Assembly (NCBI GenBank): GCA_034509425.1
Contig: JAVTVJ010000981.1
Location: 124,001-188,000, forward strand
Direction of reading: 5' to 3'
DNA: 64,000 nucleotides
Source of the DNA: Eopsaltria australis
Lineage: Eukaryota > Chordata > Aves > Passeriformes > Petroicidae
The translations under genes were made by a program, and so were the position numbers. The notes below the pieces were generated by a model. The model did no database searches and had not been told where the DNA came from. It saw nothing but the letters and a program-made list of their open reading frames with translations. Position 1 is the first letter of the stretch; every line of letters starts with the position of its first letter. Positions 1-64,000 of this stretch are shown piece by piece.

Positions 1-3000
1 CAGCAATCAAAACCTTTCCTTACTATCACAGTACCTGGGAAACTAAAACATGTAAATTATTTTCCAACTTGTTTGTTGATGTTTAATTTATCACTCTGAA
101 CACCTCTGAGAAGCCTCCAGAAATGAAGTAACAAAATCAGAGAAGGAAGACCTAGAGAAGATTTTACACCTCATGCATTGTATGGGTTATGGGGCTGCAG
201 TTCCCTAACGAGGATATATTCTGCCCCCTGTTAAATCAAGATTTGCTGCTCTAATGTATCAAAAATGTGGGAGAACAGAAGGCATAAACCAAACATAGTT
301 AAACATGCTATTTGCAAAATTTTGTTAATAAAAATCTCAACAGTATTTAGAATACTAGACTTGTATTAGACTAACTCTGATAGTTCAGAACTCCTGAAAC
401 TTCTCAGAGCTTTTCCATTTGGATGTCTTATTTGCACCTTGCACTCCAAACAAAGTGCAGTATCCATATGGACACCTGAGTCAGCCTAAGTCACTACATT
501 TCTAATGAATTTTGAAAAGACATTTAAACACTCCACAGATTCCTCCTGGGAACCCACGGGCCAAATACACAGGGATACTGAAAAGACCTTCACCCGAAGA
601 GTGATGGGAGCATCATCCTGCCAGGTTTCTCCAAGATTACAAGGTCACCAGGTTAAGTGCACCAGGCTTTTCTGGCATTTGGCTCCAGGATACTGCTGAC
701 TTTGTCTTCATGTTGAGGAATCCTTCAGACCTGTTTAATGGGTTGTCAGCTTTCTGCTTCACCAGCCAGTCCCACATTTATTCCTCATGCAAATTGGTGC
801 AACCTCCAGTAGAAATTACAACGTCAAAGCATTCAGAGAGTTCAGTACAAAAACACCAGTCAGGGGCTACTCATGATTTTGAAGCATCAAAATTCAGTTT
901 CTGAAAAGCTAGTTTGGGTTTTCACAGTATTGAAGAAAACATTAATCATTTTGCCCTTGGGTCTGTTATGTCAGAAGCAAACACAGATGTGAATACTGTG
1001 ACACATCTCTGCATTTCTCCTGACAGCTCACGTTTTGGGTTCCTTATCTGCAGCAGTAACCAGTTCTCAATGAACTCCCTCCCACTGTTTGTGAGAAAAA
1101 TGCTCATGTAACAAGCCTGGATCCCACTGGTCACATGGGATTATTTCAAGCCTTTACATTATAATTCCTTCTGAACTGTTTCTCTAGGTGAGTTGAACAG
1201 TCTCAGTTCATTTTGCCATTCTTATTTTATTCTTCAAATGTAGGCAATGTACTGTCTAAACATTTTCTAAAACTCCAATCAGCAATTACCTTGGAAAAAC
1301 CTTGAAAATCAACATCAACATTATTCCCTCTTCTCCTTATTTTAAACACAAATGATTAGGAAGATTAGGGAAGGCAGACGGAGAGACACTTTCTGTGTAT
1401 TTATGATGTGTCCTACAGACTCTAAAGCCTTACATACTTTTATTTTCCACCTTGTCACACCAAAGTTGTGACCCAGGCTTTCTGAAGTGCAGTTTTCCAT
1501 ACCTGCTCAGCAGCACATACACAAACCTTCAGCACTTTCTGCCGACAGAATATTCAACAGGGAAATTCCAACATGCATATGCATAAGTTAACACTCAGTT
1601 GGAAATCCAAAATAATTTAGAACTGCAGTTCTTTGTGTATTCAAATTTTTCTGAAATTTTAACAAATAAATGAGAAAAGCAACACAGCCTCCAGAAGCAG
1701 CCAAAGCTCCCAGTGCCACGAATCTCTGAGCAACTGTCCCAGCTGGCCCTGACAATGTGGCCCAGAGCAAACCCTCCAACATCTCCATGCTAAGGAGCTC
1801 CTTGTCCAAAAGGGTAGGGAGTATTTTTAAGTCTCTCACAGGACTATTATGAAGATTAATTAAGGTCTGAGCAGTGCTTTGAAGATCAAAACTGCTATGC
1901 TGTTATTTATTATTAAAGAACAACAAAGCACATTCTTGTTGTCTATAATTCAACTTCACAGAGAAAACAGTGGACGAGCACATGTTCAAGTGCATAAATT
2001 AACTCTCCCTGCCCCAACAAGCTGGGATTTGCATAACTGCATTTTTAGCCACCAAAATCCCATCAGAAAGTCTATACTCATCCCTTTGAAACATTTTAAA
2101 GGCCTAAGGGAATATAACCAATACAGTTTCTCTTCTGATTCTTTTCCAAGATAAGCTTTTCCTATCAGATATTTCTGCCTCAGTTCAGCAATGCCTTTTA
2201 TCCTATCAGGAGTCCTTGGACTATTCACAGGATAACATGAGAGGTATACTAAAGTGTTTTGCTAAATCAGTTCAACGCCTATTCTGGATGTTTGCATTCA
2301 AAAAGAGGAACAAGAATGACAGTATGGCATGGTGGGTAATTCTTTTTTTTCTGGAGGGGGAGGAAATCACAAACATTTTGGAACTCTACTTTCTTCACAG
2401 GCTTTCCCATCAGAAAATCACGAATCTCCTTTATAGATTAGTATTTCACAATCAAAGTATTTCACAAACATATCCACTGGTGAAAAACACATAGAAATAC
2501 TACATTGCACTGTGTGTGACTAACTTACACTTCCCTCAAACACATGGGCAGATACAATTTGAAAACATTTATTAGAAATGCTCCCATATTTCAAATACAG
2601 CTGTATTCTTAAAACACAGGATCACATGTATCTTGGCAGCATTTTCACACAAAAAACCACAAAAGGTCAGTATTAACAAAAATCTTAAAAACAGAATTAA
2701 AAGTTGTGAATAACTACTCTCAAGCCTTGCCACCACAGGCCCATCTTCCTGATCTTATTCACACAGCTCCAGCAGATCGAGTTCACCATCAGCACCAGGC
2801 TGCAGCAGTGCAAATATTTAAAGCAAACAAGGATAGGAGCTGTTGGACCTCGAGGGTGGTGAGCAGAAAACAAGTGTAACTCAGCAGCTCCTGCCACCCT
2901 TCCACTGCACAGAGACTGCTGAGAAAGGGTCCAGTGTCCGCAGGATGCTGAGCAGCAGCCCCGCAGTGTGTCAGCTCCCATCACGTACCACAGGAAATTC

Positions 3001-6000
3001 ATTTTATTGGATTACTTTTTGGCTCTCTCCCCATTACCTTTGTCTGCACTCCCAGCACATTCTTATTAACAACACGGATACCAGATTGTGAACTTCTGTA
3101 CTTTTTCAACTGCTTTCAGGAGCAAGTTGAGTTATATTTAGCAGCCATATGGCATCCCTCCTCCCCATGTTTGCTAGGGATAAGAACTGGCAACTTACGT
3201 TTTCTAAAACACCGATCTATATGTTTTCATCTCCAGTTTTAATAGATGTTAACTGTGGTTTAATTGGTAACCCTGGCATTTGCCAAACAGGAAATACAAA
3301 GGGTACCTCTAACAAAGGATGCAATCACAGAACTGTTTTTCTGCAGTCTAGGTGAAACTGTTAAGAAAGCTCCTGAGCTGTACTTCAGACAGCTGCATTC
3401 TTCTTTCATTAATACAATATGGCTACGTAACTAAATAGCCACGGGTGTATTGGCTTCCTTATGCAATCGGCAATTGTTCTGTGTATGGATGACTGAACGT
3501 AGGTTACTTGAGCAAGTCTTGAGCACATCTTAACAGGGGAGAAAGTCAAGAGTACAGTGACAACCAATTCATATCCCATAAAGAACTTCAAAGACAAGGA
3601 CGACTACCACACAGTTTTCCCATGCTCCTGGGAGCCAGGTTTACAAAGCTGAATTTTGCTACAGCCCTGCCTAATTTCACAGAAACTGCAGCCAGAGGTT
3701 AGAAAGAGATCAACAGATTTTAGAACCAATACAAGACATCTGAGAGCTGCTGTCATTCAGGACAGCTGAAAAGGCTGGCTGAACACACAACAAGGATCTG
3801 CAACAGCCTCACTCCAAGCACCACCCCACAAGTGCATCCCTCAAGGAAAAGGAGAAAGGGGGGAAAGACTGGAGGCCCCTAATAATTTGAAAGAAATGGA
3901 CTTTTTTCCTCTAGCAACAAGAGGAATCACTGCTTAAAATACTTATCTGTCAGTTAAATCATGCCCAATGGTTAACTCTTCTTTCTGGTATCTGGAGCTT
4001 TCCCAATTCCTTCTGTGCTTTTCTGGGAACCAGGGATGCAAGGAAAACCCCGAGAAAAGCTCGCACTCAGGTGGCTGCAGCCACAAACATCACCTGCCTG
4101 CAAACTGGTGTGAAGCATCCTCTCCAAGGGTGGCTGCAGGAAGACAACTAGATTCCAGGCCTTATTCCATGCCTTCATTTGTTTTGCACCTAATTCAATT
4201 CTTAAGGGGCAAACCCAGCTTCTCCCTTCTGTCCAAAGAACTGCAGAGCAGCACAGAGTGTTCCTCCAGCAGGAGAAAGGGGACAGACATGCACATTACA
4301 TGCATGCCTGAGCACACTTATGAGCTGCATGTCCAGGATGAGAAATATAAATGAACAACCGTGTTTTTTCCAGCTGGTGTGTTATGTTCACTATTCAACA
4401 AAAAATAATAAACCCTCAAAACTGTGGTTTCTCTCTCTGTGCAAAAAGCAGCTTGGAGAATCTGTTCATCCAGTGCAGCCCATCCTCTGCTTAAGCCTTG
4501 TAAAATTCATGAAGGTGAATGATAAGGCACAAATCACTGCCTGCAGTGGAACCTTCACGCTGGACAACCCACTAGAGACCCAACATGCCAGTCAACACCT
4601 TTTGCAAAGAAGTAACAATTTCTTCAGAACACTGATAATTCCCTCCCAGCTTCCTTGAGGAGGCAGCTCCCAGTGAGTAAAAAATAATTGTGAAGTCAGA
4701 ACAGCACCAGGAAGAAGGGGAAACAAATTGCTTCATACACCAGAATCTCTAGCACAGAACATTTGAGAGAGAACAAAATGTTTAAGGATGCAATCAATCA
4801 TTAAGATTTCATCCCAAAAAGAGAGCACACACATTCATTTGTTCAAAGCTTGCCTTGGTGTTAAAAAAGGTAAGCATAACCATCCCTGCATGCTTGATTA
4901 TCAAATCAGAGCTCAGTGGGAAGAACAAGTACGGGAGTCTTCCAATTAACCAACTTTTTTTTTTCCTTTTGCTTTAAACGCGGTCATTGAACACTGCTGG
5001 AGAAAGATGTCAGGAAAAGCAGATCCCTGGTCTTCTGGCAGTTTTTCCCATTCCTGAACAATTCCTCCTTCAGATGCAGAGCCACAAAGGTTCAAAGGTC
5101 CCTGCAGCCTTTGTTCTCAGTTCCAGGGTAGTTACAAACAAACTTTTGTTCCTGTTTCTTCAATGAAATAAGCTGCAGCAGTTAGCAACGACTGAACTTT
5201 ACATCTGAAGCTTGCCTTGTGCATCACACAAGAGAACTATGGAATCTCATTTACACTTCCAAAAATAAGTTATCAGAACTTTTGCTGAAATAAAAATCAA
5301 CTACTCCTTACTGATTCAACCTCCAGTGAACACATTACACCTCTGCATATTCCTAGAAGTAGGAAGGAGAGACATATTTTAGTTTACAGATTGTGCCTTA
5401 AGAATTCTTTTAAGTTTATCTGAATATTTATAGCTATTGCTCATTCATTTGTGAGTTTTACAACGACCCTACATTTTGTATTTTAGTGTAAAAGTGGTAT
5501 CATCATCGTCAATACATAAAAACACACGTACATAAGCATTAGAAATAAATCATGATACCCAAACAGCAATTTTCATTTCTATCCCAGACAGAGTGCAAGG
5601 GATAAGATGATAATCATAAGGGCAAGTTATGGAAAGCAGCTACTGAAATGTATTCATGGTCCATGAAAAGTTGATACGGAAATTGTTGATAAAATTTGTA
5701 AAGATTCCATCACATTGTATCAGTCGCTATGTAAATTTAGGGGGAAGAACAAGCAAGGTGCATTATCAAGCAAGATAACAGTATTTAAATTTTAAAAACT
5801 ACTGAAATCACCCTGTTAAAAGACTGTTCCAAGCAGGCAGGAGCTGACTCTCTGGAGATGCTTCTTGTAAAACACAAACACGAAAGGCCTGGCACAAGAC
5901 AGTTGTTATGAAATCTAATTAAGACATTCATGAATCATAACAAGAAGGAAAAGGGTAAATATCAGCAAACACTTAAAGACTCTTGCAACAATTAAAATTG

Positions 6001-9000
6001 TGCACAAACAGGGTTGTCCAGGTACATTCTTCATAAAAGCCACACTTATGCCTTAGTGAACTCTGTAAGAATATGGGCAAATTATAACATTTAGATTAGG
6101 AAAACGTCTTGGTTTTATGCTGGCACCAAAAAACCAAACTGTTTTCAAAACACTAAGCACTGTAGCTTCTCTTTTTCCCTAGAGAATTCACAAGCACCTT
6201 GAGCATTCTGAGTATCAAGGCCAAAATGTTCATCTCCCAAATGCCAGGAAACACTGTTACTGAAATTGAAGGGGGGGGGAAAAAGCAACAACTTAACTTT
6301 AATATTTTAACAGAAATGTTTTTAGTCAGTAATGAATACGTCTCAGATAACAAAACACACAGAGACTTAAACATATCTTCTGTAAGAAGCAAGAATTTTT
6401 AAACCACACATAACAACCTAACACCTTGCCATCAAAGTTATTTTTGGGAAAATTGATTTTCTCAATCTGCCAGTAAGTGATGACAAAGCTTTTAGAAAAC
6501 TACCTTTCATCCACATATCTTAAAAGCAACTCACCCATTGGAAGAGCTGCCACCAGGAAACCTAAGGCCACAATTGTGGCTGACCAAGTGTCCCTCCATC
6601 CAACAAAAAACCTCAAGGATATTTAAGCATTTAATTTTACCCTGAAAGCCATAGGAAGCCAGGCTCCAAAGAGCTTGCAGTCCTGGACTAATGAATTAAT
6701 GGTGGAAATTGGAGAAACCCTAGTTCCACAGATTCTTAATGAGTTATAATGGATACACTAAAATTCAATGCTTTCTACCCACAAACATCAGTCCTGAAAT
6801 ATGGGCAGGCAAAAGCCCTGGGCACACCAGGGACAGGATGGAGGGGCAGCAATTGCAGCTTCTTCATCAGCAAAAGCAACTGAGATGACAAGAGGGTGAA
6901 TGATTCATTGATCAGTAACTGATGCACAACCATTGCTTCAACCACTGACCTCATACCACGTCAGGACATGCTCAAAATCTTGCAACATAGCTACAGAAAC
7001 AAGACTGAAAGAAAATAAAGGTGCCTAAAACAATTATTTTAAAAATGGAAATGTATTTTGTTTTCTAAACTATGGGTGAAAAGCTGCTCAGCCATATTCT
7101 CATAGAATATCAAAAGATGACACTATGAATTCCAGAACTATATATGTGTAACTTAAGCACAGAGCAAGAACACCCAGTGAATGGTAACTTCAGTGTCAAT
7201 CATCACGTGACAATACTAAATACATTCAAATCGTGAGCATGAGAGTTAACACTGGGTTTAATCATAAGGCAAGACAATAGCACAAGGAAGCACATACGTG
7301 GTACATTTACCAACCTGATTACAGTAAACCTGGTAGCATTGGTTTATCAGCTTAACCAATCAGCAGGTAATTAACTGTGCATTTAACAACTAGGTAGTAA
7401 AGTTTCTTCTCAGGGAAAATCAGATTGGAAAAGTCAACATCAGCTTAAACACGATTAACTTCCTGCCCCACTGCTGGCAAAGCAAATCCAATTTACTAAA
7501 TAGTTTAAAGGGCGGTTTTTAATTATTTTGCACACTTCCAAAGAATCCAACGCTACACACAAATAAGGGTAAGCGGATCTACTGCAGCGAGCACAGACCC
7601 AAGAACCACAACACACCACTGAAATAAACACCCAGAGACTTCTTAACATGCTTAACAGCCCGGGCACTTTGTACTGCAGAAACCCCACATATTACTGGGG
7701 ATATAATACAGGAGAGAGGCCACAAACAGCTGCAGTGTCCTGTTCTGTGCAACGAAACCCTAACTTGGTGCATCTCCTTCAGACTTCTCCACTACTTCAT
7801 ATTTCTAAAACAGTATGAAAAAAAAAATATACAACAAGTAACTCTTGTGAGTGAGATTTACATCTTTTACCTGGTTTCTAGTGGCACACACACCTCCCTA
7901 GGAACATGCACAAACTACTCAATAATCTATATATCTAAAATCTTTTGCAGGAATTGAGGGGTTGCAGACAGTGTGAGAGAAACACAGCAAGGCACACACA
8001 GAAACAGAACAAGGATTCAAATCAGCAACTCAGTTTTGCTGCCTTCCTACACTTCTTACTCAACACAATAATTAAAAATTGAAAACTAAAGTTTTCCAAC
8101 TTTAATTGTTCAGCAGCAAAGATAACAATGACTTTTCACCTACAACACAGATCTACAAAAATAAAACCTAAGCAAAACAAACAAAACCCCACAAAATTAA
8201 TACCGAAAAGAAACGGTCTCAGCCAAACCGGGTGAACATTGCTAAATGACTCCTGACCCGCAGCATCACATCCTCGGTTATGCGATTCTCCAAATTCTGG
8301 TTGGCTGGAAAACCTAGTCTGCATAACAATAAGTACAAAAAATGGCTTCTCTTTAGCGTCCTCGGTGCGCACACCCCTCCTCTCCAACAGCGCTCAGCCA
8401 GCCTTCGCAAAGGATTAGCATAAGAATAGAAATCACTGGGAAAATCCACATGCTCCGGCTGCCCAGACTTGTTGACCTGCTTCACCCCAGATACCAAAAT
8501 GACTTATTTTCCACGGAAAGCAGTTATGGACTTTAAAAGTTGATAAACACTGCAATCTGTTTCTCTTTTATTGCAGTATCAGATATCTCACAAGCAGATA
8601 CAGAGCCGAACAGAGATGCAGAACAACTTCCACGGTTGGAACCACAGACTCACAACGTGCTCAAGTTCAAATTCCTGCACAAGTCTGGTGGGGAAGAATG
8701 GCTCTATCAGGATCCTTCTCAGCTCGGACCTACCTGGCTCATCATCAAACCCATACAAGCAGCAAGTTCATCAGCCTTGCTGAGCAAGTACACACTGCTA
8801 CTGCTGCACAGGGAAGGCTGAAGCCAGATCCAGGAGCTGCAGGCGAGGAGCATACCTGGGAGAGGACCTGGCCCTGTGGATACTACACCTGGCAGAGGCC
8901 ACCCGTGCTCACAGTCCCATGGGACCAATTTGGTTCTGTAGCCAAAATTTACAAGTTTACCTACATCTTCTTCCCTTTCTGTCCTTACCCTGGCACCAGT

Positions 9001-10850
9001 CAGCAGCTGACAGACAATAGCTCTTGCCTTGGTCACAGCCACTGGAATCACAACTACCACAAAGATAAGAATATTTTGAGGAAACGCAAATGAAAATAAT
9101 CCCCCAGTTCATGAAAAAACCAACATCTTCCTCTTATTGGTGGAGAGCAGTTTACAAAGGCCAAGGGAACCCATCTCAAGTCTTCTCTCCAACATAAACT
9201 ATTCTAGCCATAATAAAGTATGAAAAACATCACTTATTGCTGGAAATATGAACATTGGGCTCCTGCAAAACACACTGAGTTTTTGTATAAACATATTACA
9301 GTATTTGACATGTTTGTTTTGAAATGGGGGAAGTTGACTGGAATCATCCCCATAATGTGGTCTGATACTTCATGCAAAAAAATGCACTCAGACAGCAAAA
9401 TGACATTTCCTTTTCAGAAGTTCACAAAAGAACCAGAAGCCCAGGGGGGAAATGGCCAAAGTAGCACTATTCTCCTTTTTTGCTGGATTTCCTCCACTCC
9501 CTCTGGGATCTTCTACCCAGCCAGTAAGTCACCGCTGTAATCATCTCTCTTAAATTCAACACAATCATCATCATCATTCCCCTCACTCTGCATTACAGAA
9601 AACAGATTATTAAGGACTGTGATCCTGATATCTCACAACCCACCAGCAGCAAGTGACACAAAACCACTGCAGCATCCAGCTACAAACTGGACATAAAGCC
9701 CAAAAGGTAAAGCAGTTCCCTGACGATATTTCTGCTGACTTGCCTCAGATGTATTTGTCGAGTTTTTGAAGAAACAAAGAGCACTTTAAAAAAACAAATC
9801 TCAGATTAAGACCACAAGCTGAAAGACTGGCCAATAATTTGCTTCTGGCAATGGACTAATATTTCTTCTGTACATTATACGTGGCATTAATACCACAGTA
9901 AGACTTTCACTTCTGTTTCCCTAAGTAACAGATTTTGCATTTTGCCAGACTGATCCCATTCTCCCCCACTTTATTATCTCTATCACCACATGCTCTCAAA
10001 TGACTACAATTCTGATGCTTGCAGGTGGGTCCAATAGTATGTTCAAACACTACAAACCCATCAGCTCCACCTGCACACACCCTGGGGTAAGGCTCCGATA
10101 AGTTTCATGAAAACAAACCAATCCAAGCACAAGAACTATTTACTACTCTTTTATCACGAAGAACATGCAATATTTTACCACCAGTCAAAATAGGTTGCTC
10201 ACTCAAGGCTAACCTGATTTTAGAATGAGAAGACATCCTTGCAGTGGGAAAGAAACCACATAGTTCTCAATAAGCACATGCAGGACATTTGTCCCTACTC
10301 TGCAGAAGCTTCAACCTCAAACACTTGAAATAGATTTTAAGAGTCTTGGAAACCAACTCATTCAGTTCATTTCAAAGAAGAGTGTCTGGTCACCTTTGGA
10401 TTACACACTTAGAGATGTTTCTTCAAATTAAATGGCATATTTTAAGCTTCTACCTTGTTGCCTTTCCACCTATTCCTCTCAATTGCATTCTTCCCAGTGC
10501 CAGGGCCAACCAATACAACAAACTGGGCGCCCACGGCGGCTGTCTCAGCCTCTGTCCAAAGTGCTGTTTTCTGCACAATCTCATGTGGAAAGGACAGCGA
10601 AGGAACAAAAACTGACTGGTTCCCATCACCTTCGAACAATCCAGCAGCTCTTGGTCAGGTCTGGAGCAGCCGTTTGCCATAGGAGACAGATTCCCAAGAG
10701 AGAGCAAGGTGGGACACACCGTTTGTAGAAGGAAAACAGCACCGTAGGTGGGTACACACCAGCGAGCCTCAAAGGTTCATTTACCTTTTTGCCAAGCGGC
10801 CACTGCTCACTCAGAGTCCAGAAGTGTTATGGATCCTCCCAAAAAACCTC
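1..10850. other. Non-coding block, probably intron 1 of a minus-strand gene
   Basis: I found no coding exon that I recognise in this AT-rich block. Open frames are short and none shows paired splice sites with family-like protein sequence. The strongest minus-strand splice donors lie just to the right, at the CpG island (10,870 and 10,900), so a minus-strand transcript starting in the island would run leftwards through this block. In mammals the gene head-to-head with BARX2 is ARHGAP32, a Rho GTPase-activating protein, which makes ARHGAP32 intron 1 the leading guess. That guess comes from conserved gene order, not from sequence seen here. No CR1, tRNA or long tandem repeat stood out. A G run occurs near 6,271. 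Confidence 0.4.
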
Positions 10851-10900
10851 ACTCCGGCATCCACCGCTCACCTCCCTCTGCAACCAGGCGGGAAGCTCAC

Positions 10901-11500
10901 CGATATAATTTGGATAAACCACCTCCATGAGCACACGTAGCACCTGTTGGGCGCTGCTCCGTGTCACACCGTCCCTGGACAGGCTTGTCCCCGGACACGA
11001 ACCCTGCGTGCTCGCAGCGGCCCCACAAAAGGCAGCAGGACAATAGAGCCGGCACAAAGCCGCGTCCCCACGCCGAGCCCCACGCGGGGATGGCACGCAC
11101 GGGCTGAAATGCCCATTTTCCCTCCTCGCCACTGACTGCTCCCGGGCCACAGGCGAATTTATCCACCTGGGAGACCCCCCGGCGACACGCGCGGAGTTCC
11201 GGGGCGGGAAAGGGGAGGGGGCGGGGGGAGCCCCGGGGCGAACAAAACCCGGCCACGACAAACCGACGAGTGCTTTTATTCGGAATTTTTTTCCTTTTTC
11301 TCTCCCGCCCATGGCGGCAGCGGCCGCGGCGAGCGCCCCATCACCCACCCCAGCGCCGCCCTCACGACCTGCAGGGCGCTGCCGCGACACTATCGCGACC
11401 GTCGGTGCTATGCCGACCTGTCCCCTCAGCCCTCCCCTCTGCTGGCCGCGCTCACCTCGCTCCGCCGCCGCGGGGCCGCGCCCCGGCCGCCGCTCAGCAG
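10901..11500 (-). other. Candidate first exon of the leftward gene (boundaries approximate)
   Basis: Read on the minus strand, the sequence ends at a strong donor (intron GT at 10,900-10,899, GTGAGC). A second donor 30 bp on has GAG before GTGAGC (GT at 10,871-10,870). An ATG at 10,928-10,926 would give a short coding start, MEVVYPNYI, before the first donor, but its start context is weak. A better start context, GCCGCCATGG, lies at 11,313. The exon may therefore be entirely 5' UTR. The upstream boundary is set only by the CpG island and is not a measured start site. I do not recognise the peptide and do not assign a gene symbol. Confidence 0.35.
11201..11229 (+). other. G-quadruplex-capable G-run cluster in CpG island
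   Basis: Four or more runs of 3-6 G are separated by one to three bases (GGGGCGGGAAAGGGGAGGGG, then GCGGGGGG). This meets the usual G4 pattern and also provides GC-box-like sites. It sits in the island upstream of the minus-strand donor sites. Confidence 0.6.
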
Positions 11501-11524
11501 CCCCGTCCCGCCGCCCGTAGCGCC

Positions 11525-11543
11525 ATGGCCGCGGCCACGGTAG
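11525..11543 (+). other. Candidate plus-strand coding start with splice donor
   Basis: GCGCCATGG is an excellent start context. It opens the codons MAAATV and runs into AG followed by GTGAGG, a good donor, at 11,544. This could be the first coding exon of a divergent transcript from the island. No matching downstream exon was recognised between here and BARX2, so it may be a non-coding RNA or chance, since CG-rich DNA produces many such motifs. The CCATGG here is palindromic and also gives a minus-strand ATG that closes after about ten codons. Confidence 0.2.
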
Positions 11544-11927
11544 GTGAGGAGGAGCCGCCGGGAAGAGGCTGGCAAGGGCCCGGCGAGGGGGATCCGCGTC
11601 CGGCACACGCCCCCCGCTCCCGCCCGGGTTCAGGCACCGGCGGCGAGGCCCATGCGCGCTGCTGCTGCCGCCGGCTCCGCCCCGACGCCGGGAAGGGCGG
11701 GCGTGAGGCGGCGGCTGAGGGAGGGAGAAAGATGGAGAGGGGGATGGAGGGATGGATGGAGGGAGGGATAGTGGGACTAGAGGACAGCGCGGTGTCGGGG
11801 TGGCCGTGAGGCGTACGCGGAGGAGGGAGCTCAGGGTGCCGGCTTGGGCTGGAGCGTGTCCTTTTCTACAACTCCCTGGCAGGAGGCTGTAACCTGCTGA
11901 GTGCCGGGCTCTGCCCCCAGGGAACAA

Positions 11928-12185
11928 CGACAGGATGAAAGGATACAGACTTAACCTGCACCAGAAAAGGTTTGGGTTTGGTATCAGGAGGAATTTCTTC
12001 ACAGAAAGGGTGATTAGATATTGGAATGGGCTGCCCAGGGAGGCGATGGAGTCCTTATCCCTGGAGCTGTCCAAGGATGGCTGGAAGTGGCACTCAGCTG
12101 GGCTGGGTGCCAAGGTGGGGCTCGGTCACAGGGTGGATTTCATGGTCTCGGATGTCTTTTCCAGCCGAAATGACTCTGGGGTTCT
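11928..12185 (+). mobile_element. CR1: CR1 LINE 3' fragment
   Basis: The sequence contains the familiar CR1 tail blocks: an AGGAATTTCTTCACAGAAAG-type stretch, then a GGAATGGGCTGCCCAGGGAG stretch, a 'leading to CTGTCCAAGGATGGCTGG' stretch, and an end near TTCCAGCCGAAATGACTCTG. The copy is 5'-truncated and diverged. It lies at the edge of the CpG island. Confidence 0.75.
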
Positions 12186-12351
12186 GGGACGAAAGCCACC
12201 TCACCTGTGCTGCAGGTGATGGGGAAGGTGTGGGTCTGGGCACAGGGAAATGTCTCCCCTGAGTGGGAAAGCACTGCCAGGTGTGCCTGGTTTGGGGCTA
12301 GGAGGAGAGGGGGAGGCTGTGAGGGCTGACCTGGAGTGTGAAGGCACTGGG
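12186..12351. other. Short unassigned spacer between CR1 pieces
   Basis: This is moderately GC-rich sequence with no recognisable gene or repeat. Confidence 0.4.
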
Positions 12352-12700
12352 GTTATTTCACAGAAGCCCAGGATGGCTGAGGCTGAAGGAGACCTCAGAG
12401 TGTCACCAGGTCCCAGCTCCCCACTCCAGCAGGGCCATCCCAGAGCACAGAACACAGGATTGTGTCCAGTGGGTTCTGGAATATCCCCAGTGAGGGACAC
12501 TCCACACTGTCTCTGGACAATCTATTTAGTGCTTGATCACTGCACAGGGAAGATGTTCTTCCTCATATTCAGCTGGAACTGCCCGTGCATCATTTTCTGC
12601 CTGTTCTTCTTGACCTATTGCTGGGTACCATGGAACAGAGCCTGGTCCACCTTCTTAGCACCCCCTCTTTATATATTTTTACACATTGATGAGGTACATT
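12352..12700 (-). mobile_element. CR1: CR1 LINE fragment, minus orientation
   Basis: On the plus strand it reads as the reverse complement of a CR1 3' region: AGGATGGCTGAGGCTGAAGG, then blocks matching the CR1 pattern around 'agggacactccacactgtct' and 'gggaagatgttcttcctcat'. It is diverged, and its edges are approximate. Confidence 0.65.
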
Positions 12701-12811
12701 TGGGGTTGAGGGATGTGCAAGGTGCTGGGGCTGGTCCAGAGGCAGCAGAAGGGATGGAGCTGGCAGGGCCTGCAGTGGCTCTATGTGTGCTGTAGTGAGG
12801 TCAGGGCTGCT

Positions 12812-12945
12812 CCTGTCACAGGATGGTGGGGTTGGAAGGGACCTCTGGAGATCATCTGGGCCAACCCCCGCACCAAGACAGGGTCATTTAGAGCAAGTGA
12901 CACAGGAGCATATCCAGGATGCTTTTGAATGTCTGAGTATGCAAA
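12812..12945 (-). mobile_element. CR1: CR1 LINE 3' end, minus orientation
   Basis: A reverse-complement CR1 tail is present: GGTTGGAAGGGACCTCTGGA, followed by the ATCATCTGGGCCAACCCCC block. This is a separate copy from the one immediately to its left, because the 3'-terminal motif begins again. Confidence 0.8.
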
Positions 12946-15900
12946 AACTCACCCCTCTTGTAGTTTGTTTGGGTGTTTTTTCACTGCGTCTAAGGCACAC
13001 ACCCCTCTCTGAGGGGGGTCCCAGCCAAAAGGGATATACCAGGTACCTGCCTGCACCATGACCTTCCCACCTCACTGTGCTAGTGCAAAACCAAAAAAGG
13101 TGTTTTATTGCAGTCACAGATATGTCTATCTGTTGACAGGCCACTTGCACACTCTGTTCACACTCTATTCTCAACCTTCTAGTTGAGCTTTGAATTTATT
13201 AAACCTGTATGAGACAGTGTTGCATTATCAGTAAAACTTAATTCACACTTTTAAGTGGGGTTTAAATGTTAACCACAAACTCCTTCCTCCAGATAAGTGC
13301 CTCTGTGAATGCAAAGACCTGCTGTGCTGTAGTAATCTTTTGGATGGAGCCATTACCCACGTGTTGTGTTTTGCTGGCTGACCCTAAACCACTTCATAAT
13401 GTGCTTTACTGTTTCATTAGCATGGCCAGGAACACACGACTCAATCTTGCTGTCAGTAGGACATGTGGAAACCCCTCCCTGATAATTATGGCATTTGGTG
13501 ACTGCAGAGGTTACTAGTCTGCTGGTGTTGTTTACTCCCCCAGCAGTGGCACTGCCAGGGCCACGGGGTGAGGAACATGGAGTGGGGGTGTGGATCATGC
13601 ACCTGGCATTCACGGAGAGCTGTGTATGGGGTGTGCCTGGGCTTAGCCACATTTGCATTGCAAAAGCAAATATGAAATGGCCCGCTTGATACTTTTTCAG
13701 AAATGTTCTAAATGAAAGGCGTAGTTGAAACTGTTCCACGAGCTGGATTTGATGCATTCTGGTTTTCATTCCATCTGTGAAACACTGTAAAGGAAGTATA
13801 TAATCGACATTAGGGCTGTGGTGATACCAGCTACCCAGAGTGTTTGGATAAATTATACCACTGTTTGCTAATGTATTGGGTGACTAAGAAAGGCAAGCCT
13901 AGGCATGCAGAAATTCCAATTGGGAGTTTTAATTTAAAGGATTTGAAGAATTTCTAGTTGCTGTGATGAAAATTTTCAGAGCCTATTGTGAATAACTGAT
14001 GGTACCCGTAAAAGTGCAGACTCTGGAACAATAGCTCTGAGACATCAGCATATGCTGTGCCAGATGCCAACAAACAAAATTGGAGTTAAGAACATTGGTG
14101 GGGCTGGGGCTCCATGGATAAGGAGGCAGGAAATCAAGAAGATGTTGCACACTAGTCCCTAAAACGGGACTGCCTGGAAGAGCATGATTATGTGGGCTAA
14201 TAAACAAAAAAGGTGGCAGAAAATATACAAATTTTGGTGATGACAAGGCAAAATGATGTGATGTATTGTGCTATCTACAACTCTGGTCCTGTCAAACCCG
14301 ACAAGTGAATTAGGATGAGGCAGGACAATCCCTGCATGGCTCACTGCTGATAAACCTGAAGGTGCCAAAAGCGATTTGTTGGCTCTGTATTTAGGAGAGA
14401 GAAGATTCAGTAACATGCAAGGAGGTGACCCCTCTCTATCCATCCCCGATTTGGGTGACTTTGAAATTCCTGGAGGAAAGATACCCAAAGCATCCCCAAG
14501 CAGCTGAGCTTGTAATAGGTGCCATCATCTCACTTTTGTGGTTTTGCCTCTTCCTGATTTTGACTGGCTGTTGCTGCATGATTTTTGCAAGGCCTGTTTG
14601 TTGCTCTTCCCTAGCAAAGCATTTTTCATTATGCCTCTCTAACTCAAAACAAATGGTGGGCTGCATGTGGGAATGCAGCTTAGGAAAATTGGAGATCAAA
14701 GGTCTTTGACTCAGTGCTGAGGATCCCGCCTGAATTTCCCTTTAACTGCCTCCCATCAAGCTGTGCCTTGTGCTGTGAATCTCTCTGCCTTCACTTTTGT
14801 ATCTGAACGTCTTTTCTTAAAAAGATAAATAAATAAGGGGAGAATGTTTACCCCTCCCACTTCTCAAACTTTCTATTTCTTGTCAGTTCTTGGTCTTGCT
14901 AATTTTCTGGAAAAGTTTAATGGCTCTTGGGGATGCCAGGGAATGCTTCACCAGCAGAGCCCTGATATCCAGCTTTCCCAAACAGGAAAGGACTGATCTG
15001 AACTGCTTCAGCCTTTGCCAGTTATAGGTTGCTGCTGTGTGTCCACAGGGCCTGTCTGCCCTTTCCATGGATCTGAAGGTCACTTGGGCATCATCACCTC
15101 ATCAGCAAGTTAGCCAGGGCATCCAGAAAAAAAAAATTCCCCAGAGGATGAGAGGAAGGGATATGACCAGGTGGCAGTTCCTCCAAGTCTGATTTTTTGG
15201 TTTCAGCTTCTAAAAACTGGTGCATATCTATTTGTTGGCAAGGGTACCAATTTTTTTATCATGAGTGAGGATTTTTGATCCACATGGCTTTCTTTTTCCG
15301 CTATGTTTTTTTTTCCACTGAGGAAGAAGATGAGGGAAACTGAAGGGGATTTTTCCTAGCTTGGAATTGTTGGGGTTTTGAGGGTGGCTTTTTTGCCTGG
15401 GAATGTCAATGGCAAAATGCCTCTGCTGAGAGAAGCTCTAGAGAGCAGCTCTGCTGCTAGCTGGTACAGAATTTGGTTCTCGTTTCCATCAGCTGTCCTG
15501 GCTGTGCTTTGAGAAGATGTTGATGTAACTGCATCTTTCCTTCCTTTACTTCGTGTTCTTCTTCTCTTAAATATTTTTAATGGAATGAAATGATAAATAT
15601 TTAAGAAATCAGTTGCATTTGGTGACTCCTTTTAAGCTCTGTATGTTTGTTCTGAGAAGATGGTGATACCAAACAGTACTAGATTGTACTTTATTTACAA
15701 AATAAAGTGGGACCACAATGAAGACATGTGAAAGGATAAAGGGTGGAGAAGGGAAGAGTGAGAGATGATGTATTTCTGTTCCTGATAGCTGCTTCGCACG
15801 TCTGTAGCACCTTTTTTCACAATGTTTCAGGGCACAGCACAAGCATTAGTCATGGCTCATGCCAGGTCTGGGAGACGAGTGAGGCAATTCCTGTCACCCT

Positions 15901-18600
15901 TCAGAGGATGAGTCTCAGGGATATGAATAACCCGGAGAGAGAGGCAAGTCCTTTCTGGAACGGGGTTGTGGCAGCCTGCACTAGGAGTGGTGAATTTGGG
16001 CTAGGGCTCCGAGATAACCACTGCAGAGACATGAGCTGGCTTATCAGAATCCTTACAGTGGTTTTGCCATCTAGAAAAAAAGCATGAGCATAAAAATATT
16101 ACTTACTTTAATTGAATTCAGTTTTGAGCTAATCTTCATTCGTGCTGGAAAAGCGAATAATTCAGTTAGGATTGGGATATCAAGTGTGAAATCTTACCTC
16201 TTGAAGCCACCAGGCACATTGCTGTTGACAATTAAAGCCAGACTCTTTCCCAAAAGTAGGTATTGATGATAAGAGCAAGAGATTTCATCCAAGTAACTTC
16301 AGAAGAAAATTTGGCATGTTTGAGAGGACTGTGCGGGAGGAGAGATAAAGTCTGTCATTACTAATATTCCAACTCACGTTTTCAGAGAATAAATATATCT
16401 TTCCCTGGCAATGAGTGTATTGACTCTGTCTGGCTCATTGCTCAGCTGGTCACTCTGTGACAGGTTGTCCTCCATTCCCCAGTGGTTTGTTTTCAGACAT
16501 CTCAACTCACAGTCATCAGATACAGTAGATTCTTTTTCCCTGCAGTATTTTCTGACTGGAATATTTGTTTTTAAATATGAGAATCCCCCTGACTCATGCA
16601 GGACAAACCCAACAGCATATCTATATTATTAAAGCTGCTTATCCTTAGAAAAGGAAAGGGTGTGGTGTTCACAAAATGAGAGATATCAGTCTGTGATTGG
16701 TTTTTGTACCTCCTACACCCAGGGACTGAGCCATGAGTACTTGTCACTGGTAATGCCACAGCTGGTTGCTGTTGCATGACATTTTCTAAAAGCTGTGATC
16801 AACAGGAAGATAACTAAACAATGGGCATGTCAGGTGTGCTGCCGTTGTGTGCCTTGTGCATGGTTAGAAACAGAGTTCAGTAACTCAGAGATGGTGTTTA
16901 GGATTAAAAACTGGTGGAGAAGACTCCCCAAGGTAAAATAGCTGCCAAATTTGAAAGCGTCATTGGTACAGACCCTTTAGCTGGGCACATTTCTGCACAC
17001 ACACAGAGCTCTGTGAATGCAAGTGACTTCTGGACTCACAAAGATAAGCATTCAGAATAACTGAGATCAGATTTTTAATTAACCATTCATTTGGACTATT
17101 TAGCAAAAAAAATTACTATCCTCTGAATTGGTTTGGCTGAAATAGTCACTGAATACTCAAAATGCTTGCAAACAACAGTCTAAATTTGCAATATTCTGTA
17201 GCCTTTACCCCAAGAATTGGACCTTTTTTCACCCTTTTAAAATTATTACTATTCTGTCATCCCTGTGTTTGATCATAAGACACAATGAGAAAGATTAGAG
17301 ATGTAACTGAATAAATTGATTTTTAAAGCCTTGAACTCCAACGTTTACAAAATACTCTTAGTGTACACTCAGTCTCTGGGACTGTGCATATGTAAAGTTC
17401 TGCTGTGTATAAATACAAGCAGAGCAGAATATTACTTTCTTTTCCAGCCTGTCTCTTTGATGGTCAAATCCACCCAGACAAGTGCCCAGGCTGCTGAATG
17501 GAATTCTTCCAGTTATTTGGCTTCTCCCTGCATGCAAATATGATGCTGTGCTTGGGACAGAGTATAACTGCTCTTTTGACTGCTTGCTCTTTAATCCTTC
17601 CTTCACAGTCTTACAAATGCTCCTAGAACTACTCTGCCATGCAGCATCTGTGAAATCAAGTGACTCAAGGCTTTTTTTTCCAGAGCAAACTTCAGGCAAG
17701 CGCATTCCAGCTGGTGACCTTGGTGCACAGGGAAGTGGGAATGTGTTACAACTTGTTCACAGAATTTCTCTCTTTGAGTCGCTTGTGCCAAATTTGCTTG
17801 GAGGTTGCATAGTTGCAGTTCTGTTGGTATAACCTGGGACAGATTCCCCCGCTGTGGATGGGTTTGCACCAGCAGTTTTCCAGGCAGTTGCAGGCTCTGG
17901 TGTGGGTGGAGAACTGGCACAGCTTGCTCTGGTAATGAGAGCAGAGATTGAGAGGAGTTAGGGAAGCAGGGCCCGGCAAGGCTTAGCACTTGTGCACCTC
18001 TGTGACTTGCTAAACAACTACTCAAAACCTCTGTGTTTTAAACTTGACGCTTGGGTATTTTTTCTGTGGAGAGCTGACCCTGGGTTTGGGAATAAGGACA
18101 CGCTGGTGTTACACACACCCTCTGAGGAAAGCACTGAGAAAGAACATGAACATAGAGCATCATGTACACCACTGAGTGAGGAAAGATACTGGGCGGAGGG
18201 AAATCCAGCAAGGCCCTGGAATGCAGCTGGAAAAGGATATCCAAGGCACTGTGGGATGTGCAGCCCCTGCCTTGTTTTCACAGAGACTGATTCAGTGCTG
18301 CTCCCCACCTTATTTCATGCAAATTCTGTTGTGTAATAATTTGTATATTTATAACTGTGTATGGCCAGAGCTGCCTGTTCCTATTCCTGTCTCTCTTGGA
18401 ATTGCTTGGAATGAGTGAATGTGGCAGACTGGAGCAGGCCTGAGGTTTAGCTACACAAGCTGGACAAGTATCCTGTGAGAAGTGCACTGAATCTTGCATT
18501 TTTAACCTTAGATTTTCTCCATCTCTAATAGAGAGTGACTTAACCCCTGATGTAGGAGCTGTAACACCCAGTTGTTGTAATGATGATAATTGTGGTATTT
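12946..18600. other. Intergenic block with no recognised gene
   Basis: This is AT-rich non-coding sequence. Open frames are short and overlap on both strands. I see no CR1 tail, RNA gene or long tandem repeat in it. Confidence 0.5.
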
Positions 18601-18605
18601 CCTTA
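18601..18605 (+). repeat. Target-site duplication, left copy (CCTTA)
   Basis: CCTTA directly precedes the 5' LTR and is repeated exactly after the 3' LTR. A 5-bp duplication marks a single clean integration and is more typical of class III (ERVL-like) or class I elements than of class II elements, which usually give 6 bp. Confidence 0.9.
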
Positions 18606-19528
18606 TGTTGAAGGTTAGATCTAGTTCTTTTCCTCAGGAATTTTTCTCCCATGGGTTGCTAAGACACAAATGACTGGGTACTTAAGAGAAACAAAGCACA
18701 AGGGTAGAGCCTTTCTCCGTGGCAGGGTGGGGCAAAATTGCCCCTCACGGAAGCAGAGCCTGGTAACGCAGATTTAGAGAGACTGAAAAGCAAAGGCAGA
18801 GGGAGGTCACGCCCTCTTGCTCGGGACCCTCGGAGCTGGACGGTCAGAGCTGCTGTCTGCTGAACCCACGACCCCTGAGAAGCCAGCGCGGAGCTGCCGG
18901 TCTGTCTGCTGTGAGTCTCTGCCCTCTGCCCCATCCGGAGCCGACCTGCCTGCCACCAGCCCGCTTTTCTCCGCTACATTGTAGCGGGGTTTTTCCCTGC
19001 ACGTGGAGACCCCCTTACTGTCCCAGCTCCCTGTGTCTGGGGATCCTGCTGTGGCACCAACACCAGCTGCCCCTCCCGAGGGTCTGTGGAGCAAGGGCTC
19101 TCCTCCATCCCTCCGTGCTTCGGGCAGTTGCCATTGCCGTGTGCTACCTGAGCTCACGCCGGAGCGCCCCTGCAGCCACCGGGGAATCACCGCACCCAGA
19201 GCGCCCCTGCAGCCACCGGGGAATCACCGCACCCAGAGCGCCCCTGAAAACTGTGACTGGAACTGCACCGAAGAGAAAAAGTGCCTGAAGCCGAGCAGGC
19301 TGCCACTGAGTTTCTGGTTCTGTTTGTTGGTTAACGTTATAGTTGTTGTTATTTGTTATCCTTTGTTTTAGATAGTAGTAAAGAACTGTTATTCCTATTC
19401 CCATATCTTTGCCTGAGAGCCTCTTGATTTCAAATTTATAATAATTCGGAGGGAGAGGGGTTACAGTTTCCCATCCCAAGGGAGGCTCCTGCCTTCCTTA
19501 ACAGACACCTGTCCTTCAAACCAGGACA
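18606..19528 (+). repeat. 5' LTR
   Basis: A 923-bp direct repeat of the sequence at 24,991-25,915, with TG...CA ends. It contains a GC-rich middle with a 37-bp tandem repeat (19,162-19,246). A variant polyadenylation signal, AGTAAA, lies at 19,377-19,382, which would leave a short U5. I counted by eye about 18 substitutions and 4 single-base indels against the 3' LTR, near 2%, so the insertion is moderately young. No convincing TATA box was seen. Confidence 0.95.
19162..19246 (+). repeat. 37-bp tandem repeat inside 5' LTR
   Basis: Two full copies of a 37-bp unit beginning GAGCGCCCCTGCAGCCACCG (19,162-19,198 and 19,199-19,235) and an 11-bp start of a third. The same array is in the 3' LTR from 25,548, where the first unit has one extra C. 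The array was therefore in the parent element. Confidence 0.9.
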
Positions 19529-19533
19529 GATTT

Positions 19534-19551
19534 TGGCACCCAACGTGGGGC
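19534..19551 (+). other. Primer-binding site, Lys1,2-tRNA type
   Basis: TGGCACCCAACGTGGGGC begins 5 bp after the LTR end. It differs by one base from the 18-base site complementary to tRNA-Lys1,2 used by several retroviruses (the known site has G where this has A, another G-to-A difference). It primes minus-strand DNA synthesis. Confidence 0.85.
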
Positions 19552-19638
19552 ACGAGGGCATCGAAGGGAAGAAAAATAACAGTTCTTGAGTAACGCAGTT
19601 TTTGTGTGCTGGATATAGGAACCTCATTAGGTTGCACC

Positions 19639-21699
19639 ATGTGGTCTTACTTATTCCAGTTCGTATAGCAAGTGGTCACAGCTGTTTCTCTCCCATTTGC
19701 AGCCCCATATCTAAACATAGACCCTATAACTAAAGCTACAGTAGCTGTTATACAGTTTGTGTCATGGGTCAATAAAGTGAAGAATTCATAGATTTTCAAC
19801 TTCCTCTGGAAGACAGGCATGTAGATTCACAGCTACCACACACTAATGACATGTTTTCAGAGTTACTTTAATAATAGTACCTACTGTGAAGAAGTGACAC
19901 CAAAAGAAATGTTCTCACAACCCTTCACCCAGCTCTTTGGGCCTATCCCGCCAATCTTTGAGGGGTTCAAATCTTCTTTAGATGCTAATAATACCATACA
20001 GTAACTAGTGTTGCTGATAAGCCTGCTCTATTTAGCATTCAGAAATAAAAGGGCTCTGACTTAGATAGCCACTCTAACATCTACCCCAGACAATAAGGAT
20101 GGGGCCCCAAAACCTGACACGGCCCCAAAGACTAGAGATGCTGCCACAGAAACTGACCTGGCCCTGGAAACTAGAGATGCTGCCATAGAACCTGACATAG
20201 CCCCAGAGACTAGAGATGTAGCCACAGAACCTGACATAACCCCAGAAACTAGGGATGCTGCCACAGAACCTGACACGGCCCCAGAGACTAGGGATGTAGC
20301 CACAGAACCTGACATAGCCCCAGAAACTAAAGACACCATCCCAGAACCTGACATTGCCCCAGACACTAAGGATGTTGCTACAGAGTCTGACCCGGTCCCA
20401 CAACCCACCTCAGAAACAACCCACCCGGATTGGGTGGGAGTCCTGGTGAAAGAGATACGCGAGATGGGCCAAGTGCTGAAGGAATACACTTGCCCAGCTG
20501 GTGAGAAACCCTTCCCCTACCCCAAAGAGGGAGAGTCTAATGAGGCAGCAGAAGAACCCAGAGACACTATCACCGCTCAAGCTTCAGTCAGATCAGAGGG
20601 GCAGCCACAGCCAGTAGCAGTTGCCCCTGTGGAAAAGAGGAAAACTAAGATCAAACCAGAGCAGCCAGTGAGTAATGATGGGGAAGCAGGGCCCTCTCAA
20701 CCAGTAGGGAGGCCAAAGATTGAAATCACTACTGAGTCCCTGGGGTATGACAGTCTCCGTAATCTACAAAAAGACATTGTGCGACGAGGTCGTGAGCCTT
20801 TTACAACCTGGTTACTTCAGATCTGGGACCTTATGGGTATGGGCGTGCAACTAGATAGTATTGAGGCAAGGCAGCTGGGACCCTTGTCCCAGGACTCAGG
20901 GGTTGATCAAGTATTTAGAAGAGATAACGAGCCCCCGTCTCTCTGAGAACAGCTTTTAATAAGTGTAAGAAAGAAGTTTGTCAACAAGGAGAGAATGCAG
21001 GAGTATCATCATAGAAGACCATGGAAGACCCTTGAAGAAAAAATCCAACAGCTGAGGGAGGTGGCAATATTAGAAGTACTCTTTGAGAAGGATAGACAAC
21101 ATGATAACGACCCCGACAAAGTCAAGTGTACAGAACAAATGTTGTGGAATCTGGCAAAGCTAGGGCCCTCCCAATACACCATCTTCATTGCAACAATTAA
21201 TGCTGATGACAACCGAGAGACAGTGGGCTCCATAGCCACCAAACTCAAGAATTATGATAGTATGATCAGTAGCCCAATACAAGCTCAGGTCTCTGCTGTA
21301 GTCAAAGACCTCAGAGAAGAGATGATGAGGGAGGTGAAGGAAGAAATAAAGTTGATAAGTGCAGCACCAGTGCGAGTCACAAGCCCCAAAGTCAGAGCCC
21401 AGTGCCCCCCAGCCAGGGAGAGAGGGTACACCCCACAATCTGAGCTGTAGTTCTTCCTGTGTGATCACGGAGAAGACATGAGGAAGTGGGATAGGAAACC
21501 CACTGCTGCCCTGGCAGCACGGGTACAGCAACTCAAAGAAGGAAATACTAACCGAAACGGGGAGTCTACTAAAGTGAAGGTAGCCTCAGCCTCCCGTGAC
21601 CGAGATGCCAGATATTACAGAAAAGAAGACGATCTCTTAGATCCCCTCGAGGGGACCTCTACCATGTATGCCCAAGAAAAAAATGATAACCAGAACTAG
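19639..21699 (+). pseudogene. gag: gag, broken by seven premature stops
   Basis: This frame would encode the structural polyprotein of the particle. ATG at 19,639 (context GCACCATGTGG) opens the frame that continues into pro and pol. Premature stops are at 19,666, 19,789, 19,822 and 20,062 (TAG), 20,002 (TAA), 20,944 (TGA) and 21,448 (TAG). The TAG at 21,697 sits at the gag/pro boundary and may be the natural end. The frame shows a hydrophobic stretch near 20,005-20,040, an acidic 13-residue tandem repeat (20,116-20,388), a capsid-like helical region around 20,740-21,300, and a charged tail with an Arg/Lys-rich stretch after 21,450. I see no zinc knuckle. Longest open stretch is 20,065-20,946. 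No frameshift is present. Confidence 0.8.
20116..20388 (+). repeat. 39-bp x 7 tandem repeat coding for acidic Gag repeats
   Basis: Seven in-phase units of exactly 39 bp. Each encodes 13 residues of the pattern D-x-A-P-E-T-R-D-x-A-T-E-P, with small differences between units. Unit length is a multiple of three, so copy number can vary without breaking the frame. The composition (Asp, Glu, Pro, Thr) suggests a disordered acidic spacer. Long antisense open frames over the array are a by-product of the repeat. Confidence 0.9.
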
Positions 21700-22041
21700 A
21701 GGGGCCCTGCCTCTAGCCAAGAAGAGGCACGGGAAAACCGGGTCTTTTAGACAGTGTGGATCCGATGGCCTGGCACATCAGAACCACAAAAATATGAAAC
21801 GTTAGTTGATACTGGTGCGCAGTGTACCTTAATTCCATCAAGACATGTAGAGACAGAACCTGTTTCTATTGCCGGGGTGACAGGGGGATCACAGCAATTA
21901 ACTTTGTTAGAAGCCGAGGTGAGCCTGACCGGGAAGGAGTGGCAGAAACACCCCATTGTGACTGGTCCAGAGGCCCCATGTATTCTGGGCATAGACTTCC
22001 TCCGGAATGGCTATTACAAAAACCCAAAGGGACTCAGGTGA
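21700..22041 (+). pseudogene. pro: Retroviral aspartic protease (pro), broken
   Basis: This is the enzyme that would cleave the Gag-Pol polyprotein. The active-site motif L-V-D-T-G-A is intact, with Asp at 21,808-21,810. A glycine-rich flap-like region and an I-L-G-I-D-F block follow near 21,990, as expected for a retropepsin. Stops are at 21,748 (TAG) before the domain and 22,039 (TGA, followed by G) after it, so the core itself is open. It is in the same frame as gag, which would fit stop readthrough at 21,697 rather than frameshifting. Confidence 0.8.
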
Positions 22042-24882
22042 GCTTTCAGAATAACAACTGTAGAAGCAGAGGGCATCAGGCAACTGAACACCTTGCCTGG
22101 ACTATCAGAAAATCCAAATGTAGTGGGACTCCTGAGAGTAAAAGAGCAACAAGTGCCAATTGCCACCTCGACAGTGCACCGCCGGCAGTACCGGACGAAT
22201 CGAGACGCCGTGATCCCCATCCACAAGATGATCCGCGACCTAGAAAGCCAAGGAGTGGTCAGTAAAGCCCACTCACCCTTCAACAGCCCCATCTGGCCTG
22301 TGCACAAGTCTGACGGGGAATGGAGATTGACTGTAGACTATCGTAGCTTAAATAAAGTGACTCCACCATTGAGTGCTGCCGTGCCAGACATGCTAGAGCT
22401 CCAGTACGAGCTAGAGTCCAAAGCAGCAAAATAGTATGCCACCATTGACATCGCCAATGCGTTCTTCTCCATCCCTCTGGCAGCGGAGTGCAGGCCGCAG
22501 TTCGCCTTCACCTGGAGGGGTGTGCAATATACCTAGAATCGGTTACCCCAGGGGTGGAGGCACAGCCCCACAATCTGCCATGGACTGATCCAAGCTGCAC
22601 TGGAAAAGGGTGAGGCTCCAAAGCATCTCCAATACATCAATGACATCATTGTGTGGGGGAACACAGCAGCAGAAGTATTTGAGAAAGGAGAGAAGATCAT
22701 CATGATCCTCCTGAAAGCCAGTTTTGCCATCAAGAAAAGCAAAGTCAAAAGACCTGCTCGAAAGATCCAGTTCTTGGAAGTAAAATAGCAAGATGGACGG
22801 CGCCAGATTCCCACGAAAGTCATCAATAAGATCACTGCGATGTCTCCTCCAACTAACAAAAAAGAAACTCAAGCTTTCCTAGAAGCCATAAGTTTTTAGA
22901 AGATGCACATTCCAGAGTACAGCCAGATTGTGAGCCCTCTCTACCTAGTCACCCGCAAAAAGAACGATTTTCACTAGGGCCCTGAACAGCAACAAGCATT
23001 TGCCCAAATCAAGCAAGAGATCGCTCATGCAGTAGCGCTTGGCCCAGTAAAGACGGGACCAGAAGTGAGAAATGTGCTTTACTCTGCAGCCGGGAACAAG
23101 AGCTTGTCCTGGAGCCTTTGGCAGAAGGTGCCTAGAAAGACCCGAAGCCGACCGCTGAGATTCTAGAGCCAGAGTTCCAGAGGGTCTGAAGCCAACTACA
23201 CCCCCACAGAGAAAGAAATCTTAGCCACCTATGAAGAAGTTCAAGCCGCCTCCGAGGTAATTGGCACTGAAGCACAACTCCTCCTGGCACCTCAACTACC
23301 AGTGCTGGGGTGGATGTTCAAAAGAAAGGCTCCCTCTACCCACCACGCCACCGATGCCACATAGAGTAAGTAAATCGCACTTATCACACAGTGCGCCCGC
23401 ATTGGAAATCCGAACCGCCCTGGGATCCTAGAAATAATTACAAACTAGCCAGAAGGTGAAAGTTTTGGTCTCACTGATAAAGAAGAGCAAAAACAAGTGA
23501 CCCAGGCTGAGGAGGCTCCACCATATAATCAACTGCTAGATGAAGAAAAGTGCTACGCCCTTTTCACTGATAGTTCCTGTCGCATCATAGGGATGAACCG
23601 GAAGTGGAAAGCAGCTGTGTGGAGCCCCACACGACAAGTTGCAGAAGCCACTGAAAGAGAAGGTGAGTCGAGCCAATTTACTGAACTCAAAGCTGTTCAG
23701 CTGGCCCTGGACATTGCTGAGAGAGAGAAGTGGCCAAAGCTCTATCTCTACACTGATTCGTAGATAGTAGCCAATGCTCTATAGAGTTGGCTAGAAAAAT
23801 GGAAAAAGGCCAACTGGCAGCGTAGAAGAAAGCCAATCTAGACAGCTGATGAATAGAAAGACATTGCCACTCAGGTAGAGAAGCTACCCGTAAAAGTCCG
23901 CCATGTAGACGCCCATGTCCCTAAGAGCCAAGCTAACGAAAAACACCAGAACAACAAGCAGGTAGATCACGCCGCAAAGATTGAGGTGGCACAGATAGAT
24001 TTAGACTGGCAACACAAAGGGGAGCTGTTCCTAGCCCGATGGGCCCATGATGCCTCAGGCCACCAGGGCAGAGATGCCACCTATAAGTGGGCACGAGACC
24101 GAGGGGTAGACCTAACCATAGACAGTATCTCCCAGGTGATCCATGACTGTGAGACGTGCGCTGCGATCAAACAAGCCAAGCAGGTAAAGCCTCTATGGTA
24201 TGGTGGACGGTGGTCCAAATACAAGTATGGAGAGGCTTGGCAGATTGATTACATCACACTGCCCCAGACCCGCCAAGGCAAGCGCTACGTTCTCACAATG
24301 GTGGAAGCCACCACAGGATGGCTGGAGACCTACCCTGTGCCTCATGCCACTGCCCGGAACACCATCCTGGGCCTCGAAAAACAAGTTCTTTAGAGACATG
24401 GTACCCCCGAAAAAATTGAATCCAACAATGAGACTCACTTCAAAAATAGCCTTATAAACACCTGGGCTAGGGAACATGGCATCGAGTGGGTGTACCATAT
24501 CCCTTATCATACACCAGCAGCTGAGAAAGTTGAACAGTACAATGACCTGCTCAAAACCACCTTAAAAACACTGGGTGGGGGGACGTTCAAGAACTGAGAG
24601 ACTAATTTGGCAAAGGCCACATGGTTAGTGAACACCCGAAGTTCCTCCAGCCGGGCCGGGCCTGCCCACTCTGACCCCTTGCAAACAACAAATAGAGATA
24701 AAGTTCCAGTAGTACACGTGAGAGGTATGCTGGGAAAGACTGTTTAAGTAAACTCTGCCTCAAGTAAAGACAATCCCATCCGGGGGGTTGTCTTTGCTCA
24801 GAGACCGGGCTGCACCTGGTGGGTGATGCAAAAAGATAGAGAGACCCAATGCATACCTCAAAGAGATCTTGTTTTAAAGTGA
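22042..24882 (+). pseudogene. pol: pol: reverse transcriptase, RNase H, integrase, broken
   Basis: RT spans about 22,093-23,100. The fingers/palm region is recognisable, and the polymerase motif reads Y-I-N-D at 22,633-22,644, where the family has two adjacent Asp, so a metal-binding residue is lost. RNase H spans about 23,540-23,960, with Asp at 23,569, Glu near 23,695 and Asp near 23,755. Integrase spans about 23,990-24,882: an HHCC zinc site (His 24,046 and 24,061, Cys 24,148 and 24,157), first catalytic Asp at 24,247, Asn at 24,424 where the second Asp is expected, and Glu at 24,532, with the normal 35-residue spacing. Sixteen premature stops: TAG at 22,432, 22,534, 22,786, 22,897, 22,975, 23,164, 23,362, 23,446, 23,761, 23,782, 23,839, 23,854 and 24,391; TAA at 23,371 and 24,745; TGA at 24,595. 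TGA at 24,880 looks like the natural end. Confidence 0.9.
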
Positions 24883-24990
24883 ACTACTTATGACACTGCG
24901 CTTGTATCTGTATCTGCATGTATGTATATACCTCGAAAGTTTAAATTTGATATAAAGTGTTTGCATGAGAAAAAAATTCGGGGTGGAGAA
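24883..24990 (+). other. Untranslated 3' end of provirus with purine-rich tract
   Basis: A short AT-rich stretch with no env. It ends in GGGGTGGAGAA directly against the 3' LTR, the position of the polypurine tract that primes plus-strand synthesis. The tract is interrupted by one T. Confidence 0.65.
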
Positions 24991-25915
24991 TGTTGAAGGT
25001 TAGATCTAGTTCTTTTCCTCAGGAATTTTTCTCCCATGAGTTGCTAAGACACAAATGACTGGGTACTTAAGAGAAACAAAGCACAAGGGTAGAGCCTTTC
25101 TCCGTGGCAGGGTGGGGCAAAATTGCCCCTCACGGAAGCAGAGCCTGGTAACGCGAGATTTAGAGAGACTGAAAAGCAAGGGCAGAGGGAGGTCACGCCC
25201 TCTTGCTCGGGACCCTCGGAGCTGGACGGTCAGAGCTGCTGTCTGCTGAACCCACGGCCCCTGAGAAGCCAGCGCGGAGCTGCCGGTCTGTCTGCTGTGA
25301 GTCTCTGCCCTCTGCCCCATCCGGAGCCGACCTGCCTGCCACCAGCCCGCTTTTCTCCGCTACATTGTAGCGGGGTTTTTCCCTGCACGTAGAGACCCCT
25401 TACCGTCCCAGCTCCCTGTGTCCCGGGATCCTGCTGCAGCACCAACACCAGCTGCCCCTCCCGAGGGTCTGTGGAGCAAGGGCTCTCCTCCATCCCTCCG
25501 TGCTTCGGGCAGTCGCCATTCGCCGTGTGCTACCTGAGCTCACGCCGGAGCGCCCCCTGCAGGCACCGGGGAATCACCGCACCCAGAGCGCCCCTGCAGC
25601 CACCGGGGAATCACCGCACCCAGAGCGCCCCTGCAGGCTGTGACTGGAACTGCACCGAAGGGAAAAGGTGCCTGAAGCCGAGCAGGCTGCCACTGGGTTT
25701 CTGGTTCTGTTTGTTGGTTAACGTTATAGTTGTTGTTATTTGTTATCCTTTGTTTTAGATAGTAGTAAAGAACTGTTATTCCTATTCCCATATCTTTGCC
25801 TGAGAGCCTCTTGATTTCAAATTTATAATAATTCGAAGGGAGAGGGGTTACAGTTTCCCATCCCAAGGGAGGCTCCTGCCTTCCTTAACAGACACCTGTC
25901 CTTCAAACCAGGACA
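24991..25915 (+). repeat. 3' LTR
   Basis: A 925-bp direct repeat of the 5' LTR. It starts TGTTGAAGG and ends CCAGGACA. The variant polyadenylation signal AGTAAA is at 25,764-25,769. The internal 37-bp repeat runs from 25,548. Some differences from the 5' LTR have A here for G there (for example near 25,390) and others the reverse, so the LTRs are much less one-sided than the coding region. Confidence 0.95.
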
Positions 25916-25920
25916 CCTTA
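25916..25920 (+). repeat. Target-site duplication, right copy (CCTTA)
   Basis: An exact match to 18,601-18,605, immediately after the terminal CA of the 3' LTR. Confidence 0.9.
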
Positions 25921-28900
25921 TAATCAAATGTTGGACATGGCTTGGCTTCAAGTTGACTGCTGTAACCCTGAGCAAGTGGGGTGAAGTCTAGAGGTTCTTA
26001 AGCTTGGAAAAATTATAAGAAGTTACAGGATGACTTAGATGAGGGCCTGAAAACATCATAGGCAGGAATCTGGAAGTGAACTGCTGAGATGGGGAGAGCT
26101 TAAAACAAAATGACGGCTGTCAGGGTTGGAACTGGGATGAGATCTGAACTCTGCCTTCCCAGTCCCACCCACTGAGTTACATTCCTGCAAGAAGGGCAAG
26201 TGAAAGGAGGGCAAGTGAGGGGCTGCACAGAGCAGGTGCCAGAAATGGCCTCTGGTTCCTGCTGGCAGAAGCAGAGCTGCTCTCTGGAGCTGGGATGGAC
26301 GTATGGCATTTGAGGAGCCTCCAGGAGAGCCTGACAGAGCTGTCAAGTGGGAACATGTCACACATGGTGCAGATAGCGTGCCGGCTCTGGCTTATGGAAA
26401 CTGGTGGATGGTTTTCCCCCTCACATGCACTTCAGACACAGTCAGACCCAAGAGAGTTTTTCTGGGGGAAGGAACTAGTGAAATGCATAATAAAGGAAAA
26501 GGCAGTACTGTCAAGAGGGCTCACGAGCAAGCAGGACAGAGCCAGACCTCATTATTTTGCTGTCCCCCATATTTATCTTCTGTTTATTTCATTCCTGAAC
26601 TGGAGCACTTCATCTGATCATTGTGTAAGCCTGATGTGACGAGCTCACCCCCACACTGTGATGTTTGGATTGGTTGATCAGCATGGGGAAATAGTGAAAC
26701 TTTTGGTGAAATCTTAAGTGAAATCTTCATCTACCTTAGAACTCCAGTGCTGAGGCAGCTCTTTTGCTGTTCTGATGTTGTTTCAGGGAACTGATCCCAC
26801 ATCTAAGGAAAGAGGGGTGATTATCTTTCAAGCTTTTGTTAATTTTTTTTCTTATTAACAAACCTACTGTGAAGTTCAAGTGTGGGTAAAACTTCCCAGC
26901 AGTCACAGTAAGAAAAGCCATAACTGAACTGAGTTCTTTTATTTGGCTGTGAACTTTCCAAAAGCTCAGAGTGGTTACTTAAAGCAAATGCACAAACTGA
27001 GAATTCCTGTCTTTATTGACTTACAACTAAGAGCAGGATTTTTATTTTCCTACACTCAGCTTGGAGCTGGGGGAAGCCCAAGTTGCTCCTGACTTCTGAT
27101 AGCTATATAATTACAATCAGCAGCAGTTGCTGCCATAAGATACTGGTACTAAACAGGAATTAGTGTTGCATATTTATCCAGAGGATGAAAATAACTACAA
27201 ATATCTATAAATAGACTCAGTTATTATTAGAAGAAGTATTTAAATCTTCTAGTGCTTGAGTGTCCCAGATATCAGCCGATGGAAGGGAAACCTCCTCTTG
27301 CAAATGAGTTGCTGGGTAATTTTGCACCACAAGTTTTGCTGCTGCAGGGCAGTTTTCATGGGCAGGGCACTCATTTCAGCTCTATTATTTATCACATCTT
27401 TCAAAAAACTTATTTCAAAAGTGCAAATATTTGTGGCAACTTGCCCGTGTTGTCTGACCTTTACACAATGACAGAAAAGCTCTGGAAGGCTTCTGATGTT
27501 TTAGGCCACATTCTTTAACAAAACTAATTAGTCTAGCACTCAACCAATGGTTATTTATGTATTTTTTTTATTTTTAGGAAAACTACATTTGTTAACCCAA
27601 AATACCAGGTGGTAATTCGTTTAAGCAAATAAATGCTACTGTAGGAATTTAATAATCTTACAACTAAATGTAAGAGTCTTTTAAAGTGAGTATCACCTAC
27701 TCTCAGCCCTCATAGGCTCCCTGTACCTGGCTTTGGGCCTCACAAAAGTTGACACAGAACTATAAAGCTGAAGCCTTTAGAACAGCTCAAAACTCAGTGC
27801 TTACCTTCACAGAATTTTTAGCAAAAACCTACTGAATTACTTAGTAATGATCTAAAACTTCACCCTGCCTTTTGCTGAGAGTCAATTTGTAATATTTCTG
27901 CAGTAAAAACCAGAAATCACACTTATTTTTAAGGGCAGGCTGGACCTCAACACATAATTCTTTTAGACTTGTATAGACATTATTTCACTTATAGTACTGG
28001 ATAAAAACCTTAATCTGTAGATTAAAAAAAAGGTTAAGGCTGCATAGTTTAACCTGAATGAATGGTCTAGAAGAGAGTAGATAGAAAGCTCAGGATATGA
28101 ATACTGAATTTAACAGCTCTGCAGTTTCTGGTTGATATTGAGCTGGAGAGCTTGGCAGATACTAGGACTACAATGCTGGGGAAAAAAGAATGATTATTGC
28201 TGGTGTGTGTCAGACTTCTGGATATTGGTATTAGCCACCCTGAAAGTCTGAAATGGGAGAGGAAGAAGTCCTGAGCACCAACCTGGACTAAACTGTGAGT
28301 TAGTAGAAAAGGTGATAAGAACCGAGCACAAGAGATGTGGCAAGTGCAACAGCAGAGGTGACATGTTCCAGCTTTCTGTCCCTACAGGGCATCACAACTC
28401 CAGGGTGAGTAAAGTTTCCCTGAAGAAGACTTCTGCAGGAATTGAGCTAGAACCAGCAGATTGAGTGTTCCAGACTTGCGTGCAGCCAACAGAGGCCCCT
28501 CCATCCCTTGGGCACTGGTCAAGAATCCCAGAGCAGGTGAGGAAACATCACAGAGAGCCAGACAGCTTCTGGGACCAGAAGGGACACCCTGGGGGAAAAA
28601 ACCACTGGAAGGAAGGGAGAATTTGAGGGTAGCTTTGGGTAGGACAGAGGAAATATGAGAAATAAGTAGGGAATTTTGCTAAAAGGTTCATTGGCTGATT
28701 GATTGAACTCAGGCTGGAGAGAAACTGGCCTTAGGTCAAGTCTGCAGTGCTTTTATGTGATTGCTCTCCCTCTGAGCATCCTGGAATGACAGCTGGGCCA
28801 GGAATTTCCGGCTGTCGGCAGCAAACAAGAAAGGCAGAAGAAATGCCCCTGCCAAGGACAGTTCCCCAATATATCCTTTATATGCCCGTGCAGGAGATGT

Positions 28901-29309
28901 GAGTCTTTATTACCCCCCGGGCTCCTCTCTTAGGAGGTGAATAGGAAGTGCACTCACCTCCCTATATCTGCAATTTTGTTTTAAAATGCTGCATCATCAG
29001 TTGTGGCACTTTTTTGGAACTTATTTATGATATGGAAGCTCTCCGGCTGTCCTTGGAGCAGAGCCATGTGCTACCAGCCCCCTGAAAATACATGTTGATT
29101 AAATATGTAGGTCAGAAAACAGAAAGCACGTCCCAATTTATTTAGTAGATGGAAGTTTTGTTGCCTAATGCTCTATCACTGGAGCTGCTGATCAGTGTTT
29201 GAAAGTGATATAGTAATAGCTTTGTTCTTAGCTTAGAGATTAAGGAAGGTCACCAGGTATTGCTTTCCAAAGGGCAGGTGCAGGTTATATAGGAGTAGAA
29301 CTCAGGAGA
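25921..29309. other. Intergenic block with no recognised gene
   Basis: This is non-coding AT-rich sequence with scattered short open frames on both strands. I recognise no exon, RNA gene or repeat tail. Confidence 0.5.
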
Positions 29310-29568
29310 ATGGCCTTTAGATGGAGGAAGGCAGGGTTAGATAAGGAATTAGGAATAAATTCTTCCTTATGAAGGTGCTGAGGCCCTGGCACAGAGTGCC
29401 CATAGAAGCTGTGGCAGCCCTATCTTTGGAAGTGTCCAAGGCCAGGTTGGACAGGGCTTGGAGCAACCTGGGAGAGTGGAAGCTGTCCCAGCCCATGGCA
29501 GGGGATTGGAATGAGTTGGGCTTTAAGGTCCTTTCCAAGCCAAACCATTCTGGGATTCTATGGTTTAG
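29310..29568 (+). mobile_element. CR1: CR1 LINE 3' end
   Basis: The best CR1 copy in the window. It runs through 'aggaataaattcttccttat', a GGCACAGAGTGCCCATAGAA block, 'caaggccaggttggacaggg', 'cccatggcaggggattggaa' and the end 'aaaccattctgggattctat', in the normal CR1 order. It is 5'-truncated, as usual for CR1. Confidence 0.92.
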
Positions 29569-31261
29569 TGGCATTAATAAATCAAAATACTACCAGGGGA
29601 TAAGGATGAGGTTTGCCCTGAAACAAGATTTGCTAACAGGCAGCAAAGTCTTCAGAATCTCTCTCTGTTCTGTAAATCGGCCGAACATAAACCAAAGTGC
29701 TTATGTCACCACAGTGACATAAAACCAAAAATAAGCCTGAAATCCTACTGGCAATCGTTGCCCCCAAGCCTTCATTATTAAGCCCTATTTTCTTTCTCAT
29801 CTTCCAGGCCTGAAGGAATTGGCCAGGGAGCTCCTCCTGGCTGGCTTGTTTGTGCTGACTGTCCTCCCCAGTTGTGCTCTCTGCAGCAGCCTCACACAAC
29901 ACTGAGTGAAATTAAAAACATGTCTGGGACTGACTGAATCATTCCTCATTAGCTCAGTGGGCAGCAGATTTAGGAGCTAGATTTGCAATGAATGCTTATT
30001 AGATTGTGTGTCTTCTGGGGATAGCTAATTTTTTTTATCATCAGTTTCCATGACTTAGCAGCATAATTAGCTATTAGACATATATACTTAATTGAAGAGC
30101 TGCCTTTTAATTTTTTTAAGCCTGCTTAAGCTAAGAGACTTTCTTTTCTCATTTATAGGGGAGTTTTGCACAGTTCTTCTGACAAGTGCAAGAGAGCCAG
30201 TGGGAATGAGACCTGTAATTACTGCATTAAATGCTCAGTGTGAACAGAAGGCTCTTGGATGAAGAAGTTTTTCTGGCTCTGTCAGGTGTCTGACAAGAGG
30301 GCAAGCACTGTTAGTCAGAATGGTGGAGTCTGTGATATGGTGGGGTTTACACCCTTCAAATTCATTTAATGTAAGGTATTGAGGACATGAGGGAAAATTA
30401 TGTCTTTTTCCCTATTCCTCTGAATTTTGAGCAGTCATATGTGCTTCATTCTGCACTTTCTCAGTGAGAGCTCTTTCACTAGCTTTCTAGTAACAAAAAT
30501 TAATTCAGCCCAGTGTCCCGCCCCTTTTTGTAGGTGTGCGTGTGTTGAGGGGGTGATGTGCTAAAAGGGAGTCCAGCAGTGAGAGCCTGAACTGTGGGAC
30601 GTCCAGATTCAGCTGGGGGTTGCCAGAGACAAATTGTATGAATGTGGTCGAGTATCCTCACTGTGCTTTGGTTTGGTGTGCAGGAAAATAACTTCACTGA
30701 TTCTGTGATAAAATGAGAACCCCTTGGATTCTGCAGTGTTAGGGTGTCTTGTTGGTTTGTCACAAAATGCTAAAGGTGTTGGAAACCTGGAGTGGGGATG
30801 GTTGTCCCTTTCAATTAAGTTCTTCTTGTATGTAATGCTACTTGGTTTATTGCTCAGGAAATATCCTTTTTTCTCAGCTCTCTGGCTGCAGTGGTACCTG
30901 CCATTTCTAGCAATTTACTTCGGAGGCAGTTTTCCAACTGCCTTGTGTTCTTGGATCAGATACAACCCCCTTTAATCCCTGTTGTCCTTTTGTCTTTGCT
31001 CACTTGGCTCTCAACATTTTGTTCCCTGAACATAGGCCCACGTTCTCCACTCTCCCATGCTGCAGCAAACCAAACACTGCTTCTGAAGCAATTAGTTAGG
31101 AAGCATTGACACACACAAGGGAAATCAGTACTCTTGATTTTTAATTTTTTCCCAAGTTTTGTCAAGGATTCTGCACTGCTTTTCCCAAATCTTCCAGTAT
31201 TAATTCCAGGACTGAGTGACTACACTTTGCATGGTGGTAGCATATAGAGTATTTCCAGTTA
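29569..31261. other. Intergenic block with no recognised gene
   Basis: Nothing recognised. AT-rich, with short open frames only. Confidence 0.5.
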
Positions 31262-31267
31262 CCTGAT

Positions 31268-32226
31268 TGTCCTGGGTTAGGCCAGAGGGGTCAAAATCTA
31301 GGAAGTGATCTGTGCTGCAGGAAGGAATACAACTTCCTTCCGGCGAGAGAGAGCCAATAATCAGGTAGGTTTAAGGATTGATAGGTAGGTAAACCAATTA
31401 AAAAGTTGATCCGCCTTCGAGGAAAAAACCATATATAAGCAGAGACTTTCTGACGCTCTTCCTCTTGGGACCTGCTGCTGCTGTGTAGAGAGGAGCAGCT
31501 CCTGCTTCTCTCGCTGGTAAGGCCCCCCCCTACCTCCTTCCGAAGGAGGGATGGGGGGGGGGGAAGGGAGGTTTTACGGCAGCCGTGCCGCTGCAGCCGG
31601 GCAGGCATGGGGGAGGAAACGATTGGAATTTTCAGCAGATCCAGCTCAGCTGGTGTGTCAGCTACACAAGAGGGAGAGCCGGGCCAGGCAAGGACCTCCC
31701 TGTTCTCCATCCAGCTCATCCAAGCAGCTGCAGAAGCTAGGGAGGGATCTCTCCGCGCAGAATAACAGAGACACTGTATCGAGGAGTCAACAGCACTCTG
31801 GGCAACCCAGTCCGAGACACCCACAACCCCAAGAGCAACAGACTTTTATTGAGGGGAGAATATCCAATCAGAGACAAACTCAGGGGAGGAACAAGGGAGG
31901 ACAAGGACCAACTGGGAGTGGAGAGGGGAGGAGAAGGGATAACTGACATAAAGACAAAACAACCCGCAACTGTGCAACAATGAACTTTCTAGAACACCAG
32001 GGTGATCGACAGGAGAGTGACAGGTGGCAAGGTGAATGGGCAAGAGGTAACCTGCCCCTAGAAGACCCAGCCCCACTCAAGGGCATACCACCACAAGGCT
32101 CCACCCCAGGGGTGGCCTCAGTCCTGGGACATTTTATTCCACAGTTTCTTAGGGGGGAAAGGGTTTTTGGGGACATCAACCACCGCCACAAGAAAGAAGG
32201 AAATAAGCTGCTTTTCTAATACCTCT
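31268..32226. mobile_element. LTR-like element, class and orientation unresolved
   Basis: The block starts TGTCCTGGGTTAGG and is unusually GC- and CpG-rich for its surroundings. It is flanked by a 6-bp direct repeat, CCTGAT, at 31,262-31,267 and 32,227-32,232. On the plus strand a CCAAT box (31,394) precedes a TATATAAG box (31,432-31,439), as in an LTR U3. On the minus strand AATAAA signals occur at 31,850-31,845 and 32,138-32,133. The right end reads CCTCT rather than the CA expected of an LTR, so either the end is mis-set or the element is damaged. A G12 run sits near 31,552. It contains no coding domain that I recognise. A solo LTR is the leading reading. Confidence 0.45.
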
Positions 32227-32554
32227 CCTGATCACCTGGTAAGAGTGGAGGTGGCAAAAAAATGGAAAATAATTAAAGTCTGAACAAAAATAGTAACTGT
32301 CCCGAGGTCTTTGGTGTTATTTTGTCACAACTTTCTTCAGACTGAGTCCCTCTCCTATTTTATTACTACATTCTGTGTCAGAAAGGGATAACTTTGCAAA
32401 CATATTTGGGTTAAAATGCTGTTTTCAGTTGCGCTGTGGCACTTTGGTCCTCATCAGCACCTACCTGTCCTGGAAGTGGTTTGCATTCAACCAGCTGCTC
32501 TTTCCTTGTCTTTATGGCAGATGTTGCCCCATAATCTCAGTTTCACACAAAGAA

Positions 32555-32618
32555 AAAAAACCTAAACAAATAACAACAAACACACACAAACACATACACA
32601 CATACATACACACAAAAG
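32555..32618 (+). repeat. AC-rich simple repeat (ACACAC/ACATAC)
   Basis: An imperfect run of CA and CATA units next to the 5' truncation point of a CR1 tail. Confidence 0.7.
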
Positions 32619-32628
32619 GAGAAATAAC

Positions 32629-32756
32629 TCTCAAGGCCAGTTTGGATGGGGCTTGGAGCAATCTGGTCTGGTGGTCTAGTGGAAGGTGTCCCTGCCCATG
32701 GCAGTGAGTGGAATGAGCTTTAAGGTCCTTTCCAACCCAAACCATTCTGGGATCCA
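32629..32756 (+). mobile_element. CR1: CR1 LINE 3' end, short
   Basis: Terminal CR1 blocks: 'tctcaaggccagtttggatg', 'tgtccctgcccatggcagtg', 'ttaaggtcctttccaaccca' and the final 'aaaccattctgggatc'. Heavily 5'-truncated. Confidence 0.9.
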
Positions 32757-35700
32757 GTAGAAACTAATCTGACTACTGAGATGGGGATGTAAACAGGCTT
32801 TGCTCTTGTCTCCTGGATTATGCCAGAATTTACATGAGTTGAAGTGTTTCCATGTTCAGGTCAGGGCCTCTTTAGATCTGTGCAAAACTGCAGCAGATCC
32901 CATCCAAAATTATTTACTTTAGGTTGTATTTAGCCTTAACAGCCTGAAAATATTTGCCATTTCTGGTCTCTTAATGTTGCTGAGAGAGGAGGAAAACTGA
33001 ACCCTGTTTTGTAAATGGCCAAAGCTGCAGAGGTCGGCTGGAGTGGAGCAGGGACTGTAATCCCTAATTCTAAATTCTCTATTAAAACCCTAATCCCTGG
33101 GCTATCCTTCTGCTTCAGGCAGCGTTTGGGATGGATAGTGTATAATTTATCTGAAGTGATGCACCTGCCACTGTTTAAAGCCAGTTATTTTCCTTCTGTC
33201 CCTGTGTCAAAGTTGCTTCTTTAATTGCCAAATTCTTTTTTTTTTCTGGAGTGATTAAAAACTACATCTGCTTACATTTTGTAGGTCTCTGTTAGAGTCC
33301 TGTTCAAATAGTTCAGCCAATTCCATGTAGACTCACAGTATCTTGGGACTGATAAAGGCTGATGCCTGAATTGGTTAAAGGGGAAAAATCTGAGTATGTG
33401 GTTTCCAGCATTCGCTGGCTGGTGAGAATCAAAACCTCTCCTCATTTGCCCAAGGATCCTAATTTTTTTGGAATAAATTTAATGGAAAAGGCAGAAAAAT
33501 GCAGATATTTCACACAGAAAATAGAGAGAAAAGAACAGCAGGATGGGGGCAATGTGGAAGTAGGTCAGATGCATTGCAGACAAAAAAAAAGTCATTATGA
33601 TTAGGAGAGATTAGGGAAGGCAAGAGCAAACAGCATCAAAGGAATCCAATTTATCAAGCCATTTAAACAAGAGCATTCTTTGCAAAGCAAGTTCTCCATA
33701 CTGTGCACAGATTTGGAGCAAAATGAGAGGAGGATATCCCACACTGTGTGTTTAATTTAATATCTGGTCTTCCCTACAGCCAGCCATGGAGGAAGAAACC
33801 TTTTTTAATTGTCATGAGAACAAACACTGCAGAACAGTTACCCACCTTCCTTGGTTGAGTTCTTTCAGATTTTTCATTTTTTAAGCTGTAGTTCCCAGTT
33901 AGGTGTGTAGGTGAAGGATGCAGCTGGGGTAATGGTTGTGCTTGCTGACAGCTCTCACTCACTGCTGCAGCATCAGGTGCTGTACATGAAATAAGGAGAT
34001 TCTCATCTCAAAGGTTTCATATAAAAGGCAATTTGTAAGGGTGAAGTTGTTTCATCTGAGTATATCAGGAACTTGGCAATAACAAGTAGATTCTGTTGCT
34101 TTATTTTTCAGCAACTAGGAGCCTGGGAGATGTGACCAACATACTGTGACTTGGTGTCCTTTTCTCCCTTTTTTTTCCTAGTTTTGATGAGCTTCTCTGT
34201 CCCATGTACCATAACAGGAAGGAAATTGAATGGGATTAGCTTGCCTCATTCGTATCAAGGCAGAAATGAATACTGAAAGCTTTTGCTCTGTAAAACAGAA
34301 CATTCTGCTCCTCCAGAATGTTGGCATTTTTTATGTACCAAACAGGCCTTAATGGCAAACACAGGCAGTGCCTCTTAATTTGCAAGAGACACACGGCCTT
34401 TTGTAAGACAGGCCCTGTGTGGTAGGAATTCTGTTGGAACCTGAGAATTTGGGACCTGTTTCTGCACAGCACTACTTTTGTTGAGGTAGAATAACTACAT
34501 TTTCTTTGATTTCATCAAGCTGAAATGCTCCCTGCATGTTTTTAACACTGGCTTGGGTCCTCTAGACAAAAACCACAACCTCTGAGCTGTTTGACAGAGC
34601 TCTGTCATGTCAAATGTTTCTTAGCAGGAGCAAGCTGTCTGAGAAATTTAAATAAGATGTGGACTTCTCTTAGCAGTGGGTTAAATAGTGGCTGAACGTC
34701 TTCCCAAATATCTGACTGCTGCTGCCAGGGCCATGGGCTGGTGTGCAGCCTGAACCAATCCCTGCAGAACTGCTGCCTTGAGCCCAAGCATGGAGAAAGT
34801 TTGGCATCTTAGAAGCTTTTAATTAACCACACCTTTTGTGCCACTCATCAGTTTCCTATTCGGGAGGAACTGGGGTATGAAACAAGCCGAAAGTTTCAAG
34901 GGGTAGTTGCCTCTACAGCTGAAGTTAGAGCTGGGTCATCCTTAGCCTTCTGAGCCAAGTCAGCTCTTTCCTGCTGCTTTTGCAGCAATTTGGGGCAATA
35001 CAAGCCCAGATTATGGTTAACACTTTTATTGCTGACTGGCTGCCACACTGTCGCTCTGACAGTGTTGCCTTTCAGGTCCAAGCACTGCCAGAACTCTGCT
35101 CTTCATATATTACAGAACAGGGCTCTGATGGAAATACCCTGATTCTCCTCTGTTTAGGTAATAAAGTGTGTGGGGAAAATCTCACCCCAGTCTTGTTTCG
35201 TGTCTTTTCCGAAGTTCAGCATGCAGGTTGAAGCAAGATATTTTTCTTTTCATCATGATGAGACTCCAGATCTTGGTGGTTTTATGCATCCTTCAAGTCT
35301 TGCTATCACAGCTTTGGCTGGTTTAAGTTGGTCTGGAGTTTCTGCCTTCAATAAAATGATGGTAAATTGCACCTGGTAGGATTTTAGTCCCTTATTGCTG
35401 TGTGATTTTTGCCTGACAATAGCAGGTAACTCAAGCTCAGCAGTCTGTGGTCAAGCACCCTGTGAAACCTCAGGTATGACACTGCAAGGTTTAGCATTTC
35501 AAGCACTGCTTTGGAGTGCAGTATTGGGGACTGATCCAGTCAGATGGTCTGTGGGCTTGGAAGGAAAAGGAGAGCAGCAGGGCATGAAGTACAGCTGCTT
35601 CTTATAAATCAGCACACTAGAAACACACTTCAGTTACATAGTCAAGAGGAATAAAGAGAAATCAGGCCTTGCCACAATTGTCTGGATATTTGGACTCTGT

Positions 35701-38700
35701 TCCTAAATGTGTTACTAACTCCTGTGACACCCATAGATGCTTTTAAACACTGTGTGCTTAACATTTCCCATTTACAAAAACACTGACAATGGTGTAAGAC
35801 TTAATTAATGATGAAGAACACTGCATTGCTTTCAGAGCTGCTGGGAAAAAAACAGCAAGTCTTGCCATTATTATTATTAGTATTGTTCCATCTTTAAGCT
35901 GTCAGATTACATAAATTTAGGCAGATGCCTTAAAGCATTGTGTGCACGGGAAAGCTCTCTGAAGGAACAAATTCCATTTTCCTTTGTCTTGGACTGAAAT
36001 ATCATAATTGTACGCGAAGATAGGACAGCTATTACTGAAAAGGAGGTACAAAAGGGTAGGAAAGGAGCTAATGCAGCACTAGAAAAAGAGATGGGAGACA
36101 GCTTCATCCAAACTGATAGCGAAACAAATTATTCCCAAACTTGGCCTTTTGAGAGTATGCCATAAATATTTAGACATTAAGAGGCTGTGAGACAATGTCT
36201 GTTGTTCCCTGAATGCAAATATAATACCCTGGAGTCTGAGATGTTAGCACTTACTGCTCTTCCTTTTTTAGCCTGGAAGTCTCAAAAGTGTTTTAAGCAT
36301 CAGCTGGACACACAAACTCATTTGCCTTCTTCAGGCAGTCTTGTCTAACTGATCCATAAACTTTCAGAGGCTGGAAACCTTGGCTTGACTGTTTCTGTGG
36401 GAATTGGAGATCAGGGCTCTGGTGGGGATTCTACAGGGTACTTTTAACCTAATGTGAACATGATGGACAGAATTATACTGGTGATTAATGGATCTATAAA
36501 AGAGAAGTATTAAACCGCATTGCCCTGAAATATTATGAGTTACCTACATGCATTCTCCTTTCCTTAATCCCTCTCCAGGGTCTCATACAGAACTTTTTGG
36601 GCTCTTTCTCAGGCTGCCACCATTTGTTGCATTGCACTACAACAGCTGTGACATATCTGCTGCATTTTGATGAAATTACTGGAACCAGAATCACCAGTGG
36701 TGCAATTATTCCTTATACAGATGATTTAATTACAGCAGTGATATGTTACAGGGTTAATTAATTGTTGCTTATTAAGTGCTTTGAGATCTTTGAATGAGAG
36801 ATGCTACGTATGTGCAAGGGATGATTATTAGTTATTAACAGCAATGCTCCCAGCTATTTGGAGGGTAAAAATAATTTAGTTTCATTGTGAAATATTAAAT
36901 TTGCAGTCTAGTTGGATCCATGGCATATTTCAGGTTGCAAGTGAAAAGCCAAGCATATACTTAGGTAGTGATGCACTGTGCCAAATTTGGTTTGTGAGAG
37001 CAGTTCCCATTGATTCCCATTGGAACAGAAAAGAGCTGGAAATACAGCAGGTTACAGAAACTGGAGGAGGGGATGGTGTGGGAGGAGGTTCCTGAGCTTT
37101 CAGTAAAATCAGTAGGCAATGGAAGGGTTTGCAGGAATATTGATGTACAGGCTCTAATTTAATGATTTAGCCACGATTATTGAACAGAATCCATTGCCTT
37201 CAGAGCCACCTTCTCCTTTTGAGGCTTTTTCCTAATATTTTTCTCCAGCAGCAGCAGTTGTAGGCTAGCCTGAGCCCATGGACAGTGTATCTGTGTGGAA
37301 AATCAGGCTGCCTAAACTCTGGTATTTATCCTGGCACTCATGCTGCAGTGCTATGTCTAGAGAGATATTTCATCAGTTCTCAAAATTTAATAACTCTGTG
37401 TGTCAAAATATGAGCTGTTCAATTACTGGAATTCCTTTACTCATTTCAGAGAGATCTCTCTTCCCTTTGCTCCTTCTTGCCACACTTATTCTTTCTTATA
37501 TTGAGGAATAAACTTATTTACTAATGAGAGAGGAGGAAGAGACAGACTTTTGTCCTCATGTTGCTTCCCATGAAGGAGCACTAAGTGCCTTTTAAGGCCT
37601 GTTTCCATACCTGGCAGTTCAGTACTCGTCTCCATCCCAGAGATGAGCCCACTGACCGGGGGCGTTTGTGTGAAGGTTCTGCAGTGCCTCAGAGAGGGAG
37701 GAGGAAAACACAAAATGAGCTCTGTGAATCCTGTGCCAAGCAAAAACGACCGACATTAAAATTAAAGTCTGTCTCTAGGAAGTTTTCACTGGCATGGATA
37801 AATAGCAGCTCTTCAGGGTGCTGACCCATCACAGAGGGGAGGATTGGGCAGGGTGTGAATACAGGTGCCTTAAAACATCCCCTGCCCTGGGGAACTCAGG
37901 CAGCGGGGCTGGAGAGGATGTGGTCTATGGGGGGGTCAGTGCCTACAGCTCCCGCTGAATTGCACAGACAGAGCTGCTCAAACGTGGATCTAGGTAGGAG
38001 AGAACCAAAGGAGTTGCCAGAGGGTGGAATGGACCCCTGAAGTGTATTTCTAAATTCTTGAACTGTCTAAACCAACCTCTAGATAAGAGCTAGAGCCCTA
38101 CAATAGAATGTCTTCAACTGCTGCACACCTTAGTTACTTGGTTTGTGGTTTACAATCTTTTGCCAAGTCCCTGTCACAAGGACAGTGTCTGTGTTGCCAG
38201 AGAGATGCAAGAACTGCCATGTTTCTGCTCAGGTATTCTGTGCAGCACATCGTGAGTACCATGAGTCACTCTGCATGGATGGGCTGTGAGCTGCATGCTT
38301 AATGCCTCTTAAGTTCCTGCAAACCATAGTCTTGCTCTGCAGGTGCTGTAGGAATGAGCTTTACATACCCAATGGATATGTTCAGGAGTCCTTGATTCAC
38401 AACTCCCTGATCAGAGCTGCTTCAGAAGACCCAGAAAAGCATATGTGGTCTTCAGTTCTGCTTGGATAAAATCTCCTGGAAGGAAAAACAACAGCAACAA
38501 CAACAAAGAAATCACATGTATCTGAGAATCCTAGATGAGAGCACAGCTTTGGGGGATTTATTTGGGTTTTTTTGGTTGAGTTTTCTTGTTTTTTCATCAC
38601 TGTGCTGTGCAGTGTCCAGTTTAGGCCTGAATTGTGCCATGTAAGTGCGACAATTTTTAAGAAGTGTGCATGACTTTCTAAAAGGTTCGTCCCAATTAAC

Positions 38701-41440
38701 TGGCATTATCCCCTAGGAAGTTTTCACCAGTTTTAGTGGACCTAGACCTCTTCCTATTCTCAATGAGCAAATATCTGGGTCTGTTTTCCAGCTAGATGGT
38801 TTTGGGGAGCTTAATTTTATATGAACGGGCTTTATTATTTTGGTTTTATTTAGTATTTGATTATTTATCTGTATTGGCTTTCCTTCCAGAGAGTGGAGAT
38901 ATCTGTGACTGTAAATCCCTTTCCACTTGTAGGAACTAGCTGTGTATATGTGTATGGGACACAAGGAGGATTCAGCAAGTCTTATCAGAGAAACTTCCTG
39001 GGGTGAAGCCTGTTGCTGTTTTTCTGTACGACAGCTAGTTCTGCTGGGCTATAACTGGGATCTGAGATACTCCTGCAATACTGATGATGATAATAAAAAT
39101 ACCCCACGCATCATTAATTGAGTCAAGGAAAATTCCACCATAGACACAGTTAAATCTTCACCTATTCAGATGGTGCAGATAGTGATTTCTGGCTTCAAAA
39201 CCAGGAGTGGGGAGGAAGTTAGGGCAAATTGCATTGAATTCCTGCTCACCTTGAGCTGTTCTGTAGTATGAGATACCGCAAATGCTATGGCAAGTAGAGA
39301 TGTGCATTTTTCTCAGTTACTGTGACAGCCCAGAAATGCAAATGCTTTCTATGCTGCAATTGTTTTGACTCTGGAGAATTGTTCTCTTTCCTGTGTTCTG
39401 GCTCTTCTGGACTCTGATTGCCTGTCAGCCAAGGAATGCTGCTAGGCAGATTCAAAGGGGAATGGCTTGATGCCCATCTTTGTGGCTGAAAGACTATTTT
39501 ATTAAATTTTTCTGGACAGTGTGTTTCAATTTCTATTGCTCCAGGGCCCTGGAATCTGAGCCACTCAGAGAAACAGACCTCCTGCTCCTCAGAGTACCAG
39601 GAGTGATCAGAGGGTAAATGAGAGTGGTGGCCAAAGCTTGTGTCCCAGAATTCAGCCACTGATTCTCCCACTGTGGGGGTGATCACAGACACAGAAATCC
39701 CTGTGGGGAGATGCTGGATGGGTCATGTGAGTCACCAAAGAAACACAGCCTCAAAAGACAAGGCAGAAAAGCAAATTGCTTTTCTATGGATGAGTTACCA
39801 CACAGTGACTTACTAAAGATGATCCATAAAATTTGTGGGGTCTGGTTTAGTATTTTATCCATGAAACAATTCTTTTAATATTCAGCTCTTGCTCATGAGG
39901 TGGAAGGGATGGGAAAAGCATCTGCAGCATTATTAGCAGTCTCAGTGTGAATGGGATCCTTTAGCAAGGTGTTGTGGAAGTCTGTTGTCTCCCTCCTGCT
40001 TGAGTCAGCCCCTCCACCCCAGTCTCTTTATTCCCCTGCTTAGTCAGCAGGTTTTAAACCAGATGAAAGCACACAGCCCTAAAAATGCTGACTTCTCAAA
40101 GTGCTGCACCCTGACAGTCAGGCACCCAGGAACAGACGTACTACCAACTTCATCCTCACAGCAGACTTTAATCTCCTTCTGAAGGCAGACATGTAAAAGA
40201 GAATATAATTTACGAACAGTGATGCTAAAATTAAAAGCTTCGAAGAAATCATTCCTTATTCAACCTGAAGTAGTTGGCATAGAGAAGAAAGAGGAAAAAA
40301 GCAAAACCAGTCTACTTTTCCCTTTTCTGAGTATATTACTTTTTTTTAAGCTTGGATAAAACAGCCTGGTGTATTAACCTTCCAGGGCGGTGGATGGAGT
40401 GCAACCTGCAACCTGGTTTTTGTGTCTCACTCCACTCGAAAGCCTTTCCTCACAGGTCACATCTCTCACAGTTTTGTATTCCTGGGCAGAACAAACTGTC
40501 AGCCCTTTATAGCTGGAATGGAAATAGGTCTTGAGGAATGGCTTCTGGTACTGTTTTCTCCAGGAATCTCACTGGCATTCCCAGTAATATTGCTATACTG
40601 CTTCTACTATTTTCCATTCCATGAGCTGCTCCAGTCTCCTTGGCCTGGGCTCAGGGCAGTCTGGCAGCTCAGTGGTGCAGCAGAAAGGAGATCTAAGGCT
40701 GCATATCCTGAACTGGCTTCCCAGGAGTGTTTGGAGTCTGTACTTGTACATGGGACACTCAGCTTTCTGGATTTATTCCACATGAGACTCTTTCCAGCTG
40801 CAGAGAGAAGTAAAAGAACCTGGTTAATGTTGATTTAATGTCCAAACTTTTTCTGCCATTTAGAAAGGTTCTTTCTGTGTAACTCAGCTCCCTCATTTCC
40901 CGGAGTAATTTAATTTTAATTGAAGACTCAATTGCACAATTGTACAGGTAAAATGGAGTACAGGTAATACAGTACTATTCAATGAAAAGGAGCTTTATCA
41001 AAGCAGAACAGAACAATATTGTGGGGTTTTTCTATTTTATTTGCTTTTGTTTTCCCAGTTGGCACAAGGTTTTGCCTTTCCTGCTTCTGCCCTTCACCCT
41101 TTGGGCCAGGACTGTCTATGAACCACTAAATGATTTGTCAAGAACACTCTCTTATCTCTCTGCCTTCAGTGTGAGCTTCTCTTTGATGCATCCTAGCTGA
41201 ATAGGATAAAATAATCCATATTCACCGTGGGACACTACAGCTTAAGCCAGAAAAGGAGCCCAGTAAAAATGCAAACAGCAACAAACCCCTTCTTTGAAAT
41301 TCACTGATGTTTCTTATCTTCCCAACTGCTTGAAGGACCAAAGCGTTTAAAATCTTGTTTTAAACACTAATAGCACCTGATTCATCCAATAATGCTTCTT
41401 TAAACTGTTTTCCTGTTTTCAATACAAAATCCTGAAGTCC
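32757..41440. other. Intergenic block with no recognised gene
   Basis: About 8.7 kb of AT-rich non-coding DNA. Open frames are short, and none carries recognisable protein domains. A short CAA-type run lies near 38,482. It may hold regulatory sequence for the flanking developmental gene, but nothing in a single sequence can show this. Confidence 0.5.
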
Positions 41441-41449
41441 TGTACAAAG

Positions 41450-41570
41450 CAAGGTCAGCATTCTTCCCTATTTCAGAGCTGAGGAAACTGAGACACAGGC
41501 TGAGTGGATGACTTATGCAAGATCACACAGTGATCACACAGGCAACTAGAAGAAGATATCCTGCTTTTGA
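41450..41570 (+). mobile_element. MIR-like ancient SINE remnant
   Basis: The stretch GAGCTGAGGAAACTGAGACA is followed by a 'gacttatgcaagatcacaca' block. This is the order and spacing of the MIR core and 3' part ('gaggaaactgag... gacttgcccaaggtcacaca'). It is diverged, as expected for an old amniote SINE. Confidence 0.7.
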
Positions 41571-43054
41571 GCTAATTAATGCAATCCAAAATACACATTA
41601 TTTTCCATAACTGTCCTGGTGTGGGAACTCCAGCCTGCATTGCTGTATTAATAGAAGAGCTGTTCTTTCCTGTTTTCATGGCAAAGATGAGTCTGGGAGA
41701 TCCTGTGGACCTTTGGGGATAGCAGAGAACACTTTTTGTAAGAATAAAGCCTTGTCTCACTGCTTCCTCTGGGTGACCTGAGACAGACTCTGCTCAGGAG
41801 CTCCAAAAGAATGCAGGACATGAGCCCCTGACACACAGCTCAGGGTGCCAGAAACCAGCCCTTGCTCTGGGCCTCTGAAAAATTGCAGAGGGACTGTCAG
41901 GAATGGAGGAATGGCTGGTGTGCAGGGAAGAGGGAGCTGGAATGGTGGGGGATAATGAGAAGGAAGAGGGCAAGAAAAATATGTCAGAACAAGAGGTTCA
42001 AAGACATTCTTTGGCTTCTTCTGCATCCTGTGCTGACTCAGGCAGTGCTGGGGCCATGAAGACCCCTCTTAATCTACATTTTCTTTTCCTCTTTCACTGG
42101 GAATGGAAGAGTCATGTGTAGGTGGCCCTGCTCACCCCCTCTTACCCTCTCCATTTCCTTTCCCAGAGCGTCTCTCTGGGATACGCAGCCATCTGGCTGT
42201 TAATTGCAGCATGAGCTGAACTCTTAGGATGTATCCTTTGGAATTTGGTCCTGGTTTAGTGATTTCTCTGTCATTTCTTTGCATTTTCCATACATCTCAT
42301 TCACGCCCCCGGAGCCACTGCTGTGTGAGTGCACTCTGTCCTTTTGTATCCCACGTATTTTCATGATTCCTGTTTGCCCCAGAACTTCTCAACATTCTTA
42401 TTTGGTTTCTATTATTTTTATTCCATTTATTCTCACGTTTCTCTGCTTCCTGTTAGCACAGGGAGCACCATCCCACTCTGAAACAGTCAACTGAGGGTAG
42501 GCATCAGCCTCCCTCCTGCTCTAATCCCATCCACCCTGGGTCAAGACACTGACCTTAGCAGCATTGCTGGAGGCGGAAAGGGAAGGTGCAAACGATTCCA
42601 GAGGAAGTTCAGCTTTAAAAGCTTTTAAAGTTCAGCTCTGGGATAATCATCAAGACTCCTTAGCCCTCTCCCTTTGTGCTATGAGTAAAATGCACAGTAC
42701 AGTCAGCTTAACTCCTTTGCTGCCAGCACTAAAGATGTTGGTAAAGAGATAGGGAAACAAAAAGGAGCATCTTCCATGAAAAATCCATCTGTTCTGTATT
42801 GATAAGAGAACACAAGATACCGAGGGGATATTGATGACATAGAAGTCCATCCTGGGTACTTTCATACTCCTTTCCTCTTCCAGCATTTCTCACAAGAGAA
42901 TGTTAGCCATACAGCTGCTGGAAATCGATTTCTGGATGGATTTCTCATGAAAGAATGGATTGATGCTGGGAGTGAAGTCTTCATTTGTGTCTGGTGGTGA
43001 GATAAGGTATGACTGAACCTTTCTCTTCTCTCATAGGTTAATTCTCTGATTCTT
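41571..43054. other. Intergenic block with no recognised gene
   Basis: Nothing recognised beyond short open frames. Confidence 0.5.
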
Positions 43055-43137
43055 AGGGATGTTCTGTGCAGGGCTAAGAGCTGGATTTGATTATCCTTGT
43101 GGGTCATTTCCAGCTCATATTCTCTGATTCTGTCAGA
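43055..43137 (+). mobile_element. CR1: CR1 LINE 3' tail, very short and diverged
   Basis: Only the terminal part remains: 'gagctggatttgattatcct', 'tgtgggtcatttccagctca' and an end of the 'attctctgattctg' type, resembling the CR1 8-bp terminal repeat. Confidence 0.6.
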
Positions 43138-43206
43138 GTGTTGTTCTAGGCTTTTTCAGTATGTAAGAGTTTTTCCTTTTCATTTCATTCCTCTTGCTGT
43201 AATGAT

Positions 43207-43615
43207 GTCTTTTGGGGCTACCTAAAAACAGAGGCCAGACAAAATCAAGGGAATAAAAAGCAGTTCTATTTATTGAAGGGCCTTCAGGTGCATTTCAGGC
43301 AGATGAAGCCCCCCAGGGGCTACACCCAAAAATGGACAATGGGTCACAGGTTTTACACTTTTATAAGTTTGGTCCATTTGCATATTGGAGGTTCACCTTC
43401 CAATTACAGCTTCAGCTAATGAAGTCATTTACCCCAAGTTTGCTCCCCCCCAACTCACTTTTGTTTCCATCTCTCAGGGCCTGGGACAGTCAGGTGTCCT
43501 TGATTGCCAGGCCTGGAGAGGAATTGTTGTGTCTGACCAAAATGGGAAAGAAGCAGCTGACACTGGATATGGAGTTTAGAGTTCTACACTAAAGAACTGC
43601 AGGATTACAAATACA
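43207..43615 (-). mobile_element. Probable solo LTR or LTR fragment, minus orientation
   Basis: Read on the minus strand it has a CTTATAAAAG TATA box (43,367-43,358), then AATAAA (43,274-43,269) about 85 bp on, then a short U5-like stretch. This is the compact U3-R-U5 order of a retroviral LTR. The minus-strand start is TGTATTTGTAAT near 43,615. I found no target duplication, so the ends are approximate. Confidence 0.5.
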
Positions 43616-46600
43616 TGAAAAATATAAAAGCTAAAATCTTAAGGCATCAGTAACAGTGAACTTGCCATAATTGTTTCCTTGTTATGGACACCATCAGAGC
43701 AGGGCTGGAGGTGAAGCTGATGCTTCTGTGCCATCACAAGTGTTCCATGTGACAAGGAGCCCCCAGGGCTGATGTGCTGGGATCTGTGCCAAGGAGGTTG
43801 AATGGCCACTGGCAACTTCACAGTGGCAAAGGGTATGGACCCAGAATAATTAAACAACTGTGTCCCATTGCAGCTCATGACAGCTTCCAGATGCTGCTGA
43901 AAGTGATTCCAGATGTGTTCTTTGGAACCTCTGGTTGTTGAGAGTGCACATGTCTTGGGAGGGTGAGAGCAGAGCCTCTTCTCGAGATGCACGTGGCATC
44001 CCTGCCTTTGTCCCTTAGACATGAGAGGTCAGCAGCACTTAGAAATACACCCACGGGGTAGAACATTTCCCTGTCCCTCCAGTGCCTCTGTTGTTTCAAG
44101 AGCTCACAGATGTGCACAGCTGTGCAGTTGAGCAGGGCACAAAGGGTTGTGTCTGCCTGTCACCTGTAAAGCCTTTTCCTTATGCACAATTACCTTTAGG
44201 GTCCACTGTGTCCCATAGTGGAGACATGCAGACCCAAAGCGACCTTAGTGATTCTCTTGCCTATCAGCACAAGGCAGGAATTTCTCCTGGTTATCCGCAT
44301 ATCCTTGATTTTCCTGGCCTGATACTTCCCCCTGCTGTTCCCTGTCTTTTTGGCACTCGGCATCCAGCTCCTTCCCAGCTCTCCGTCACTCCTGCTGGTA
44401 ACTCCGGTAACTCCGGAGCTGAAGCGGGACGCTGGCGTGGCCTGAGAGCAGAGGCAGGACAGTGGGTGAGGCTCACGGAGCAGGAGAGTGTCTTTCAAAG
44501 GAGATCGTGGGCTTGGCATTCTGAACGAGCCCTGAGTGGGGAAGGACTCAGAAGTCAGAGGGGTTCAGCTTTGGGAACCCCAAGCGCAAGAGCTGAAGGC
44601 CACTCTGGTACTGGCTGCAGGCACTTCTCTGTTTCCCCACCTTTAGGACAACTTCCCATCTCCCTCCTCAGGTTTAAGTGATTTCCTAAGCTTTGCATGG
44701 TTGATTTTTTTTTAATGATAATTTATGCACTCAGTCCCAGCATCATTAAAATCCTTGTTTTATCCTTTCCGGCATGAACACTTCTAGGCTGAGACTGATT
44801 TATATTTTAGTGGTTTTAAAGTAACAAATGTAATGAGTGATGTAATTATGGAGAATATAGGAAGAGGAGTGTTATTGGTGCTCATTCCGGCCCCTTCACT
44901 GCACCATGCAAACCACCCAGTATGAAGCAGGCAGGCAGCTTTCCCAAGGCATGTGTAGGGTAACAGTATTCCCTCTGACATCTGCCCAGGAAGTTACAGG
45001 GGGGGAAAGGGGCTTCATCATCTGTGAAGGTGCCCCAGAGAAAAGGGATAACATTAGAGTGTAAAATCTTTGTGAAAGGGACCGTTTTTATTGCACAGGG
45101 ATTCATCATCCTGCACAAAGGATGTTCATCCCAATTGGATGCCAGCCTAGTAAAAGCACTTAAAACAAAAAACAAAACTAAATGCACTACAAAGCAAAAT
45201 AATAAGTAGAAGCTGACACATTACAAATAAAATGCCAATCTTATTAAATCAGCACTTAGATGTTAGAGCTGAATGTATTCAAATTAGATATAAAACTTTG
45301 ATGTTGCAGTGGCACATCTCAGCAGATGTGTGAATTCCCTGTTACAGGTGCCATCACATGAAGGCTTTGTGGATGATTTTCTAAGGATGCTGTTTCACCC
45401 CAGAATCATCAACCAGAGGAGTCCAAGGACATCTGCACTGAGCCAGTGGATAACTTTATGATATGTGCCTTGACTCCATGAATGTGCTGCCATTGCTTGT
45501 TAGGAGGGTGACTGGAAAAAAGGGATGAGAAGGCCGGGCTGGGGTTCAGATCATGTGGTTTATGCTTCTGTCCATGGCAGGAAGTGGCTGGTGGTTGTTC
45601 CATGAGCATGGGTAGCCCTGTCTGTGGATGTTTGTTTAGAAAAATAGTTACACTAGTAACACCACAGTTCGGGGTCAGTTACAATGGAATTGGCTCTAAT
45701 GCTTTCCTTTTCAGCTCAAGTGTACTGCTACAAACTGACCTGTCCTCCCAAACCCTAAATCAGGCCGTGCCCATGCAATAATTTCCAGTGCTTTCAGGAA
45801 AATCATACTTTGGCTGATGGAAATCAAACAGAGCTGAGGAACCCTGTGTGGGCTGAATTGCAGTGAAGACCATTAGTGTCTTCCCCTCATTCTGGGACGC
45901 AAGAATGTGATTCATGAGGTTGTTCCTGTCTGTGATGAAGAACTATCCAGAAACATGAATATGCAGGATAGTCCTGACATTCCTGATGGGCAGGAACTGA
46001 GGAGAAGGCTGATAGTGACTTAGGAACAGAAGGAAGGAATGACCTAGATTTAGGCAAGGTGGTTTCTATAACAAGTATAAAATACTCATCCCAGGCTCAT
46101 TCCCTAGTCTTCTGTTCCCCAGTTTTCTAGGGTAGGTCTCTATCCAACTGTTGCTGTGAGCCTATTGCACCTTAAGTATTTTCATAACTCCTTTGAGATG
46201 AAGGATGCAGACTTTGACTGTGATTTTATTTGGTCCGGCTGGTGAACCTGTCCTTGGCTTGTCAGGAGACAAGGGAAAATGTTCTATTTAGATGAACAGA
46301 GATCCTGCAGGGAAGGACTATGACACAAGACATCTGGTTACACTTGGAATGCTGCCGTGAAAGTCACTCTTATTTCCCTAGACAAATCTTATCCTTCATC
46401 TTTGCCTCCATTTCCCCACGTGAAAAAAAGGATAATGTTGCCTGATCTGTGGGTGCTGGGAGAATGAATCCACAAGTACTCGCAGGGCACTTAAATGCTG
46501 TGGAAACAAGCTCAAAGAAAAGCCAACCAATAAAGAGAGTGATGAAGAACACAGGCCAATGTAAACCATTCCTTGGCCGTGGTACAGCTCAGTTTTAATG

Positions 46601-49600
46601 ATTCACGGTCTCGTGCAGTGTGAAACAACACCTCGGTTTCTGATAGAACAATAGTTTTTTGTTGCATCCTGCATCCGGTGTTCTCAGACATGCAAAAGGA
46701 AAGGCAGTTTTATGTTTTATACACATTTGCTTTTCAACTTTCAGAAATATTTAAGGGGGGTTATTCCAAATCTGCAGCAAAGCCACTGTTTCTTCCTGAA
46801 GATTAATAATTAGATCCTGTGGCAGCACTTGAATATTTTGATGATGGGTCCTTTAAAAGCATCTTAGATTAGATAGTCAGATAGAAGTGCACGATAATAA
46901 ACTGAGCAGACAGGGTCATGTGCTGACTTACTCATTATCCCTTCAATCCAGGCTGAATTGTGCGGACACACTTACACTAAAAAGGCAGAAAAGTAAAGTG
47001 GGCTTCTTAAAAATAATGCTATTTTTTGCTCTCCATAATTGATTATATACACATGTTACTCTAGGACAATCCAGAAGACAGGACAAGGAATATGTCATTT
47101 TATCCTTGCCTGTCTTTTGCTGGCTTCCTATAAAATTGCAGCTTTGAATAGATATGATGATACTCTGAAAGTCTAAATTATGTTCTGTTAGAAACTTTAT
47201 ATATGGGCCCTCCATGAAATAGCAACTCTGATGGCAGTGAGGCAGTCTATGATTCAATGGATGTTAGTGGGAGCTCTGCTGCCTCCGAACACAGGACTGG
47301 GCACTTGTGGAGGGGAACCTGATCCCAGAAAGGCCCTGCGGGATGCCATTCACAGTTATGATTAGAAATGTCCCAGGAATGCGTGGGGAAGGATGAGTGC
47401 ACAGCCTGCCTGAGATAGTGCCAGCTTTCTCCAGAGGGGCCAGATGGCATTATTTCTTTTTCCCAGTGATTTTGATTCGATAAGGTTGCCTTTTCCATGT
47501 GCTCCACGGTAACAGCTCCTGCAGTCTGGCTGCAAAGGACCTGGGAGAAGGGGAATATCTGACTTGAATCTTTGCTGAGGGGTTCTCTTACGATTTACTG
47601 CCGACCCCACTCTCCAGTGCTGGCATACAGCTCCATACTGCAGCACTCCAACAGCACAGGGACACTACCCAGGACCTTCTCAGCCTGATAGCCAAATTTC
47701 CACTCCCATCTTTTTCCAGGCTCTCTGGCAGCTAATGGATCTCTACAAGAGGTTTTCTTTCCTTTTGCCAGTGTAATAAATTTAAAGCCTTGAGATCACT
47801 GTACAAAGACTTAACAACACTGCAGCACTAATAATGTCATTATAGGAGCTAAGTCAGTCAACAAGTTACTGGCTGAGTAGAATTTCTTTGGCTGTTTGTC
47901 ATTATTTCCTTATATGCTTTGATTACTTTTTTCCTTGAGATGCAGACTTTATGATTTGTCTGACATACTTACCTTTGAGCTTTATTCAGAACAAACCCTA
48001 ACCCAGCCTTGGATTAATTGAATATATATATTTTTAATTTCAATCCTGTTTTTAAAAGAGACTTGCAACTGCAAATTTTACCAGAAGGTGGAACTGAAGC
48101 TGCATCTCCCAGCACAACTGACAGGAATGCACTTAAAAGCCTTGGATTCAGTTAGTCCTTTCCCTCTTTCTCTCGAGGCAGCTACTGGAAAGAACTCTGT
48201 CTAACATTCCGAGTGGATTAATTATTCTGTTAGATCCGTTTTACCGAGATCCAATGATCTAAACATTATATCAGGTCTGAAGGGACTTTTAATACTCATT
48301 TAAAATCATGAAGATTTCATTATTAGAGATACTGCCTGAAAGAAGCCTTTTTTGTTCAGTCTTTTGGTACTTTAGTTTCTCAGCAGTCAGTTTATCAGGC
48401 AGAGATGGGACTATTTCTAGTAACAGAACTCAGGGAGCTGGTACTTTTAGCAGAGTGCTAGCACATTTTGCAATGAATTATGGGGTCATATTATGCAGTG
48501 AGAGCCCATTCCAGAGGCATTGATCAAGATGTAGGCCCTGCAAGTGAGCTTGTTCCTCTTCAGCTGTATACAGAGTTCTCCAGAGAGCTGTCAAAGCAGA
48601 GAATAGCAACAAAAAGGGTGTGCTGCAACTTTCCTGGGGTCACAGTGATGGCAAGTGGCACAGCAAGAATTGCATCCATCTCCGGAAACAGAGTTGATTG
48701 CAGACAGCACTGTGCCTTCCCAGGGCACAGAAATTAAATTTATTAATTGTTCAGTTTAGCAACAGATCCATTATCTGTCCCTTCTGTTTTTTATTTCTCT
48801 CTCCCTTCCCTTCACCCGGAATCTCAAACCACAGCCAATTCCGTACCTCTTTTTGGGGAAGAGAAGTGCTCAGAGAGACTCAGAACCTTAAATGTAATGG
48901 AAACATTTGCTAATGAATGAGCCCTCGTTATGCATATTACAAGGAAACGCTTAATTGACAGTGGCGACCAGATAACAGGGTTTAATTAATAAATCTTTGT
49001 GGCGTCACATCCACCACAGGAAGGGATTACAGGGGTTAAAGTGTCTGTCTGGTGGACTTTTATGGAAGAGTTGTGTTGCCTGTCTTTTAACATGAGTAAC
49101 CCCTATGTCTGTGACCCAACACTTGCAAAGGGAGGGTCAGTTGGTTCTGAGAACACGGAAGGCCCGTCTGGGTGTTTGAAAATGGCTTGGATGGCATCTG
49201 AAGCACACCAAAGGAACATTTGTTTTCTTGCCTCTCCAGCCAGCATCTGGGTTCCTGTGCAGCTGTCTAGTCTACTGCACACACGGCCCTGAGTTGGACA
49301 AACAGGCTTCTCAAACTCAGCAGTTAATGACTGGGTCATTAGTGCCTCAGACAGGCTGTCAGCACCCACCTCCCCCGTGGGAGCACGCTCCCAAAACAGG
49401 GACTTGATAACTGTATTGATAAACTAGTGAAGCTCTGCTGACCTTCCTCTGTTAATACAGTGACTCCATAGCCAGTGGGGAGCAAGGCTCTGGAGATCCC
49501 ACTGCAGTCTGTTAGGGAAGATGGATTACTGTCACTCTGACCTGCAAGCTGTTCTCCACGTTTGCAGTGTGATGTGAAAAGGTCACAGAAAGTTCAGGAC

Positions 49601-49624
49601 TCCTGATCAGTCTGCTTTTTGATA
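43616..49624. other. Intergenic block with no recognised gene
   Basis: No gene or repeat family recognised. A small GC-rich patch with a doubled TAACTCCGG lies near 44,400. Confidence 0.5.
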
Positions 49625-49716
49625 ACACTGGAAGGTTCCATGCCAGTGGCAGGGGTTGGAACAAGGTGAGCTTTAAGGTCCCTTCCAACCCAAACCATTC
49701 AGTGAGTCTGTGATTG
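49625..49716 (+). mobile_element. CR1: CR1 LINE 3' tail, short
   Basis: Contains 'tgccagtggcaggggttgga', 'gctttaaggtcccttccaac' and 'ccaaaccattc', the last CR1 blocks in order. Confidence 0.85.
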
Positions 49717-50277
49717 TCATCCTCTTCTATCCGCATGCTCATTTTAGAGCAGAAAGTGTCTGTCACACACCAAGGGGTAACATTCACAGCTACCACCAGC
49801 CCAGGAACACTCACCTTTACTCACTCTGCTCCTGCTTGGATGCACATCACCCTCAGAAATCCCTGCAGAGGGGTCAGAAAGCAACAGCTGCCCACATGAA
49901 TCTTTGCCCAGGAGAGCTGTACCTCCCAATATCAGCTGGCCAAGCCCTGTGGGACCAAACAGAACCAGCCCAATTAATCCCAGCCCATGGGCCAGGCAGC
50001 ACATCTCCTGTTACTTGTGTGTGCTGAGTGACAACTGGGCAAGAGGGGAACAAAGGCTCTCTGCCTGAAGTGGTGCCTCAGACCCAGAGAGCCCATTGGG
50101 ACATGGCAGAGTTGTTTGTTCTCCTGCACACAAGAGCATCTTGGAGAAATGTGGCCATACCAGTTCTGCTGAGAACAATTAAGGACAGAAAACCCTTTAA
50201 CCTGCTCTTTGCCTTCCCAGCAATCAGTTGTGACTTACCAGTACAACCCCAGTCACCATCCTTTGCGTGAATGAAGA
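49717..50277. other. Short unassigned spacer
   Basis: Nothing recognised. Confidence 0.4.
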
Positions 50278-51350
50278 TGTCATTGTCCTGCCTTTAGTAT
50301 AGATATTAAATAAATAAATAAATAATCACACTAAGTTGAAAGGAGCAACTTTTCTCAAGGATACAGGTCTTTATTGTTAAGCAGTTATTTATTCAACAAG
50401 AAAACAGCTGGACCATGGAGATCTAAGTAGCTGGCTTTGCCTTATCTGGATCACAAGACAGATCTTCATCCTCTATCAGTAAAATCCCATTGTAGGCAAT
50501 AGAACAGGAATCATCTGTTAAACTGGATCCTGATCACAATCCCAGTATTCTGGAAGAATGGGGGTTTTCACACTCAGGCCTGCAGAAACATCTCACTGCA
50601 ATTACTTCATTGCTATTAATCACTACCAGGCTCTGAAGGAGCAGTAATAAGTTGAAAAGAAGCATGGTTTACTATGAAAAATCTTGTATTTTGATTTATT
50701 CTTTAGCTGCAACTTAATAATTTATTTCTGCTCTCTTAATAAGAGGCTTTTCATAAGCCTTGACTCTTCTTCCATGCATTAATGTACATACCTACTTTAA
50801 TGCTTCTATATTAATATTCTTCTAGACTTAGAGCTACAACTGTGGTAAACCATGATTTTCTTTAATACACAAAGCACAGAATAGGACACAGAGACGAATT
50901 AAGACTAGGGAGTGTCCAAGTGCTCCCAGACCCCTGTAGCTTATAAGGAGATTTCCTGCCTACATCAGGGATCCATAGCTGATGAAAATAAAATTTCATG
51001 TGAGCCAGAAAGATTTCAGGAACTAAGTCTTAGAACATTCTTCTTTCAGTGCTAGAAGATACATTAATGGGAAATTTAGAATTGAGAAAAAAGAGCTCTA
51101 TATAATAAAGAATGATCTATAACATGCCCTTACTATAAGAGCTCAGACCTTTTTTCTTCTTCATGGCATCATTCTAGGTAAACATTGTGCAATTATAACA
51201 TATATAACTCATTTTACATTAACCTTGTCTAGTCTAACAGTTAAAACACATTGTTTTCAATTGCTGAGATTAATATTGAACTATTAACACAATATAACCA
51301 GCAAACATAACTATTACAGCTCTCTTAGACTGTTCTGTCCCCTTCTTACA
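50278..51350 (-). other. AT-rich block, possible old LTR
   Basis: About 1.07 kb of sequence more AT-rich than its flanks, beginning TGTCATTG and ending CTTACA on the plus strand. On the minus strand it carries AATAAA (50,375-50,370) about 95 bp from the end, and an (AAAT)n run at 50,306-50,326. These fit an LTR, but I found no target duplication and no TATA box at a sensible distance. Confidence 0.25.
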
Positions 51351-54300
51351 GTGCAGAAGGCACTTAGCACAATGACCCCTAGTTATTGCTTGCAGGTGGA
51401 AGTGCACAGACTGGGACATCTGATGAAAAGGGGAAGATGAGCTTCCCTTCTGTTTATTTCTCTTTTTGTCTTCTCCTCCTTATAGCAGGAAGACTTTCAC
51501 AGCAAAACAGGAAGCCCTGACTGGGGAAGGAGGTAAAGGTGTAAAATGGAGCTAAGCCATGAAGAATTTAAATGTAAAATATTAGTGCACTTAAGTAGGA
51601 GCATCTCTGGAAGAAATGCTAATGGCAGATTGGTGGCAGACAGTGAGCAGGGACAAGCTTTCAGGCTGACTCTAGAGACCTTTCTTTTCTGTGTTAGATA
51701 CTCTGCAATTGCTGCTGTTATTTCCTCCAGCAAGAAAGTGGAACTTTATCTGCCCTGGGAAATCTTTGAAATGGGTGGAAGGCAAATGAGAATAATTCTG
51801 CTTTGCAAACAGACACGATGAGGATCTGTGCAGTCTGAGTTAAGCCCTGAGTGAAAGACACTGCTCAGTTACCAGCTGAGACAGCCCTGAGACTCCCAGC
51901 AGCTGTGAGATCCCTGGCAGTAGGGATTAAAGTCTTTTAGAATGCCATTGGAAAAGGACTGGGGAGAGCAGGCAAGGAAATAGGTAATGGTGAGAAGAAA
52001 AACAGCTCAGGATCAAGCATAAAGCTGAGACTATGAGCAGAAAAATTGGACAACTGAGTTAAAGGACTTGGAGGTGCTTTTAAAATAAGGGGATTGGACA
52101 CACTGGACACATACACCAGTTGTTTGATGTTCTACTCCCCCCTTGCACTGATAACACAGTGATAACTCTGGGACTTAACTATTGGCACCAGGGTCTTAAC
52201 AGCTACGTGTATTTGAACGTCCTAATTGCAGGGAATGGCAATGGAATTACAGCTGACTCCTCCCTGTTCCTCACTGGCTGGTTTGTCTGATCCCGAGGCT
52301 GGGGTCAGGGCCTGTCTCTGCATGGAGCTGGGATTATCCAAAAATCTCTGTCTGAGTTGCAGGGAAAGGAAGTGAGGCAGAGCCTGGAACTGAGCAGTGG
52401 CACAACCTGACGGATTGCAGATTTCTGTGGGTGCCTTGGTGCTGTTAAGCAATCTAGAGTGTGACAGAGTGCTTCCAGAGTGGCACTGGTGCAGACAGGT
52501 CGTTCTTCAGGGTCATACATTTTAGTCCAGGGTTGCTCTGAGGGTTTCAGTGTTCTGAGCAGTTCTGACTGAGCTGGGGCTGAAGAAGCTGAATGCACCG
52601 CAGGCAGCCCCACTGTCAATGCATAGTGTCCTCTGCAGCATTTCCAAACCCCTGGAGTTGGGTGCTGGCTCCCAGCTGATGTTGAAATACCCAACTGCTG
52701 CAACCCAGGCAACAAATCCTTCTGGGAATGGCACAGTTCTCCAGCTCTGGTGATGAAATTGATTCCTGAGCTGTTACACAGGTAAGGATTCTATGACTTT
52801 GTGGAAGGTCAAGGAATGCCACAGAGCATCACACGGAGACAAATTAGGCACTTTCAATAGGAGAGAGACTCTCCTCTGTTTCAAGCCCCAAATCCTGCCT
52901 TGGCTGGCTTCCACGCACACAGCCAGTTCTCTGCCTGCTCCTCAGGAAGGTAAATTTGGCCAGTACCTGTGGAAAGGACTTCTCACTGTAGCTGAGGTTT
53001 TGCTCTTTCCTTGTTTAGAAGGAATTAATCTATTTATAAGCATGATCAGGCTCTGCATCTCTGTCCTTCCCTTAGCATTAGGCTATGAAAGTCCTGGCCT
53101 TACCTGTGGATGGAGGAATGCTACAGTTAATTTTGGTATATTCTGTTATTTATTGAGTCCCAGAGCCCCTGTGTCTCCTTGTTTGTCCTTGTATTAAGTA
53201 AGTGCAAGTTTATCTATGCAGTGAGTTGCAGCAGCACAGTGCCTGGTAAGTGAAGAGCAGGTCTTGGGCTGTTCCAGCATCCTGGGATAACTGGGCTTCC
53301 AGCTGGCAGCTCCTGACTCTCTGCAGCCTGTTAGAAGGGGAGGCTTGGGCAGTTCCTGTGGGACACTCAGCCCCTGGGCTCTCTGGGAATGGGGGTCCTG
53401 GTTTCTCTTGGATGACTCTGCAAAGATCCATCTGCAAATTTGGATTGGGGTCGTGCAGAGCCCAGAATGATGAAGGCTGTCTAGAAACAATTAATAAAGA
53501 TCAGAACTTGGTGGCATCAAAAACTCCCTCTGGGCTTCTTGCAGGCTGAGATAGTGGCAGATTGTCAAAATTACTTAACGTCCTGGAGCACCACCCATTC
53601 CAGTATGAATAGGTTTCTTGTGTACAACTCACATGATCCTGGTGTTTTCCTGGTGTCTCTGTGGAGACTGGAGACATTCTTCTGGTCTATTGATTGGGGA
53701 TCTTTTCTTTGCTGCTTTCAGGTAAATTGTCTTGTAGAAAAAAAGAAAGCAGAGATAATCCTCTGAATAATGAATAAAGCAACAGTCACAGAACACCAAA
53801 ACATCCTGTCTGTTTTATAGAAGGAGTTGCAAATATTTTGATTTTTCCTTTTTAGCACGCTACCAGCTTGGCAGAGATTTAGCAGGACTTGTGCAAAAAA
53901 ATAGTTGGCCTTAGGCAAAGCTGGATGAAGCAGTGAGCATTCACGTGGATCCTCATCTAAATGAGGCTGGAGCATGGATTAAAGCAGTGTTAGATTTGGG
54001 AAGCATCCCCTGCCAAAAATTGGGGGTGCTTTTTGAAAGATGTTCCAATTACAAACACTCATTCTCATGAGATTAGATACTTCCCCTCACCATTGGCTTC
54101 AGTCCCTCTAGGAAAGTGAGTTAAATGAGATTGTTTTTACCTTGGTCATATTAAAATAGTTGTCTCTGTTTTCACTGGCAGCCTGGAAAGGACAGCAATG
54201 TGGGGAGGAGGAGGGTGATGGTCGGGTGCTTCCTCCCCCTTCCTTGTAACAGCAGTGTGGAATTCACTGGAGAACAGGGGAAAACTCTGTTTGTTGTCCC

Positions 54301-57300
54301 ATGAATATTTGGGATGACTAGTAGGGGACCAGGTACTTCTGTCTTGCCCAAACTGGACCCTCAGGTGGCATAAAATGCTCCTTTGCATTCCTGGTTGCCA
54401 CTCTCAAACTCCTTAGCCCTAGTTCATAAGTCCAGAATGTAGCCTCTTAGCTATAGTCCAGAAAAACAAATCCCACTTGCTGAAAGATGGGCTCTGTTCC
54501 TTTGCACAGCCTCTGGTGTACATGGTGTCTGTGCAACTCCCAGAAAATCAGAGCCACCTCATAAATATCTCTTCCTTCAGTTTTGCCAGTGGGTCTGTCT
54601 CAGGATTTATAGTGATTTATTCCTTCTGGTTTGGTTCTGTGGTGCACTGTGTAGTGGTACGGCAGTGCCCTGGGAGCTCATGGAAATACTCCAGTGCCAG
54701 AGCTTGGTTGGGTTTTGGTAGCAATAGAACCTAGGGAAGGAAAAGCTGCTCAGGTGTTGTGTGCCCTGCAATGAGGTAACTGGAGAAAAATTAACACATT
54801 GTCTCACAGCCCCCAGTGTGCTCTGGGGATAAAAATGTGGTCACAGTGAAAAATTCTGGGATTTAGATTCTGCTCTGCCTGGAGAGGACATGATGGTAAG
54901 TGAGGTCTGGCTTCTGTCCTGAGCATTAACAGAGGGAAATTTTGCCTCAGTTTCTCTACATATAGATCTGAGGCCATATCTAGGTCACCTTTTTAAGGGA
55001 TTTTGCAACTACGTCATGAAATCTATGGCTTGTGTGTTCTGAGCCTGCTATCAGCACTGATAAAAATGGTTATTAGCTGTACTATTACTTTAAATCAGAG
55101 CATCTTAACTAATTTGGGGACTGGCCAGTGGCTCCAGTCACATGATGAATACCCTTAGACTCTATTTCTAGATGATTCAAAGTTGGCTCTAGGCAAGGGA
55201 GATTAGGTTTAGGGCTTGAGGCAGAGCAGGAAATAAAACAAAGGTGTCCCAATTGATAGTTCAGCTTTCAGTATAATTTTATTGAAGAAAGTAACTCAAG
55301 CTTTGGTTTATTCTGAGAACATCAAGGACAGCTTTACAGTGTTGCTGCCCTAAGCCCAGGGCTGTCCATTAAGGGACGAAATCTGCTTGCAGAGCCAGGA
55401 ATGGTTTGGAGCTACACAAATGCTTGCAGCATCACAGTGGGGGGATAAGAAGTAGGAGGGGATTCAGTTGGACTCAGAGTGACATTTTGGTGACACTCAA
55501 AGAGGCTGAAGACAGATTTAAGGTGACAGGGAAAACAATGTAATTGAGGATCTGAGACAGGCTTCATAGTTTTGGGGGCTGAAAAAAAAATTCCTATGAA
55601 CCTGCTGGATTTGGAGCATTCTATAGTCACTTAGGCCAGGAGTGAAATTTGGTAGTAAAGGTAAGCTGGGAGCAAAGACCCCCACTGAAGGCAATGGGGC
55701 ATATGAGCTTGTGCAGTTGCTGCTCTGCAATTTCTGTTTCCTTGGCTGCTCAGAGGTATCATCTTATCATCTGCAAGACGGCCAAGGTAAAGTTCAGGGT
55801 CAACAAACACTTCAGTTTCTTTTCCATCCTCTGCCTTTACAAGGCTTTCCAGGAGACGGGGAAGAGACCCTGCTCAGAGGTGTCTTTCTCTCAATAAGCA
55901 TTTCTGTCAGGGGAATGCACAGGACTGAGGGGCTCACTTAGCCATTCATCAGGTGGGTTTGCCTTCTATGTGCATGTGTGAGATATTTTACACTCTCCCT
56001 GGCTTAAAAAAAAATCTTCCTGGGCAATGCCCTTTTCTCTGGCATGGGGCAGATACTAGAAACACTATTTATGTGAGGCAGATGCTGAGATCTTTTACTC
56101 AAAGGGATTTTTATGCACTGAGACCTTTCATGCTGAGAGGACAAAGCCTCTGGATTCCCTGGAGTGAAGCACTGGCCCAAATTGTGCCTTCTTCTTTCTA
56201 GCTGCACATTTGATTTTTCTATACTGGATCAAGTATCAAGCCCAGTATCATGCTGAAAAAGGCATACACTTGAGATCAGAGTGTTGGTGTTTAGCAGGAT
56301 TGATTATGTCTGTACAGATCTGTTTTCAAAGGTGTTTGCATTTCACTGGAAAAGGAACTTTTCTAGTGATTAAACTTGGTAATGTCAGGGGCTTGTGAAA
56401 AGTATCTTTGCCCTTTCGATATGGAAACAGGAATTCAGACTGAGAGCCAATGCACTTTCAGACTTTGGCACTTTAGTTTGTCCTGCTCATTCTGCCAAAA
56501 TAGGTTTGCATTTTAAATTCTTGTGGAAACTGGTGAGCTGAAAACCCAACAGACAGAATTCTTCTCTTTAGGCAAACAATCCTGGTGTCCTCAGCAATGT
56601 ACAAATACAGCAGCAAGTGATCACAACCAGCTGACTCTGCCCTAAGCAGAGTACTACCTAAATCACAAATTTAGTCATACAGCAGCAGCTTAATTCCTCT
56701 TGCCTTAATCACTGTCTCTTATGATAATGCTTGTGCTGGGACTAAACAAGTCAACTCGAAGGTGCTTAATCATTTTCCCAAGGTGCACCGCACCTGTGGG
56801 ACTCTGGCACTGCACACAAAGGACCTGGTAGCACAAACTGACTCCAAATTAGAACTAGTTGTCTCCAGAAACCCCAGTTTAGAGAGTCTGCTGCCATATC
56901 TCTCCTGATTGAACACAACTGCCCTCCTGGACAATCTATTTCCAGCTCTCTGGTGCTGGGCTCACCTCCCTGCTTTTCCTTAGAAATTACTTGTTACTGA
57001 CTGACAGGCTCACAGCAGTGTGATTTCCTCAATTCTGATTGAAAAAATGCTTTAGTAAGTGAAATAGAGAATCGTGTCCCTTGGATTAATTCCCTCTTGG
57101 GAAAGGGCAGAAATCCTGGTCCCTGGCTGCCCAGCTGCCATTTGTGGTGTGCAGGTGCTGGCCTGGCACGCACAGACTGCGTCAAATCTCCTGCCCTCCA
57201 AACCTTCCCGAATGTGCCTTTCACTTCCCAGACTGCCGTCTGGCCCCAGCTCTCAACCACGAGAGAAACCTCAGGGAGAAGCACTTGTCAGCAAGGCTGT

Positions 57301-59340
57301 TCTACATGGGAAGAGTCCTGGGGCTCCAACAGCTGCTTGGGGTTTGAGTCCCCTTGGCAGATGTTCGCTATTCCAGCCACTTCATTAATTTTGGAAACAA
57401 AACCCCTGATTATTCCTGACCAAAGCACCCCCTTTTTGATTGACAGCCAGTGTGTGTTTCATACACCGTATTGCTCTGGCCACTTACTTTTAAAAAACCA
57501 TTAATAAAAAGAAATAAAGTTTCTAGAGATGTGTTAGTGTGGGCTAATCCTACCTGCGAGTTCATCTCCTTGGGCTCAGGTGAGGGCATCACATTCCCAG
57601 AATGTGGACAGAGGTGCCAGCCACACAGCTCTGGATATTCAGCCCTTCAGATGTGAGAAAGAAATATTTAAAGACAAGCAGAGTCACTTGTCCTGCTGTC
57701 ACTTGTGTACGAGCTCGGCAAGCCCACAGTTTGCTTCCCCTCTTGATTTCTGGGCTGGATCTAGTCAAGCTCCTGGAATACTCTTCAGGAAACATTCCTC
57801 TGCTGCGCTGTGCCAGGTTTTGCAAGGGCAGGAAAAGCAGGATAAATTTGAAGTGGGGTTACGGGGGCTGCAGCTCCTGCCCAGACCCCGAGGGAACACA
57901 GAGCTGTAAAATGCCGTTTGCTGCTGCTTTGGGGCTTAAATCAGTGGCTTGCTCACTGTTGCTTCCAAAATATTCGTGTCAATAATTATCAGCAAGTACT
58001 AATTGCGGAAGTTAATGTTGCTAGTAATTACTTTATTTCCTAAAAGAAAGAAAAAAGTGTCTGAAAAAGACGAAGAAAATGTGCTTCTGAAATGGTTTAT
58101 GTCTGAATGAAGAGGTAAGTACTCAAAACTACATTTATAACAAAGTCAGTTCATCTGCTTAAATATCCGTAGTTTGTTTAGGAATTAAAGCAGCAGTGTA
58201 AAAAAGAGTTATATTGTTGTGGAGGAGAAAAATTCTTGAACTCCTTAGCTGTTATCATTCTAGTTAAATTCGTCGTCGTAGATCGCTTTAGTTTCTCAAA
58301 ATAAAAGAGAGAAAACCATTCCCAACCAGTTTATTTTAAATGAGAATGTCATCCCAATGGTTTAAAATGTGCAAAACACTTTGCTTTACATTTGTTTTAA
58401 TATAATTTCCTGTGCCTTGTTTTTAAAAAATGTAATGAGGTTTTAAGGAAAAAAGTCTGATGTATTCTTGCATCTGCCTTCCAGTTTTGACAGTGTGTGG
58501 ACAATGCAAGTGTCTTATTTTGATTTTGAGTCTCTATAAATGAGCAACTGTATTGCTGAAGTTAAATGTAACTTTGAATTGAAAAAAGAAATAGTGCTTT
58601 TACAAAAGAGGCTAAAGATAGTTTACAGTGTTTTGAAGGCTTTTAAAAAATACATTTGAAAAAATAAAAGTTGTTTAAATCGTTAATGAGTGATTGAGAT
58701 GGTTGTTGGTTTTTGCAAAAACAGATTGAGTTTTCTGTTACTAAAATAAGAGTTTGCTGCCGTTTGGATTGCCAAAGCATGAGAACTGAAGGATGGCTGA
58801 TAATTTTTGCAGATTATATTTAAATCCTTGTGTGAAACCTGCAAATAGTATTTTTGAGGGGATGATAAATCTCCATAATGAACCTCTCTTTACCCATTTA
58901 AAGTTAGTTAGCTGGCTGTGGGTTCTGGAAAACCTGCAGCAATCAGTTAATCCAGAGGATTCCTCCCGATTCACCTTTCCCTGAATCGGGTGTCCTGGTG
59001 ATTCCTGTCGGAGGCGGTGGAGATGAGAAATAAAACTCAAACCTGAACCTAGTAGGAAAACTTCTTCCAGTGGGGAAACTCTCAGTACCCCTCAGCAGAA
59101 GCGGCTGAAAGCTCAGCTTTGCAAAAATCCAGCTGAACTAAGCAGGGATCCGCCAGAAAATCATCTTAGACATGGGGTCCAAGTAACACCGCTCTGGAGA
59201 AAAATAACATCTACACAGTGCTCCTGTAAATAGAATTTTTTTCCCCCTCTGCCACTCTCCAGCACTTTGCGGCTCGGGAATAGGTTTGATGCCGGTGGGG
59301 GAAAGCTGTCGGGGCCGGGGATGCAGCACCGTCCTCCGGC
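51351..59340. other. Intergenic block upstream of BARX2
   Basis: About 8 kb with no recognised coding exon. 57.96-58.74 kb is notably AT-rich, with repeated TAAT/ATTA cores (homeodomain-type sites). That could mark an upstream control region of BARX2, but it is equally expected by chance in AT-rich DNA. Confidence 0.45.
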
Positions 59341-59375
59341 AGCCCGCATTTTATCTTTTTAGGATAATTACAATC

Positions 59376-59550
59376 TAAAGAAGAGAAAGAGGGGGAGAAA
59401 AAAGGAGGAAGAAAAAAAAAAGAAAAAACAAAAAAAGAAAGAAAAAAGAAAAAGCCCCAATCTGGAACCTTTCACCAAGGGAAAAAAACAAAAAAACAAA
59501 AAAAAACATCCAAAAAAAAAAAAACCAAACCAAAAAAAAAACAACCAAAA
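59376..59550 (+). repeat. Homopurine/A-rich tract upstream of BARX2
   Basis: About 80 bases are almost pure A/G (59,376-59,455), followed after a short gap by A-rich sequence with C interruptions to 59,550. Long purine runs can form triplex structures and exclude nucleosomes. The tract ends about 180 bp before the TATA box. Confidence 0.85.
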
Positions 59551-59772
59551 GCTACACACCCCAGTATCTTAAAATAGCGAGCAGGGAGGGGAGAGGAGCG
59601 GCGGATCCTCCCAGCCCGGCACAGGGTAACAATCGTGCTGGCGGGGAGCAGCGGGCAACCTGATTGACAGCCCGAGCCTCCTAAAAAGGCCGCGGAGCGA
59701 TGGGAGAGATGCTTATCGTCGGCTTTATATAGCGGGGAGCCGGCGCCGCGCAGCGCGGCGGAACCGGCGAGG

Positions 59773-59822
59773 ACAGCGCGGGCACAGCGGGAACAGCGGG
59801 GACAGGGGGGACAGCGGGACAG
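59773..59822 (+). repeat. ACAGCGGG-type short tandem repeat in the BARX2 5' UTR
   Basis: Six or so imperfect units of the pattern ACAG(C)GGG lie between the TATA box and the start codon. G runs on the transcribed RNA could form a quadruplex in the leader. Confidence 0.65.
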
Positions 59823-59842
59823 GCTCGGGGAGCCGGGCGCCC

Positions 59843-59989
59843 ATGCGAGCCGGGCGCGGCTCTGGCCGCCCCGCAGGGGTCCCGCTATGCACGGCCACCC
59901 CCGGCCCCAGCCCGGCCCGCAGCCCCCGGCGCGGCTCCCCGCGCCCGGCCGGCCCAAGGCAGGCAGGAGGCGCTACAAGACCTTCATGA
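59843..59989 (+). other. Upstream ORF overlapping the BARX2 start
   Basis: An ATG at 59,843 lies in the predicted 5' UTR, out of frame (offset +2) with BARX2. It runs 48 codons and stops at 59,987-59,989, beyond the BARX2 ATG at 59,887. Its context is weak (C at -3, C at +4), so leaky scanning would be expected. If used, it would lower BARX2 translation. Confidence 0.5.
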
Positions 59990-60097
59990 TCGACGAGATC
60001 CTCTCGAAAGAGACCTGCGACTACTTCGAGAAACTTTCGTTGTACTCCGTCTGCCCGTCGCTCCTGGTCCGGCCCAAACCGCTGCACTCCTGCGCCG
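59887..60097 (+). CDS. BARX2: BARX2 homeobox protein, exon 1 (partial gene)
   Basis: BARX2 is a nuclear Bar-family homeodomain transcription factor active in muscle, cartilage, epithelial and craniofacial development. This exon codes for 70 residues plus the first base of codon 71. Residues 28-69, from RRYKTFMIDEIL through ETCDYFEKLSLYSVCP to RPKPLHSC, are the conserved BARX N-terminal block. The FMIDEIL stretch resembles an engrailed-homology repressor motif. Residues 3-26 are Pro/Gly/Arg-rich and differ from the shorter mammalian N-terminus as I recall it. The start has G at -3. The exon ends at a good donor, GTAAGC, at 60,098, where the mammalian exon also ends in phase 1. The homeodomain exons lie outside the window. 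The open frame continuing to 60,291 is intron read-through. Confidence 0.93.
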
Positions 60098-63000
60098 GTA
60101 AGCGTGACTCCGGTGGTGCCCGCAGCGAGGATGCGGCGGGCGCGGAGTCGGGAAGCTCGGGCGAGCGGCTCCTGCATCTCCCGCTGCATCCCCCCCAAAC
60201 CCTGCCTGAACGAAGCCCGGCTTTCACGCTCCATCCCCACTCCCTGCGTTTGTCAGCACAGGGATCGTTGTTAGTTACTATGGGTAACTAGCAGCTATCA
60301 GTCAGTTACTACCAGTTTTTAGTTACGATCAGTGTGTAGTGGTGGGGTTCAGCCTAATCGTTGTCGGATTGTGCATTAGAGCCAATACAGTGCTAATGAT
60401 AATGAGTTAAGGAGCTCGAGGGGAGTCCAGCTCCTGTGGAAATCGTCCTTCATCTTATGCTCCGGTGTTTTTTTCATTATGTCTGTGTGAGTACAAAGAA
60501 ATTAATAGAAATATTGTGAAAAGGAGAAAAAAAAAGTATAGAGGCACGGGTTTTCTACCCTAAATTCTCTTTTTCTTTGAAGGAACATAGGTTATTTCTA
60601 ACAGCAAAGATGGAAGAATAGTTGTAAAGATTTTGCAGACACCACAAATAAATACGCACAAGGGGCTCTGCCCTGCATAGGCAACGCGGTGAGCAATCAG
60701 GTCTTGACCATGGGCATTATAAAATTTCATAAGCAGGTTGGTCTAATGTGGGCATTTAAAAATCCACATAAAGAGTAAAAATAGTATTCTTAGAATGCAT
60801 TCCTGATTTTAAAAAATATTTTTTAAAATCCCTCTTTCTGGTGAAGCACGCAGTTTTCCAGATTTCTGCTCTTCCCAGAAGGCCACACTTCCAATGGTGA
60901 CACATAACATGTCAAGAGAAATGAGATGATGAAACTGCAACTTAAAAATGCATTCTTCAAAAAATCTTACCTGTTGAAAAATATTTGTAAAGGACTAATT
61001 GCCAACAAAAATTATACCTATTTCAAGGTCATAGAATTCTGTTTTTCCTCTTCCTCTTTGCTGGAAGAAGTTCATTTTGCCGTTGTATTAGGTTGTGTTT
61101 AAAACCTCCGGGCCTGTACTTTGGCTTCGGTTTGTTGGTTTGGTTTGTGGTTTTTTATTGCTGAATATCCGTAAGAAGGGTCTTTTCAGCTCTTAGCAGA
61201 GCAGTGCTGGTAGAAAACTTGCTGTTACAGTACCCTAAGAGTTTGACAAGTAGAGTAAATCCTTGGTCCAAGCATAAATCTTCCTTCAATCTCAATATTT
61301 ATTTTGTAAATACTAGTTATTAAGGATCAGGAGGGATTAGGAGGCTGGATCAGAATTAAGGCCCATGATGACCAGCTTTTGGGAAGAAGTTGCATGAATA
61401 ATGTGATCTTCCACCAACATTTATTTCTTCCTAGCAATTTGTGCGTGACGTCCCTTGCCTTCCCTAACTAATCGCTGACATATTTTATATAAGAACTAGT
61501 TGTTAATCAAGATATTGCTGACAAGGGAATTTCTGAGAGCTGATCCCTCGCTACTGTGTAGTGAAATTCAGTGCTTGGCCAAAACGTCCTGAAGGGGTTT
61601 GGTGTGTGGCAGTGACACACAGAGTGCCCGATTCTGCCTGCAGACCTCAGTCCACCAAGACAAGGAAAGAGGCTTTTCTCTCTTTCTGTACAGAAAGAGG
61701 AAGAATTAGAAAAGAAAGTCCCTTCAGCACCCAAAAGGAATATTAATCTGGATATTATCAATGTCCAGAAGCATGTATAACTACCTCAGCATAAAAAAAA
61801 AAATGTGGTCTGAATGTCACGTAATAGATCCTCAGGATTTTGGATGGGTAAGGTGCTTCCCAGCAGCTGGTTTGACTCACATCACCACCATGGGAAAAAA
61901 AGAGAAATTTTTTAAATACATAGTTCTTGGTCAAGTATAGCAAACATTGTCTTTGCAAGAGTGATGTATATTCAGTAAATAATCAATAATTCTTGTATGA
62001 TTCAGCAGTAGGCTGAGAGTGATGCTAGTGAGTCTTTTGTGGTTACTCTTCAGTTAAAGCCTTATTTCTCTTTGTGCCTGGGATCTTTAACGAATTTGCC
62101 CTCAAGGTTGTGTTTCTAGCCCAAGCTCTGGCCGGTCCCTGTGTCAGGCTGGGTTGTGAATATCTACTTCTAATGGGCTAAGCTGTATGGAATTGCAGCG
62201 CTTGTGAAATACAGAGAGAGATTTGCTTGTGGAATTAAAATCGTAGGGGAAACTTCTACCAAAGTCTACACTTCCAAACTGTCAAATTCTAAGCTGTATA
62301 GGCACAATTAAAGTCTTATGTGTATTAGACAATGGGAATGGTTTTCTTATGAAAGAAAACTATTGGCTAAGAAATGGGCAATACTACAAAAGATATCTAA
62401 ATGTGAAAAAATTTGAAAAATACCCAATATAAATCTGTAACTGAAATAAAATAAAATAAAAAATCAAACCCACAAAGACTCACACACAGAGTGAAAATAG
62501 ACGGAAAAACCCCTCCCAAACTACTTGGTGGCTAACAGCTGCAGAAATATAGCACTACAGAAATACAGTATGGCATTTAACTTACTGACCGAGTTTCCTT
62601 TGCCTCTGGAGTTAATCAGGAAGGGAGTCAGCACTTAGTCTCTTCATGATCTAAGAAGATGAGTACTTAACCTTAACCACAGAGATTTGTTACTGTACCG
62701 TCATAGCTGGGACTTGGGAGCGTTTGAAACAGGGACGAGTAATGAGTTACTCCAGCTGAACATCTCCTCAGTGGGTTTTTCTCAAGGCAGGAGTCAGGGT
62801 TTGTAGGCCTTTTCATGGTCTAAAGAGTTAATATTTCTTTCATCTTGGGTGAAGTCAGAGAAAGCTGATACGCCTTTATAATTTATTTGGAGCTGAAAGA
62901 CATAAGACATTGTACGTGTGCAGCGTGTGTGTTCAACAACATCCTTGGTTAAGCGAAGAGAGATCGGAAAACTTTACTAACCCAATAGAAAAGAGTTTTT

Positions 63001-64000
63001 CTTTTGGCTATGATGATTTGCTGAATATTTAACTGAGCACAGCTGAATTGGAATGAAAGAGATTTGTCAAGTAGAGGCAGAAGGAGGTGGAAGAAGCGTT
63101 TGGGACTTTTCTGGTGCATCTTGAGGTTGAAGATTGATGTTTTAGCTGTGAGGAGCGTTTGTGAGGTTTAATGCAAAGCTCACCAATGTCGCCGGGGAGA
63201 TTCCCATTGAAGAGAGCTTGGAATAAGCCCCAATCCAATTTTTTTTTTTTAAGGAAACTGCAATTCCCTGTGAAAAGGTTCCATCATTAGTTTAAAGTTT
63301 GGTATATAAACATGTGTTGTGGTGTTTATTGAGCGAAAAAACCAAGATGGAACCAATACCAAATCTGTCACAAAATGCTAGTCTGGGTTCAGAGCCATTA
63401 TGTTTAAAATGTTAAAAACTAGAAATATTTTCATGTGGGAATTAATGCCACATTGGTTTATGACTTTTTGGGCTGTGATGGCTGAGTGAAAATACTGTTT
63501 ATCTTGTTTCATGATATTTATATTTTTCTTGGCTTTTCATAGTATGTCACAGCTAATTAATTTGTATAAATAATGATACACTGTTCATATGCTTGGTTTA
63601 TTACAGTGATTGTTGACGGTTGCTTTTTGACCAAGCAGAGTCCTATAGGAATCACTTTTCAAATTGCCTTTATATAATTTTTCAATTAAACGTATTTGTA
63701 GGCGAGCCTACTCCAATTCTAGTTTCTTTCCTCTATTTTTTTATTATCTTGGTTTAGCGATAGATTTAAAATCCAGTTGCATTTTTGGTAGTTTTGGGCA
63801 TGATAAAGAATCAAAGGACACTGTCAGTGAGCCATGTTACAAAGTCAAATTAGAAAAGCTCCTTATTTATCAAAGGAAATAAAATAGTTTGAAAACGATA
63901 ACCAGGCTGGTGTGTGGAGGGGAGTTGTGTGCAATCCCTGGTCTTAGTGGAATCTGTGACATTGTGTATTAATAATCAATAATATTGGTCTTGGATGGCC
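60098..64000 (+). other. BARX2: BARX2 intron 1 (start; continues past the window)
   Basis: It begins GTAAGCG. No candidate second exon (which should follow the HSC-A/G junction with a BARX-like Ser/Leu/Pro-rich sequence) was found before 64,000. In mammals this intron is tens of kilobases long. The sequence is AT-rich with small (AAAAT)n-type runs at 62,441-62,466 and A or T runs near 61,790 and 63,240. Confidence 0.85.
60274..60288 (+). promoter_or_regulatory. Candidate RFX X-box palindrome
   Basis: GTTACT-ATG-GGTAAC comprises two inverted half-sites with a 3-base spacer, matching the RFX X-box pattern with one mismatch. It sits within a 7-bp perfect inverted repeat (60,272-60,290), 177 bp into intron 1. 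Further GTTAC motifs follow at about 60,306 and 60,323. Confidence 0.35.

What the first reader, a model, noticed from the sequence alone, without database searches (positions are those of the whole stretch)
19639..24882. Endogenous retrovirus inactivated almost purely by G-to-A change at tryptophan codons
The 1,748-codon gag-pro-pol frame has no frameshift but has 25 premature stops. All 25 are one or two G-to-A steps from TGG (19 TAG, 3 TGA, 3 TAA). Plus-strand C-to-T damage would have turned CAG, CAA or CGA into stops, and many such codons remain intact. TAG outnumbers TGA 19 to 3. The middle G of TGG is always followed by G, while the third is followed by G only sometimes, and all three TGA stops are followed by G. 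That is a GG-context, strand-biased signature like APOBEC3G-type editing of minus-strand cDNA. Birds lack APOBEC3 itself, so the responsible deaminase is of interest. G-to-A editing of bird LTR elements has been reported, so the process is not new, but this copy is extreme.
Basis: partly seen in the sequence, partly recalled or inferred. Interest (0 to 1): 0.85.

Follow-up and report, generated by a model that had tools for sequence, protein, structure and literature searches.

The report
Bird retrovirus fossil killed by deaminase
One copy of a virus-like element in a bird genome was wrecked by a burst of G-to-A changes, almost certainly made by a host enzyme attacking its DNA while it was being copied; the process is already known from songbirds, and this genome carries two likely culprit genes near each other.

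Summary
The element is an env-less ERVL-type provirus (LTRs 18606-19528 and 24991-25915, 5-bp target duplication) in a bird genome. Against 20 other copies from the same genome, private differences are 194 G>A among 203 (4 C>T). 29% of G before G are changed, against 9% before A, 5% before C and 1% before T. There are 26 in-frame stops before the terminal one. 25 are TGG in 15-20 of 20 copies; the 26th, TAG at 21697, is in 20 of 20 and is read as the family's own gag/pro stop, not damage. None of 103 CAG/CAA/CGA codons became a stop. The 39 best other matches to a heavily edited piece are all 94% identical, so none carries the edits. LTRs are far less edited (14/467 G) than the interior (194/1474). 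Best explanation: cytosine deamination of minus-strand cDNA during reverse transcription. The context speaks against AID and differs from that published for human APOBEC3G. Three other copies carry 11-14 stops with the same GG signature. The genome holds AID and, within 22.5 kb, two further APOBEC-family exons with intact catalytic residues: the candidates. Zebra finch ERVL copies edited more heavily are already published.

The parts
18601..18605 (.). target-site duplication CCTTA, left
   Evidence: same five bases at 25916-25920
18606..19528 (+). 5' LTR, 923 nt, begins TG, ends CA; lightly edited
   Evidence: LTR alignment; 8 G>A of 233 settled G columns
19534..19551 (+). primer binding site, Lys-type by recall (one mismatch to the remembered Lys1,2 site)
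   Evidence: sequence just 3' of the 5' LTR; tRNA identity recalled, not tested
19639..21696 (+). gag, interrupted by some of the 25 edited Trp codons
   Evidence: frame check; bird gag-type relatives of the piece 20065-20943, some named Gag P30 by a source
20104..20391 (+). 39-nt tandem array in gag, 7.4 units
21697..21699 (+). TAG between gag and pro-pol, present in all 21 copies compared: read as the family's own gag/pro stop, not editing damage
   Evidence: TAG in 20 of 20 other copies
21751..22038 (+). piece with retroviral aspartyl protease (PF00077, E 1.8e-5)
22042..22785 (+). reverse transcriptase region, searched in pieces between stops (PF00078 on 22537-22785, E 6.8e-7; only solved matches 7kse and 7ksf, protease/RT/RNase H, E 0.007)
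23449..23760 (+). piece with RNase H (PF00075, E 2.6e-7)
23857..24390 (+). integrase piece (PF00665 and PF17921, below the curated cut-offs here; best bird relative 92% identical over the full piece)
19540..24980 (+). heavily edited interior: 194 private G>A of 1,474 settled G columns, 132 of them before G
24980..24990 (+). polypurine tract directly before the 3' LTR
   Evidence: read from the sequence
24991..25915 (+). 3' LTR, 925 nt; lightly edited
   Evidence: 6 G>A of 234 settled G columns
25916..25920 (.). target-site duplication CCTTA, right

Best explanation
The provirus is one copy of a young, multi-copy, env-less ERVL-type family in a bird genome. While its RNA was being reverse-transcribed, a host single-strand DNA cytosine deaminase changed many C to U in the minus-strand cDNA, mainly in 5'-CC. 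Plus-strand synthesis copied these as G>A, and the wrecked cDNA integrated with a normal 5-bp target duplication, dead on arrival. Shown: the copy-specific, strand-biased, context-specific G>A excess; no other scored match carrying it; its drop in the LTRs; the same signature in other copies. Inferred: that it happened in one reverse-transcription round, and that the enzyme is one of the two APOBEC-family proteins (one clearly APOBEC1-like) encoded beside AID.
For: 194 of 203 private differences are G>A, 4 are C>T. Pairwise against each of 20 copies: G>A 185-226, C>T 7-22, A>G 2-57, T>C 3-17, transversions 3-19. GG 132/456, GA 42/457, GC 17/313, GT 3/248; GG against the rest p 3e-36 (155/496 against 65/1036). 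Edits are as frequent after C (24/143) as after A (70/455), so they are not CpG decay. LTRs 14/467 against interior 194/1474 (p 8e-12), as expected if plus-strand strong-stop synthesis covers the LTR early (recalled). Non-G>A private changes are only 9 in 5,307 columns (0.17%), too few for an ageing process to have made 194 G>A. Best other matches to a heavily edited piece are all 94% (39 of 39). Three other copies have 11-14 in-frame stops (the shared one included) and 47/53, 64/79 and 65/84 of their G>A before G; in one, L027, 40 of 232 GG sites are edited in the 3' half against 7 of 263 in the 5' half (bins, summed). AID plus two more APOBEC-family exons with H-x-E and P-C-x-x-C conserved lie within 22.5 kb on one contig.
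Against: No 5'-to-3' trend across the interior of this copy (Spearman -0.02, p 0.6; uneven, p 0.001). LTR-only changes are 6 in the 5' LTR and 4 in the 3' LTR, with 2 shared, whereas the published mouse case puts them in the 3' LTR; some may be later mutations. The enzyme was not assayed and its target preference is unknown. Some G>A sites are shared with other copies more than chance gives (10 of 11 in L018, 35 against 21.6 expected in L023), so a minority of the 220 may have been inherited from the template.
Confidence: 0.93

Rival explanations
1. The changes were inherited from an already edited master copy, so this is subfamily descent rather than editing of this copy.
For: Overlap of A sites with some copies exceeds chance (L018 10 against 3.0 expected, L023 35 against 21.6, L009 22 against 12.4).
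Against: 194 G>A lie at columns where at least 90% of the other copies have G, out of 220 by a looser rule. No other match is closer than 97% in one piece or 94% in another (39 of 39 each). Overlap is near chance with some edited copies (L028 9 against 10.9, L017 24 against 21.5), and target hot spots raise overlap.
Confidence: 0.04
2. Ordinary ageing, CpG methylation decay or a strand-biased germline process after integration.
For: The 5' LTR shows 3 C>T, each before G.
Against: C>T 4 of 1,303 against G>A 194 of 1,474; edits not enriched after C; other private changes 0.17%; LTRs, which would age alike, are much less changed.
Confidence: 0.01
3. AID rather than another APOBEC-family enzyme did the editing.
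For: AID is encoded in this genome.
Against: AID's WRC target (recalled) reads GYW on the plus strand: 11 of 275 such G are edited against 183 of 1,199 others (counts, test).
Confidence: 0.04

Closest known systems
Ultra-edited zebra finch TguERVL1 and TguLTRK1 copies (Knisbacher and Levanon 2016, not held; seen as rows of Table 3 of PMC12548423)
   Same: Bird LTR element, interior 5,486 bp listed there against 5,462 here, G>A dominating mismatches (392 of 475 there).
   Different: That copy has 71.5 G>A per kb; here about 40 per kb (220 in about 5,440). Whether this family is TguERVL1 itself was not tested by sequence.
Songbird ERVL families TguERVL2_I and TguERVL2_I_Ucy (PMC6523648, passages)
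   Same: [quoted passage not shown] protease, RT, RNase H, integrase; recently active; full length 6.4 kb given there.
   Different: This element is 7.3 kb with LTRs; the env-like stretch described there was not looked for here; no direct sequence comparison made.
Mouse Mtv proviruses hypermutated by mouse APOBEC3 (PMC12548423, passages)
   Same: 36 unique stop codons, all from TGG; minus-strand specific G>A; proviruses edited to very different degrees.
   Different: Enzyme is APOBEC3, said to be specific to eutherian mammals (abstract of PMC5399452); LTR-specific edits lie in the 3' LTR there, in both LTRs here.
HIV-1 hypermutated by human APOBEC3G (PMC3909203, abstract)
   Same: GG-context G>A on the plus strand; few edits in runs of four or more G (here, abstract there).
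   Different: Human enzyme favours GGG and disfavours GGAG; here GGG is the least edited GGN class (25/152 against GGA 70/152) and GGAG is edited at 21/45.
XtERV-S of Xenopus (PMC8278194, passages)
   Same: ERV-L-related, gag and pol in one frame split by an in-frame stop.
   Different: Stop there is TGA and it has env and a Ser primer site; here TAG, no env.

Membership tests
APOBEC-type hypermutated (ultra-edited) provirus | large G>A excess over C>T relative to sister copies | tested here: met
   194 against 4 private changes; 20 of 20 pairwise comparisons show it
APOBEC-type hypermutated (ultra-edited) provirus | strong dependence on the base after G | tested here: met
   GG 29%, GA 9%, GC 5%, GT 1%
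APOBEC-type hypermutated (ultra-edited) provirus | confined to the copy, not inherited | tested here: met
   within the 39 best other matches; a minority may be inherited
APOBEC-type hypermutated (ultra-edited) provirus | editing follows time single-stranded (LTR low, interior high, gradient) | tested here: inconclusive
   LTR drop clear, no trend inside this copy; a 3'-weighted pattern in L027
APOBEC3G-like target preference | GG preferred | tested here: met
APOBEC3G-like target preference | GGG favoured, GGAG disfavoured (abstract of PMC3909203) | tested here: not met
   GGG lowest of GGN, GGAG 21/45; GGA above GGG also in L017, L023 and L027; first G of GGG runs 36/333 against first G of GG runs 200/919 over the four copies
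AID target preference (WRC, recalled) | G before Y then W edited | tested here: not met
   11/275
APOBEC-family gene in this genome (candidate enzyme) | deaminase domain with H-x-E and P-C-x-x-C, near AID | tested here: met
   two exons on contig C124; L030 best solved match APOBEC-1, E 2.2e-29; L031 best APOBEC3G, APOBEC-1 third; neighbour L029 best AID, E 1.3e-53
APOBEC-family gene in this genome (candidate enzyme) | acts on ERV cDNA with CC preference | not testable with these tools
   needs an assay
ERVL (class III) endogenous retrovirus | two LTRs with TG...CA, short target duplication, gag-pro-RT-RNase H-integrase in one frame, no env | tested here: met
   only 108 nt between the end of the frame and the 3' LTR
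ERVL (class III) endogenous retrovirus | phylogenetic placement of RT with ERVL/spuma | tested here: inconclusive
   only RT-piece solved matches are 7kse and 7ksf, weak (E 0.007; that these are of foamy virus is recalled); no tree built

The most novel reading that the evidence does not exclude
Birds restrict ERVs with a dedicated deaminase derived from the APOBEC1 side of the family that gained an APOBEC3G-like CC preference independently of mammals. The pair of APOBEC genes beside AID in this genome would include that factor, and its own signature (TCC over ACC over GCC over CCC on the minus strand) would set it apart from the human enzyme.
Probability: 0.4. Interest if true: 0.65.

Novelty: new member of a known kind. 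Interest (0 to 1): 0.45.

Why it matters
Heavy editing of songbird LTR elements is published, but APOBEC3 is held to be a eutherian gene, so the bird enzyme is open. This copy gives an unusually clean spectrum (194 private G>A against 9 other changes), the same genome holds more edited copies, and apart from AID only two genes answered the APOBEC_N search. Together these make a sharp, checkable prediction of the culprit's target preference. It also shows why stops in such elements need a sister-copy check: one of the 26 stops is common to the family.

Tried and rejected
Rejected: CpG decay, descent from an edited master, AID as editor (see rivals). Readthrough structure after TAG 21697: folds of 73 nt gave z -0.61 in a sister copy and -1.55 here, so no structural support. 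LTR dating: the pair differs at 18 of 922 sites, 11 of them G/A; the remaining 7 (0.76%) exceed the interior's 0.17%, and other copies too show LTR pairs more different than interiors, so no date is given; the interior says only 'young'; a viral-contig scan found no relatives (records near the window's genome may be left out there); no Rfam family, no tRNA in the window; no solved match for an integrase and a gag piece; ten other ORFs of the window gave no Pfam match; 5 of 5 gag relatives have no Pfam domain. Correction: one search's LTR test used 481 G; the right figure is 467 (8/233 and 6/234; 38 LTRs of 19 copies, 53 and 52 unsettled columns dropped), re-tested. The sample of sister copies is the first 20 of the 39 other matches that one search listed (1,533 first-look candidates, 40 scored), so it is chosen by likeness to this copy; L009 and L010 are one insertion seen twice.
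Full report
What is there. The window lies in a genome of 1.17 Gb; every protein relative that carries an organism name in the listings is from a bird, such as barn swallow, crane and thrush. The element runs from 18606 to 25915: a 923-nt and a 925-nt LTR beginning TG and ending CA, flanked by the duplication CCTTA, a primer site 3' of the first LTR (Lys-type by recall), one frame 19639-24882, a polypurine tract and no room for env. Pieces between stops match retroviral protease, RT, RNase H and, below the curated cut-offs, integrase. It is an ERVL-type element by architecture and by its bird relatives; no tree was made.

Stops. One search found 26 in-frame stops before the terminal one (20 TAG, 3 TGA, 3 TAA). 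In the 20 sister copies compared, 25 of these codons are TGG in 15-20 of 20; TAG 21697 is TAG in 20 of 20. It lies between gag and the protease piece, so it is read here as the family's own gag/pro stop, passed by readthrough as in gammaretroviruses (recalled) and as proposed for XtERV-S; the songbird ERVL2 consensus is also described as two long ORFs in one frame. RNA folding gave no added support. The protein-level check agrees: 24 of 26 stops face Trp in bird relatives. Of the 20 sister copies 5 show no other stop in this register (frameshifts in them were not examined).

Spectrum. Pairwise against each of 20 copies, differences are 185-226 G>A, 7-22 C>T, 2-57 A>G, 3-17 T>C and 3-19 transversions over 5,323-5,438 aligned bases. 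Where at least 90% of 15 or more other copies agree (5,307 columns; 121 unsettled columns and those with fewer copies left out), this copy has 194 G>A, 4 C>T, 2 T>C and 3 others. Rates by next base: G 132/456, A 42/457, C 17/313, T 3/248. Within GGN: GGA 57/136, GGT 29/80, GGC 25/94, GGG 21/146. Of the private edits inside the frame, taken singly, 101 are missense, 63 silent and 25 make a stop.

Private, and probably one burst. The best 39 other matches to piece 20740-21340 are all 94% identical, those to 22000-22600 are 96-97%, while the ten closest pairs of sister copies differ at only 10-21 of about 5,430 sites. So nothing else in the scored matches carries these edits. Only 9 of 5,307 columns have another private change, which fits a young insertion and a single mutational event. 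Against this, overlap of A sites with some copies is above chance, by shared hot spots or by inheritance of a minority.

Where on the element. LTRs: 8/233 and 6/234 settled G columns changed, 11 of the 14 followed by G, two sites being common to both LTRs; interior 194/1474 (p 8e-12). The drop at the LTR is what editing of minus-strand cDNA predicts, since the LTR part is copied into double strand first (recalled). Inside, editing is uneven (p 0.001) but without trend. LTR-only changes occur on both sides (6 in the 5', 4 in the 3'), unlike the mouse case, where the LTR mismatches are 3'-specific G>A with one exception.

Not alone. Using columns where 60% of the others agree, G>A counts per copy run 220 (this copy), 84 (L023), 79 (L017), 53 (L027), 53 and 50 (L010 and L009, one insertion), 51 (L028) and 0-25 in the other 14. 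L027, L017 and L023 have 14, 14 and 11 in-frame stops, the shared one included. In L027 edits gather in the 3' half (40/232 GG sites against 7/263). The process therefore struck this family several times.

Fine context. Over this copy, L027, L023 and L017 together, the first G of GG runs is edited at 200/919, the first of GGG runs at 36/333 and the second of GGG runs at 55/330 (first of GGG against first of GG p 6e-6, against second of GGG p 0.03). Human APOBEC3G is reported to favour GGG (abstract). The comparison is between two kinds of analysis, so it shows a difference in signature, not in enzyme family.

The enzyme. An APOBEC_N search of the genome found five exons, all on one contig: three that belong to one gene, AID by its best solved match (E 1.3e-53), and one each of two further deaminases about 9 and 21 kb away. 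The exon in L030 scores highest with Pfam APOBEC4_like and APOBEC1, and its best solved relative is APOBEC-1; the exon in L031 is more divergent, scoring with SNAD4, APOBEC4_like, NAD1 and APOBEC1, with APOBEC3G as best solved match. The catalytic H-x-E and P-C-x-x-C residues are invariant in all three. An APOBEC1 homologue is on record for zebra finch, and lizard APOBEC1 mutates DNA and inhibits LINE retrotransposition (PMC3880073, passages). AID is disfavoured by context. Naming one of the other two is inference; further APOBEC families were not searched, the genes were read only as exons, and expression is unknown.

What is known. Sources seen here state that birds, above all oscine passerines, show the strongest LTR-element editing among 123 vertebrates (PMC6497032, passage) and that zebra finch ERVL1 has a copy with 392 G>A among 475 mismatches (PMC12548423, passage); the primary paper is not held. 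So neither the process nor its extent is new. In the listings of searches and the passages read, I saw no named bird enzyme shown to do this and no bird GGN ranking; these searches cover open-licence papers only and most listed papers were not opened.

Verdict. The finding is right in observation and interpretation, with one stop re-assigned, the 'extreme' claim trimmed, and the enzyme question narrowed to two neighbouring genes.

Noticed in passing
G000 contig C124, 709844-732295 (L029-L033): AID and two further APOBEC-family deaminase exons with intact catalytic residues lie within 22.5 kb.
   Followed up: partly
window 21697-21699: TAG between gag and pro present in all 21 copies compared: apparently a natural gag/pro stop in an ERVL-type element.
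   Followed up: partly
window 20104-20391: 39-nt tandem array in gag (7.4 units).
   Followed up: no
window 19162-19246 and 25548-25638: 37-nt tandem repeat inside both LTRs.
   Followed up: no
G000 contig C5025, L018 and L019: Two proviruses 6,350 nt apart that share one LTR (coordinates): a tandem pair. L011 also has polypurine-tract-like sequence before its first LTR.
   Followed up: partly
L009 and L010: Same insertion on two contigs (both flanks 98-99% identical): haplotype copies or a duplication; L014 and L020 share one flank exactly over 534 nt.
   Followed up: partly
LTRs of the window and of L009-L028: LTR pairs within a copy often differ more than interiors differ between copies; CpG decay, gene conversion or assembly error not separated.
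   Followed up: partly
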